From the IMG/VR virus record IMGVR_UViG_3300027826_000013, positions 1 through 38,423 of that record: a stretch of 38,423 nt of DNA; one strand, written 5' to 3'. Within the stretch, counting starts at the first letter, position 1. Each line of letters opens with the position of its first letter. Positions 1 to 38,423 of this stretch are shown in pieces. The notes under the pieces are model-generated. The model was not told the DNA's origin and made no database searches. It saw nothing but the letters and a program-made list of their open reading frames with translations. The position numbers and the translations under genes were made by a program. The DNA comes from a virus.

Positions 1-198
1 GTGAAGGAACTCGGCGCGCGCACCATCGCGGGTCTCCGCGACAACGTGTCCTATCCGAAGCAGACCGGCAAGGCGTCCGGCTCGTGGGTGGGTGAAAATC
101 CCGGCTCCGATGTTGCGGACTCCGCGCTGACGCTCGGCTCCATCGCAAGCTCTCCGAAGACCTACCAGTCCTCGACGAGCTATTCGCGTCAATTGCTC
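1..198. repeat. Terminal direct repeat, left copy
   Basis: These 198 bases recur at the right end (38226-38423) with one difference, G at 72 against C at 38297. The reading frame of the capsid gene runs through both copies. The simplest reading is assembly overlap of a circular or circularly permuted molecule. A true terminal redundancy is possible, but it would have to lie inside the capsid gene. Confidence 0.95.
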
Positions 199-807
199 GC
201 GCAGGCGGTCATCGACGTGGACTCTCTGGTCCGCGAAGACCTGTCGCGCGACATGGCGCTCGCGCTCGACTCCGTCGCCGTCAATGGCGGCGGCTCCAAC
301 CAGCCGAACGGCATCGGTTCGACCAGCGGCGTTCAGTCCTACAACATGATTGCGGATTCGGGCAACGGCGGCGCTCCGTCGTGGGACGACATCGTGATCA
401 TGACGCAAAAGCTCGAGGACGCGAACACCGACCAACTCGGCGAGGGCGCGTGGCTCACGACGCCGAAGTGCAAATCGAAACTGAAGCGCCTCGGAAAGCT
501 CGCGAACACAATCGCGCTGCCGATCTGGGCCGACGACAACACCGTCGACGGCTATCGCGCCCGGTCCTCGAACCAAGTCAGCAGCACCACAACGAAGGGC
601 AGCAGCGGCGCCACTCTCTCGTGGCTGATCCGCGGCATCTTCGAGACGATGGTCATCGGCATGTGGGGCAGCGGCTTCGAGCTCGTGGTCGATCCGTACC
701 GCCTGAAGAAGCAGGGCATGATCGAACTCACCACGTTCATGCTCACCGACGTCACGCTGAAATACCCGACCGCGTTCGTCGTCGCGAAGAACGTCATCAC
801 CACATAG
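1..807 (+). CDS. Major capsid protein, C-terminal part of a protease-capsid fusion (partial)
   Basis: This is the HK97-fold major capsid protein, the shell subunit of the head. The piece is the C-terminal 268 residues. Its apparent GTG start is an internal valine codon, because the same codon at 38226 lies in frame within the ORF that begins at 36912. Joining them gives a polyprotein of about 706 residues. Seen here are the typical capsid strand with PKQTGxASGSWVGE, the N-arm to P-domain pattern, and a C-terminal stretch with VDPYRLKKQGMIELTTFM. Two strong hairpins follow the stop. Capsid identity is secure; the exact cleavage point between protease and capsid cannot be read. Confidence 0.93.
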   Translation: MKELGARTIAGLRDNVSYPKQTGKASGSWVGENPGSDVADSALTLGSIASSPKTYQSSTSYSRQLLAQAVIDVDSLVREDLSRDMALALDSVAVNGGGSNQPNGIGSTSGVQSYNMIADSGNGGAPSWDDIVIMTQKLEDANTDQLGEGAWLTTPKCKSKLKRLGKLANTIALPIWADDNTVDGYRARSSNQVSSTTTKGSSGATLSWLIRGIFETMVIGMWGSGFELVVDPYRLKKQGMIELTTFMLTDVTLKYPTAFVVAKNVITT

Positions 808-817
808 TTTTCACCCC

Positions 818-893
818 GGCGCTCCGGGAGGCGGTCACCACCCGGAGCGCCAACACCCCGGCGGAGCACGGGCGGGAATCGCTTCCCGTCCGT
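818..893 (+). terminator. Tandem hairpins after the capsid gene
   Basis: Two inverted repeats lie in the 128-base gap. The first pairs 818-828 with 841-851 (11 bp perfect, 12-base loop). The second pairs 868-878 with 883-893 (11 bp with one G-T pair, 4-base loop). Neither is followed by a T run, so they are not textbook intrinsic terminators. They may weaken readthrough or protect the 3' end of capsid mRNA. Confidence 0.55.
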
Positions 894-935
894 CGCTTCG
901 TCAGAAAGAAAAAACGTCACAGCGAGGGACGTGCA

Positions 936-1184
936 ATGAAGAACACGAGAACGGTAAAGCTAACTCGTTCGATCCTGCTCTCGAACGAGCACGCAGAAGA
1001 AGGCTCCGAGCACGAAGTCGCGCGCGCTCTCGCGAGCCGGCTTGTTGGGGAAGGCTCCGCAATTTACACCGACGACGAGGAAGCTCCGACGTCGGTCAAT
1101 CGGATGGAATCGCCGACGAACCGCGATCCCGAATCGAAGCCGATTGCGCCTGCGAAGGCGAAGGTCAAGAAGGGCGACGAATAA
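936..1184 (+). CDS. Small head-region protein
   Basis: An 82-residue hydrophilic protein. ATG at 936 is preceded by GAGGGA at 924-929. The first half (VKLTRSILLSNEHAEEGSEH, then an LA-LV-GEGSA stretch) recalls short phage proteins found just after the capsid gene, which carry a beta-strand motif around a residue-exclusion pattern like HExG...A..L...G.A. The second half is low complexity and rich in Pro, Lys, Glu. It sits between capsid and the head-tail joining gene, so a role in head completion is likely but not shown. A much longer ORF in this frame starts inside the capsid gene and is not believed. Confidence 0.75.
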   Translation: MKNTRTVKLTRSILLSNEHAEEGSEHEVARALASRLVGEGSAIYTDDEEAPTSVNRMESPTNRDPESKPIAPAKAKVKKGDE

Positions 1185-1502
1185 TTGCCGGTCCCGTCCA
1201 CGTCTACCGCGTTCGGCGATGCCGACATTCCGTCTCTCATGGCGGACATGGGCATCGCTGTGACGGTGGGAGGCGTGGGCGGAATCGGTTTGCTCGACGA
1301 GGCGGACTCCATCGAGGTGAACGATCAGAATCGCGGCGGCGTGGTGGTGCTGGCGACGACCGTCACGGTCCAGACCTCGGCGTTTCCGGCAGTGAAGATT
1401 GACGACGCAGTGGTGATCGGCTCGAAGCATTTTAAGGTTCGCGAACGTCTCCGCGTCGGAGATGGCGGACTTACGAAATTGATTCTCGGAATCGGAGGCT
1501 GA
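1185..1502 (+). CDS. Head-tail joining protein, gpFII-like
   Basis: A 105-residue protein that begins at TTG 1185, directly after the TAA of the preceding gene, with AAGG about 12 bases upstream. An internal ATG at 1239 has no ribosome site. Its C-terminal half has the beta pattern VVVLATTVTVQTSAF, then a GD/ID-DAVVIGSKHFKV stretch and a D-GGLTKLILG end, which fits lambda gpFII-type head-tail joining proteins (GD.v.i.g..f.V......D.G...L.L). Position after the capsid and before the tail terminator agrees. The family call is by pattern and synteny. Confidence 0.65.
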   Translation: MPVPSTSTAFGDADIPSLMADMGIAVTVGGVGGIGLLDEADSIEVNDQNRGGVVVLATTVTVQTSAFPAVKIDDAVVIGSKHFKVRERLRVGDGGLTKLILGIGG

Positions 1503-1503
1503 T

Positions 1504-1809
1504 ATGGCAACGGATCAGACCGCGCCTGGTGCCGCGCGAATTTTCAAGACCGCGCGTGTCGCTGTTCACCTGATTGCTTCGCAGCAGAGCATTGTCGACG
1601 TGCTCTGGCCGACTCCGTTCACCGACGACAGCTACACCGTTTCGGTCGCTGTCGAATATCCGGCTCTCGCCGGTCCGACCGTGGGAAATGCGGTGATCGG
1701 TTCTTTTGTCAGAAAGACCGATCACTCGGGAATTTCCGTCGACGTGGAGAACGCCGACTCTTCGAATCCCATCGACGTGGTGCTTCACGCGATGGCGGTT
1801 CACGACTGA
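1504..1809 (+). CDS. Hypothetical virion protein
   Basis: A 101-residue protein starting one base after the previous stop. It is beta-rich, with WPTPFTDDSYTVSVAVE near the middle and a C-terminal NPIDVVLHAMAVHD. The pattern WPxPFxDxxYTV is common in small phage structural proteins of unknown role. It lies between the head-tail joining and tail terminator genes, so a neck or tail component is likely. I do not recognise a named family. Confidence 0.7.
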   Translation: MATDQTAPGAARIFKTARVAVHLIASQQSIVDVLWPTPFTDDSYTVSVAVEYPALAGPTVGNAVIGSFVRKTDHSGISVDVENADSSNPIDVVLHAMAVHD

Positions 1810-1818
1810 GGAGAAGAA

Positions 1819-2286
1819 GTGAGCGCTTCGATTCGGGAGCAGATCATGGCGGCACTGGTGGCCGCTCTGCAGGCCGGTGCCGGGGGTTCCGGGATCACCG
1901 GCTTAACGATCCACCGCGAACGCACTCGCCAAATCGAAACCGATTCCCTCCCGGCGATCCTCGTGTACGCCGATGACGATATCCCGAACACTCTCGGGTC
2001 GCAGACTTACGCGGCTCCGCTAACCGAGCGCAAGCTCACGCTGGCGGTGGAGTGCAGGGCACAGGGTTCGGATGGGGTCTCACCGGACGAGACTCTCGAT
2101 CCCATCCTGGTTTACGCAGCAAAGACGGTGCTCGCGAACGAGAAGTTTGGCGGACTCGCGAACGGCGTCGAAGAGGGAAAGACGCAGTGGAACTCCCGCG
2201 AGGGAGACGTTCCGGTTGCTGCGGCTCGCCTCAGTTTCACGGTCAGGTACCGGACGAGCAGGCTCGATCCGACTTCGAAGTCATAG
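1819..2286 (+). CDS. Tail terminator, minor tail protein U-like
   Basis: A 155-residue protein starting at GTG 1819, with GAGGAGAAG just upstream. It opens with an amphipathic helix (SIREQIMAALVAALQ), then a basic strand (IHRERTR), a strand with LPAILVYADDD, and alternating beta strands to an end RTSRLDPTSK. This order fits lambda gpU and related tail terminators, which cap the tube and join it to the head. It immediately precedes the tail tube gene, the usual place. Assignment by pattern, moderately firm. Confidence 0.72.
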   Translation: MSASIREQIMAALVAALQAGAGGSGITGLTIHRERTRQIETDSLPAILVYADDDIPNTLGSQTYAAPLTERKLTLAVECRAQGSDGVSPDETLDPILVYAAKTVLANEKFGGLANGVEEGKTQWNSREGDVPVAAARLSFTVRYRTSRLDPTSKS

Positions 2287-2295
2287 GAGAAAAAA

Positions 2296-3093
2296 ATGAG
2301 CATCAATTATCCAATCGCGCACGTTCCGATGCTCGGCAAAGGTTCGATCCTGCTCGACAGGTTCGATCCGGTGACCGGACTCCCCACGGGGTTTCAGCAT
2401 CTCGGCAACTGCACGAAGTTCGAGCTCGACGTGAAGGACGACGTCGCCGAGCTCTACCAGTCGCTGAACAAGAACGTGACTCTGATCGCGACGGCGGTGA
2501 AAAAGCGCCAGCCGAAAATTTCGATTACCGGCACGGACTTCAACGCGGATCACATGGCCATCGCGCAGATGAGCACGGGCAAAACTTCGCTCGCGACCAC
2601 CGCGACAACCGTCACCGCGGAGACACTGATCACCGCGGCGCAGGCCGCGACCGCGAAGGGTCGCTTTTTCCGCGCGGCGAACTTCAACGTCGACGGCTCG
2701 GGCACTCCGCCGGTGGTTTCGCAGAACTCCGTCACGCTCGCTTCGCCAGCCGATTACCAGCTGGTGGACGCCGTGAAGGGGATTTTCTATATCCCGGTCG
2801 GCTCAAGCATGGACGGCACGCACGCCGTTACGGTGACCTACCACACGCTCGTGGGTTCGCAGGACCAGGTTGCCGGTGCGACGGTCCCGTTCGTTCAGGG
2901 ACACCTGCTCTTTGTCCCCGATCCGGTCGACGGCCAGAAGATTCAGTGCGACATCTGGCGCGTGAATCTCAACCCGAACGGCCAGATTGGTCTGATTGCG
3001 GACGACTACGGAAACTGGTCGCTCGACGGGAACATCCTCGACGACACGGCGAACCATCCGAGCGCGCCCTTCTATCTGTACTCGTTCTTCTAG
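2296..3093 (+). CDS. Major tail tube protein
   Basis: A 265-residue protein, ATG 2296, with TAGGAGAAAAAA as ribosome site. It is beta-rich, with a strand FELDVKDDVAELYQSLNK and a later PxVQGHLLFVPDPVDGQK segment typical of siphovirus tube proteins that form hexamer rings around the tape measure. It stands between the tail terminator and the frameshifted tail assembly chaperone genes, the conserved order of long-tailed phages. The strong hairpin at 3135-3166 lies after it. Confidence 0.85.
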   Translation: MSINYPIAHVPMLGKGSILLDRFDPVTGLPTGFQHLGNCTKFELDVKDDVAELYQSLNKNVTLIATAVKKRQPKISITGTDFNADHMAIAQMSTGKTSLATTATTVTAETLITAAQAATAKGRFFRAANFNVDGSGTPPVVSQNSVTLASPADYQLVDAVKGIFYIPVGSSMDGTHAVTVTYHTLVGSQDQVAGATVPFVQGHLLFVPDPVDGQKIQCDIWRVNLNPNGQIGLIADDYGNWSLDGNILDDTANHPSAPFYLYSFF

Positions 3094-3134
3094 GGCTGAG
3101 TGAGGCAAGGAAGGGGCGCAAAGCTCTAGGAGGA

Positions 3135-3166
3135 TTGCCGGGGGTCCACGCTGGGACTCCCGGCAA
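3135..3166 (+). terminator. Hairpin after the tail tube gene
   Basis: Bases 3135-3147 pair with 3154-3166: 13 bp with one G-T pair and a 6-base loop. The downstream sequence is ATCTTTC rather than a pure T run. It lies 41 bases after the tail tube stop and could reduce readthrough into the chaperone genes or stabilise the tube mRNA. A smaller GCGGG/CCCGC stem follows near the next ribosome site. Confidence 0.65.
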
Positions 3167-3213
3167 ATCTTTCAAGAAGTTAGCGGGCGGCTCCCGCCGT
3201 CCCGGAGGAAATG

Positions 3214-3657
3214 ATGCTCGACGGAAAATTCACTCTCGACGGTCGGAACTTCACCGGCATCTCGCACTCTCTTTCCGCAAATCAGGACGACTACATCGTG
3301 GCGCATCTCCGGCTCGCCGGGGCGCTCGAGGTGCTTCAGGACCTCGACGGTGTTCGCCGTTCGCCGGAGCAGCGTGCCGAGGACCTGCTGACGAGGATTC
3401 TGCTCGCCGGGAAAACGCACCACGTTCTCGCTGGATGTCTCACCGAGGACGGCAAGAAGTGGAGCCGCGAGTCTGCGGACGCGAACGCCGCTCGGTTCTC
3501 GGAGATCACAGATCCGGCGCAGAAGATGGCCATGCGTTCCTACGTGGTGGAGTTCGTCGCCGTTTTTTTTTCGTTCGTGGCGAAATCGTCGGGGACTTCC
3601 CCGAAATCTTCGCTCCCGACCGGAAAGGTCCGCCGTACAAAGAGCGCGGCGCGGTAG
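3214..3657 (+). CDS. Tail assembly chaperone, gpG-like
   Basis: Short product of the tail chaperone pair, 147 residues, which helps load the tape measure and tube subunits. Two ATG codons are adjacent (3211, 3214); GGAGG at 3204-3208 gives better spacing to 3214. The protein is helical (VAHLRLAGALEVLQDLDGV, SPEQRAEDLLTRILLAG), as in the family. A run of nine T at 3563-3571 lies within codons GTT TTT TTT TCG, and the -1 frame stays open to 3887. The reading frame ends with a basic tail after the slip site, also as expected. Confidence 0.85.
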   Translation: MLDGKFTLDGRNFTGISHSLSANQDDYIVAHLRLAGALEVLQDLDGVRRSPEQRAEDLLTRILLAGKTHHVLAGCLTEDGKKWSRESADANAARFSEITDPAQKMAMRSYVVEFVAVFFSFVAKSSGTSPKSSLPTGKVRRTKSAAR

Positions 3658-3887
3658 ATTTTGGCGACTTCGCGCCGATCCTGCGCGAGGTGGCCGATCA
3701 CGATTACGGGAGGGTTCTTGAAGTCCGGGACTGGCCGCTCAGGGAAGTCATGCTCGCTTACATCGAGCGCGCGAAACTCGCGGCGCTCCGGTCCTATGAG
3801 ACGCAGCTGCTCGTGTGGAGTTCACTCGCGCCCTATCAAAAGCGGAAGACCGATCCGCCGTCGATGCCGCGAATCTTGACGAGGTGA
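3214..3887 (+). CDS. Frameshifted tail assembly chaperone, gpGT-like
   Basis: Long form made by a -1 shift in the T run at 3563-3571. After the slip the frame reads VRGEIVGDFPEIFAPDRKG and continues to TGA at 3885-3887, giving about 224 residues. The extension contains a natural-looking domain (DWPLREVMLAYIERAKLAAL, YETQLLVWSSLAPYQKRK), a hydrophobic and helical pattern common in the T domain. No separate ribosome site serves this frame. The next ATG, of the tape measure, is 3 bases after the stop. Known from lambda and most long-tailed phages; here inferred from frame structure. Confidence 0.82.
3560..3572 (+). promoter_or_regulatory. Programmed -1 ribosomal frameshift site
   Basis: Nine consecutive T (3563-3571) in zero-frame codons GTT TTT TTT TCG allow two tRNAs to re-pair after slipping back one base. 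The -1 frame is open for 105 further codons and ends 3 bases before the tape measure gene. No pseudoknot was worked out downstream. Confidence 0.8.
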
Positions 3888-3890
3888 GGA

Positions 3891-6611
3891 ATGGCAGACG
3901 CACCAGAGATCAAAGTAAAACTCACCGCCGAGGACACCGGCGTCGCCGCCGCGATCCGCGCTCTCTCTGACCGTCTGAAGGACCTGAAGAAGCAGCAGGA
4001 CTCCGTGGCCGGCTCCGCGGAACTGATGTCGAAGGCGTTCGAGAAAATCGCCGGGATCGGAGCCGCCATCGGGATCGAGGAGTTTGGGCGAGCCGCGTTC
4101 AACTCCGCCGTGGACATCGGGAAGATGTCGGACAAAACCGGGATCACGACCGAGACTCTTTCGGTGTTCCACAAGGTCGCGGAGGACGTGGGCGCTTCGA
4201 CAGAGGCCATCGACAAAGGGCTGATCAAGGCCGCGAAGTCCATCGCCGAGTTCGAGTCCGGCACGGGCAAATCGACCAAGGCGTTTCAGGCGCTCAACCT
4301 CACACAGAAGGACTTCGCCGGTCTCAACTCCGATCAGAAAATCCGCCTGGTCACAGAGCGCCTCGGCTCGCTCGAGAAGGGGTTCACCAAGTCCTACATC
4401 CAACAGCAGATTTTCGGCAAGGGTTCGAGCGATATGGTGCTCGTGCTGAATTCCCTCGCGGCGCAGGGATTCGACAAGGCGACAGAGGCGACTTCGAAAC
4501 TCGGTCTGCTGCTTTCCCAAACGACTGCCGATGATTTTCGGGCGGCGAAGGCGAGCATCCAGGAGCTCGAGGACGTCGGAAAGGGAATGGCGACGCAGTT
4601 CGAGGCCGGTCTGCTCCCGGCGATCTCGGACGTGGGCGAGGCGCTGGTGGATTCGCTCACACAGGGCGGCGTCGGCTTTAAGGACATCGGCAAGGTCGCG
4701 GGAGACACCGTCCGCGGCATCGCTCTCGTGTTTTTGGGACTCGGGCAGACGATTGGTTCCATCGCCGAGGGCATCTACGAAATCTTCCACTTCGCATGGG
4801 AGCAGATCAGCGGCGATCTGAAGAACACTCTCGACGTCGGAGCGCTGGCGATCCACGGGAAGTTCAAAGAGGCGAACGACCTCGCGACCGCGCACGCAAA
4901 GCAGAACATCGCTTCGATTGGCGAGGAGTTCGAAAAGCAGAAGGCGATCTTCGGGTCGCTCGGGGACTCGTTCAACCAGGACGTGAAAAACCTATTTCCG
5001 TCCGCCGAGGAGGAGGAGAGGCGCCGCAAAGAGAGGCTCGCGAAGCTCCGGGTGGAACCGGACAAAGAGACGCACGCCGAGATCACTTCCGGCGCGCCGA
5101 CCGACGCAGCGGCTCGTGCCGCTCTCGCGCTTCTCCAGAAGCAGCTCGAGGACGAACTGGCGATCCACCGGGCGCAGGCGAAGCAGATCGAGCAAATCGA
5201 AACGGCGGAATACGACAAGGGCGAGCTCTCGCTGAAGGACTATTACGACCGCCGCCGCGCGCAGGTCCAGTCCGACGCGCAGGAGGAGGTCGCGATCCTG
5301 CAGCGCGGTCTCGAAGCCGCCAACGCCGCCGCAGCCAAAGCCGCAATCGCTAAGACCACCGCCGCGACACCGAAGGAGGCCGATAAGCAGGAGGCGACGC
5401 GCCTCGAAGCTCTGAAGCAGGTGGACGAACTGCAGACCAAAATCACCGTGGCGCAAATCTCCGCGGCGACGAAGGTCACCGCTCTCAACGACGAGCAGTT
5501 CAAGAAGACGCAGGACAACCAGCAGAAGGTTCTGGAGTTCGAAAAGGAAATTCAGAAATCGAAGGCCGATCAACGCGCCGCCGCCGAGCAGGAAATCCAA
5601 ATCGAGACGCAGAAGCTCGCGGTGATCCTGAAGCAACAGGGTCTCTCGCAGCAGCAGGTGGACGCGGAACTAGCGCGTTTCCGTGTTGCGAAAGAGGCGC
5701 AGGTCGACTTCACCGAAACACAGAACGAGGGCGCAGCGCAGCTGAAAATCCTCGCCGATCAGCGCGCTGAAATCGAGGACCGCGTAAAGAACGGGCAGGA
5801 GTTCGAACTCACCGGCCAGCATCAAATCCGCGATCTCGAGTCGGCGCGGCTCCCGGTTCTCCAGAAAATCGCCGATGAACTCACCCGGCAAGCCGAGGCG
5901 ACCGGCGACGTGCAGAAAATCGCGCAGGCCGCGGACTTCCAGAAACAGGTTCAAGCCGTCTCAGCGCAGGCGAACTTCGCAGGTCAACAAATCGCCACGC
6001 TGAAGCAGGGACTCCAGACGTCTCTGCAGTCCGGCTTCACGAACTTTTTCACGTCTCTCGCGCAGGGAACGAAGGGAATCGGCGACGCGTTCCGGGGTCT
6101 CGCTTCTAGCGTGATCGGCTCGCTGCAGCAAATCGCGGCGCAGATGCTCGCGCAGCTCATCCTCACAAAACTTCTTAAGGCTGCTCTCGGAGGATTCGCT
6201 GGCGGCGGTCTCGTGCCGAGCGCTGGCGGTTTGCCTGGTCACGCAGAAGGCGGACTCATTCGCGGTCCGGGCGGTCCGACTGCCGACGCGATTCCCGCGC
6301 GCGTTTCAGCAGGCGAGTACATCGTGAGGGCGGACGCGGTGAAAAAGTTCGGAGTCGGAAACCTTGAGGCGATCAATCGCGGAATCGAAATCCCATCGCT
6401 CGAGCGCCTCTCGCTTCCCAAGTTCGCCGAGGGCGGACTCGTGGGCAACGTCGGAGGCGGCGGTGGCAATTCGCAAATCCATCTTGGCATCGGTCTCGAC
6501 GAGGGACTGATCCTGAAGCATCTCTCGAGCAAGGCCGCGGGGAACGTGATCCTGCAGCATCTCTCGAACAATCCGAAGGCGGCAGCGAAGGCGCTTTCGA
6601 GGAGCCAATAA
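3891..6611 (+). CDS. Tape measure protein
   Basis: A 906-residue protein that sets tail length and is ejected ahead of DNA. The N-terminus (PEIKVKLTAEDTGVAAAIRA) and the pattern MSDKTGITTETLSVFHKVAE around residues 80-100 are classic for tape measures. Residues about 360-700 are a long charged coiled coil rich in Gln, Glu, Ala, Lys. The end is glycine rich (GGFAGGGLVPSAGG, AEGGLIRGPGG) with the common IPARVSAGEYIVRADAVKKF motif. It starts 3 bases after the chaperone stop and overlaps the next ATG by one base. A 906-residue tape predicts a tail of roughly 135 nm using the usual 1.5 Angstrom per residue rule. Confidence 0.95.
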   Translation: MADAPEIKVKLTAEDTGVAAAIRALSDRLKDLKKQQDSVAGSAELMSKAFEKIAGIGAAIGIEEFGRAAFNSAVDIGKMSDKTGITTETLSVFHKVAEDVGASTEAIDKGLIKAAKSIAEFESGTGKSTKAFQALNLTQKDFAGLNSDQKIRLVTERLGSLEKGFTKSYIQQQIFGKGSSDMVLVLNSLAAQGFDKATEATSKLGLLLSQTTADDFRAAKASIQELEDVGKGMATQFEAGLLPAISDVGEALVDSLTQGGVGFKDIGKVAGDTVRGIALVFLGLGQTIGSIAEGIYEIFHFAWEQISGDLKNTLDVGALAIHGKFKEANDLATAHAKQNIASIGEEFEKQKAIFGSLGDSFNQDVKNLFPSAEEEERRRKERLAKLRVEPDKETHAEITSGAPTDAAARAALALLQKQLEDELAIHRAQAKQIEQIETAEYDKGELSLKDYYDRRRAQVQSDAQEEVAILQRGLEAANAAAAKAAIAKTTAATPKEADKQEATRLEALKQVDELQTKITVAQISAATKVTALNDEQFKKTQDNQQKVLEFEKEIQKSKADQRAAAEQEIQIETQKLAVILKQQGLSQQQVDAELARFRVAKEAQVDFTETQNEGAAQLKILADQRAEIEDRVKNGQEFELTGQHQIRDLESARLPVLQKIADELTRQAEATGDVQKIAQAADFQKQVQAVSAQANFAGQQIATLKQGLQTSLQSGFTNFFTSLAQGTKGIGDAFRGLASSVIGSLQQIAAQMLAQLILTKLLKAALGGFAGGGLVPSAGGLPGHAEGGLIRGPGGPTADAIPARVSAGEYIVRADAVKKFGVGNLEAINRGIEIPSLERLSLPKFAEGGLVGNVGGGGGNSQIHLGIGLDEGLILKHLSSKAAGNVILQHLSNNPKAAAKALSRSQ

Positions 6612-7795
6612 TGAGCGTGCAAATCGGCACGGCGACCGACTACGCCGATCTGATGAATCAACTCGACTCGTTTCTGACCGGCACAGGACAGGCTCTCACG
6701 CCGTCCTTCACCGGGACGGGGAACGGGACCATCGACGCGCACGGCGGCTCCGCAGGCGTCGCCGAGACGATCACCGTAACGTTCTCGAGCTCGACCGCGT
6801 TCAGCGTCTCCGGCTCCATCTCCGGTTCGCTCGGCTCCGGCACCGTGGGAACACCGTTCACTTCCACGAAGGCGAATCTAACGGTCACAGCAGGCGGCAC
6901 GGCGTTCGTCAGTGGAGACCACTTCACGTTCGAAGTCACTCCGCCGTGGACCTCGCACCGTCGCGTCTCCGGTTCCGAGATGATCTGGGAGGCTCCGGGC
7001 AATGGCGGACTCGACCACATTTTTCTCGGAGTGAAGGCGTTCTCGAACGTCGGAGCCGATTACTACGATTGGCGGCTCGGCGGGTTTCAGGCTTACGACT
7101 CCGGTTCGCCGTTCAACCAGCAGCCGGGTTACGTCGGCGGACCGAGTCAGGCGAGTCCATCGCCGGTGATTCAGCTGTGGAACTCGACGATCCCCTATTG
7201 GTTTATCGCGAACGGACGCCGCGTGATCGTGGTGGCGAAAGTCTCGACCGTCTACACGTCGATGTACATCGGGCTGCTCTCTCCCTACATTTCACCGGGC
7301 GCTTTCCCGTATCCACTCGTGGTGGGCGGCTCCATTTCGTTCTCGACTGGCGGCGAACCGGCAGAAGGCTCTGCGGACACCCGCTGGCGCTGGAGCTACA
7401 CCGGAGCCGAGGTGCAGGTGTTCGCGAAACCATTTTTGAGTGGTCTGTCGAATCCATCGCAGAGTGCTCTGCGGCTCCGCCGTCCCGACGGATTCTGGAC
7501 CGGCTTCAGCGGTTCGGACAACGAGCAAACCTACGGAAAGACCGCTCCGTACTGCCTGATCTCGAGCGCCAATTCAGACGTGCGCCCGAACCTCGACGGC
7601 AGCTATCCGATCTTCCCGGTCGTTCTCGCTGACGTCACTCCGAACGTGTACGGCGAGCTCGACGGCGTATTCGACGTCACCGGCTTTTCGAACTCGGTCG
7701 AGAACACCATCACCATCGGCGGGATCAAGCACCTGGTGGTGCAAAACATTTTCAGAAACACGAAGTCGGATTTCTTCGCGGTGCGACTCAGCTAA
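6611..7795 (+). CDS. Tail-tip structural protein A with inserted beta domain
   Basis: A 394-residue protein whose ATG overlaps the tape measure stop by one base. The N-terminus (QIGTATDYADLMNQLDSFLTG) and the C-terminal part with ITIGGIKHLVVQNIF match the next gene's MPYQSGSATGPVDLLQQLATWL and YTIGGTTYKLFPNFAV, so the two are paralogues. Residues about 34-112 form an extra Ser/Thr/Gly-rich beta domain absent from the neighbour but present in the tail-tip protein at 11407-14217. Comparable proteins occur in siphovirus tails as unnamed virion proteins. A distal tail or fibre role is inferred from position. Confidence 0.78.
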   Translation: MSVQIGTATDYADLMNQLDSFLTGTGQALTPSFTGTGNGTIDAHGGSAGVAETITVTFSSSTAFSVSGSISGSLGSGTVGTPFTSTKANLTVTAGGTAFVSGDHFTFEVTPPWTSHRRVSGSEMIWEAPGNGGLDHIFLGVKAFSNVGADYYDWRLGGFQAYDSGSPFNQQPGYVGGPSQASPSPVIQLWNSTIPYWFIANGRRVIVVAKVSTVYTSMYIGLLSPYISPGAFPYPLVVGGSISFSTGGEPAEGSADTRWRWSYTGAEVQVFAKPFLSGLSNPSQSALRLRRPDGFWTGFSGSDNEQTYGKTAPYCLISSANSDVRPNLDGSYPIFPVVLADVTPNVYGELDGVFDVTGFSNSVENTITIGGIKHLVVQNIFRNTKSDFFAVRLS

Positions 7796-7804
7796 GGAGA
7801 AGCG

Positions 7805-8815
7805 ATGCCTTACCAATCAGGAAGCGCGACGGGTCCGGTCGACCTGCTCCAGCAACTCGCGACGTGGCTGAATTCTGTCGGCTGGACGCAAGACCGCAGC
7901 GCCACTGAAGGCTCCGGGTGGACCTACTCCGGTCATCTCGGCGGGAACTACGTCCACCTGCGCGCCACGGTGAACGAGACCGGACCGTGGCAGTCATCGG
8001 TTGGCAGCTCGAATTACGGACTCCACATGTACATGGGCACGGGGTTCAGTTCCGGCAACGTGTGGAACGCGCAGACGACCGGAGCGCCCATCGCAAACGG
8101 ATTTTCGAATCCCATCGGCGTGGGAGTGCTTCTCTCCGCTGGACCGTTTTCGAACTACTACTTTTTCTCGGACTCGACCGGCGACAACATCGTGGTGGTG
8201 GTCGAAAAAACTCCGGGACTCTACGTCCACTTGTGTTGGGGAACTTCGCTCATCAAGTCCGGGACGTTCACCGGAGGTCCCTATTTCACGGGCAGCGCCT
8301 CGGGCTACTACGCTTCTTATCCCTCTGCCGGTGCGAACATTCCGGGATTCACTTCGAGTTCCGACTGTCCATTTGCGGCGGGTGACCAAATCGGCGGCGG
8401 ATGCGGTTTCGTTCGCGCCGACGTCGACTCGTGGACGGGGAAATGGATTTCGATCTGGCAAGATCCGTCAGGAGCGAATCAGGGCGACACGGGACGGCGC
8501 GGCGATCCGATGACGCCGACGTCAAACATCTTTGCCAATCCCACCAGTTTTCCGCACTACAAAGGGCTGGCTGGCAACCAGAGTTACGACTTCCACAATC
8601 TTCAGACGAGCGTGCTCGACGGGCGCGCGAATCTTTTGCCGCTCTACCTCTGGGCGCTCCGGGACGGCACCACCAGCGGGTACTCTCTGCTCGGGCGTCC
8701 GCCGTTCATTTTCTTTTCGAACGCCGTCGGCAACGGGTTCACCGCTGCGAGCGAGTACACCATTGGCGGAACGACCTACAAACTTTTCCCGAACTTCGCG
8801 GTGGTGAAGCAATAG
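7805..8815 (+). CDS. Tail-tip structural protein B, paralogue of the preceding gene
   Basis: A 336-residue protein starting at ATG 7805, with AAGGAGAAGCG immediately before it. It is rich in Gly, Ser, Tyr, Trp and shares start and end motifs with the 6611 gene product (SGSATGPVDLLQQLATWL at the N-terminus; GTTYKLFPNFAVVKQ at the C-terminus). It lacks the inserted beta domain. Such proteins are common in phage tail regions near the baseplate genes and often carry no named domain. It abuts the next ATG with no spacer. Confidence 0.78.
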   Translation: MPYQSGSATGPVDLLQQLATWLNSVGWTQDRSATEGSGWTYSGHLGGNYVHLRATVNETGPWQSSVGSSNYGLHMYMGTGFSSGNVWNAQTTGAPIANGFSNPIGVGVLLSAGPFSNYYFFSDSTGDNIVVVVEKTPGLYVHLCWGTSLIKSGTFTGGPYFTGSASGYYASYPSAGANIPGFTSSSDCPFAAGDQIGGGCGFVRADVDSWTGKWISIWQDPSGANQGDTGRRGDPMTPTSNIFANPTSFPHYKGLAGNQSYDFHNLQTSVLDGRANLLPLYLWALRDGTTSGYSLLGRPPFIFFSNAVGNGFTAASEYTIGGTTYKLFPNFAVVKQ

Positions 8816-10546
8816 ATGCCGACAGACTTCCCCGGCGTGCGGTGGAGCATCGGGTCCGACGATTACGTCGAACACGTCAACGCGACGGTGAGGTCCGCGA
8901 CCTCGCCGTGGCTTCCATTGCAATCCGCCAAACAAGGCGGGTTCGACTCCGAGTTCGGTTCTCAGAACGCTCCGGTTCAGCCGGCTGTGAGCATTTCGCA
9001 CCGGGACGTTTCAGGCATCGTCCGCGACTTTTTCGGCAGTGAACTCTTTGAAAAAATCATCGTCATTCCGCGCGTGAAGGCGCTCGGTTTCGTTCTCTCG
9101 GCGACGCAGTTCAGCGTCGAAGTCTGGAACACTTTCCACGGCACGCAGCAGACACTCACGGCGATCAACATCACCGGCACCGGCGGACTCGTGCTGACCG
9201 ATCCATTCGGAGAGCCTCTGGTCTACTCGGCGATGGATTCGCGAATTTATCAGGCGACCGTCCCATCGGCAGGCGCAGCTCAGATCAACCAGACCGTCGC
9301 ATTTGTTTTCGTCTCCGGCGTCCTCGGCGCTGATCTCCTGATCACGGGGTCGCGGATCACACTCTTTTCGGTCGCTCCGCAGTGGAGCGAAGGGATGGAG
9401 GAGACGTTCGAATTCCTCACGGACGTGCTCGTGGCTTACTCCGATGCCGAGCAGCGCCGCGCCTTGCGCCAGAAACCGCGCCGCGCTATCTCGTTCCGCG
9501 CCTTGACGCTCAACGCGCGCGATGCCGCGGGAATGGAGTCTCTCGTCTGGGGATGGCAAAACCAGCCTTATGGCGTCCCGTTCTGGCCGGACGCGCAGCC
9601 TCTCGGCTCTGACGTGCCCATCGGCTCTTTCACGATCCCGGTGGACACGACCAATCGGCTTTTTGCGGCTGGTGGTCTGGTGGTGATCTGGAAAGATGAG
9701 TTCACCTACGAGGCGCTGGACATCCAATCGCTGACCGACAGCGCCATCACCGTAAGCTCGCCGACGCAGCTCGCATGGAAGGGCGGTCCCGGCGTGCGGG
9801 TCGCTCCGGTGTTTCTCTGCAGAATCCCGGATTCGCAGGATATTTCGAGGTTTAGCAGCGAAATCGATCAGGCCGACCTGTCCTTCATCCCCGAGGCCGC
9901 GCAGCCGTCACCGGCTCCCGCGATCTCACCCACTCAGTACAAGGGCTTCGACGTTCTCGAAATCTTTCCCAATTGGGCCGATGCGCCGCTCCGCCGCACC
10001 TACAAGCGGTCGCTCGTGACGGCAGATCCCAAAATCGGACCGATTGAAGTCATCGACAAGGGCGGCAGCGCGGTGGTGCAGCACGAGTTCCCCTGGTGGC
10101 TCGACGGGCATGCGAACATCACCGCCTTCCGCGCGTTCATGCTCCGGCGTTTCGGGCGCTTCAGCGCTTTCTGGTGTCCGACGTTCGATCAGGACCTCGT
10201 GCTCGCGAACGACGTGCTGTCGACCGATTCCGGCATCAGGATCAAGAACGAGTTTTACACTCGGTTCTTTTTTCCGAGTCCCTCACGGCGCTACATCGCC
10301 TTCATCCCCATCGACGGCTCCGGGAACGTCTACCGGCAGATCACCGCCGCGCACGACAACGGCGATGGCACAGAAAACCTGACGCTCGACGCGCTACCGG
10401 GGAAGAACTTCCCGGCGGCGTCGACGATGATTTCTTTCCTCACGTTTGGCCGGCTCGCCGAGGACAAGGTTTCGATCAAGTGGGATCACTCTGATCACGC
10501 TGAGTCGCTGGTCGCAATTCAGGAACTTCCGAGGGAACTGCCATGA
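8816..10546 (+). CDS. Tail-tip structural protein C (distal tail / hub-associated)
   Basis: A 576-residue protein beginning at ATG 8816 directly after the previous TAG. The sequence is globular and beta-rich, with a charged region DAEQRRALRQKPRRAISFR near residue 220 and aromatic-rich segments (EFPWWLDGHANITAFRAFML, RFFFPSPSRRYIAFI). The repeated theme in which an input profile of a beta domain is followed by a pattern R(A/R)FML(R/x)RFGRF suggests duplicated halves like those of some phage tail hubs. It precedes the BR0599/DUF2163-like hub gene and overlaps its ATG by 4 bases. Function inferred from position only. Confidence 0.72.
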   Translation: MPTDFPGVRWSIGSDDYVEHVNATVRSATSPWLPLQSAKQGGFDSEFGSQNAPVQPAVSISHRDVSGIVRDFFGSELFEKIIVIPRVKALGFVLSATQFSVEVWNTFHGTQQTLTAINITGTGGLVLTDPFGEPLVYSAMDSRIYQATVPSAGAAQINQTVAFVFVSGVLGADLLITGSRITLFSVAPQWSEGMEETFEFLTDVLVAYSDAEQRRALRQKPRRAISFRALTLNARDAAGMESLVWGWQNQPYGVPFWPDAQPLGSDVPIGSFTIPVDTTNRLFAAGGLVVIWKDEFTYEALDIQSLTDSAITVSSPTQLAWKGGPGVRVAPVFLCRIPDSQDISRFSSEIDQADLSFIPEAAQPSPAPAISPTQYKGFDVLEIFPNWADAPLRRTYKRSLVTADPKIGPIEVIDKGGSAVVQHEFPWWLDGHANITAFRAFMLRRFGRFSAFWCPTFDQDLVLANDVLSTDSGIRIKNEFYTRFFFPSPSRRYIAFIPIDGSGNVYRQITAAHDNGDGTENLTLDALPGKNFPAASTMISFLTFGRLAEDKVSIKWDHSDHAESLVAIQELPRELP

Positions 10547-11340
10547 GTTTTGATTCCGTCGAAAAATCCGGCGCGACCGCACAGCCATACGAGCTCTATC
10601 TCTTCCAGACGACCGGGCTGAATTTTGCTTTGACCAACTCTCCCGATCCGATCACCCATCTCGCGCAGGTCTACGCGCCCACCACCATCACGCGGACGGA
10701 ATGCGAAATTTCGAACGAAGTCGTTTCGGGCCAGATCAAAATATACATTCCGAACGACCACCCGCTCGCCGAGCTCCTCATCCCGTACCTGCCGAGCGCG
10801 CCCATCGCCGTGACGATTTTCGGCGGACACTTCAACGACGGCGAGGTCGCGGTTCTTTTCACCGGGGAAGTCGCATCCGCGCGCTTCACGGACGAGTGCG
10901 AACTCACCTGCAATTCGGCGCAGTACCTGCTCCAGCGCAAAATCCCGCAGCAGCTCTACCAGTCACCGTGCTCGCACATTTTTGGCGATCCGGGATGCGG
11001 CGCTGATCTCGGGCAGCACACCTACGCGGGAACGATCAGCGCGATTGATTCCACGGGGACGATCCTCACCATCCCGGCTTTCTCTTCTCTCCCCGATCCG
11101 CTGACGGGCGGCTATTTGAAGCACGGCAACGATTACCGCATGATCGTCGCGCAGTCCGGCTCGACGGTGACGCTGATCTCCGCAATCAGCGGTCTCGGCG
11201 TGGGCGCTGCAGTGTCCGGCATCGCCGGATGCAATCTCGACTTTTCCGCCTGCCAGCACTACGGCAGGCAAAGCAGTTTTTTGGGGTTCGATCTGATTCC
11301 GACGATCAACCCATTCGATGGGAGCGCGTCGATTATCTGA
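10543..11340 (+). CDS. Tail hub protein, DUF2163/BR0599-like, probable Fe-S binding
   Basis: A 265-residue protein. The N-terminal two thirds is beta-rich (ITRTECEISNEVVSGQIKIY). The C-terminal part carries cysteines C143, C152, C230 and C237 in the patterns SPCSHIFGDPGCGAD and GCNLDFSAC, followed by FLGFDLIPTINPF, a motif shared by phage BR0599-type proteins and the gene-transfer-agent hub. Related lambda gpL and the GTA hub bind an iron-sulfur cluster through four cysteines. The spacing here (9 and 7) fits that type. It would sit at the tail tip around the tape measure end. Stop TGA at 11338-11340 is in frame with the next gene. Confidence 0.78.
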   Translation: MSFDSVEKSGATAQPYELYLFQTTGLNFALTNSPDPITHLAQVYAPTTITRTECEISNEVVSGQIKIYIPNDHPLAELLIPYLPSAPIAVTIFGGHFNDGEVAVLFTGEVASARFTDECELTCNSAQYLLQRKIPQQLYQSPCSHIFGDPGCGADLGQHTYAGTISAIDSTGTILTIPAFSSLPDPLTGGYLKHGNDYRMIVAQSGSTVTLISAISGLGVGAAVSGIAGCNLDFSACQHYGRQSSFLGFDLIPTINPFDGSASII

Positions 11341-11406
11341 CGAGCTCCAGAGGGCGGTGCGATCTTCTTCTGGCTACTGTTACTACTTTTCGTCGCGACA
11401 ACCGTA

Positions 11407-14217
11407 GTGGGCGCGCTGCTCGCTCCTCATCCGCAGGGGCCGCAGCCGTCGGCGCTCGGGGACTTCTCCGTCCCGACCGCGGAAGAAGGGCGCGCGATCC
11501 CGGTGGTGTTCGGGACGTGCATGATCAAAGGCGGAAACACGGTCTGGTGGGGCGACCTCAAATCGAAAGCCATCAAGGTGGGCGGCGGAATTCTTTCGTT
11601 CGGGCGCACGCAGACCATCGGTTTTAAGTACTACCTCGGACTACAGTTCATGCTCTGCCACGGTCCGGTAGACGCGCTCGTGGAGATTCAGGCTGACGGG
11701 AAAACCGTTCCCGGCACGCAGAGCGTGGTGGACAACGGAAACGGGTCAGAGAACTACATCGACTTCGAGGCGACCGGCGACAAACTTTTCGGCGGCACGG
11801 GTCCGGGCGGCGGCGGCGGAATGTCCGGGACGATCCGGTTCTACCGCGGTTTGCAGACGCAGCAGCCGGACGATTATCTCGGCGCGAAGCAGGGCCGGGT
11901 CACGACCGACCAATCCGGCATCGGCTACACGTTCCACGGCGTGGGCAATGGTGGAATCACTTCGCTCTCCGCCGGGAGCTCCTCGCTCGAGGAGACGTTC
12001 ACGATCACATTCAACTCTATCGACGGGAACGTCTCGCACTCGACTTTCGGAAAGGCAAAGTGGGACATCGTGGGTTCCGTCTCCGGCGCGCTCTCGAACA
12101 GCGTCGCGAACGCGGAAGGCTCCCACGCGCTCTGGTCCGATCAGGCTTTTTCGAATTCTCGGATCAACGTCACGATCCACACCGGCTCGACGCAATACGC
12201 CAGTGGCGACTTCTTCACGATCAAGACGCTGCATTCTCAGGTCGCGCCGACCTATCGCGGTCTCTGCTATGCGGTGTTTAAGCAGCTCTACGTGGGGACT
12301 TCGAACTACCTGAAGCCGCCTGCGTTCATCGTTCGCCGCTGCCCGAATCCGCTCGGCGCGAGTTCGGGGTTCAACATCTCGGGCGATGCGAACCCGGTCT
12401 ACTGCATCTACGAAATCCTCACGAACGTCGACTACGGTTTGGGCATCGATCCGTCGCGCATCGACGCGACTTCTTTCTCGACGGCTGCAGCGACGCTCGC
12501 GTCCGAGGCTCTCGGCATTTCGATGATGTTCGACCAGCAGGCGAGTGCCGATCAGCTGATCGGTGAAATCCTCCGCCACTGCGATGGCGTGCTCTACACC
12601 GATCCGCAGACCGGCTTGTGGACGGTCAAGCTCGCCCGCGCCGACTACGATCCCACGACGATCCCGGTGCTGACGGTGGACTCGGTTCTCGGAACGCCGG
12701 ACTTCTCCCGTGGCTCATGGCGTGAAACCACGAACCTCGTGAACATCCGCTACTCGTCGCGCGCTGCGAATTTCGACGACCGCTCCATCCGCGCTTACGA
12801 TCCGGCGAACGTCGCCGTCACCGGCGAGGTCCGTCCGCAGAACATCGACTTCAAAGGTCTCAGCAACGCGACCAGCGCCGCGCTCGTGGCGACACGCGTA
12901 CTCAAGACGCTCACCTACCCTCTGGCGAAGATGAAGATTGTCGCGAATCGCAACGCGTGGCAGTTCCGTCCTGGCGGAGTGTTTCGCTTCACATGGGTTC
13001 CGCTCGGCGTCGTGAATCAGGTGTTTCGGATCACGCGCATCTCCTACGGCGAACTGCTCTCGGGCAAAATCAGCATGGACGTGGTGGAGGACATCTTCGG
13101 GATCAACTCCGTCGCGTTCGTCTCTCCGCCAAGCTCGGGCTGGACGAACCCGGTAGGCGCTCCTCTTGCTAATTCTCACGAGCACGTCGAAGAAGCGCCG
13201 CTGCACTTGCTGATGGTGGAGGGTCTCACTCCGGGAACGTTCGGCGTGGCTGTCGCCTCGCACGCACTTGCGACGGCCGCAAACGACTACCAGGTCTGGC
13301 GCGATGATGGCGCAGGGTTCGCCGACACCGGGTTCCGCTCCGCTTTTTGTCCGGTGGGAGTTCTCGCCGCGGATTACGGACCGGCGGGAGACGCTCTCGA
13401 CACCACCGGCTTTACGCTCACGAGCGCTTCGATTGACCTCGCACTTCTCGAATCCTCGACGGACGCCGAGCGCGAGGCCGGCAAGAACCTCCTGATGCTC
13501 GTGGGTCCGAATGGCTGGTATGAAATCTGCGCGTGGGAAAACATCACCGCGAATTCGGACGGCAGCTACACGGTCTCGAAGATTCTCCGCGGCGTGTTCG
13601 ACACGACGCCTCTGAAGCATTCCGCCGGAGCGCTCGTGTTCTTTTTCTCGGACGGCTCCTCGCTGACAAACAACGTGCCGGTCGCGGACAACTCGACGAT
13701 CAATGCGCGTTTCCTGCCGGAGAATTCTCTGGGCGTGCTTCCCATCTCGAGCGCGGCGACAAACTCCTGCACCACTCGCTCGCGCTACAAACGTCCCTAC
13801 CCACCGGGGAATCTTCGGATGCAGGGGCAGGCTTATGGCGTTCGCTACACGACCATCGTGGGCGATCTGGTGCTCGCCTGGTCGGAGCGCAATTCGAACG
13901 TCGCCGGACTGACTCCGCTGACGCATCAGGATCACACGGACATCACCGCTCCGGGGACGGTGGGGTGGGCTGTCGACGTTTCCATCGGCGGCGTGTCTGC
14001 AGGGGCTGAAGTCTCGGCTCCAACGAAAACCGTCACGATCACCGCGGCGGCTCGCGCGGCGATGTCGGTTGGAGCAGGCGACGATCCTCTTGACGTGGAC
14101 GTGTTCGCGCTCGACTCGGTGAGCACGCTCTACTCGTTCATGCCGCAGCGCGCAACGGTGATCTTCACCGGGTTCGGAATGACTTTTGGCGAATACTTCG
14201 GAGGGATTCAGCAATGA
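11407..14217 (+). CDS. Tail-tip central protein with phage-tail_3-like domain
   Basis: A 936-residue protein from the GTG at 11407, probably longer. Opening residues LGDFSVPTAEEGRAIPVVFG and NTVWWGDLKSKAIK are typical of large tail-tip proteins carrying the putative phage-tail_3 domain. Residues about 178-277 hold a beta domain shared with the 6611 product. The central part matches the fold region with RPQNIDFKGLSNA and QFRPGGVFRFTW. In this family a membrane-like segment (IFFWLLLLLFVATTVVGALL) usually precedes the part that starts at 11407, and it is encoded here at 11362-11421 with GAGGG at 11350-11354, so translation may begin at ATC 11362. Likely forms the tail tip that contacts the host. 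Confidence 0.85.
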   Translation: MGALLAPHPQGPQPSALGDFSVPTAEEGRAIPVVFGTCMIKGGNTVWWGDLKSKAIKVGGGILSFGRTQTIGFKYYLGLQFMLCHGPVDALVEIQADGKTVPGTQSVVDNGNGSENYIDFEATGDKLFGGTGPGGGGGMSGTIRFYRGLQTQQPDDYLGAKQGRVTTDQSGIGYTFHGVGNGGITSLSAGSSSLEETFTITFNSIDGNVSHSTFGKAKWDIVGSVSGALSNSVANAEGSHALWSDQAFSNSRINVTIHTGSTQYASGDFFTIKTLHSQVAPTYRGLCYAVFKQLYVGTSNYLKPPAFIVRRCPNPLGASSGFNISGDANPVYCIYEILTNVDYGLGIDPSRIDATSFSTAAATLASEALGISMMFDQQASADQLIGEILRHCDGVLYTDPQTGLWTVKLARADYDPTTIPVLTVDSVLGTPDFSRGSWRETTNLVNIRYSSRAANFDDRSIRAYDPANVAVTGEVRPQNIDFKGLSNATSAALVATRVLKTLTYPLAKMKIVANRNAWQFRPGGVFRFTWVPLGVVNQVFRITRISYGELLSGKISMDVVEDIFGINSVAFVSPPSSGWTNPVGAPLANSHEHVEEAPLHLLMVEGLTPGTFGVAVASHALATAANDYQVWRDDGAGFADTGFRSAFCPVGVLAADYGPAGDALDTTGFTLTSASIDLALLESSTDAEREAGKNLLMLVGPNGWYEICAWENITANSDGSYTVSKILRGVFDTTPLKHSAGALVFFFSDGSSLTNNVPVADNSTINARFLPENSLGVLPISSAATNSCTTRSRYKRPYPPGNLRMQGQAYGVRYTTIVGDLVLAWSERNSNVAGLTPLTHQDHTDITAPGTVGWAVDVSIGGVSAGAEVSAPTKTVTITAAARAAMSVGAGDDPLDVDVFALDSVSTLYSFMPQRATVIFTGFGMTFGEYFGGIQQ

Positions 14218-15320
14218 GCGTGAGCAACGGACCAAACCTGGGAGTGATGATCAACGCCGTGACGGGCGATTCCTTTCCGACCGATTTCAGAAAACTTCTT
14301 CGCGCCATCGACGTGCTCCTGCAGGTGAGCGTGAAATCGAAAACACTCTCGGCTCCTCCGGGATCACCGGCAAACGGCGACCGCTACATCGTCGCCTCGG
14401 GCGCGACCGGAGCCTGGTCCGGCCATTCGACGCACATCGCTGTCTGGACGACGGACAACCCGGCGTCGCCTTCCGGCGTGTGGGAGTTCTACACGCCGCA
14501 GCAGGGCTGGATGGTCCCGAATCTCGGCGACTCGACCGTCTACGTTTTCCTGTCCGGCGCATGGACCGCGCTTTCCGGCGGAGGTGGAGGCGCTCTTGCG
14601 GCTCTTTCTGACGTCGTGCTTTCTTCGGTCGCAAACGGCGACGTTCTCACATACAACTCCGGCAGCAGCAAATGGGTAAACGCTGCGCCGAGTGGTGGCG
14701 GTGGCAGCGGGAACGTGAATGGAGACACCCATCCCGTTTCTCCGAGCCCGTTCGACGACGAATTTGAAGGCGGCTCACTCTCTGGAATCTGGACGGCGCG
14801 CAACAGTCCGAGCCTCTCGCTCCTCAAAGGCTCCATCGTTTTCACGCAGACCGGCTCGGGATCGGACGCATGGAAGCTGATCACGCAGAGCGTTCCGTCC
14901 GCGCCTTACCAGGTGGGCGCAAAAATCCACACGCTGACCGATGCGGCGAACTACATCAACAGCGCCATCGTTCTGTACGAAACGAGCAGCGGAAAAATCA
15001 TCGAGTTCGGGATGTCCTACAACTCCGGCGTCTGGAGCATCGTCGTTCAGCGCTTCTCGAATTTCAGCACCTACAACAGCACGTCCTTCACTCTCGCTCT
15101 TCCCAATCTTCCCGCTCAGAAGCTCCCGTCGTATTTCGCAATCAACGACGACAACACGAACAGGAACTTCCAGATCAGTCACGACGGCATCGCGTGGCAC
15201 ACCGTTTTTTCCGAAGGCCGCACGGCATACTTCACGCCGGACGCGATGGGAATCGGTTTGGACCAGAGCGCCTCGGGCGTCATCGCGCAGATGTCTTGCG
15301 ATTGGTTCAGGAAACTGTAG
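14214..15320 (+). CDS. Receptor-binding tail protein: DUF2793-like and lectin-like domains
   Basis: A 368-residue protein whose ATG overlaps the previous TGA. Residues about 40-125 (LSAPPGSPANGDRYIVASGA, VWEFYTPQQGWMVPNLGDST) match DUF2793, a domain in phage tail and fibre proteins. A Gly/Ser-rich linker follows. Residues about 180-368 (FDDEFEGGSLSGIWT, KGSIVFTQTGSGSDAWKLIT, FQISHDGIAWHTVF) look like a concanavalin-type beta-sandwich lectin domain. The combination suggests a fibre or tip protein that binds host surface sugars. It is the last structural gene before lysis. Domain names are from memory. Confidence 0.78.
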   Translation: MSVSNGPNLGVMINAVTGDSFPTDFRKLLRAIDVLLQVSVKSKTLSAPPGSPANGDRYIVASGATGAWSGHSTHIAVWTTDNPASPSGVWEFYTPQQGWMVPNLGDSTVYVFLSGAWTALSGGGGGALAALSDVVLSSVANGDVLTYNSGSSKWVNAAPSGGGGSGNVNGDTHPVSPSPFDDEFEGGSLSGIWTARNSPSLSLLKGSIVFTQTGSGSDAWKLITQSVPSAPYQVGAKIHTLTDAANYINSAIVLYETSSGKIIEFGMSYNSGVWSIVVQRFSNFSTYNSTSFTLALPNLPAQKLPSYFAINDDNTNRNFQISHDGIAWHTVFSEGRTAYFTPDAMGIGLDQSASGVIAQMSCDWFRKL

Positions 15321-15328
15321 GTGTTCGG

Positions 15329-15634
15329 ATGCCACGGGGGGCCAAAGTGAACGGACGGATCAATCACGACGACACGCCGGAGGGTCGCATCGCCGCCGTC
15401 TGCAAATCTCTGATGCTGCAGATGGAGAATCGCCACAACAAGACCGGCGTCGGTCCGTCCGTTCCCGACTACGCCGATCTGCGGGACGTGCTGAAGCCGT
15501 TCGTCGAACGCGAACTCCTCAACGCTCGGATCGACGAGGCGCGGAAGAACTCCGGCGTCATCCTCACCGCGCGCGTGAAGGAGCTCGCGGCGCAGCTGCA
15601 GGCTATCAAATTCCCGGATGAGTTCGACCTATGA
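15329..15634 (+). CDS. Hypothetical protein before the lysis genes
   Basis: A 101-residue, mostly helical protein (FVERELLNARIDEARKNSGV, ARVKELAAQLQAIKF). ATG 15329 follows AGGTG at 15319-15323; a GTG at 15347 with a G run upstream is an alternative start. It overlaps the next ATG by 4 bases. No family recognised. Charged helices may mean a small cytoplasmic accessory protein. It sits between the receptor-binding candidate and a single-span membrane protein. Confidence 0.65.
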   Translation: MPRGAKVNGRINHDDTPEGRIAAVCKSLMLQMENRHNKTGVGPSVPDYADLRDVLKPFVERELLNARIDEARKNSGVILTARVKELAAQLQAIKFPDEFDL

Positions 15635-15861
15635 CTCCCGATCTCTACCATCTGATCTCGCTTGCGTTCGGAGCCGGCGGAGCGTGGTTTCTCATCAAGC
15701 AATCGCGTAAAGACGTGAACGGTCTCGGCAGCAAGGTCAACCACGAGGTGAAACAGAACGCGAGGCGCCATCACAACACCGCGCTCGCGCTCATGCTGGT
15801 GGCGCAGTCGGATGAGCAGCGCGCTCGCGTCGCGGAACTTTTGAAGGAGCCAGGAGAATGA
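15631..15861 (+). CDS. Small single-span membrane protein, holin-like candidate
   Basis: A 76-residue protein with one N-terminal membrane segment (LYHLISLAFGAGGAWFLIK), then a charged helical tail (KDVNGLGSKVNHEVKQNARR). It overlaps the previous stop by 4 bases and the endolysin start by 4 bases. One span plus a cytoplasmic tail is compatible with a pinholin, an antiholin or a membrane tether. The coupling to the endolysin start supports a lysis role. Confidence 0.6.
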   Translation: MTPDLYHLISLAFGAGGAWFLIKQSRKDVNGLGSKVNHEVKQNARRHHNTALALMLVAQSDEQRARVAELLKEPGE

Positions 15862-16430
15862 ACTTCCCACTTCCAGTCGAACTGATCTCGGCGATTTTGG
15901 GACCGTATGGTCCGCCAGAAAACGTCTCGGCGAATTGGCCACTCGTGGAGGCCGCGCTCGACAAATGGGGCGTCTACACGTCTCCGTACTGTGGTGTCGC
16001 CGCCATCGCGACCATCGCCGTGGAGTCCGGGAACTTTTCGCCGGTGAAGGAACGCGGCGGTCCGACGTACCTCACGAATCTGTACGAAAACAGGAAAGAC
16101 CTCGGCAACACCGAACCGGGCGACGGAGCGAAGTTCAGAGGTCGCGGTTTCATCCAGATCACCGGGCGGTGGGACTACGAACATTTTGGCAGCGAGCTCG
16201 GCGTCGACCTGGTGGGGAATCCCGACCTCGCGCTCGGGCCGGACGTCTCCGCCGACATCCTCGCGCTCTACTTCAAGGAGCGCCACATTCCGTTCTACGC
16301 GGACCAACAGAATTGGGAGATGGTGCGACGCAGGGTGAATGGCGGTCTGACCGGCATGCCGCGGTTTATGGACGCAGTCACAAAGCTCGTTTCGGCTCTC
16401 AAAAATCCGCCGCCTCTGGCGGCAAATTAG
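15858..16430 (+). CDS. Endolysin, GH19 chitinase-like muramidase
   Basis: A 190-residue GH19 family enzyme that cleaves the glycan strands of peptidoglycan at lysis. Residues AVESGNFSPVKERGGPTYL (about 54-72) hold the two acidic candidates E56 and E65. The block GAKFRGRGFIQITGRWDYE (about 90-108) and YENRKDLGN are the usual phage GH19 motifs, and RRRVNGGLTGM closes the domain. There is no signal peptide, so it needs a holin. The start overlaps the upstream membrane protein stop. Whole-domain length fits phage GH19 lysozymes. Confidence 0.9.
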   Translation: MNFPLPVELISAILGPYGPPENVSANWPLVEAALDKWGVYTSPYCGVAAIATIAVESGNFSPVKERGGPTYLTNLYENRKDLGNTEPGDGAKFRGRGFIQITGRWDYEHFGSELGVDLVGNPDLALGPDVSADILALYFKERHIPFYADQQNWEMVRRRVNGGLTGMPRFMDAVTKLVSALKNPPPLAAN

Positions 16431-16438
16431 GAGGAAGC

Positions 16439-16693
16439 ATGAACATCAAAACGACCGAGGCCAGCCTCGCGAAGTACCACGTCCTTCATCTCGCAGTGGG
16501 TTTTTCTTTCGCTCTCATCCTGCTCCTGGTGCCGAAAATCATCGGAGTGGTGATCTGCACGATCCTGCTCGCGCTGGCGCTACCGGCGGCGACGCTCCCC
16601 GAGTTCGTCGACAAGAAATACCTCGGTGGGATTCTGATCGTGGCCGGGGCGCTCGTCGCCTACGCTTTGATCTACGGGCTGCACAAACTCTGA
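16439..16693 (+). CDS. Multi-span membrane protein, holin candidate
   Basis: An 84-residue protein with GAGGAAG (16431-16437) just before ATG 16439. It carries two to three hydrophobic segments: VLHLAVGFSFALILLLVP, IIGVVICTILLALALPAA, and a last one ending LVAYALIYGL. A charged PEFVDKKY turn separates the last two. Three spans with a short charged tail fit a class I holin that makes pores for the endolysin. It follows the endolysin gene directly. Confidence 0.62.
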   Translation: MNIKTTEASLAKYHVLHLAVGFSFALILLLVPKIIGVVICTILLALALPAATLPEFVDKKYLGGILIVAGALVAYALIYGLHKL

Positions 16694-16702
16694 GGTGACG
16701 CG

Positions 16703-16951
16703 ATGATGGCTTGGCTCCGCAAATTGGCCGATCACGTCCTCGAGCTCACGCGCGGAAGGACGACGGCGTTTTTCCTGATGTTTTTTTTCGCCGGTCACGT
16801 CATGGCGTTTCTCGGGAAGATGAACACCGACTACATCGCTTTTGTCGGAGTGCTCGGCGGGTTGGTCCTCGGGCACTCCGTTCAGGAGAATAAATTCGGC
16901 AAGGCCGGACCGCCGTTGACGTCCGCTCCGCCGCCAGATGGAGGCACCTGA
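16703..16951 (+). CDS. Small two-span membrane protein of the lysis cassette
   Basis: An 82-residue protein with hydrophobic segments TTAFFLMFFFAGHVMAFLG and YIAFVGVLGGLVLGHS, then a Pro/Gly-rich tail. Two ATG codons are adjacent at 16703 and 16706. Two spans could make a class II holin or an antiholin partner of the preceding gene. Its stop overlaps the next ATG by one base. The two successive membrane proteins may act together. Which one is the holin cannot be told from sequence. Confidence 0.6.
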   Translation: MMAWLRKLADHVLELTRGRTTAFFLMFFFAGHVMAFLGKMNTDYIAFVGVLGGLVLGHSVQENKFGKAGPPLTSAPPPDGGT

Positions 16952-17652
16952 TGTGGGCTTGGCTCGCGATCCCGTGGGTCCGCAAAATCGGCGAGGTCGT
17001 TCTGCTCCTGGCCGCGCTCGGCGGCGTGGTGCATTGGATTTACCACTCGGGCCGGGAGGCCGGGGCGCAGGATCAGGCCGGGAAGGAAGTCGAAGCCTCG
17101 CGCGCCCAATTCGACCAGATCCGGTCCCAACTCCAGCAGCAGCTCGACGCCGGTCGCGCGAGGGAGCAGCAGCTATCCGAGATGGCCACGAGGTTCGCCG
17201 ACCTTGCGGCGCAGGCGTCCATGAGGGTGCAGGAAGCGCAGAGGGCGTCTGTGGTGGACGCGGGAAAAGTTCAGGCGCTTCCAGACTCCGACGTCCAGAA
17301 AGACCTGGAGGCGAAGCTCGGAGGGCCATTGGCATCTACCGTGGTGCTTCGCCGCGCCGACACGATTGTCACGGACTACCCTCACAAGGTGGAGGAGGCG
17401 AAGGCTCTCGCCGGGGAACTCGACGCGACCAAGTCCTCGCTCAAGACCGCGCAGGACCAGACCGCCAACGCCGAGGGCGAACGGGACTCCGCGATCTCCG
17501 CCTACAACGGTCTGGTGCCGCTCTATTCGCAGGCATACAATGCTGCTATCAGGGGTCACCGGAAGTGGTACTGCCTGTGGCTCTGCAAACCGAAGCGAGT
17601 TCTAGAACTCCCGAATCCCGCAACTCTGGCGCGTCTCAAACCGGGATCGTAA
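16951..17652 (+). CDS. Rz-like inner-membrane spanin
   Basis: A 233-residue protein with one N-terminal membrane segment (IGEVVLLLAALGGVVHWIYH), then a long charged coiled coil (EVEASRAQFDQIRSQLQQQL onward) and a second helical stretch (VEEAKALAGELDATKSSLKT). This is the architecture of Rz-type spanins, which disrupt the outer membrane at the end of lysis in Gram-negative hosts. No embedded Rz1-type lipoprotein reading frame was seen. If real, it points to a Gram-negative host. The gene overlaps the previous stop at TGATG. Confidence 0.68.
   Translation: MWAWLAIPWVRKIGEVVLLLAALGGVVHWIYHSGREAGAQDQAGKEVEASRAQFDQIRSQLQQQLDAGRAREQQLSEMATRFADLAAQASMRVQEAQRASVVDAGKVQALPDSDVQKDLEAKLGGPLASTVVLRRADTIVTDYPHKVEEAKALAGELDATKSSLKTAQDQTANAEGERDSAISAYNGLVPLYSQAYNAAIRGHRKWYCLWLCKPKRVLELPNPATLARLKPGS
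17597..17610. promoter_or_regulatory. 14-base perfect palindrome near the regulator gene
   Basis: GAGTTCTAGAACTC is perfectly self-complementary and lies in the last codons of the spanin gene, 85 bases before the regulator ATG. The core TCTAGA recurs at 18144-18149 and 33763-33768, both in intergenic regulatory stretches. This suggests an operator for the TetR-type protein. It could also be chance in coding sequence. Confidence 0.35.
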
Positions 17653-17694
17653 AGTCCTGTAAAACACAGACCGGACGCGGCTTTTCGAGCTAGA

Positions 17695-18042
17695 ATGGCG
17701 GGGCACAACATGGCTTCCAAAATCAGAGAAAAAATTGTGGCGAGCGCGATCCGGTGTTTCGCGTCGAAGGGATACCACGGCTGCTCGACAAAGGAAATCG
17801 CGAGCCGAGCGAAAGTTACCGAGGGGTCGCTGTTTCGCGTCTGCGGATCGAAAGACAGTCTCTTCGCGGAGGCGCTCTCGAACGCGCTCTCTTCCAAAAT
17901 CATGAAGCGCAATCAGACGCGCATCGTGATCTTCGCCTTGCTCGAAGGGAAGCCTCTCGACGTTCCGACAATGAAAGCGATTCGCCGCGCTTCCGTCTCT
18001 CATCTCGTGATTGGCGAAATTCTCAAGCTGACCAATAAGTAA
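17695..18042 (+). CDS. Minimal TetR-type helix-turn-helix regulator
   Basis: A 115-residue protein with the N-terminal TetR DNA-binding helices (IREKIVASAIRCFASKGYHG, CSTKEIASRAKVTEGSLFRV, then KDSLFAEALSNA). Family members are usually about 190-220 residues with a ligand-binding C-terminal domain. Here only about 50 residues follow the helix-turn-helix, so that domain is missing or much reduced. No CI-type repressor was found, so this may be the lysogeny regulator. Starts possible at ATG 17695 or 17710; a TAGAAT at 17691-17696 could be a -10 box, which would favour 17710. The target promoter is likely at 18105-18134. Confidence 0.75.
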   Translation: MAGHNMASKIREKIVASAIRCFASKGYHGCSTKEIASRAKVTEGSLFRVCGSKDSLFAEALSNALSSKIMKRNQTRIVIFALLEGKPLDVPTMKAIRRASVSHLVIGEILKLTNK

Positions 18043-18104
18043 GCAGATGCGGCGTCGCTCGCGGCGTCGGAGTGCCCACTCCGAAAACGTACCGCTCACT
18101 CCCA

Positions 18105-18134
18105 TTGACAACGATTCCTGAGTGATAGTAGAGT
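18105..18134 (+). promoter_or_regulatory. Sigma70-like promoter before the serine recombinase
   Basis: TTGACA at 18105-18110 is a perfect -35 box. An 18-base spacer leads to TAGAGT at 18129-18134, which matches four of six -10 positions. The nearest downstream gene is a small ORF at 18226 and then the recombinase at 18380. Transcript start would be near 18141. Confidence 0.6.
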
Positions 18135-18144
18135 CTCAATCGTT
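18110..18144. promoter_or_regulatory. Inverted repeat overlapping the promoter, operator candidate
   Basis: AACGATT (18110-18116) and AATCGTT (18138-18144) are perfect inverted copies that flank the -10 region. The right arm merges into TCTAGA at 18144-18149. A repressor bound here would cover the promoter. The neighbouring TetR-type gene is the obvious candidate. Inference only. Confidence 0.45.
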
Positions 18145-18159
18145 CTAGAGAAACTAAGG

Positions 18160-18207
18160 GCGCGCGGCTCCTCAACAAGACAACTCTCCCTTGTGTGAGC
18201 CGCGCGC
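18160..18207 (+). promoter_or_regulatory. Strong 11 bp hairpin in the recombinase leader; attP candidate
   Basis: GCGCGCGGCTC (18160-18170) pairs perfectly with GAGCCGCGCGC (18197-18207). An inner ACAAG/CTTGT pair (18175-18179 with 18190-18194) lengthens the stem. There is no T run, so it is not a clear terminator. The span of 48 bp, dyad symmetry and location beside the recombinase resemble an attP of large serine recombinases, though a leader attenuator is equally possible. Confidence 0.45.
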
Positions 18208-18225
18208 AGAAAGTGGAACGAGTGA

Positions 18226-18396
18226 GTGTCGGACCGCCAGCCTGGTCTCGTGGATGCGTTACTCGAAGTGGGACGGCAGCGCCAGCAAGTCCTCGCGAAT
18301 CTTCGAAGTGCTCTCGAAAGGAACGACCTCGAGAGTGTATGGCGATGCGTGGAGCAATTGCTCGGGAAGGAGAGTCCGCGTGAAGAAAGTCATTGA
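18226..18396 (+). CDS. Small protein upstream of the serine recombinase
   Basis: A 56-residue ORF from GTG 18226, overlapping the recombinase start by 17 bases. It reads as a plausible helical protein (VSDRQPGLVDALLEVGRQR, then QVLANLRSALERNDLESVW and a charged end). Composition resembles real small phage proteins rather than a shadow frame. The start lacks a strong ribosome site. Short proteins of this sort are, from memory, seen next to such recombinases in related bacteria. It may be a recombinase accessory factor. Confidence 0.45.
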   Translation: MSDRQPGLVDALLEVGRQRQQVLANLRSALERNDLESVWRCVEQLLGKESPREESH

Positions 18397-19942
18397 ACTG
18401 ATCCGCGTCTCGACTCTCGGGCAGGCCGCTGACGACCGGGCCAGCATCCCGGCGCAGCGCGCTGTGAACCGCCGAACAGCTCAAACCTTCGGGCTGACCA
18501 TCACAAAAACAATCGAAATGACGGACGTCTCAGGCGCGGCTGTGCTCCGCACTCCCGAGATGCAGGAACTTCTCCGTCTGATCTCGGCGGAGGAAATCCA
18601 CGGCGTGGTGGTGCGCGAGTTCTCGCGCGTCATGCGCCCAGACAACTTCAGCGACTACATTCTCTTTCAGGCGTTTCAGGACACCGGGACGCTGCTCTAT
18701 CTGCCGGACGGTCCGCTCGACCTCAACACCAAAACGGGAAAACTTGTTGCGGGTCTGCGCGCGATCATCGCAGGGAACGAGCTCTCTGAAATCCGCGAGC
18801 GAATCTGGGTCGCGAAGGAGAGCAACCGGCGCGCGGGGAAGCACTCGCAGAGTCCGATCTGTCTCCCGTTCGGCGTGGGCTATTCGCGCGAGCAGGGTTT
18901 CTTCTACAAACCAGAGGCAGAGCGCGTGCGCGAAGCCTACCGGCTGCTGCTCTCCGGCCAGCACAGTTACGTCGACCTCGCGAAACTCCTCGGCTTCACC
19001 GGGCAGGGCGCGCGGATCACGCTAACAAATCCGATCTACATGGGCTGGCGGGTGTACGATAAAAAACGCGACATGCGTCCGGGAGCGCGGCGCTGCTCCG
19101 CCGACGGACGTCAGGGCGACCGGAAAAAAATCGCTCGCGATCCCGACGAGGTGATCCGCGTGAAGGTCATCGATCCGCCGCTCGTTTCTGAGTCCGATTG
19201 GAAGCGCGCGCAGGAAATCATCGCGACCAAGATTCGCCGCCACTGGCGTCACCGCTCCGGCGTCACTCCCCAATTCACCTACAACGGCTTTCTCATCTGC
19301 TCGGACTGCGAAGGGTCCGTCTACGGCATGAACTGCAGGCGCTTCTACTACGTCTGCTCTCGCCGGATTCGGGACCGCGAACGGTGCAGCGCAGGATACA
19401 TGGGACGCGACCGCCTCGAGCAAAAGCTCGACGGCATGTTCGCGGAGAAATTCACGGACCGGACGTTCATCACCGATCTGCTCCGGGACGTGGAAGCGAA
19501 GTCCGAAACGACGAACGCGCGCGAGCGCATCGCTCGGCTCGAACTCGAGATCAGGAAACTCCGGGAGAAGCGGACGCGGGTACTCGACTCGTTTTTCGAG
19601 GGACTGCTTTCGCGCGCTGAACGGGATCAGCGGCTCGCCGACGTGGACACGCGCATGCGTGCCACCGAGGAAGCTCTCCTGCGAGAGGCTCCCGTGCCAC
19701 GCGTGACGGCGCGCTCGCTCATGACGGCGTTTGCTCCGCTATTCGATTGGCAGTACCTCAACCGGGAAAGCAAGAGGCGGATTCTGGCGGTGACGGTCCC
19801 CGAGATTCACGTCGCGAACTACTCGGTTCGCGGCGTCTCGGTGACCTCACCGAGTTTTTTCAGCGACAACGAAAGCCGCATCCATGCGGGTTCCCTAATC
19901 GCTGAAAAACCGGACCGCATCTTCATCCCGCTAAACCTCTGA
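18380..19942 (+). CDS. Large serine recombinase (phage integrase type)
   Basis: A 520-residue site-specific recombinase. GTG 18380 has GGAAGGAGAG at 18365-18374, so in-frame upstream codons are discarded. The resolvase domain holds the catalytic serine in IRVST (S11) and the arginines in REFSRVMRP (near residues 79-87). The recombinase domain spans about 180-290 (GVGYSREQGFFYKPE, NPIYMGWRVYDKK). A zinc-ribbon region with CSDC and YVCS, C cysteines lies about 306-345, followed by a coiled coil from about 370 to 430. All parts of the family are present. It would integrate or excise the genome by att site recombination. A tyrosine integrase lies 1.4 kb downstream. Confidence 0.93.
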   Translation: MKKVIELIRVSTLGQAADDRASIPAQRAVNRRTAQTFGLTITKTIEMTDVSGAAVLRTPEMQELLRLISAEEIHGVVVREFSRVMRPDNFSDYILFQAFQDTGTLLYLPDGPLDLNTKTGKLVAGLRAIIAGNELSEIRERIWVAKESNRRAGKHSQSPICLPFGVGYSREQGFFYKPEAERVREAYRLLLSGQHSYVDLAKLLGFTGQGARITLTNPIYMGWRVYDKKRDMRPGARRCSADGRQGDRKKIARDPDEVIRVKVIDPPLVSESDWKRAQEIIATKIRRHWRHRSGVTPQFTYNGFLICSDCEGSVYGMNCRRFYYVCSRRIRDRERCSAGYMGRDRLEQKLDGMFAEKFTDRTFITDLLRDVEAKSETTNARERIARLELEIRKLREKRTRVLDSFFEGLLSRAERDQRLADVDTRMRATEEALLREAPVPRVTARSLMTAFAPLFDWQYLNRESKRRILAVTVPEIHVANYSVRGVSVTSPSFFSDNESRIHAGSLIAEKPDRIFIPLNL

Positions 19943-19964
19943 AAAGACGGGAAGGAGACCGGCT

Positions 19965-20240
19965 GTGTCAAAAACGGAAGAGGCGACGAAGTTCGATTCA
20001 TTCGTCCGCGAGTTCGGTGTGGAGGAACTCGCGCGGCGGCTTGGCGTCAACCCGTCTGCGATCTACCACTGGCTCCGCGGGGCAACGTCTCCCCATCCGT
20101 CGAACGCGATCCGTATCCAGGCGCTGGCGAAGCAGCGCGGGGTCACGCTCTCGCTCGACGAAATCTACCAGCATTTTCGCGAGGTCCATAGCGACCGCTA
20201 CACGACCTCTTCACTAAAACTCGAACCCGCGCGCGCCTGA
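19965..20240 (+). CDS. Cro/YdaS-like helix-turn-helix protein
   Basis: A 91-residue protein starting at GTG 19965, with GGAAGGAG 12 bases upstream. The motif FGVEELARRLGVNPSAIYHW is a helix-turn-helix of the Cro/YdaS type, and AIRIQALAKQRGVTLSLDEI completes the fold. The C-terminal tail is basic and flexible. It follows the recombinase closely and may regulate the early genes or balance lysogeny and lysis against the TetR-type protein. Confidence 0.8.
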   Translation: MSKTEEATKFDSFVREFGVEELARRLGVNPSAIYHWLRGATSPHPSNAIRIQALAKQRGVTLSLDEIYQHFREVHSDRYTTSSLKLEPARA

Positions 20241-20268
20241 AGCGCCGCGATCCCCGAAGGAGGGAAGC

Positions 20269-20607
20269 ATGGAAGACGAACAGGTATCTCTTTCGAATTT
20301 GTGCGGCGGCGCGGTCGAAGAGGTTTTTCAGCGCGAGTGGCATCAGGTGCTGAAGAACGTCGCGGACATCAACACCGATGCGGAGGCAAAGAGAAAAATC
20401 ACGCTCGAATTCACCATCGCACCATTCGAGGACCGCTCCGGCGCGCAGGTGACGTTCGCCTGCAAGTCGAAGACGATCCCGGCGGAGGCAGTGAAGGGCA
20501 CGGTATTCCTGCAGCGCAAGGACAACGGCTTTGTGGCGTTTCCGCGCGATCCAAAGCAGGCGCGGCTCTTTGGGAAAGAAGCCGCGGCGAACGACCGCAC
20601 GAACTGA
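20269..20607 (+). CDS. Replication-terminator-like conserved phage protein
   Basis: A 112-residue protein with GAAGGAGGGAAG just before ATG 20269. The arrangement SLSNLCGGAVEEVFQREWHQ, then ADINTDAEAKRKITLEFTIA and a beta half, matches a phage family labelled replication terminator protein (LNTLAGGALxExF...NIxDPNTDxxxKRKLTLTxxFKP). The biochemical role is not established; it is usually found beside DUF2303 or replication genes, as here. Strong resemblance by memory, function unsure. Confidence 0.7.
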   Translation: MEDEQVSLSNLCGGAVEEVFQREWHQVLKNVADINTDAEAKRKITLEFTIAPFEDRSGAQVTFACKSKTIPAEAVKGTVFLQRKDNGFVAFPRDPKQARLFGKEAAANDRTN

Positions 20608-20644
20608 AGCACCGGGCCAAATCTGAGAGGGAAGAAAGGAAAAA

Positions 20645-21388
20645 ATGGACGAGAAATCAATTCAGAAAATTATCGACATCTCTGCTCCGCACACCGTGGA
20701 GCAGGATGGTCTCACTTACGTCGACAAGAACCTGACTCTGCTCGCGCCGAAGGTCGCGCCACTCGTGGCGTGTTCGACGCTGCAGGGTCTGGTGGACCTC
20801 ATCGCAGCCGGCGTCGACGAAATCGACCAGAAGGACGCTCTCCTGGTCATCGACGATCCGCGCAACCTGTCGCTCGTTTCGAACAAGGGCGACGAGTTCG
20901 GTCGCCGGAAAACGTTCGCCTCTTGCTCCTACCCGAAGGAGTGCTCGACGTTCCAGTTCGGAGCGTGGATGAAGCCGGAGTCATTCATCATCGGGGTCCA
21001 GCAGGGTTTCCAGCGCGTCAAAATCGAGAACGACGACGGGAAGTTCGCTCCCGATCTGGACTACGTTCTGGGAATCGCTTCGAAGATCACGGCGTCGAAC
21101 TCCGTCGACCACGAGGACGACGGCATCGCGCAGCGCGTCGCTGTTAAGCAGGGCGTGGCTCTGAAGGCCGAGGCGGTCCTGAAGCCGCTTGTGAACCTCG
21201 CGCCCTACCGGACGTTCGCCGAAATCGATCAGGTGGTTTCGACGTTCGTTTTCCGCGTCCGCATCCAGGGAGAGGAAGTGAACCTCGCTCTGTTCGAAGG
21301 CGACGGCGGTCGCTGGCGGCTCGCCGCGGTCGCTGCGATTAAGGCGTGGCTGTCCGGCAAAGTCGGAACGATCCCGATCATCGGATGA
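20645..21388 (+). CDS. DUF2303-like phage protein
   Basis: A 247-residue protein that starts at ATG 20645 and overlaps the integrase ATG by 4 bases. The N-terminal block (IIDISAPHTVEQDGLTYVDK, then a TLQGLVDLI motif) and the later EFGRRKTFASCSYPKECSTF and VAVKQGVALKAEAVL segments match DUF2303 proteins, found in replication or recombination regions of phages. Molecular role unknown. Coupling to the integrase gene suggests they are made together. Confidence 0.72.
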   Translation: MDEKSIQKIIDISAPHTVEQDGLTYVDKNLTLLAPKVAPLVACSTLQGLVDLIAAGVDEIDQKDALLVIDDPRNLSLVSNKGDEFGRRKTFASCSYPKECSTFQFGAWMKPESFIIGVQQGFQRVKIENDDGKFAPDLDYVLGIASKITASNSVDHEDDGIAQRVAVKQGVALKAEAVLKPLVNLAPYRTFAEIDQVVSTFVFRVRIQGEEVNLALFEGDGGRWRLAAVAAIKAWLSGKVGTIPIIG

Positions 21389-22401
21389 CGACTCGGGGCA
21401 TCTTCGAACGTCCCGCGCGCAGCGGAGTGTGGTGGATTTCGTACTGTGACGCTGAAGGCAAACGTCACCGGGAAAAAATCGGCCGTCGCTCCGCGGCGCT
21501 GGACGCCGTGGTGAAACGCAGGCTCGAAATCGCCGAAGGGCGATTCATTCCGCCGCGCGCAGGAGCTCGCCTGCTTTTTCGCGATCTCGCGCACTCGGCG
21601 CTGCAGAACAAGAAACTCCGGCTTGCTCCGCTCTCCTACCGCACAGACGTCGACCGGCTTAAGCAACTTCTCCCACTCATCGGCAACGTCCCGGCGGACC
21701 GCCTCACTCCCGCCAGGATCGAGGAAACTCTCGCCGTCCTGAAGGCGCGCGTCAGCAGTTCCACGGTCAACCGTTACAGATCCCTCATCGGCTCCATCTA
21801 CTCGTTCGCGCTCCGCGCAGGGAAAATCGCGACCAATCCGGTCTCGCGTGTGAAGCGCTTCAAGGAGAACGAGTCCCGGCTCCGTTTTCTGTCGCCCGAA
21901 GAAGAGAAGGCGATCCGCGAGGCGTTCGTCGCCGACGTCCACGAGTGGGAGTTCGATCTGGCGCTGCAGACCGGAATGCGCCGCGGCGAGCAGTTCGGTC
22001 TGCTCTGGAAGGACGTTAATTGGGAGGCGAAGACTCTCACGGTTCGCGGGAAGACCGGCAGGCGCCACATCAAGGCGAACACGAGCGCCATCGCCGCGCT
22101 CAGAAAATTACACGCCGTCACCGGCGGCACGAAGTTCGTTTGTCCCGACCGCGACGAGAATCACACCCGGGACTGGCGGCGGTGGTTTGAGGAGGCGGTG
22201 AAGAAGGCGAAGGTCGACGACTTCCACTGGCACGATCTCCGGCACACGTTCGCCTCGCGCCTGGTCATGCGAGGCGTCGATATCCGAACGGTGCAGACGC
22301 TGCTCGGCCACAAAAACGTGCAGATGACCATGCGCTACGCGCACCTGTCCGCCGATCACAGCGCGCAGGCGGTCGAGAAAATGAACGAGGAGCCGGAGTG
22401 A
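21385..22401 (+). CDS. Tyrosine integrase
   Basis: A 338-residue tyrosine recombinase. The start ATG 21385 overlaps the previous TGA. Residues 1-55 form an arm-binding-like N-terminal domain (GVWWISYCDAEGKRHREKIG), then a core-binding helical domain at about 62-155, then the catalytic domain. The active site is complete: R199 in TGMRRGE, K223 in RGKTGRR, H283 and R286 in HWHDLRHTF, H309 in LLGHK, and Y318 in MRYAHL. It catalyses integration at a host attB with an integration host factor. It is the second integrase of this genome. An attP was not identified with certainty. Confidence 0.94.
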   Translation: MTTRGIFERPARSGVWWISYCDAEGKRHREKIGRRSAALDAVVKRRLEIAEGRFIPPRAGARLLFRDLAHSALQNKKLRLAPLSYRTDVDRLKQLLPLIGNVPADRLTPARIEETLAVLKARVSSSTVNRYRSLIGSIYSFALRAGKIATNPVSRVKRFKENESRLRFLSPEEEKAIREAFVADVHEWEFDLALQTGMRRGEQFGLLWKDVNWEAKTLTVRGKTGRRHIKANTSAIAALRKLHAVTGGTKFVCPDRDENHTRDWRRWFEEAVKKAKVDDFHWHDLRHTFASRLVMRGVDIRTVQTLLGHKNVQMTMRYAHLSADHSAQAVEKMNEEPE

Positions 22402-22438
22402 TCCGGGTGGGAAAAAGTGGGTTTCTGAAGGAGGCAAC

Positions 22439-22774
22439 ATGGCACCGAAGAACGGGGCGGCGTCGGAACCGTCCAGGCTCTCAATCCGGCTCGAGGATCG
22501 GCTCTCGAACTATGCGGCGATCCTGAAGCAGCTGGACGTGGTGCTCGCGGAACTGGAGCCGGACGGTCTCGTGGCGATCGATGTCCGGGATAGGTTCGAG
22601 CGCCTGGTGGTCGCCGAGCGAATGCGTGTCGCCAACCTGAGCCGGACCGTGAAGATGGCGTCCGGCAACCCGGCTCTACCGCCAATTACCAAGCCGAACG
22701 GGTCCGAAAAAACCGCGAAAAACTCTGGCACCGGAAGTGGCACTCAGAACGGCGCTGCTTTTTCGCGCCTGTAA
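22439..22774 (+). CDS. Hypothetical protein after the integrase
   Basis: A 111-residue protein, ATG 22439, with GAAGGAGGCAAC upstream. The middle is helical (RLEDRLSNYAAILKQLDVVL, ERLVVAERMRVANLSRTVKM), the end is low complexity (Gly, Ser, Thr). No family recognised. It is separated from the GIY-YIG gene by 85 bases that hold a strong palindrome. Confidence 0.65.
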   Translation: MAPKNGAASEPSRLSIRLEDRLSNYAAILKQLDVVLAELEPDGLVAIDVRDRFERLVVAERMRVANLSRTVKMASGNPALPPITKPNGSEKTAKNSGTGSGTQNGAAFSRL

Positions 22775-22814
22775 CCCTCGCGTGTTCACGGGGTTAGGGG
22801 CGCAAAGTACAACC

Positions 22815-22835
22815 CACAGGACTACTTGTCCTGTG
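22815..22835. promoter_or_regulatory. 8 bp inverted repeat with TTTT, operator or terminator
   Basis: CACAGGAC (22815-22822) pairs perfectly with GTCCTGTG (22828-22835) across a 5-base loop, followed by TTTTG. It lies in the 85-base gap after the integrase-distal gene. It could end transcription from upstream, or be an operator or an attachment core. The short stem and mixed T run leave this open. Confidence 0.5.
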
Positions 22836-22859
22836 TTTTGAAGTCAAAAAGGAGGCACT

Positions 22860-23324
22860 TTGGAGCGCATTAGGCACGGGCAAATCGTGAAGAGGGAGAC
22901 CCTCGCGCCAATCGAATATCCGCCTCTTGTGGCTGCTCTGGACGCCGAGGGAGCCGCTCACAGGCGATGGGTCTACATGCTCGTCGATCCGCGCGAACTC
23001 AATCTGGCGCGCTATATCGGGTGTTCCATCGTGGTCGGCGAGCGGTACCGCAAGCACATCATCGAGGCTCGGAACCCTCACGGCTACTCCAACCCGCGAA
23101 AGGTTCTATTCATCCAGCAGCTCCTCTGTGACGGCGTGTTCCCCGAAATGCTCCTCATCGAGGAACTGGCACCGGACGCCGATTTTGTGGCACGTGAGGC
23201 CTATTGGATCGAAAAATTCCGCTCGCCAGATCTCACGAACTTCGACCGGCCAGCTCCCACCTGCAGCTACGAGAAGGCCGATTCGAATCCCGGAGCGGTT
23301 CACTTTTTCAGGAGGTCTCAATGA
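22860..23324 (+). CDS. GIY-YIG domain nuclease
   Basis: A 154-residue protein starting at TTG 22860 with GGAGG at 22851-22855. The pattern RRWVYMLVDPRELNLARYIG (about 35-54), then ERYRKHIIEA (61-70) and ARE-YWIEKF (111-120) matches the GIY-YIG nuclease fold: Y39, Y52-I53-G54, R62/R64, and E113 are the usual catalytic or structural residues. Such small phage proteins may act in DNA repair, homing or host DNA degradation. Its stop overlaps the next ATG by 4 bases. Confidence 0.78.
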   Translation: MERIRHGQIVKRETLAPIEYPPLVAALDAEGAAHRRWVYMLVDPRELNLARYIGCSIVVGERYRKHIIEARNPHGYSNPRKVLFIQQLLCDGVFPEMLLIEELAPDADFVAREAYWIEKFRSPDLTNFDRPAPTCSYEKADSNPGAVHFFRRSQ

Positions 23325-23548
23325 AAGACGAAAAACAGGAAGTTCGCGAGCACGATCCGCGCTGCCTGAAGATGGGCGACGCATGGACGTGCGTGGTGGG
23401 CTGTCCGGCTTTTCGAATGGGCGCTGTGCCAAAACGAGAGCCGTTCTCTCCGCCGACGCTCAGGAAGCTCACGCGCGAGGAAGCCAAGGCGAAGCTCACC
23501 CGGTCAAACGCTATCGATGTTCGGGACGCCGCGGCGGGCGAGCGATGA
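23321..23548 (+). CDS. Small cysteine-containing protein
   Basis: A 75-residue protein with GGAGG at 23311-23315 before ATG 23321, overlapping the previous stop. A block HDPRCLKMGDAWTCVVGCPA has three cysteines near residue 15-30, which may bind metal, but a fourth ligand is not clear. The C-terminal half is basic and helical (RKLTREEAKAKLTRSNA). No family recognised. Confidence 0.6.
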   Translation: MKDEKQEVREHDPRCLKMGDAWTCVVGCPAFRMGAVPKREPFSPPTLRKLTREEAKAKLTRSNAIDVRDAAAGER

Positions 23549-23550
23549 AC

Positions 23551-23745
23551 TCACGTCGCTCGAATCATCATTTCGATTCGCTTTCCCTCTTGCCAATTGT
23601 GGACGTTCGGAATCCGCAGCGCGTCGAACTGCTCGTCCGCGCCTTCCACCACGATCTGGACAAGCGGTCCCTCCTCCAGAGCCTTCACGGTTCCTGCGAG
23701 CCGGATCGAGTCCGGTCCCATCCTGACTTCGAAGTCGTTTTTCAT
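23551..23745 (-). CDS. Small beta-rich protein, the only supported minus-strand gene
   Basis: A 64-residue ORF on the minus strand (ATG at 23743-23745, stop at 23551-23553) reading FEVRMGPDSIRLAGTVKALE, then VQIVVEGADEQFDALRIPNV. Codon use and composition look genuine, whereas the opposite-strand ORFs over it are full of His and Arg. A start 9 bases upstream (23752-23754) is possible. On the minus strand a GGAGGG lies in the loop of a hairpin 23748-23772. It is divergent from the gene at 23863. I do not recognise a family. Confidence 0.6.
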   Translation of the reverse strand: MKNDFEVRMGPDSIRLAGTVKALEEGPLVQIVVEGADEQFDALRIPNVHNWQEGKRIEMMIRAT

Positions 23746-23747
23746 CC

Positions 23748-23772
23748 CCTGCATCCCTCCCAAGGATGCAGG
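23748..23772 (-). promoter_or_regulatory. Hairpin over the minus-strand ribosome site
   Basis: CCTGCATCC (23748-23756) pairs perfectly with GGATGCAGG (23764-23772), 9 bp with a 7-base loop. On the minus strand the loop and adjoining base form the GGGAGG of the ribosome site for the gene at 23551-23745. This could hold or expose the site, or end converging transcripts. Read directly; role inferred. Confidence 0.5.
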
Positions 23773-23824
23773 ACGCAACCTACCACCGGCCAAATCGCCG
23801 GACTGTGCAGAAGTGAACACTCCG

Positions 23825-23842
23825 ATTTTGTCGGGACAAAAT
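23825..23842. promoter_or_regulatory. 18-base palindrome between divergent genes
   Basis: ATTTTGTC (23825-23832) and GACAAAAT (23835-23842) are perfect inverted copies with a 2-base spacer. The site lies between the minus-strand gene and the plus-strand gene at 23863, the right place for a shared operator. No second copy was noticed elsewhere. Confidence 0.5.
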
Positions 23843-23862
23843 ACTGAGCAAAGGAGGAAACC

Positions 23863-24057
23863 ATGTCGACGCCAATCATGAAGTACTTCGAGTTCTCGCA
23901 TCTGCCACCGGCGCTGCAGGAAGTGTCCAAGCCGATCTGCGAAGTCGCGCAGCAGATGGACGGCTCGCTGCCGGACGGGGCGGAAAAATCCGCCGGACTG
24001 CGGAAATTGCTGGAGGCAAAGGATTGCTTCGTTCGAGCCAAGCTCGACGCGAAGTGA
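23863..24057 (+). CDS. Small helical protein, possible Acb2/Tad1-like
   Basis: A 64-residue helical protein, ATG 23863 after CAAAGGAGGAAACC. The stretch LPDGAEKSAGLRKLLEAKDC fits the pattern of the Acb2/Tad1 hairpin domain (x-P-D-x-x-E-[RK]-S-x-[AG]-L-x-x-L-x-x-A), known in phage proteins that sequester cyclic nucleotide signals of CBASS and Thoeris defence. Many phages encode similar proteins of unknown role, so this is a candidate only. The aromatic start (MKYFEFSHLPPALQEVSKPI) is typical of the broader family. It is followed by a structured RNA region. Confidence 0.62.
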   Translation: MSTPIMKYFEFSHLPPALQEVSKPICEVAQQMDGSLPDGAEKSAGLRKLLEAKDCFVRAKLDAK

Positions 24058-24061
24058 CGGG

Positions 24062-24145
24062 TTCCGTCTGAGTTCCTGCCCGGAACGATCCAGACGGAAG
24101 GGCCGGAGAGGACCAGGGGGTTCCGGCGAGCCTTCTCCTCTCCGG
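24062..24145 (+). ncRNA. Two tandem strong hairpins, structured RNA candidate
   Basis: The first stem pairs 24062-24070 with 24091-24099 (9 bp) with an inner GTTCC/GGAAC pair (24072-24076 with 24082-24086). The second pairs 24103-24112 with 24136-24145 (10 bp, 23-base loop). Only three bases separate them. They fill most of the 111-base gap between two small genes. No T run follows either. This could be a leader element of the gene at 24169, an RNA gene, or a processing site. Confidence 0.45.
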
Positions 24146-24168
24146 TTCGCGAAATTGGAGGAACTTTT

Positions 24169-24363
24169 GTGCCGAACATAATCACGGATTTGCAGCAAAA
24201 CATCTCGCGCGTGGAGGCGCTGATTCCTTCGCTCTCCGAGGTTGCGGCGTCTCACGCGCGCGCGGTCGTCCGCGAGGCGAAGCAGGCGATCTCTCTCAAT
24301 CAATACGAGGCGATGCGCGAGGCGCTCGACGATCTCGAGGTCATCGCGGTGCCGAAGAGATGA
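24169..24363 (+). CDS. Small helical protein
   Basis: A 64-residue protein, GTG 24169, with TTGGAGGAAC before it. It is helical throughout (ISRVEALIPSLSEVAASHAR, AKQAISLNQYEAMREALDDL), with an acidic end. Its stop overlaps the ATG of the next ORF by 4 bases. No family recognised. It lies right after the tandem hairpins, which could control its translation. Confidence 0.62.
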   Translation: MPNIITDLQQNISRVEALIPSLSEVAASHARAVVREAKQAISLNQYEAMREALDDLEVIAVPKR

Positions 24364-24590
24364 CGGCACGCGCTCTGATCTGCGTTTTTCGCGGAGGGCA
24401 CTCGCTGACGGTGCGGGAAGTTTTCTACTCGAATAGAAAGGCGGAGGGCGATGAACGAAACGAGGTATCCACTTTGTTGGCCAGCGAATTGGAAGCGGAC
24501 GAACGTGAGGATTCGGGCGCAGTTCGGGAAAGTCCGCGCCTCGAACGCTCCGGGCGGCTACTCGCAAAAGGGGCGGCTCTCGATAGCTGA
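24360..24590 (+). CDS. Doubtful ORF overlapping the J-domain gene
   Basis: A 76-codon ORF whose ATG overlaps the previous TGA. The first 35 residues (MTARALICVFRGGHSLTVRE) look plausible as coding and fill the 87-base gap before the J-domain gene. The rest overlaps that gene by 140 bases and loses natural character. It may be a short gene that lost its original stop, or a chance frame. Confidence 0.3.
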   Translation: MTARALICVFRGGHSLTVREVFYSNRKAEGDERNEVSTLLASELEADEREDSGAVRESPRLERSGRLLAKGAALDS

Positions 24591-25095
24591 ATCGATGTCG
24601 CGGATCGAGGAGGAACTCCGTCGTTTCCGCGTGAAGGAAGAGACGGTGGTGATCTCCACCAATCTTCCAGTGAACATTTACGGCGCGCCGCGCGGCGACC
24701 GTGGCGAGCCGTCAGACACCGGCGTGGCGGTTTACTGGCAGATGAAGGGGAAGAGTCAGTGCATGGCCATCGACACTTACGACCGCGTGGCCGACAACCT
24801 GGCGGCTGTAGCGGCGACGCTCGAGGCGATGCGCGCAATCGAACGGCACGGAGGCGCCACGATCCTCGACCGCGCGTTTCTCGGGTTCGCGGCGCTCCCC
24901 GCCGCCAGGGAGGTCGACTGGAGGGAAATGTTTGTGATCTCTCCCGCTCTCCCGCGAGAGAAGCAGCTGGAGCAGGTCAAGTCTGCTTTCAGGAAGCTCG
25001 CCAGCGAACTCCATCCCGACACCGGCGGCGATCACGCGCGCATGGCGGAATTGAACGCCGCTCGCGACGCTGCGCTGAAGGAGCTCGGCGCGTGA
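24451..25095 (+). CDS. J-domain protein
   Basis: A 214-residue protein, ATG 24451 with GGAGGGCG before it. The N-terminus (PLCWPANWKRTNVR) recurs in phage J-domain proteins. The C-terminal segment about 171-210 (SAFRKLASELHPDTGGDHAR) holds the HPD motif at 188-190 and an end helix with NAARDA, the signature of DnaJ-type J domains that stimulate host DnaK. A phage J-domain protein could borrow host Hsp70 for replication or assembly. It overlaps the nuclease GTG by 4 bases. Confidence 0.82.
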   Translation: MNETRYPLCWPANWKRTNVRIRAQFGKVRASNAPGGYSQKGRLSIAESMSRIEEELRRFRVKEETVVISTNLPVNIYGAPRGDRGEPSDTGVAVYWQMKGKSQCMAIDTYDRVADNLAAVAATLEAMRAIERHGGATILDRAFLGFAALPAAREVDWREMFVISPALPREKQLEQVKSAFRKLASELHPDTGGDHARMAELNAARDAALKELGA

Positions 25096-25592
25096 GTTAC
25101 CCGTTCCCGTGGAAGTTCGAAGGCTACCGCTATTCCGATCTGTACCTGATGCGCCAAATCGACGAGGCGCAGGTGCAGCGCGAAATCGTGACGCTGCTCG
25201 AGGCGTTCGATATCGACGCGGTTCCGATTGATGCCGGTGGGCGGCGCGCTCGCGGTCGCATGATGGCCGCGGCGAAGTCCGCGGGGATCGAGCTCGGTTC
25301 AATCGCGCATGCGAAGACCGGCCACGCGATTCCCGCCGGCTTCTCCGATCTCATCGCGACGCTCGCGCCATCGGGTCGCGGAATCTTTATCGAAGTGAAG
25401 GCTCCGGCTTGGATCGGCACCGACAAAAAAATAATCCGGCGTGCAGGCGCGCCTTCACAGGAGCAGCTGGATTTTCTTTTGTCGAAGCACGACCGCGGCG
25501 CTCTTGTCCTGGTCGCGTGGAGTTCGCTCGACGTGGAGGAATATCTCGGCAAGGAAGCACTCGCTCTCAATCGGAAGGCGGTCCGCAGGTGA
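25092..25592 (+). CDS. VRR-NUC type nuclease
   Basis: A 166-residue protein, GTG 25092 overlapping the previous stop. Residues 83-103 (GFSDLIATLA, then GIFIEVKAP) give the PD-(D/E)xK-type core with D86, E101 and K103, and PSQEQLDFL at 121-129 completes the VRR-NUC pattern. The family includes phage and host structure-specific endonucleases. A resolving role in replication or packaging is likely; a restriction-like role is also possible. Confidence 0.8.
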   Translation: MSYPFPWKFEGYRYSDLYLMRQIDEAQVQREIVTLLEAFDIDAVPIDAGGRRARGRMMAAAKSAGIELGSIAHAKTGHAIPAGFSDLIATLAPSGRGIFIEVKAPAWIGTDKKIIRRAGAPSQEQLDFLLSKHDRGALVLVAWSSLDVEEYLGKEALALNRKAVRR

Positions 25593-25690
25593 AATTCACA
25601 AATTCACCGCTTTTCCTCAGACGGTGGGGTTCCCACGATCCGCGAGCAATGGGACACTCCGCAACCCGCGCGGAGGGCGCGGACAGGTAG
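25589..25690 (+). CDS. Very short ORF between nuclease and replication gene
   Basis: A 33-residue ORF from GTG 25589, overlapping the nuclease stop by 4 bases and ending one base before the next ATG. It reads KFTNSPLFLRRWGSHDPRAM and onward. It fits the pattern of chained genes and leaves no untranslated gap. Nothing more supports it. Confidence 0.3.
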   Translation: MKFTNSPLFLRRWGSHDPRAMGHSATRAEGADR

Positions 25691-26305
25691 ATGCCGAACT
25701 TTCGCTATGTCGCGGTCTCGCCAGACCGCAGGGAGCAGCACCGGGCCATCGGGAAGGCGCACGCGCTGCACGATTTTCTGATCGACCACCAGACGGATGC
25801 CTCGGGGCTGGTCTGGTACGGAAGGGTTATTTCCTACGCGTGGATTCGGTCCAAATGGCTCACCGCTCCGTCAGAGCGCACGCTGGAGCGCCACATGGCT
25901 CGCCTGAAGGCCGCGGGTCTCGTGCGCGTGCAGGCGCTGCCTATGCAGTTCGGAATGCGCGTCACGGTGCTCCAGTCCGCGAAGTGGCCGGAGCCGAAGC
26001 GCCAGATGGACCTGTTCCCGGCTGCGGACGTCCTGTCGATAACCCGTGGAAAGGCTGTTGGAAAGCGGTGGGGAACCACTGAAAAAGTGGCTAGTAATGG
26101 TAGTAATCCTGCCGACAAAAGTGGCGGCACCCTGCCGACAGAAGTGGCGGCGCAAAGCAGTAAGAAGTACAGAGAAGAAACAAACAAGAGCGAGCTCGCT
26201 GACGCTCGCTCGGCTCCGGTCCTCGACGATGCCGCTTTCGCGGCTCGCCGACGACTCCTCGCGGAGCAGGCTCGGACTCTCATGGGAAAGGCGAAAGGCT
26301 CCTGA
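25691..26305 (+). CDS. Winged-helix replication protein
   Basis: A 204-residue protein starting at ATG 25691. Residues about 45-95 (VISYAWIRSKWLTAPSERTL, then ERHMARLKAAGLVRVQAL) form a winged-helix-like unit as in phage replication initiators or DnaD-type proteins. The remainder is Ser/Thr-rich, basic and poorly conserved in look. It lies between a nuclease and the Gp37/DUF5131 gene. A DNA-binding role in replication is likely, not proven. Confidence 0.68.
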   Translation: MPNFRYVAVSPDRREQHRAIGKAHALHDFLIDHQTDASGLVWYGRVISYAWIRSKWLTAPSERTLERHMARLKAAGLVRVQALPMQFGMRVTVLQSAKWPEPKRQMDLFPAADVLSITRGKAVGKRWGTTEKVASNGSNPADKSGGTLPTEVAAQSSKKYREETNKSELADARSAPVLDDAAFAARRRLLAEQARTLMGKAKGS

Positions 26306-26306
26306 T

Positions 26307-26486
26307 ATGGAAAACCAAAAGCTCGAGAAGCGATGGCTTGAGGATGCTCGGCAGCAACGGCTCGCCGCCGTAAGAACCCCGAATGACGCGATCCGGTTCA
26401 TCGAGGAGTTCGGACCGATCCGACCGGAAGAACACAAACCAGTTTTTGCTCTAAGGAGGAGCGATGGCAAAAGGCACCGGGATTGA
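26307..26486 (+). CDS. Small charged protein
   Basis: A 59-residue helical ORF from ATG 26307, two bases after the previous stop. It reads KLEKRWLEDARQQRLAAVRT, then NDAIRFIEEFGPIRPEEHKP. It overlaps the start of the next gene by 23 bases. Composition looks genuine. No family recognised. Confidence 0.5.
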   Translation: MENQKLEKRWLEDARQQRLAAVRTPNDAIRFIEEFGPIRPEEHKPVFALRRSDGKRHRD

Positions 26487-27306
26487 GTGGACTGACGCGA
26501 CGTGGAATCCGATTCGCGGATGCTCGCGTGTCTCTGAGGGCTGCAGGAACTGCTACGCCGAGCAGGTGGCTGCTCGCTTCTCCGGTCCGCGCCAACCCTA
26601 CGAGCATCTCGCGACGTTCAAGGTGATCGACAAAGGTCTCGAAACGGAGCACGTTGAGCCGCGCTGGACCGGCGAGGTCGCGTTCGTCGAAAAACATCTC
26701 CGCGATCCGCTCAAGTGGAAAGAGCCGCTCCGCGTGTTCGTGAACTCCATGAGCGATCTCTTTCATCCTGGCGTGCGCGGCGAGTGGCTCGCTGAAATCT
26801 TCGAGGTCATGGCGAAGGCTCCGCAGCACACCTACCAGATCCTCACAAAACGGCCAGAGCGAATGTTCGAGGCGCTCGAGGCGGCGGCGTATCCCGAAGT
26901 CGCTGCATCGTTCGAGAAAACCTATGGCCAGCCGTGGCCACCGGCGAATTGGATTTTCGGAGTGAGCATCGAGGACCAAGAGACCGCGAATCATCGCCTG
27001 CCGATCCTCGCGCGCTGCAGGGCAGCGAAAAAAATGATCTCCTACGAGCCGGCCATCGGTCCGGTCGACTTTCCAGCGGCGATCGGCGGAACTCTTGAAT
27101 GCTCGGCGTTCGATTGGTTGATCATGGGCGGCGAGTCCGGCCACCGCGCGCGTCCGATGCATCCACAGTGGGCGCGCGAAGTTCGCGTGCTCTGCAACGA
27201 ACTCGGCATCCCGTTTTTCTTTAAGCAGACAGGCGGACAAAGAACGCACAACGACTACGACTTTCCAGAAGACCTGACGACGGTAAAGGAGTTCCCAGAT
27301 GCCTAG
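26464..27306 (+). CDS. Phage Gp37/DUF5131 family protein, radical-SAM-like
   Basis: A 280-residue protein with AAGGAGGAGCG before ATG 26464. It opens IEWTDATWNPIRGCSRVSEG and carries C20, C27 and C30 (C-x6-C-x2-C), a cluster-binding-like triad, then VFVNSMSDLFHPG, TYQILTKRPERM, and IFGVSIEDQETANHRLP. All of these are standard for phage Gp37/Gp68 (DUF5131) proteins. The family is thought to be radical-SAM-like but its substrate is unknown; nucleic acid modification is often guessed. The stop overlaps the next ATG. Confidence 0.88.
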   Translation: MAKGTGIEWTDATWNPIRGCSRVSEGCRNCYAEQVAARFSGPRQPYEHLATFKVIDKGLETEHVEPRWTGEVAFVEKHLRDPLKWKEPLRVFVNSMSDLFHPGVRGEWLAEIFEVMAKAPQHTYQILTKRPERMFEALEAAAYPEVAASFEKTYGQPWPPANWIFGVSIEDQETANHRLPILARCRAAKKMISYEPAIGPVDFPAAIGGTLECSAFDWLIMGGESGHRARPMHPQWAREVRVLCNELGIPFFFKQTGGQRTHNDYDFPEDLTTVKEFPDA

Positions 27307-27658
27307 TGGCAAACACTCCGGCCACGCGCGAGGAGAGAATCACTACCGATGGCGCGGTGGACCTGATCCAGAGCGCAAAAGAGCAAATGCGAAGGCGAGT
27401 TCCGCGAGATACCCGGACCGAAGGCGAGCTCGTGAAAAGGTTAAGGACGCGATTCGATCAGGACGTCTGCCTCGCGTTCAACTCCTCGCGTGCTTCGACT
27501 GCGGAAAACCGGCTAATCGGTACGATCACTATCTCGGACACGACAATCCTCTCCATCTTCAGGCGGTTTGTTTTCGGTGCGATGGAAAACGAAGCATCGC
27601 GCGCGGTGAGCATCGCGGGAAACGACGTTGCAAATCGAAGGAGTTCCCCGAATGTTGA
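27299..27658 (+). CDS. HNH-like CxxC phage protein
   Basis: A 119-residue basic protein, ATG 27299, AAAGGAG 8 bases upstream. The C-terminal half holds CFDCGKPANRYDHYLGHDNP and CFRCDGKRS, i.e. two CxxC pairs flanking a DH motif, as in degenerate HNH-type phage proteins. The DH may be catalytic or structural. Similar genes occur near phage methyltransferases and terminases. A second protein of this kind lies at 29329-29718. Confidence 0.72.
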   Translation: MPSGKHSGHARGENHYRWRGGPDPERKRANAKASSARYPDRRRAREKVKDAIRSGRLPRVQLLACFDCGKPANRYDHYLGHDNPLHLQAVCFRCDGKRSIARGEHRGKRRCKSKEFPEC

Positions 27659-27906
27659 ACGTGTGGGTTTCGCTCTCTTTTGTCATCATCGTTTTGGCAG
27701 CACCAGTTCGCACCAACTGGAGGGATCGGCGTGGCGAGTTTTCTGATCGAGTACTGCGGGACACCACCTTGCTGGATTGCCGAAGCTCGAATCTCGGCAG
27801 CGTTCGACGTTACGTTTCAGAAAAAGCTCACGCAGCGATTCACCTGCGCCGAAGACGCGAAGCACGAGATGCTCCGCCTCGGTCTCTCTCAGGTCTGGGC
27901 GGTTAA
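27652..27906 (+). CDS. Possible small membrane ORF, overlapping
   Basis: An ORF from ATG 27652 with GAAGGAG 7 bases upstream, embedded in the end of the HNH-like gene. The first 20 residues (MLNVWVSLSFVIIVLAAPV) look like a membrane segment. Beyond about residue 28 it overlaps the gene at 27731 in another frame and turns Arg-rich. A short membrane protein may have lost its stop. The strong ribosome site is the main support. Confidence 0.35.
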   Translation: MLNVWVSLSFVIIVLAAPVRTNWRDRRGEFSDRVLRDTTLLDCRSSNLGSVRRYVSEKAHAAIHLRRRREARDAPPRSLSGLGG

Positions 27907-27946
27907 ACCAGCACAATTCGCGGAGGCGAGCGATGTACAAATTTGA
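27731..27946 (+). CDS. Small conserved-type phage protein
   Basis: A 71-residue protein from GTG 27731 with GGAGGG 6 bases upstream. It reads ASFLIEYCGTPPCWIAEARI, then KLTQRFTCAEDAKHEMLRLG, ending with VWAVKPAQF. The arrangement (a W beside a Pro turn, then an F..a.DA.. helix) recalls a widespread small phage protein of unknown role. It overlaps the next gene by 14 bases. Confidence 0.65.
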   Translation: MASFLIEYCGTPPCWIAEARISAAFDVTFQKKLTQRFTCAEDAKHEMLRLGLSQVWAVKPAQFAEASDVQI

Positions 27947-28568
27947 AATCGATTCGGGTTCGGTAGTTCGGCTCACTCAGCAGGTTTTGCGCCAGCTGCC
28001 ATACGCCGCGAACAATGCGATCACGCGAACCGCGAAGGAAGCTGTCGACGCCGGTCAGAAGGAAGTCGCTGCCGATCTGCAGCTCAGAAAGCGGTTCATC
28101 CTGAATCGAATTCGGATTTTGCAATACTCGCGAGTCGGAAATCTGGAGGCTGTGATCGGCGTCGACGAGAAGGTGCAGGGAGCGCCTCTGATCCTCGGCT
28201 TTCTCGAAGAAGGCGGCACCAAAGAGCCGCAGCACGGACAAGGCATCGCGATTCCGCTCACCGGCGAAGCCGCGCGTCCCACGTTTCCCGATCCGGTCAA
28301 GACTTCGCTGCGCTATAAGAATCTCGCCTTCCAGAACAACAAAGGCAAAAAACGCACGTTCATCGTTCCTGAAGTCGGCATCTTCGAGCGCGTCGCATCA
28401 GGCGATTCGCCAGATGCCACTGTGCTGATCTACTCGTTCAAACCATCAGCGCCGATCCGAAAGGAAATCAATCTGCGAGAAGTGCTGCTGCAGGTGATCG
28501 GCGACCGTTTCGCCGCGATATTTTCTGAGGAGTTCCAGAAGGAAATCATCAAGCGAGCAAATCGATGA
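27933..28568 (+). CDS. Minor tail protein Z / gp10-like
   Basis: A 211-residue protein, ATG 27933, with GCGGAGGCGAGCG upstream. The N-terminal LRQLPYAANNAITRTAKEAV and the repeated RKRFILNRIRILQY strand pattern resemble minor tail protein Z and HK97 gp10-like tail-completion proteins. A loop with EEGGTKEPQ and a beta end follow. Unlike those of most phages it is not in the tail cluster but 3 kb upstream of the terminase. Domain match by pattern; position is odd. Confidence 0.65.
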   Translation: MYKFEIDSGSVVRLTQQVLRQLPYAANNAITRTAKEAVDAGQKEVAADLQLRKRFILNRIRILQYSRVGNLEAVIGVDEKVQGAPLILGFLEEGGTKEPQHGQGIAIPLTGEAARPTFPDPVKTSLRYKNLAFQNNKGKKRTFIVPEVGIFERVASGDSPDATVLIYSFKPSAPIRKEINLREVLLQVIGDRFAAIFSEEFQKEIIKRANR

Positions 28569-28771
28569 TCCATCCAAATCTATTTCGCGAAGAGCGCGAT
28601 GATCCGCCTTTCGATTGCGAATCGTTCACCACCAGCGCGCTCCAGTTCGGGGAACGTGCCGATTGCGACGGGGACGGTCACTACAGATGCGCCGAATGCA
28701 AACGGCGTAATCCCAATACTTACATTGAAACGAGCAGCGGGTTCGTTCGAATCCGAGAGGAGTCGCTGTGA
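28565..28771 (+). CDS. Small zinc-finger-like protein
   Basis: A 68-residue protein, ATG 28565 overlapping the previous stop. A C-x5-H-x2-C-x2-C pattern lies in ADCDGDGHYRCAECKRRNP, suggestive of a small metal site, and an acidic N-terminal half precedes it. The end IRIREESL-type helix is charged. Its stop overlaps the next GTG. No family recognised. Confidence 0.6.
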   Translation: MIHPNLFREERDDPPFDCESFTTSALQFGERADCDGDGHYRCAECKRRNPNTYIETSSGFVRIREESL

Positions 28772-28887
28772 TCGAACCACCCAAATGGCTGACGCCTGGG
28801 CAGGCGCTCGCTCTGTTCTTGGTGGTTTTTGGACTGCTGATGCTGGAGCGGCTCTTTGCCGACATGTGGAAGGCGGCGATCCAATGA
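28768..28887 (+). CDS. Very small membrane protein
   Basis: A 39-residue ORF from GTG 28768, overlapping the previous stop and the next ATG by 4 bases each. It has a membrane segment ALALFLVVFGLLMLERLFA. Below the usual length cut-off, but the two-sided coupling and one clean hydrophobic helix support it. Role unknown. Confidence 0.55.
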   Translation: MIEPPKWLTPGQALALFLVVFGLLMLERLFADMWKAAIQ

Positions 28888-29189
28888 TTCCGCGTGACGA
28901 TCAGTTCGACGTTTACGTTTCTGAGCATGCCGTCGCAGAAGTGTGGCGCGGAGATCACCTATCGTGCGCGCAGATGTTCGGTGTCGATTGGGACGGTTCG
29001 ATTTACTCTCTGCCTCATGCCGCCATGTTCGAGGCACCTGCAGCACCGGAGCAAGCACTCACTTCCAGCGCCGCTGTGGATGAGCCGTCGCGCTGGCGCT
29101 GTGCGCTGCATTGGCTGTGGCATGCGCGCGCTGTGTGGCTGTGGGTGGGCTGGATGGTGGGGCTGCTGGCGGGGCATTGGGCGAGATGA
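28884..29189 (+). CDS. Small protein with C-terminal membrane anchor
   Basis: A 101-residue protein, ATG 28884. A soluble N-terminal part (DQFDVYVSEHAVAEVWRGDH) is followed by a Trp-rich hydrophobic end (WLWHARAVWLWVGWMVGLLA), a likely tail anchor. It follows another small membrane protein. Together they may act at the host membrane during infection. No family recognised. Confidence 0.58.
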   Translation: MIPRDDQFDVYVSEHAVAEVWRGDHLSCAQMFGVDWDGSIYSLPHAAMFEAPAAPEQALTSSAAVDEPSRWRCALHWLWHARAVWLWVGWMVGLLAGHWAR

Positions 29190-29332
29190 TGGGCCGATCC
29201 GATGCTCGCGCGATCTCGCAGGGTCCTCCCCGTGGGGTGGGCCGGACGCGGGTGACGGCGACCGCGAAATATGACCTGCGACCGAATTTTCTGGACGGAT
29301 TTGGTTTTTCAATTTCGCGGAGTCAGCAGTGA
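29186..29332 (+). CDS. Small ORF in the coupled chain
   Basis: A 48-residue ORF from ATG 29186 (or 29189), overlapping stops on both sides in the usual way of this genome. It reads GRSDARAISQGPPRGVGRTR and onward to a Phe-rich end. Composition alone would not convince, but it fills the 139-base gap and joins the chain by ATGATG and GTGA junctions. Confidence 0.4.
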   Translation: MMGRSDARAISQGPPRGVGRTRVTATAKYDLRPNFLDGFGFSISRSQQ

Positions 29333-29718
29333 CCAGCTACTACCGACGTCATCGAGCGCAACAGATTGAAAACGCACTACGTTGGCAGAGAAAAAATAAG
29401 AAGCGGGTCCGCGAATTGGCTCTCGCTTACTACTACCGGAACAGAAAAGCAGCGCTCCGACGTCGTCGGCGTTACGCGCAGACTGCGGCAGGCAGACGCG
29501 CTTCTCTCAGGGCCGCGAAAAAAGCGCGGCGGCGATTTCCGGGGAAGTACCGCGCGCGCCGCAAACTCTACAACGCGATTCGGCGCGGAGAGATCAAGCG
29601 GCGTCCCTGCAGGGTTTGCGGTCGCAAGGCGCAAGCGCATCACCCGGATTACCGGAAGCCGTTCAAGGTTCGTTGGCTCTGCAGGATGCACCACATGCGA
29701 GAGGAAAATCATCGATGA
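29329..29718 (+). CDS. HNH-like CxxC phage protein, second copy
   Basis: A 129-residue very basic protein from GTG 29329. The last 45 residues hold RPCRVCGRKAQAHHPDYRKP and WLCRMHHMREENHR, the same zinc-ribbon-plus-HH pattern as the 27299 gene, though the N-terminal part differs. The strong Arg/Lys content suggests DNA or RNA binding. It overlaps the ParB-like ORF by 4 bases. Confidence 0.72.
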   Translation: MTSYYRRHRAQQIENALRWQRKNKKRVRELALAYYYRNRKAALRRRRRYAQTAAGRRASLRAAKKARRRFPGKYRARRKLYNAIRRGEIKRRPCRVCGRKAQAHHPDYRKPFKVRWLCRMHHMREENHR

Positions 29719-29861
29719 AAATCCAGATGTGGACCGTCGACAAGGTCACACCGTACAAAAAAAATCCGCGACGCAACGAGGAGGCTGTCGAAAAAGTAGC
29801 GCTCTCGCTGAAATCGTTCGGTTGGAAGCAACCCATCGTCGTGGACAAGGACGGCGCGTGA
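29715..29861 (+). CDS. ParB-type N-terminal segment, split from the methyltransferase
   Basis: A 48-residue ORF from ATG 29715, with AGAGGAAAA upstream. It reads VDKVTPYKKNPRRNEEAVEK and SFGWKQPIVVDKDGA, the start of a ParB/Srx domain found at the front of phage DNA methyltransferases. Its TGA at 29859-29861 overlaps GTG 29858, where the next ORF carries on with VIIVGHTRLLAALRLGMKEV, the rest of the same domain. An intact gene would read straight through; here it is split, either by a 2-base insertion or 1-base loss or by design. Confidence 0.65.
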   Translation: MKIQMWTVDKVTPYKKNPRRNEEAVEKVALSLKSFGWKQPIVVDKDGA

Positions 29862-31027
29862 TCATCGTGGGCCACACGAGACTGCTCGCCGCGCTCCGGC
29901 TCGGAATGAAGGAGGTGCCCGTCCTGGTCGCGACCGATCTTTCACCGGCACAGGTGAAGGCTTACCGCATCGCCGACAACAGGGTTCACGAAGAGAGCGA
30001 GTGGGACGAGGAACTTCTCGCGCTCGAACTCGGTGATCTCGCAAAGCTCGGCTTCGATCTGACAGCTACCGGGTTTGACGCGGACGAGCTCTCGGCTCTG
30101 CTCGAGCAGGAGAAGGGCGGTTTGCTCCCGGATGCGGAAGAGGACGCGGTCCCGGAAACGCCGTCGAAGGTGACGACGTATCCCGGCGAGGTGATCGTGC
30201 TCGGCAAGCACCGGCTGATCTGTGGCGACTCCACCGATCCGTTTGTCATCGAAAAACTGTTCTCCGGGGACAAGGCCGACGCCGTTTTCACCGATCCGCC
30301 GTACAACGTGAACTACGAAGGCACCGCCGGGAAAATCAAAAACGACAACATGGAGGATTCGAAATTCCGCGGCTTCCTGCTCCGCGCCTACAGCGTCATG
30401 TTCCGCGTGGTGAAACCAGGCGGCGCGGTTTACGTCTGCCACGCCGACACCGAGGGGCTGAATTTTCGGAGCGCGTTCGTCGAAGCAGGTTTCAAACTCT
30501 CGGGCTGTCTCATCTGGTGCAAGGACGCGATGGTCCTCGGGCGCTCGGACTACCAGTGGCAGCACGAGCCGATTCTTTACGGGTGGAAGCCGGAAGCGCC
30601 GCACAAGTGGTACGGGGATCGGAAGTCCACGACCATCGCGGAGTTCATGCTTGAGGCGCCAGTCACCAAAGTGGAGGACGGCGTCTACCGGCTCCGGCTC
30701 GGCGATCAGTGGTACCAGATCCGCGGCGAGAAGATCACCGTGGAAGAACTCCAGACAACCGTGGTGCGCGTCCCGCGCCCGAAACGGAATGAGGATCATC
30801 CGACGATGAAGCCGGTCGCGCTGATCGAGAAGATGCTTCGCAACTCGACGAAAAAGAACGACCTTGTGTTCGATCCGTTCGGCGGCTCCGGCTCGACTCT
30901 GATCACCGCGGAAAAACTCGGCCGGACCGCCTACCTGTGCGAGCTCGAGCCGAAGTTCTGCGACGTCATCGCCATGCGGTGGGAGCAGGCTACGGGAAAG
31001 AAAGCAAAGAGGGAGACACGCCAATGA
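29858..31027 (+). CDS. DNA methyltransferase (beta class) with ParB domain remainder
   Basis: A 389-residue ORF from GTG 29858. It begins with the second half of a ParB domain (residues 1-40, GHTRLLAALRLGMKEVPVLV), then a helical linker, and a methyltransferase domain with DPPY at 146-149 and FDPFGGSGST at about 337-346. Motif order (DPPY first, FxGxG last) is that of beta-class N6-adenine or N4-cytosine enzymes. It would mark the phage genome against host restriction. The split start suggests termination-reinitiation or a frameshift. Stop overlaps the next ATG. Confidence 0.85.
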   Translation: MIIVGHTRLLAALRLGMKEVPVLVATDLSPAQVKAYRIADNRVHEESEWDEELLALELGDLAKLGFDLTATGFDADELSALLEQEKGGLLPDAEEDAVPETPSKVTTYPGEVIVLGKHRLICGDSTDPFVIEKLFSGDKADAVFTDPPYNVNYEGTAGKIKNDNMEDSKFRGFLLRAYSVMFRVVKPGGAVYVCHADTEGLNFRSAFVEAGFKLSGCLIWCKDAMVLGRSDYQWQHEPILYGWKPEAPHKWYGDRKSTTIAEFMLEAPVTKVEDGVYRLRLGDQWYQIRGEKITVEELQTTVVRVPRPKRNEDHPTMKPVALIEKMLRNSTKKNDLVFDPFGGSGSTLITAEKLGRTAYLCELEPKFCDVIAMRWEQATGKKAKRETRQ

Positions 31028-31245
31028 TGAAAATCAGGCTCGCGGTCCGCGACGGCGGTCACGTCACGGACGTCGAAATTCCGCCGTTCCAAACCTTCCC
31101 CGAGGTAGTCGTTTGGGGCCAGCGCTTCTTTTCGTTCCACTCCGAGCTCTCTGGCGACGGGGAGCCGTGCGCCGCGGAGTACCGTGAGGTGTTCGCCTAC
31201 TGGATACCGCCGCTGATCCCGGGGCAAGAGCCAATCAGCCGGTAG
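31024..31245 (+). CDS. Small hypothetical protein before the terminase
   Basis: A 73-residue protein, ATG 31024 (31027 also possible), overlapping the methyltransferase stop. It is mixed alpha/beta (KIRLAVRDGGHVTDVEIPPF, then VVVWGQRFFSFHSELSGDGE). No family recognised. It ends 6 bases before the terminase small subunit gene. Confidence 0.6.
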   Translation: MMKIRLAVRDGGHVTDVEIPPFQTFPEVVVWGQRFFSFHSELSGDGEPCAAEYREVFAYWIPPLIPGQEPISR

Positions 31246-31251
31246 CCATCC

Positions 31252-31761
31252 ATGCCGACCGTCTCCGTCGAAAAAGTCGCCGGGTTTCTGAATCTCACTC
31301 CGCAGCGCGTTCAGCAGCTCGTGAAGGAGGGGATGCCGCGGGAATCTCGCGGCGAATACGACGCGATCAAGTGTGCCGGGTGGTACATCCGGTATCTGCA
31401 GAACGCGCTAGAAAAGAAAGCCGTGCCCACGCTCGAGGGAGGTTTCGTCGGAGAGCGCGAGGAGCGCATTCGATTGCTCCGCGCCGATGCCGATCTGAAG
31501 GAAATGGAACTCGCGAGGCAGCGCTCGCAATACGTGGCGCTCCCGGACGTCGAGAAAACGCTCACCGATCTGGTGCTGACCACGAAGGCTCGCATCCTGG
31601 CGATCCCGCCGCGGCTCGCACCGGAGCTCGTGGGCGAAACACAGCGCACGATGATTCAGGCCAAACTCGAGAAGGCGTGCGTCGAAGCGCTCGCCTACCT
31701 CGCGAAAGCGATCCCCGATCATGGAAGTTCAGTCACACCCGAGCGCCCTAAGCAATCTTGA
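31252..31761 (+). CDS. Terminase small subunit, Nu1-like
   Basis: A 169-residue protein. The N-terminal VEKVAGFLNLTPQRVQQLVK is a winged-helix DNA-binding unit like lambda Nu1, followed by a helical region with ERIRLLRADADLKEMELARQ that fits the oligomerisation and large-subunit contact part. It recognises the packaging site on phage DNA. Its 3' end overlaps the large subunit by 41 bases. Its place upstream of a GpA-type terminase agrees. Confidence 0.82.
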   Translation: MPTVSVEKVAGFLNLTPQRVQQLVKEGMPRESRGEYDAIKCAGWYIRYLQNALEKKAVPTLEGGFVGEREERIRLLRADADLKEMELARQRSQYVALPDVEKTLTDLVLTTKARILAIPPRLAPELVGETQRTMIQAKLEKACVEALAYLAKAIPDHGSSVTPERPKQS

Positions 31762-33673
31762 GGCGGTCCGGGTCCGCGCGCTCGCTCTCTTCGAGCCGCC
31801 GCCGGACATCACGATCTCAGAGTGGGCGATCAACAATCGCGTGCTCCCCAAAGGGACGACCTCGCGCCCTGGTCCGTTCAAGCCGGAGAAATTCCAAATC
31901 GAAATGATGAACGTGATTCTCGATCCCGCCGTCCACGAGGTGGTGATCCAGAAGAGCACGCAGGTGGGCTACTCGGACGCCGTGATCAATAACATCTGCG
32001 GCTACTTCATCGACGCCGATCCGAAGCCGATCATGCTCGTGCAGCCGACCATCGACAACGCAAAGGACTACGGCAAAAAAAGAATCACGCCGATGATCGA
32101 GCACTGTCCGGCGCTCCGGGAAAAAATCAAACCGCCGACTTCGCGGCGCGCGGGGAACACTCTCGCGCTCAAGGAATTTCCCGGCGGCTTTCTTAAACTC
32201 ACCGGCGCGAACTCCGGCGCTGGTCTCAGGTCCGATCCTGTGCCTGTGGTGCTTTTCGACGAGGTCGACGGCTACCCTCTCGACGTCGACGGCGAAGGCG
32301 ATCCCATCGCCATCGGCACGCGCCGAACGGACGGATTCGCGGATTGGAAAATCGTGAAGGGTTCAACCCCGGCGAAGCCGAAGGGGATCAGCGCCATCGA
32401 GCGCGATTTTCTCCGCAGCGACATGCGGCGCTTCAGAGTGCCGTGTCCGTTCTGTGGTCACCGTCAGGCGCTCCGGTGGAGCGAACCAATCGATCCGAAG
32501 AATCCAGAGGCCGGCAAGAAGTACCGCCTGGTCTACGCGGTCGATGCTGACGATCTCGTGGAAGCCGGGAGCGTGGGTTATCTCTGCGAGGGATGCCAGA
32601 AGAAAATCCCCGAACGCTACAAACAGCAAATGCTGAATTCCGGGGAGTGGGTCGCTGAATTTCCCGACCGTCCGGTGGTGGGGTTCCACATCAACGCGCT
32701 CTACTCGCCGTGGCGCGAAAACTGGAGCGCGCTCGCTCAGGAGTGGCACGAGGCGAACAAAGAAGGCAACCCAGAGAAACTTAAGGCGTTCATCAATCTC
32801 CGGCTCGGCGAGACGTGGGAAGAGCAGGGCGACTCCGTCGAAGCGGTCACTCTGAAATCGCGGCTCGAAAGTTATCAGGCCGAAGTCCCCGCCGGGATCG
32901 GCGTGCTCACCGCCGCGGTCGACGTTCAGTCGGACCGGCTCGAGGTGGTGGTGAAGGGATGGGGCGCGGGAGAGGAATCGTGGCTCATCGCCTACCAGCA
33001 AATCTTCGGCGATCCGGGACAGGAGACCGTGTGGAACGATCTGGACGGGTTTCTGTCGACGTCGTGGGAGACGGCGTCAGGTCGCCTGGTGAAAGTGTCC
33101 TCGACGATGATTGACTCGGGCGGCTTGCACACAGACTCCGTCTATCGCTACGTTCGCGCGCGCCAGCACCGGCGCGTGTTCGCTTTGAAAGGCTCCAGCG
33201 AATCCGGGAAGGAAATTCTCGGCAAGGTTTCGACGAACAACAAATATCGCGTGCGGCTTTACATCGTGGGCGTCGACACCGCGAAGGATCGAATCTTTGC
33301 GCGGATGAAAATTCCCGCCGCCGGTCCCGGCTACATGCATCTGCCCGACTTCGCCGAGGACGAGTACCTCGCGCAGCTGACGTCAGAGAAAGCCGTTCGC
33401 CGGTACCGCCGCGGCAAGGGCACGATCCGGGAATACATCAAGACGCGCGCTCGGAACGAGGCGCTCGACCTCGAGGTCTATTCCCTCGCGGCGCTCTACG
33501 TCATGGGCCAGCAGACTGTCCGGCGGCTCGGGCAGCTCGCCGAGGCGATTGGCGAACCTCCAACCGATCCCGAACCGGGGCAAGGCGGCGGCTCTGGTGG
33601 GGCTACGGGCGGTCAGGGCGGTCCCGCACGGCGGTCAGGCGGCGGCTCCTCGTGGGTTCAGGGCTGGCGCTAA
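31721..33673 (+). CDS. Terminase large subunit, GpA type
   Basis: A 650-residue motor and nuclease that packages DNA into the head. The ATPase has a Walker A-like QKSTQVGYSD (78-86) and Walker B VVLFDEVDGY (176-184). A zinc site is formed by CPFC (242, 245) and CEGC (289, 292), typical of the GpA family. The C-terminal nuclease region (VLTAAVDVQSDRLEVVVKGW and later D residues) follows. The last 40 residues are Gly/Ser/Arg low complexity. The family is known for cos-end or headful cutting. It implies packaging from a concatemer. Confidence 0.94.
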   Translation: MEVQSHPSALSNLEAVRVRALALFEPPPDITISEWAINNRVLPKGTTSRPGPFKPEKFQIEMMNVILDPAVHEVVIQKSTQVGYSDAVINNICGYFIDADPKPIMLVQPTIDNAKDYGKKRITPMIEHCPALREKIKPPTSRRAGNTLALKEFPGGFLKLTGANSGAGLRSDPVPVVLFDEVDGYPLDVDGEGDPIAIGTRRTDGFADWKIVKGSTPAKPKGISAIERDFLRSDMRRFRVPCPFCGHRQALRWSEPIDPKNPEAGKKYRLVYAVDADDLVEAGSVGYLCEGCQKKIPERYKQQMLNSGEWVAEFPDRPVVGFHINALYSPWRENWSALAQEWHEANKEGNPEKLKAFINLRLGETWEEQGDSVEAVTLKSRLESYQAEVPAGIGVLTAAVDVQSDRLEVVVKGWGAGEESWLIAYQQIFGDPGQETVWNDLDGFLSTSWETASGRLVKVSSTMIDSGGLHTDSVYRYVRARQHRRVFALKGSSESGKEILGKVSTNNKYRVRLYIVGVDTAKDRIFARMKIPAAGPGYMHLPDFAEDEYLAQLTSEKAVRRYRRGKGTIREYIKTRARNEALDLEVYSLAALYVMGQQTVRRLGQLAEAIGEPPTDPEPGQGGGSGGATGGQGGPARRSGGGSSWVQGWR

Positions 33674-33817
33674 AGCCGGTCAGGGTTATCGCCACAGTTT
33701 CGCCTTAATCGATTGGAACGTCTGACGTGTCTGATTCCACAAAGAACTGTACTTTCTCTCTGTCTAGAGCTAACCTGAAATCGTAGTAAGTGCTTACTTC
33801 GATTCTGGAGGCTGGAA
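33674..33817 (+). promoter_or_regulatory. AT-rich intergenic region with palindromes
   Basis: A 144-base gap after the terminase, lower in GC than its surroundings. It contains TCTAGA at 33763-33768 and an AGTAAG (33785-33790) / CTTACT (33793-33798) inverted repeat with a 2-base spacer, widened by CG on both sides. No clean -35/-10 pair was found. It may hold the head-gene promoter or be a packaging-site candidate; both are guesses. Confidence 0.4.
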
Positions 33818-33925
33818 ATGAAGTCGCTCCCAAAAACGAAAACGACGAAAAGCGGGTTGGTTGTCTACCTCACTTTCAATCGCAAGGGCCGTCCCGTCTA
33901 CGTCTCAATCCCAGAGGGCAGATAA
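33818..33925 (+). CDS. Very small basic protein
   Basis: A 35-residue ORF from ATG 33818 with GGAGG at 33807-33811. It reads KSLPKTKTTKSGLVVYLTFN and ends with GRPVYVSIPEGR. The strong ribosome site and natural composition support it. It stops 9 bases before the next gene. No family recognised. Confidence 0.55.
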   Translation: MKSLPKTKTTKSGLVVYLTFNRKGRPVYVSIPEGR

Positions 33926-33934
33926 GGAGAACTT

Positions 33935-34246
33935 ATGAAATACATGCTCGAAATTGAAATGGCTCAAGTAAACCTGGTGGTGGGCGTAGCGGTCGATTGC
34001 TTCTCCGGGAAGGGCATCGAGGAACTCGCGAGGGAAGTCCGGGCCATCGATCCGAACGCGCAGGAATTCTGGAAGATTCAGACCGGCTGCAACGGCGGCG
34101 TCGCCGAAGTCCTCGACGTCGCGATGCCGGTCGCTCGCAAGGTGGTAGATGCGGTCCGGGAATACGTCGGTCGCGAAAAGGCTCGCATCGCAGCGCGCCG
34201 CGTCCTGAATGAGCCGATGGGTTATCGGTCGCGGAGCGCCCGGTGA
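33935..34246 (+). CDS. Hypothetical protein
   Basis: A 103-residue mixed alpha/beta protein, ATG 33935 with AAGGAGAACTT before it. It reads MAQVNLVVGVAVDCFSGKGI and later ARKVVDAVREYVGREKARIA, ending basic. No family recognised. Its stop overlaps the next GTG by 4 bases. The place, between large terminase and portal, often holds small accessory genes. Confidence 0.62.
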   Translation: MKYMLEIEMAQVNLVVGVAVDCFSGKGIEELAREVRAIDPNAQEFWKIQTGCNGGVAEVLDVAMPVARKVVDAVREYVGREKARIAARRVLNEPMGYRSRSAR

Positions 34247-34647
34247 AACTCTTCGCCGCCATCCTCGTTCTCGCGACGTTCTCATCCGCGAGCCGGGACT
34301 TTGTTTCTGAACTCCGGGCGCACGAAGGCGACTCCTACTCGGATGTCACCTGCTCGGCGCTGATCACTCGCTCCGCTCACCGTGGCGAGTGCAAGGCGGC
34401 GGAGATATGGAACGGATGCGGCGGCGAGCTCTCGCTGGTGGAGGAAGTCCCCGCGTGGAGCGAACTCCGCGACCTCAAGTCCGGCGACGTCCTCGTGGTG
34501 GGCGGCGCTCACGTCGCAGCGTATCTCGGCGGCGGCGAGTTCATCGATTCAACCCCGGAGCGCGGCGTCTCGCGCTTCACGTCAGTCAATCCGAACGATC
34601 CGTGGTATTCGAAGCGCGTTCGCGTGCTTCGCTGGAGGACAAATTGA
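34243..34647 (+). CDS. NlpC/P60-like secreted peptidase
   Basis: A 134-residue protein, GTG 34243. The first 16 residues (MKLFAAILVLATFSSA) look like a signal peptide. The rest fits the NlpC/P60 or CHAP-like cysteine peptidase fold: C37 in SDVTCSALITR as nucleophile, H90 in VVGGAHVAAYLGGGEF as second catalytic residue, and a D-WY-KRVRVLR end. It may cut cell-wall peptides, for entry or lysis. It lies among head genes, away from the lysis cassette. Confidence 0.72.
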   Translation: MKLFAAILVLATFSSASRDFVSELRAHEGDSYSDVTCSALITRSAHRGECKAAEIWNGCGGELSLVEEVPAWSELRDLKSGDVLVVGGAHVAAYLGGGEFIDSTPERGVSRFTSVNPNDPWYSKRVRVLRWRTN

Positions 34648-34648
34648 T

Positions 34649-34711
34649 CACCAATCGCCAATGGCTCGCTTTCTCCACTTTCGACATCTGAGAAAGTCTC
34701 TTGTATTGGTG
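34649..34711 (+). promoter_or_regulatory. Nested inverted repeats before the connector gene
   Basis: CACCAAT (34649-34655) pairs with ATTGGTG (34705-34711), and inside it ACTTTC (34677-34682) pairs with GAAAGT (34692-34697). The 94-base gap lacks a ribosome site for the next gene, so folding here may control its start. Strand and function are not settled. Confidence 0.35.
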
Positions 34712-34741
34712 GCATGGGGTTTCGCCTTATCTTTTTGTCCA

Positions 34742-35353
34742 ATGCCACCGATCATTCCCGATGTCGTGCCTTCGCACTTCCCGGCGGGAACGACGGTGAA
34801 ATTCACTCGCTCGCTGGACGACTTTTCTCCGGCGGATGGGTGGGCCTACACGATCTACCTGAACGGTGCCACGCAGAAGTTCAACAAAGCCGCGACGTCC
34901 CCGAACGGAATCTTCGAAATCGAATTTACCCCGACCGACACCGCCAATCTCCCGCCAGGTCCCTACCGCTACGCGGAACGGCTCACGAACTCCGGCACCG
35001 GGGAGGTTTACGACATCAACGGCGACTCGCTCGTGATCAACATCGAAGCGAACGTTGCCAGCTCTCCGGCTGGCGTCTACACCACATGGGAAGAGCAAAC
35101 GCTCGCGGTGGTGGAGGCGGCGCTCAAAGGCCGGCTCACTTCGGACATCGCGTCGTACCAAGTCGCCGGTCGCGCGGTGAACAAAATTCCGATTCAGGAC
35201 TTGCGTCGCATCCGCGGCGAACTGAAGGCGGCGATCTGGCGGCAGAACAATCCCGGGAGGCTCGGCGTCCCGTATGAAGTTCAGTTCTCTCCCGATCCTG
35301 AAATCGCCGAATTCCCACCGACGTGGCAGGACGTCACTGGACTGCAAAATTGA
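34742..35353 (+). CDS. gpW-like head-tail connector with N-terminal Ig-like domain
   Basis: A 203-residue protein from ATG 34742. The N-terminal half (MPPIIPDVVPSHFPAGTTVK, then WAYTIYLNG) has a beta-sandwich look, found in phage neck proteins. The C-terminal part (about 130-190) with AVNKIPIQDLRRIRGELKAA fits gpW, the head-completion protein. No strong ribosome site precedes 34742; an upstream in-frame ATG at 34661 would add a hydrophobic leader, which is less typical. It overlaps the portal TTG by 4 bases. Confidence 0.72.
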   Translation: MPPIIPDVVPSHFPAGTTVKFTRSLDDFSPADGWAYTIYLNGATQKFNKAATSPNGIFEIEFTPTDTANLPPGPYRYAERLTNSGTGEVYDINGDSLVINIEANVASSPAGVYTTWEEQTLAVVEAALKGRLTSDIASYQVAGRAVNKIPIQDLRRIRGELKAAIWRQNNPGRLGVPYEVQFSPDPEIAEFPPTWQDVTGLQN

Positions 35354-36915
35354 GGCAGAACTTTCTACGTCGCGCCGCCGCATGGATCACCGGGACGCGG
35401 ACCGTCACGGTTTATCAGGGCGCGCAGGGCGGACGCCTCACGCTCGACTGGATTGCTTCGATCCTCTCCGCGGATCAGGAAATCAAAGGCAATCTTCGCC
35501 TGCTCCGGGCGCGCGCGCGCGAGCTCTCCCGTAACAATCCCGTCGCGAAGTCCTACATCAAGCTCCTGGTCGCGAACGTCCTCGGCGAGAAGGGCATCGG
35601 CTACAAGCCGCAGGTGCGGAACAACGACAAGAGTCTTAACTCCGCGTTCAACACGAAAATTGAGACCGCCTGGTGCGAGTGGGCGAAAAAAGGAAACTGC
35701 ACTGCAGACGGAAAGCTATCGCTCCGCGCGGTGCAGAACCTCGTGCTGAAGACCGTCGCCACTGACGGCGAAATCTTCATCCGCCGGATTCGCGGGTTCG
35801 ACGGAAATAAATTCCGGTACGCGCTGCAGCTGATCGATCCCGATCAGGTCGACCATCTCTATTCGCGCGCCGCGTCGAAAGGCGACAACGAAGTCCGCAT
35901 GGGAGTCGAGGTCGACCAGTGGTCTCGCCCGGTCGCTTACTACGTCAACCGGCAGCATCCGTCTGATCTAGGCGGTTCGCTCCTGCGCGAGCGAATCCCC
36001 GCGGACCAGATCCTTCACATCTACGATCCCGAGCGCGTGCAGCAGACTCGCGGGATCACATGGTTTCACCCGTGCATGCTCGAGCTCCGCATGCTCGGCG
36101 GATACGTGGAGGCCGAGCTCGTGGCGGCGCGCACCGGCGCTGCGAAGATGGGTTTCCTCAAATACACGGACGCATCCGCGTTCGAGGAACCGAACGCCGA
36201 CGCCGCGTCCGGCGGTCGCTACCGGATCGAGGCGCAACCCGGAGTGATCGAGACGCTCCCGCCTGGTATGGACTTCACGCCGTGGAACGTCGACCACCCC
36301 AACGGCGGCTTTCCGACGTTTGTGAAGGCGCTTCTCCGTTTCATTTCGAGTTCGCTCGGCGTCTCCTACAACGCGCTCGCCTCGGACCTCGAAGGCGTCA
36401 ACTACTCGAGCATGCGGTCCGGTCTGCTGATCGAACGCGATCAGTGGAAGATGCTGCAGTCGATGATGAAAGAACAATTCATGCAGCCGATCTTCGAGGA
36501 CTGGCTCTCGCTCGCGCTGCTCTCCGGCTCGCTCGTTCTCGACTCTCGCGATCCCAATCGCTTTCTCGAGGGAAAGTGGGAAGCGCGCGGGTGGATGTGG
36601 GTCGATCCGCTTAAGGACGTGCAGGCCACGATTCTCGGCATCGGCGCGGGTCTCACTTCGCGCGATGCAGCGATCTCCGACCAGGGCGGCGACGTCGAGG
36701 AAGTCCTCGAGCAGCTGGCCGAGGAAAAGAAAATCGCGGAAGGTCTGGACCTCGACATCAACGTCGGGGCGAAGCCTCCGGTGGTGGACAAGGGTCCGAA
36801 GGACACGGTCGACGACGGCAGCGAGTCCGAAGGCGACGAGACTGCCGGTGGCGACGGAAAGAAATCTGCGGTCCAGGCTCCGCGCCGCGTGACCGTGCTC
36901 GGGAGGAGCAAATGA
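35350..36915 (+). CDS. Portal protein, lambda-type
   Basis: A 521-residue portal subunit from TTG 35350, overlapping the previous stop (TTGA); a GTG at 35323 would lengthen it by 9 residues. Motifs LSRNNPVAKSYIKLLVANVL, FRYALQLIDPDQVDHLY, and the ADQILHIYDPERVQQTRG and SLGVSYNALASDLEGVNYS segments are standard in the lambda portal family. The C-terminal 70 residues are acidic and of low complexity. It forms the dodecameric ring at one head corner and overlaps the protease-capsid ATG by 4 bases. Confidence 0.93.
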   Translation: MRQNFLRRAAAWITGTRTVTVYQGAQGGRLTLDWIASILSADQEIKGNLRLLRARARELSRNNPVAKSYIKLLVANVLGEKGIGYKPQVRNNDKSLNSAFNTKIETAWCEWAKKGNCTADGKLSLRAVQNLVLKTVATDGEIFIRRIRGFDGNKFRYALQLIDPDQVDHLYSRAASKGDNEVRMGVEVDQWSRPVAYYVNRQHPSDLGGSLLRERIPADQILHIYDPERVQQTRGITWFHPCMLELRMLGGYVEAELVAARTGAAKMGFLKYTDASAFEEPNADAASGGRYRIEAQPGVIETLPPGMDFTPWNVDHPNGGFPTFVKALLRFISSSLGVSYNALASDLEGVNYSSMRSGLLIERDQWKMLQSMMKEQFMQPIFEDWLSLALLSGSLVLDSRDPNRFLEGKWEARGWMWVDPLKDVQATILGIGAGLTSRDAAISDQGGDVEEVLEQLAEEKKIAEGLDLDINVGAKPPVVDKGPKDTVDDGSESEGDETAGGDGKKSAVQAPRRVTVLGRSK

Positions 36916-38423
36916 AAAGCAAGACGGAAGAAGTTCGCAAGCTCGGGGACAAACTCCCGATGCTGATGCGCGAGTTTGAAGTTCTCGAAATGGTTCCCGT
37001 CGCCAAGAGAGAGAAAAAAGTTTTGTCGCCGGAGGAAGTCGCGGCGCGCGCGCTCCGCAAGGCCGAGCACGAACGGAAGAAAGCCGCCGGCGAGCCGGTC
37101 GACGATGACGAGGACACCGAGGACGACGAGTCCGGGGAGAACGCCGCCGACAATAGCGACGAGTCGAAAGGCCGCGACGAGGACCGTTTCGCGATCTCCA
37201 TCTCTTCCGAGTTCCCGGTCGCGCGGTGGTTTGGAAACGAAATCCTCGACCACTCTTCGGGGTCCGTCGACCTCTCCCGCGCCAAGCGCGGACTGAGTTT
37301 TCTCGACTCGCACGATGCGAAGGCAGTGATCGGCATCGTGGAGAAGGTGAAGGTTGGCGACGATAAAAAACTTCGCGGTGAAGTGCGGTTCAGTCGGAGT
37401 GCTCCGGCGCAGCAAATCAAAACGGACATTCAGGACGGGATTCGGCGCTTCATCTCTGTTGGCTACATGGTGAACGAGTACACGCTGGAAAAGTCCTCGA
37501 AAGAGGAAGGCGACACGTACCGCGCCACCAAGTGGATGCCGATGGAGGCGAGTTCGGTGGGCGTCCCCGCCGATCCGACCGTGGGAAATGACCGCGCTGT
37601 TGGGGACGCGACATACCCGGTCACAGTTCGAGGCAGTGTCACTCCGGCTAACGAGCCGAATCTTAAGGAGGTCAAAGTGGAACCAGTTACGGCAGCACAG
37701 CAAGTCACCGATTCCCGGACCGCCGCGGCTGAAATCATTCGGCTCGGCAAGCATCACGGGATCGATCAGGAGCGCGTCGCAGAGTTCGTTGCGAACGGGA
37801 AATCCGTCGACGAATTCTCGCGGTTTGCTCTCGACGAAATCTCCAAGCGCGGCGGGAAACCGCTCGCTCAACCCGGAGCCGAAGGCGAGGACCGTCTGGA
37901 CCTCACCGAGCGCGAACAGAAGCAATACAACCTCGCGCGCGGGATCATGGCGTCGGTCCGCAACATGGAAGCGCCCGAGAAGCGCGAAAACTCTTTCGAG
38001 ATGGAAATCTCGGATGAAATCGCGAAGTCGTACAAGGGCGCGCGTCACGGCGGCATTTTGGTGCCGTGGAGCATCCGCCATGCATGGACTCCCGAACTGC
38101 AGAAGAAGTTCGGTCCGGTCCTGAAGCAGCGCGCGGGTCTCGACTCCGCGACGTCCGGCGCTGGCGCTGAACTGAAATTCACCGAGCCTGGTGAATTCAT
38201 CCAGTTCCTGTACAACCAGATGCGCGTGAAGGAACTCGGCGCGCGCACCATCGCGGGTCTCCGCGACAACGTGTCCTATCCGAAGCAGACCGGCAACGCG
38301 TCCGGCTCGTGGGTGGGTGAAAATCCCGGCTCCGATGTTGCGGACTCCGCGCTGACGCTCGGCTCCATCGCAAGCTCTCCGAAGACCTACCAGTCCTCGA
38401 CGAGCTATTCGCGTCAATTGCTC
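36912..38423 (+). CDS. Prohead protease fused to major capsid protein (5' part)
   Basis: ATG 36912 overlaps the portal stop. The first 230 residues are an HK97-type prohead protease, with H134 in FLDSHDAKAVIG, S182 in RFISVGYMVNEY and E212 in MEASSVGVPADP as the catalytic group. An acidic linker (residues 61-91) lies before it. A delta-like helical region at 260-330 precedes the capsid part (from about 330, LTEREQKQYNLARGI). The ORF is open at the window end and continues in frame at position 1 to 807. Fusion of protease and capsid in one chain means self-cleavage during head maturation. Confidence 0.92.
   Translation, partial: MKSKTEEVRKLGDKLPMLMREFEVLEMVPVAKREKKVLSPEEVAARALRKAEHERKKAAGEPVDDDEDTEDDESGENAADNSDESKGRDEDRFAISISSEFPVARWFGNEILDHSSGSVDLSRAKRGLSFLDSHDAKAVIGIVEKVKVGDDKKLRGEVRFSRSAPAQQIKTDIQDGIRRFISVGYMVNEYTLEKSSKEEGDTYRATKWMPMEASSVGVPADPTVGNDRAVGDATYPVTVRGSVTPANEPNLKEVKVEPVTAAQQVTDSRTAAAEIIRLGKHHGIDQERVAEFVANGKSVDEFSRFALDEISKRGGKPLAQPGAEGEDRLDLTEREQKQYNLARGIMASVRNMEAPEKRENSFEMEISDEIAKSYKGARHGGILVPWSIRHAWTPELQKKFGPVLKQRAGLDSATSGAGAELKFTEPGEFIQFLYNQMRVKELGARTIAGLRDNVSYPKQTGNASGSWVGENPGSDVADSALTLGSIASSPKTYQSSTSYSRQLL
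38226..38423. repeat. Terminal direct repeat, right copy
   Basis: Right-hand copy of the 198-base end repeat. The single mismatch turns a capsid lysine (AAG, left copy) into asparagine (AAC, right copy), so the reads came from a mixed population or one copy has an error. Confidence 0.95.

Follow-up and report, generated by a model that had tools for sequence, protein, structure and literature searches.

A candidate non-canonical start codon conserved in the tail-tip gene of a phage clade

The tail-tip gene in IMG/VR record IMGVR_UViG_3300027826_000013 raises the question of where its translation begins. In the 38,423-nucleotide stretch analysed here (the window), the gene follows the TGA stop codon 11338–11340 of an upstream tail gene, and no ATG, GTG or TTG is present in frame between this stop and GTG 11407. 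Elsewhere in the window, genes begin at ordinary start codons. The initial annotation proposed that AUC initiates, that TGA readthrough joins two tail genes, or that a base is wrong. The first option is the best supported of the three, with 11362 as the probable P-site codon and the adjacent TTC 11365 as its rival. Judging from the comparison of related sequences, the tail-tip gene probably starts at the non-canonical AUC 11362, which is GUC in most relatives and AUU in one.

Organization of the locus and the tail-tip protein

The features of the locus are listed below.

10543–11340, + strand: upstream tail/baseplate-hub gene (phiJL001 Gp84-like / BR0599, phrog_778), with stop codon TGA 11338–11340
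11341–11361, + strand: intergenic spacer of 21 nt; in relatives mostly 16–23 nt (range 9–52), in all three frames
11350–11359, + strand: Shine-Dalgarno (SD) region GAGGGCGGTG, with a clade-conserved GGTG core at 11356–11359
11362–11364, + strand: ATC, most likely the non-canonical start codon, at which the profiles of phrog_1101 and phrog_1180 start
11362–11424, + strand: N-terminal hydrophobic segment IFFWLLLLLFVATTVVGALLA, homologous to PDB 8vjh chain U (Tail assembly protein 1)
11365–11370, + strand: TTC TTC, the first of which is the rival start codon; third positions frozen clade-wide
11407–11409, + strand: GTG, the earliest canonical codon in frame, not accepted as the start; unconserved and without a ribosome site
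11362–14217, + strand: tail-tip protein gene (phrog_1101, Phage-tail_3, Rcc01698_C)

Downstream of TGA 11338–11340, the same frame reads CGA GCT CCA GAG GGC GGT GCG ATC TTC TTC TGG and stays open to 14217. As the initial annotation stated, the frame is open up to GTG 11407; reading on from 11362, ATC TTC TTC TGG CTA CTG encodes IFFWLLLLLFVATTVVGALLA. The sequence GAGGG indeed occupies positions 11350–11354 and ends 7 nt before ATC 11362, and GTG 11407, preceded by ttttcgtcgcgacaaccgta, lacks a ribosome site. The membrane-like segment, which the initial annotation called usual in the family, is included in the family profile: traced back to their first position, phrog_1101 and phrog_1180 start on 11362 or no more than one residue away.

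The tail-tip protein matches phrog_1101 at an E-value of 1.7e-208 and scores 48.4 bits against PF13550, for which the cut-off is 23. Its homologs in PDB entries 8rk3 and 8vjh, in phrog_1101/phrog_1180, Phage-tail_3 and Rcc01698_C are likewise placed after a phrog_778 gene. However, among the cultured relatives inspected the gene begins with ATG or is annotated with an ordinary start, unlike in the clade of the window, and YuA and other cultured phages encode the ~76 N-terminal residues in a gene of their own, unlike the window. The homolog of this N-terminal piece is a chain of its own in a solved complex with the minor tail protein (8vjh_U with 8vjh_A), and therefore the N-terminal segment probably belongs in the virion. 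The separate ~76-residue gene (L005, L094, L095) is labeled a tail assembly chaperone in PHROGs, whereas the homologous chain 8vjh_U was solved with a minor tail protein.

Start codons and nucleotide constraint among relatives

Relatives were found by comparing the protein and three DNA patterns with viral contigs, and one DNA pattern with genome contigs. The clade is composed of 38 contigs sharing the N-terminus, including the window, from many metagenomes. They contain 32 distinct N-termini, which were aligned on the conserved TTCTGG. In the protein tree, the 38 rows of the main group form one clade (support 88/78); L054 (TTG GCT) adjoins it, and L016 (TTG) is nested inside.

The codon at 11362 is GTC in 24 of the 32 distinct N-termini, ATC in three and ATT in one (L012), so that a rare codon is kept in 28 of 32; GCC, ACT, ACC and TTG (L016) occur once each. 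At 11365, TTC is present in 29, and ATC, ATT and GCG (L016) in one each. Neither position carries ATG or GTG anywhere in the clade, and the single TTG is that of L016. Contigs L002 and L011 have no canonical in-frame start from the preceding stop up to the well-conserved inner motif ALGDF, and L055, L057 and L073 have none up to NTVWWGD. In the more distant relatives L004, L077, L105 and L106, ATG is located exactly at the 11362 position (MPFW, MGFW). Other relatives have ATG mostly abutting the upstream stop (TAAATG), without an SD. A second, more distant group (L055, L057/L073, L072, L078 and the long-branched L017) also lacks a canonical start there; its SD is ~5–8 nt from the codon equivalent to 11362, and its origin is possibly independent.

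In a tree of 30 leaves, codons −26 to −9 have each undergone 4–15 third-position changes (mean 9.2), with the protein conserved. This saturation of third positions with synonymous change, in a conserved protein, shows that the hydrophobic segment is translated. At codons 11362, 11365 and 11368, the same tree contains 2, 2 and 0 third-position steps. GTG accounts for none of the 24 Val codons at 11362, versus 37% of those at other sites of these genes (naive P of 1.4e-5, for rows that are not independent and with relatedness ignored); TTC accounts for 78% of Phe codons elsewhere in these genes. The frozen third positions and the absence of GTG at 11362 therefore indicate that the stretch beside the ribosome site is constrained as a nucleotide sequence. 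By this comparison, single mutations that would create a canonical start are avoided.

The string RYY-TTC-TTC-TGG (11362–11373 in the window, and relatives) is frozen at third positions clade-wide, and neither a hairpin nor an Rfam family explains it. A hairpin sequestering the SD with the frozen TTCTTC was rejected, since it formed 5.1 pairs on average versus 4.9 with shuffled upstream sequence, and an Rfam search for a known RNA element gave no match. A scan with the pattern GGTGN{4,5}TTCTTCTGG was too unspecific to use.

Alternative explanations of the open frame and of the start position

Readthrough or frameshifting past the upstream stop would fuse two tail proteins, or the ribosome could hop over the spacer; we regard this as very improbable. 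The tail gene is in frame with the upstream stop in the window, as the initial annotation pointed out, but the agreement is coincidental: the window is one of only 8 contigs among 35 in which the frames agree, a share that does not exceed the one-in-three chance expectation, and the frames differ in the other 27 (+1 in 14 and +2 in 13). The conserved same-frame relation of a readthrough gene is thus absent. The spacer of 9–52 nt contains no conserved slippery, take-off or landing sequence, TGA is immediately 5′ of GTC in seven contigs, and relatives with ATG are not fused. Since the frames vary and TGA adjoins GTC in these seven contigs, readthrough, frameshifting and hopping are excluded as a conserved mechanism, and the proposal that TGA readthrough joins the two genes is refuted. 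Translation from an internal canonical codon, with the hydrophobic segment not made, is likewise highly unlikely. GTG 11407 is the first canonical codon of the tail frame in the window; however, it has no ribosome site and is replaced by GTT in L002 and GTA in L013, and L002 lacks a canonical codon until inside PVVYGT. Furthermore, the hydrophobic segment shows the substitution pattern of a coding sequence, and the family profile includes it. A sequencing or assembly error hiding an ATG has nothing in its favor beyond the doubt that attaches to any single contig, and its probability is negligible, as the feature is common to a whole clade of independent contigs and to a bacterial metagenome-assembled genome (MAG). 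The presence of GTC, ATC or ATT at the same place in independent contigs from many metagenomes excludes the suggestion that a base is wrong.

Three further candidates were considered. A start at the GTG inside GGTG followed by a frameshift was rejected, as the distance between this GTG and the tail frame differs by one base among contigs and TAG comes next in L002. The out-of-frame upstream ATG at 11318 was rejected as a start, being lost in L002 and L013 (GAC). A phage-encoded altered initiator tRNA was rejected as well, as no tRNA was found in the window or in 42 related loci, which are mostly fragments.

The choice between 11362 and 11365 is closer. The GGTG core is 1–2 nt ahead of codon 11362 in 30 of 32 distinct N-termini (automated count). 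In the main clade, the SD core (GAGG/GCGG of ...GGTG) is 3–4 nt from 11362, which is short for initiation, and 6–7 nt from 11365; SD spacing in other genes is spread over 3–11 nt and is not decisive. Codon 11362 is GCC, ACT or ACC in three members and thus has no middle U there, and the third positions of 11365 and 11368 are frozen, which plain second and third codons would not need. A less likely reading is that initiation takes place one codon later, at TTC 11365 (UUC; AUC in L026/L037, AUU in L070 and UUG in L016), and that RYY at 11362 is part of the ribosome-binding site. This reading accommodates the spacing, the exception codons at 11362 and the frozen third positions. Codon 11365 also has a middle U in all 32 members except L016, whose SD-anchored counterpart is TTG, and relatives with ATG or GTG often start here (MFW; L051, L058, L062, L064 and L065; GTG in L059 and L060). 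In the protein alignment, however, the starts of the nearest canonical relatives (L016, L054) and of the distant L004, L077, L105 and L106 coincide with 11362. To our knowledge, no natural UUC start has been described. UUC matches the initiator anticodon at the middle base only, and it formed no 30S initiation complex in the presence of IF3 in a reconstituted E. coli system (PMC7907450). In short, SD spacing and the exception codons favor TTC 11365, and biochemistry and precedent favor AUC/GUC 11362. We consider it rather improbable that initiation takes place at UUC 11365, or is largely codon-independent, as set by the fixed element GGUG-N1-2-RYY-UUC-UUC-UGG rather than by codon–anticodon pairing; if true, this would be a new way of starting translation in bacteria.

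Precedents, host and possible function of a putative weak start

The gene infC, which encodes IF3, starts at AUU/AUC. The tail-tip gene resembles it in having a near-cognate start codon with an SD, and the ATC form of infC occurs in the host class of the only identified prophage. However, infC is an autoregulatory host gene, and no feedback loop is evident for the tail protein. Our start-finding approach recovered the expected non-canonical ATC of infC in this class, which served as a positive control. Like infC and sigR, the tail-tip gene has no canonical start at its conserved N-terminus. The GTC start of Streptomyces sigR, called the first documented gene using GTC, is repressed by IF3 (PMC5472188). 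In sigR, the GTC start goes with a very strong ribosome site, AGGAGGTG, that contains a decoy GTG; it is conserved in a genus and misleads annotation (PMC5472188). The tail-tip gene resembles it in these respects, with GTC as the probable start codon in most relatives. In contrast, sigR is a cellular sigma factor gene, its GTC is farther from the SD than the 3–4 nt found here, and IF3 control is proven for sigR, whereas it is inferred for the tail-tip gene. Predicted cases in phages are the AUU start of TP-J34 orf28 (terS), which also has AAGGAGGT (PMC3952083), and the GTC start of RsoM1USA ORF35 (PMC6389784). As far as the relevant parts of these reports go, both are single-gene predictions for other functions, and clade-wide conservation is not reported there. 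In a limited search of the open-access literature, no conserved non-canonical start came to light for a phage structural gene, and a clade-wide one looks new.

The only clade member from the genome collection (L081) lies on a contig of 159 kb that belongs to a soil MAG of the class Terriglobia (Acidobacteriota). Relatives of most window genes are located together at 35.4–75 kb of this contig, circularly permuted with respect to the window, in a prophage region flanked by Lon, CstA and GGDEF genes. The serine recombinase encoded at 18191–19942 of the window maps to the edge of this prophage. The recombinase (L086–L091 region, 35.4–75 kb) adjoins the permutation point, which suggests that the phage is temperate and that its attP is near 19.94 kb. 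The phage of the window itself may thus infect Terriglobia. In Terriglobia, an SD in infC is followed by ATC, or sometimes by ATT or another near-cognate, and the conserved core is usually reached without any canonical start. Since the host infC itself has this arrangement, the host can be expected to apply IF3-type control to near-cognate starts. Standard gene finders would mis-annotate these infC genes (L108, L109–L137), whose starts appear to be ATC or other near-cognates.

We propose that a ribosome-binding site with the conserved GGUG core, ~20 nt past the stop of the preceding gene, places the start at 11362. The initiator tRNA would mispair at the third base and, for GUC, form a G·U pair at the first. 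Because of this mispairing, inefficient and IF3-sensitive initiation is expected, in the manner of infC and sigR. The weak codon may be offset in part by the strength of the ribosome site and by ribosomes that come from the upstream gene, and the expected outcome is that this low-copy protein, hydrophobic at its N-terminus, is made in small, capped amounts. AUC/GUC is therefore probably a weak, IF3-sensitive start that limits tail-tip synthesis. We infer that fMet is the first residue, that IF3 exerts control and that the start has a role in stoichiometry. The ATG that abuts the upstream stop without an SD in other relatives would be another arrangement expected to be weak, and low output of a tail-tip protein with a hydrophobic N-terminus may be selected.

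Gene finders will truncate the gene or misplace its start clade-wide, losing the membrane-like N-terminus. The natural series of start variants (GTC, ATC, ATT and TTG, with the exceptions GCC, ACT and ACC) would then allow direct tests of start selection, SD spacing and IF3 discrimination. About thirty related sequences retain a rare codon at the probable start of a gene that is called essential, and this conservation suggests a built-in brake on the amount of tail-tip protein. If our interpretation is right, GUC/AUC initiation extends from a few cellular regulators to a clade-conserved phage structural gene, and its clade-wide retention would imply selection against a normal start.

Follow-up and report, generated by a model that had tools for sequence, protein, structure and literature searches.

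A large serine integrase and a resident tyrosine recombinase in one phage genome: probably two independent site-specific recombination systems

Results

We consider the whole of the viral contig IMGVR_UViG_3300027826_000013 of IMG/VR (38,423 bp, hereafter the window), which comes from a virus of a soil bacterium. Head, tail, lysis and packaging genes are all found in this phage genome. The two ends of the record (1-198 and 38226-38423) overlap over 198 bp with one mismatch, within the major capsid gene. This terminal overlap indicates that the genome is closed, with a length of about 38,225 bp, so that the two recombinase genes described below are carried on one molecule. The mismatch (position 72, G/C) alters one capsid residue and represents either two population variants or an assembly error. 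Among named phages, the search for DNA relatives returns one short unrelated match only. Next to the terminase genes, positions 29366-31027 encode a ParB-like domain fused to a DNA methyltransferase, which is among the most conserved proteins of the phage family.

All the genes at the recombinase locus lie on the plus strand. The first recombinase is a large serine integrase (LSR, 18380-19942) of 520 amino acids, starting with GTG at 18380 and ending with a stop at 19942. It combines a Resolvase domain containing the catalytic serine with a Recombinase domain and a Zn-ribbon, the arrangement of large serine integrases, and the three Pfam models (PF00239, PF07508, PF13408) all score above cut-off; the integrase family phrog_95 matches with E=1e-55. 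All of its matches in named phages are below 26% identity and none is found in the PDB at E 0.01, while the AlphaFold model is of low confidence with the tail of the protein unplaced. A TetR-N-type regulator (17695-18042; PF00440, E=8e-13) travels with the LSR, as it also adjoins the LSR of four other genomes (G002, G787, G795, G797).

The second recombinase is reached through three genes: an HTH gene of the Cro/repressor-like type (19965-20240; PF01381, E=1e-6), which opens the resident operon, a phrog_997 "replication terminator" protein (20269-20607; E=2e-21) and a phrog_1029 protein (20645-21388; E=3e-48). The tyrosine recombinase itself (Yrec, 21385-22401; 338 amino acids) is identified by its Pfam match (PF00589, E=5e-31), by alignment and by its position in the tree. 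Its best start is the ATG at 21385, where the homologues begin and where the start overlaps the preceding stop as ATGA. The protein contains core-binding and catalytic domains with the R-K-H-R-H-Y set, and scores 108 bits with the Phage_integrase model (cut-off 27). It falls outside XerC and XerD, with 108.6 bits for XerC (cut-off 335) and 86.1 for XerD (cut-off 330). We find no tRNA-type attP near the resident Yrec; where tRNA 3' ends do occur, they adjoin a different tyrosine integrase in the LSR position (G788) or lie close to the termini of other elements.

The preliminary description of this DNA, made from the sequence alone, called both enzymes full length with complete active sites and placed them 1.4 kb apart, and these observations hold. 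Both genes are complete and their domain models exceed the Pfam cut-offs. S11 and REFSR are kept in all the LSR relatives, and the Yrec residue numbers (R199, K223, H283, R286, H309, Y318) agree with the start at 21385. The 1.4 kb between the two genes contains the three genes named above.

The same pair, which the preliminary description proposed to look for in related genomes, is present in other contigs and in one bacterial genome in the order LSR-HTH-997-1029-Yrec. The carriers are four contigs (G001, G002, G031, G795) and three prophages (G005, G006, G032), with the lysis genes preceding the LSR; the exception is G002, in which both phrog genes are absent between the HTH gene and Yrec. 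At least eight diverged phages thus have the pair, at 57-69% identity to the window for the LSR and 54-72% for Yrec. For the most similar full-length pairs we obtain a dN/dS of about 0.2-0.37 (LSR) and 0.26-0.34 (Yrec), values which indicate that both genes are under purifying selection. By the same comparisons the pair is old and neither gene is a recent insertion.

For the census of the family we search IMG/VR with Yrec, and also with the terminase to avoid bias, and count the recombinases in whole records. The LSR and the resident Yrec occur together in the window and seven others. Another tyrosine integrase can occupy the LSR position (a slot Yrec), and it accompanies the resident Yrec in G004, G011 and G788, as well as in G012, a near copy of G011. 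Probably G016 belongs here too, judged by eye, with its slot Yrec cut by the contig end. Six genomes, complete or nearly so, have the resident Yrec as their only recombinase (G013, G014, G015, G019, G026, G782). The LSR alone is found in G787, which is complete, and in G797, a partial record; the slot Yrec alone in G785, G786 and G791; and neither recombinase in G789 and G794.

When these states are placed on the TerL tree, the presence of the resident Yrec requires 2 changes, compared to a mean of 9.1 for shuffled labels (0/500 shuffles as low). The LSR label requires 5 changes, a value reached by 120/500 shuffles, and the slot content (LSR, another tyrosine integrase, nothing) requires 8 changes over three states. 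In the recombinase tree the resident Yrecs cluster together (92/99), including two from 15-kb elements, and apart from the slot Yrecs. By the census and the trees, the two positions differ in their history: one holds a resident gene, the other is a slot whose content is exchanged. Yrec is a long-standing resident and ends a conserved operon.

The two 15-kb elements, L098 (G008, 15459 bp) and L059 (G010, 15826 bp), have tape-measure, small terminase and HTH genes in common with these phages and resemble either phage satellites or relatives that have undergone strong rearrangement. Each has a resident-type Yrec directly behind its own copy of the DNA element described below, and in G008 direct repeats formed by tRNA 3' ends lie close to each end. 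Three unrelated phages (G017, G018, G021) each have two tyrosine recombinases of the Yrec family.

We turn to the question of which att site is used. The 3' end of the LSR gene contains a palindrome of about 54 bp (19856-19909) with arms at 19856-19881 and 19884-19909 and a central dinucleotide CC at 19882-19883. Its centre lies 60 bp ahead of the LSR stop in the window; in 7/7 unintegrated LSR genes this distance is 60 or 63 bp, down to 48% protein identity. The junctions of the three integrated relatives (G005, G006, G032) are at this same place. One of these, G032, is a Terriglobia MAG contig (JAIQEV010000001.1) holding an integrated family member. One border of this prophage is the LSR 3' end and the other lies about 100 bp upstream of the HTH gene; a comM gene is split by it, with one half on each flank, and ATACCCGCACGG is common to the junctions. 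The other two are viral records with short host flanks. Both split an aldo/keto reductase gene at identical codons (SPLG), with one half at each end, and they do so in opposite orientation. The split host genes are assigned by Pfam as Aldo_ket_red (G005, G006) and Mg_chelatase/ComM (G032).

The orientation of the latter two prophages is as the site predicts. For serine integrases it is an established rule that the central dinucleotide sets the orientation. The dinucleotide at the centre of the palindrome is CC in G005 and GG in G006, and opposite orientations are therefore expected at one attB, matching the observation. The prophage junctions, which the preliminary description suggested as a check, thus fall at the LSR palindrome in 3/3 integrated relatives. 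In all three the resident Yrec is intact and away from the junctions. The anatomy of these prophages establishes the LSR as the lysogeny enzyme of the relatives; from the homology of both enzyme and site, the LSR of the window would use its palindromic attP in the same way.

Beyond the palindrome remain the last LSR codons (PDRIFIPLNL) and the stop (19910-19942, plus strand), which are lost upon integration in the relatives. In the 13 copies compared, the protein sequence of the tail is conserved while the synonymous sites vary, with the consensus R-[ILVM]-[FWY]-[IL]-P-L-N-L and one exception (SSIFIPLLL in G002). The prophages G005, G006 and G032 have an LSR without the tail, and an orphan tail lies at the opposite end of the prophage. 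Integration has rewritten the LSR gene in these relatives. The tail may be functionally important.

We also find a DNA element linked to Yrec. In the window it spans 22726-22835 and consists of two TGGCAC repeats, about 90 bp and a dyad with a 7-bp centre. Its parts are the arm-like direct repeats TGGCACC-N5-TGGCACT (22726-22744, plus strand) and the core-like dyad CACAGGAC-TACTT-GTCCTGTG (22815-22835); the dyad emerges from comparison of the non-coding DNA, which revealed the form CACAGGAC-N5-GTCCTGTG. The general form of the element is TGGCACC-N5-TGGCAC(C/T), with the dyad and its 7-bp centre beginning 88-101 bp further on. The gene right after it in the window (22860-23324, plus strand) is GIY-YIG-like, below the Pfam cut-off, and is a different protein in each relative.

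A composite search finds the element in 21 carriers of this type of Yrec and in 0/12 relatives without the gene, compared to an expectation of about 0.1 per shuffled genome; two carriers also have weaker extra matches. The relatives without the gene are at the same time the more distant ones, so within the family common descent accounts for some of this pattern. This explanation does not apply to the unrelated phages that have the element (G020, G021, G025, G028); the carriers also include the 15-kb elements G008 and G010. The dyad sequence varies with the Yrec subtype while TGGCAC is constant: in G023 and G026 the arms differ (CCACGGTTG...CAACCGTGG) with the spacing unchanged. The distance from element to Yrec ranges over 0.3-2.8 kb across the carriers, and no clear element is seen in G013, G014, G017, G018 and G022.

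A scan of the whole of IMG/VR with the dyad alone finds 10 contigs, 9 of which have this type of Yrec (8 known carriers and 1 new). The new one is an unrelated contig (L255/G806), with a Yrec of 56% identity located 409 bp from a full element with TGGCAC repeats. The tenth (L258) has no such Yrec gene in the stretch examined, and a second scan with the arm repeats adds zero new carriers. Taken together, constant direct repeats and a variable inverted-repeat core make up a candidate attP anatomy.

Integration at the element was sought in host genomes. A pattern search of 399 host-class genomes finds no prophage junction in the element, with a single family prophage among all the genomes covered. 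A TerL search of about 400 phylum and about 400 class genomes for prophages with Yrec only finds, besides distant terminases, only the known LSR prophage. The element is intact inside the LSR prophages.

Discussion

We think it probable that the window encodes two independent site-specific recombination systems, of which the LSR integrates the phage and Yrec is likely an older and complete integrase with its own attP. The LSR would form the prophage by recombining its palindromic attP, which lies within the 3' end of the LSR gene, with an attB in a protein-coding gene of the host; integration would swap the last 20 or so LSR codons for host sequence and excision would restore them. Use of this system is observed in the relatives. 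Yrec, encoded in an operon of regulation and replication genes, may act on its own site made of direct arm repeats and a dyad core, as its co-occurrence with the element suggests, in alternative integration or in multimer resolution. Several complete relatives have Yrec as their sole recombinase; where the slot holds an LSR or another integrase, Yrec would form a second, optional system.

Of the roles that the preliminary description offered for the two enzymes, two att sites is the one supported, with the LSR attP given by the prophage junctions of the relatives and a separate att-like element tied to Yrec. A division of labour between integration and excision is not supported, given the complete genome with an LSR and no Yrec (G787) and the six relatives in which Yrec stands alone.

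The role of Yrec can be read differently. It could be a resolution enzyme with no part in integration of the phage, using a dif/cer-like dyad to resolve the multimers that arise in replication or recombination. The symmetry of the dyad is nearly perfect and resembles that of resolution sites, Yrec takes its place in the operon after phrog_997, and its site is intact and unused within three prophages made by another enzyme. In the tRNA-flanked G008 it is internal and not terminal, with other Yrecs near the ends. The arm-like direct repeats at fixed spacing and the core arms varying between relatives, however, are more in keeping with an attP; the six Yrec-only relatives, complete or nearly so, encode no other recombinase, and the related Yrec of the unrelated phage G806 is the only one in its record. 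We regard resolution as the sole role as unlikely, while giving it real weight.

Another reading separates the element from Yrec, as a promoter-leader or a protein-binding site of the variable gene, with the recombinase perhaps idle. In most family members a ribosome-binding site and a start codon come directly after the element, and a hairpin appears in the RNA folds. Against this, the unrelated G020 and G028 have the repeats and the dyad with no start codon after them, the element is confined to genomes with this type of Yrec, a dyad scan using DNA only yielded a new Yrec carrier, and the purifying selection on Yrec speaks against an idle enzyme. We consider such a regulatory origin improbable.

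That the LSR is a recent arrival replacing a decaying tyrosine integrase is highly improbable: the TerL tree shows frequent changes of slot state and relatives with just one of the two genes exist, but Yrec is intact, has its catalytic motifs and a dN/dS near 0.3 in the LSR carriers, and the pair is found in diverged lineages and one bacterial chromosome. What stands of the suggested swap in progress is a long-term exchangeable LSR slot; a recent event does not agree with a pair under purifying selection in at least eight diverged phages. The preliminary description also named, as evidence against its proposal, homologous phages with only one gene, the other sitting in a recent insertion. Single-gene relatives do exist for both genes, but neither gene lies in such an insertion.

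A serine and tyrosine pair is already known; what is new is the self-truncating LSR gene and the candidate element of the resident recombinase. Gordonia phage Utz (PMC5559632) and Staphylococcus phage TEM126 (PMC6507118) each have one Int-Y and one Int-S. They resemble the window in having each catalytic type once in a temperate phage, and in Utz the two genes (gp31 and gp33) are close together. In both phages the roles of the pair are described as unclear (for TEM126 in PMC6507118), and for neither are the att sites of the pair resolved. In the family studied here, by comparison, LSR use is evident from the junctions of relatives, and Yrec keeps a constant place in its operon and is linked to an att-like element. 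Earlier phages with one enzyme of each chemistry were noted without knowing which enzyme was in use; here the junctions, the census and the linked DNA elements allow a resident recombinase to be told apart from a lysogeny slot with exchangeable content, and assign to each a testable site.

The LSR shares with phiC31, Bxb1 and SV1 the Resolvase, Recombinase, Zn ribbon and coiled coil, a palindromic attP beside int, a protein-coding attB and an orientation set by the dinucleotide. It differs in that the int reading frame itself contains attP, always about equally far ahead of the stop, and in the conserved tail that integration removes; SV1 has its attP downstream of int (PMC4068962). Integration-dependent immunity, known from mycobacteriophages such as BPs (PMC4557955) and some Gordonia phages (PMC5559632) with attP inside the repressor gene, is similar in having attP in a coding gene and a C-terminus altered by integration. 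There a repressor is truncated and the integrase is of the tyrosine type, whereas here attP lies in the integrase gene and the serine integrase itself is truncated, which places the window outside that class. Yrec and its element recall lambda-type integrases and XerCD/dif, with SAM-like and catalytic domains, direct repeats and an inverted-repeat core with a centre of about 7 bp; they differ in that the element is a candidate site, 0.3-2.8 kb from the gene, with an unusually symmetric core.

A limited search of the open literature finds no serine integrase gene that truncates itself or has attP inside its own gene. An integrase gene that loses its tail suggests a simple way to make integrase activity dependent on the integrated state. 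It is conceivable, and we put it forward tentatively as something short of an even chance, that the tail is a functional switch (of stability or directionality) cut off at integration and restored at excision, so that the integrase of the lysogen would differ from that of the free phage, with the resident recombinase and its own att site as a backup. For Acidobacteriota, the analysis also contributes serine integrases whose attP and coding attB sites are predicted.

Two features of the DNA around the tail can be recorded separately. Small variable genes lie between the LSR attP/tail and the HTH gene in three loci (L003 11640-11890, L007 180-795, L008 480-725). In G800 (L247 and L248), the first 1.15 kb or so, phage-oriented, contains three tandem cassettes of an attP half plus an LSR tail (NRIYIPLNL, NRIYIPLNL and DRIFIPLNL), which are separated by small genes and located upstream of the HTH gene.
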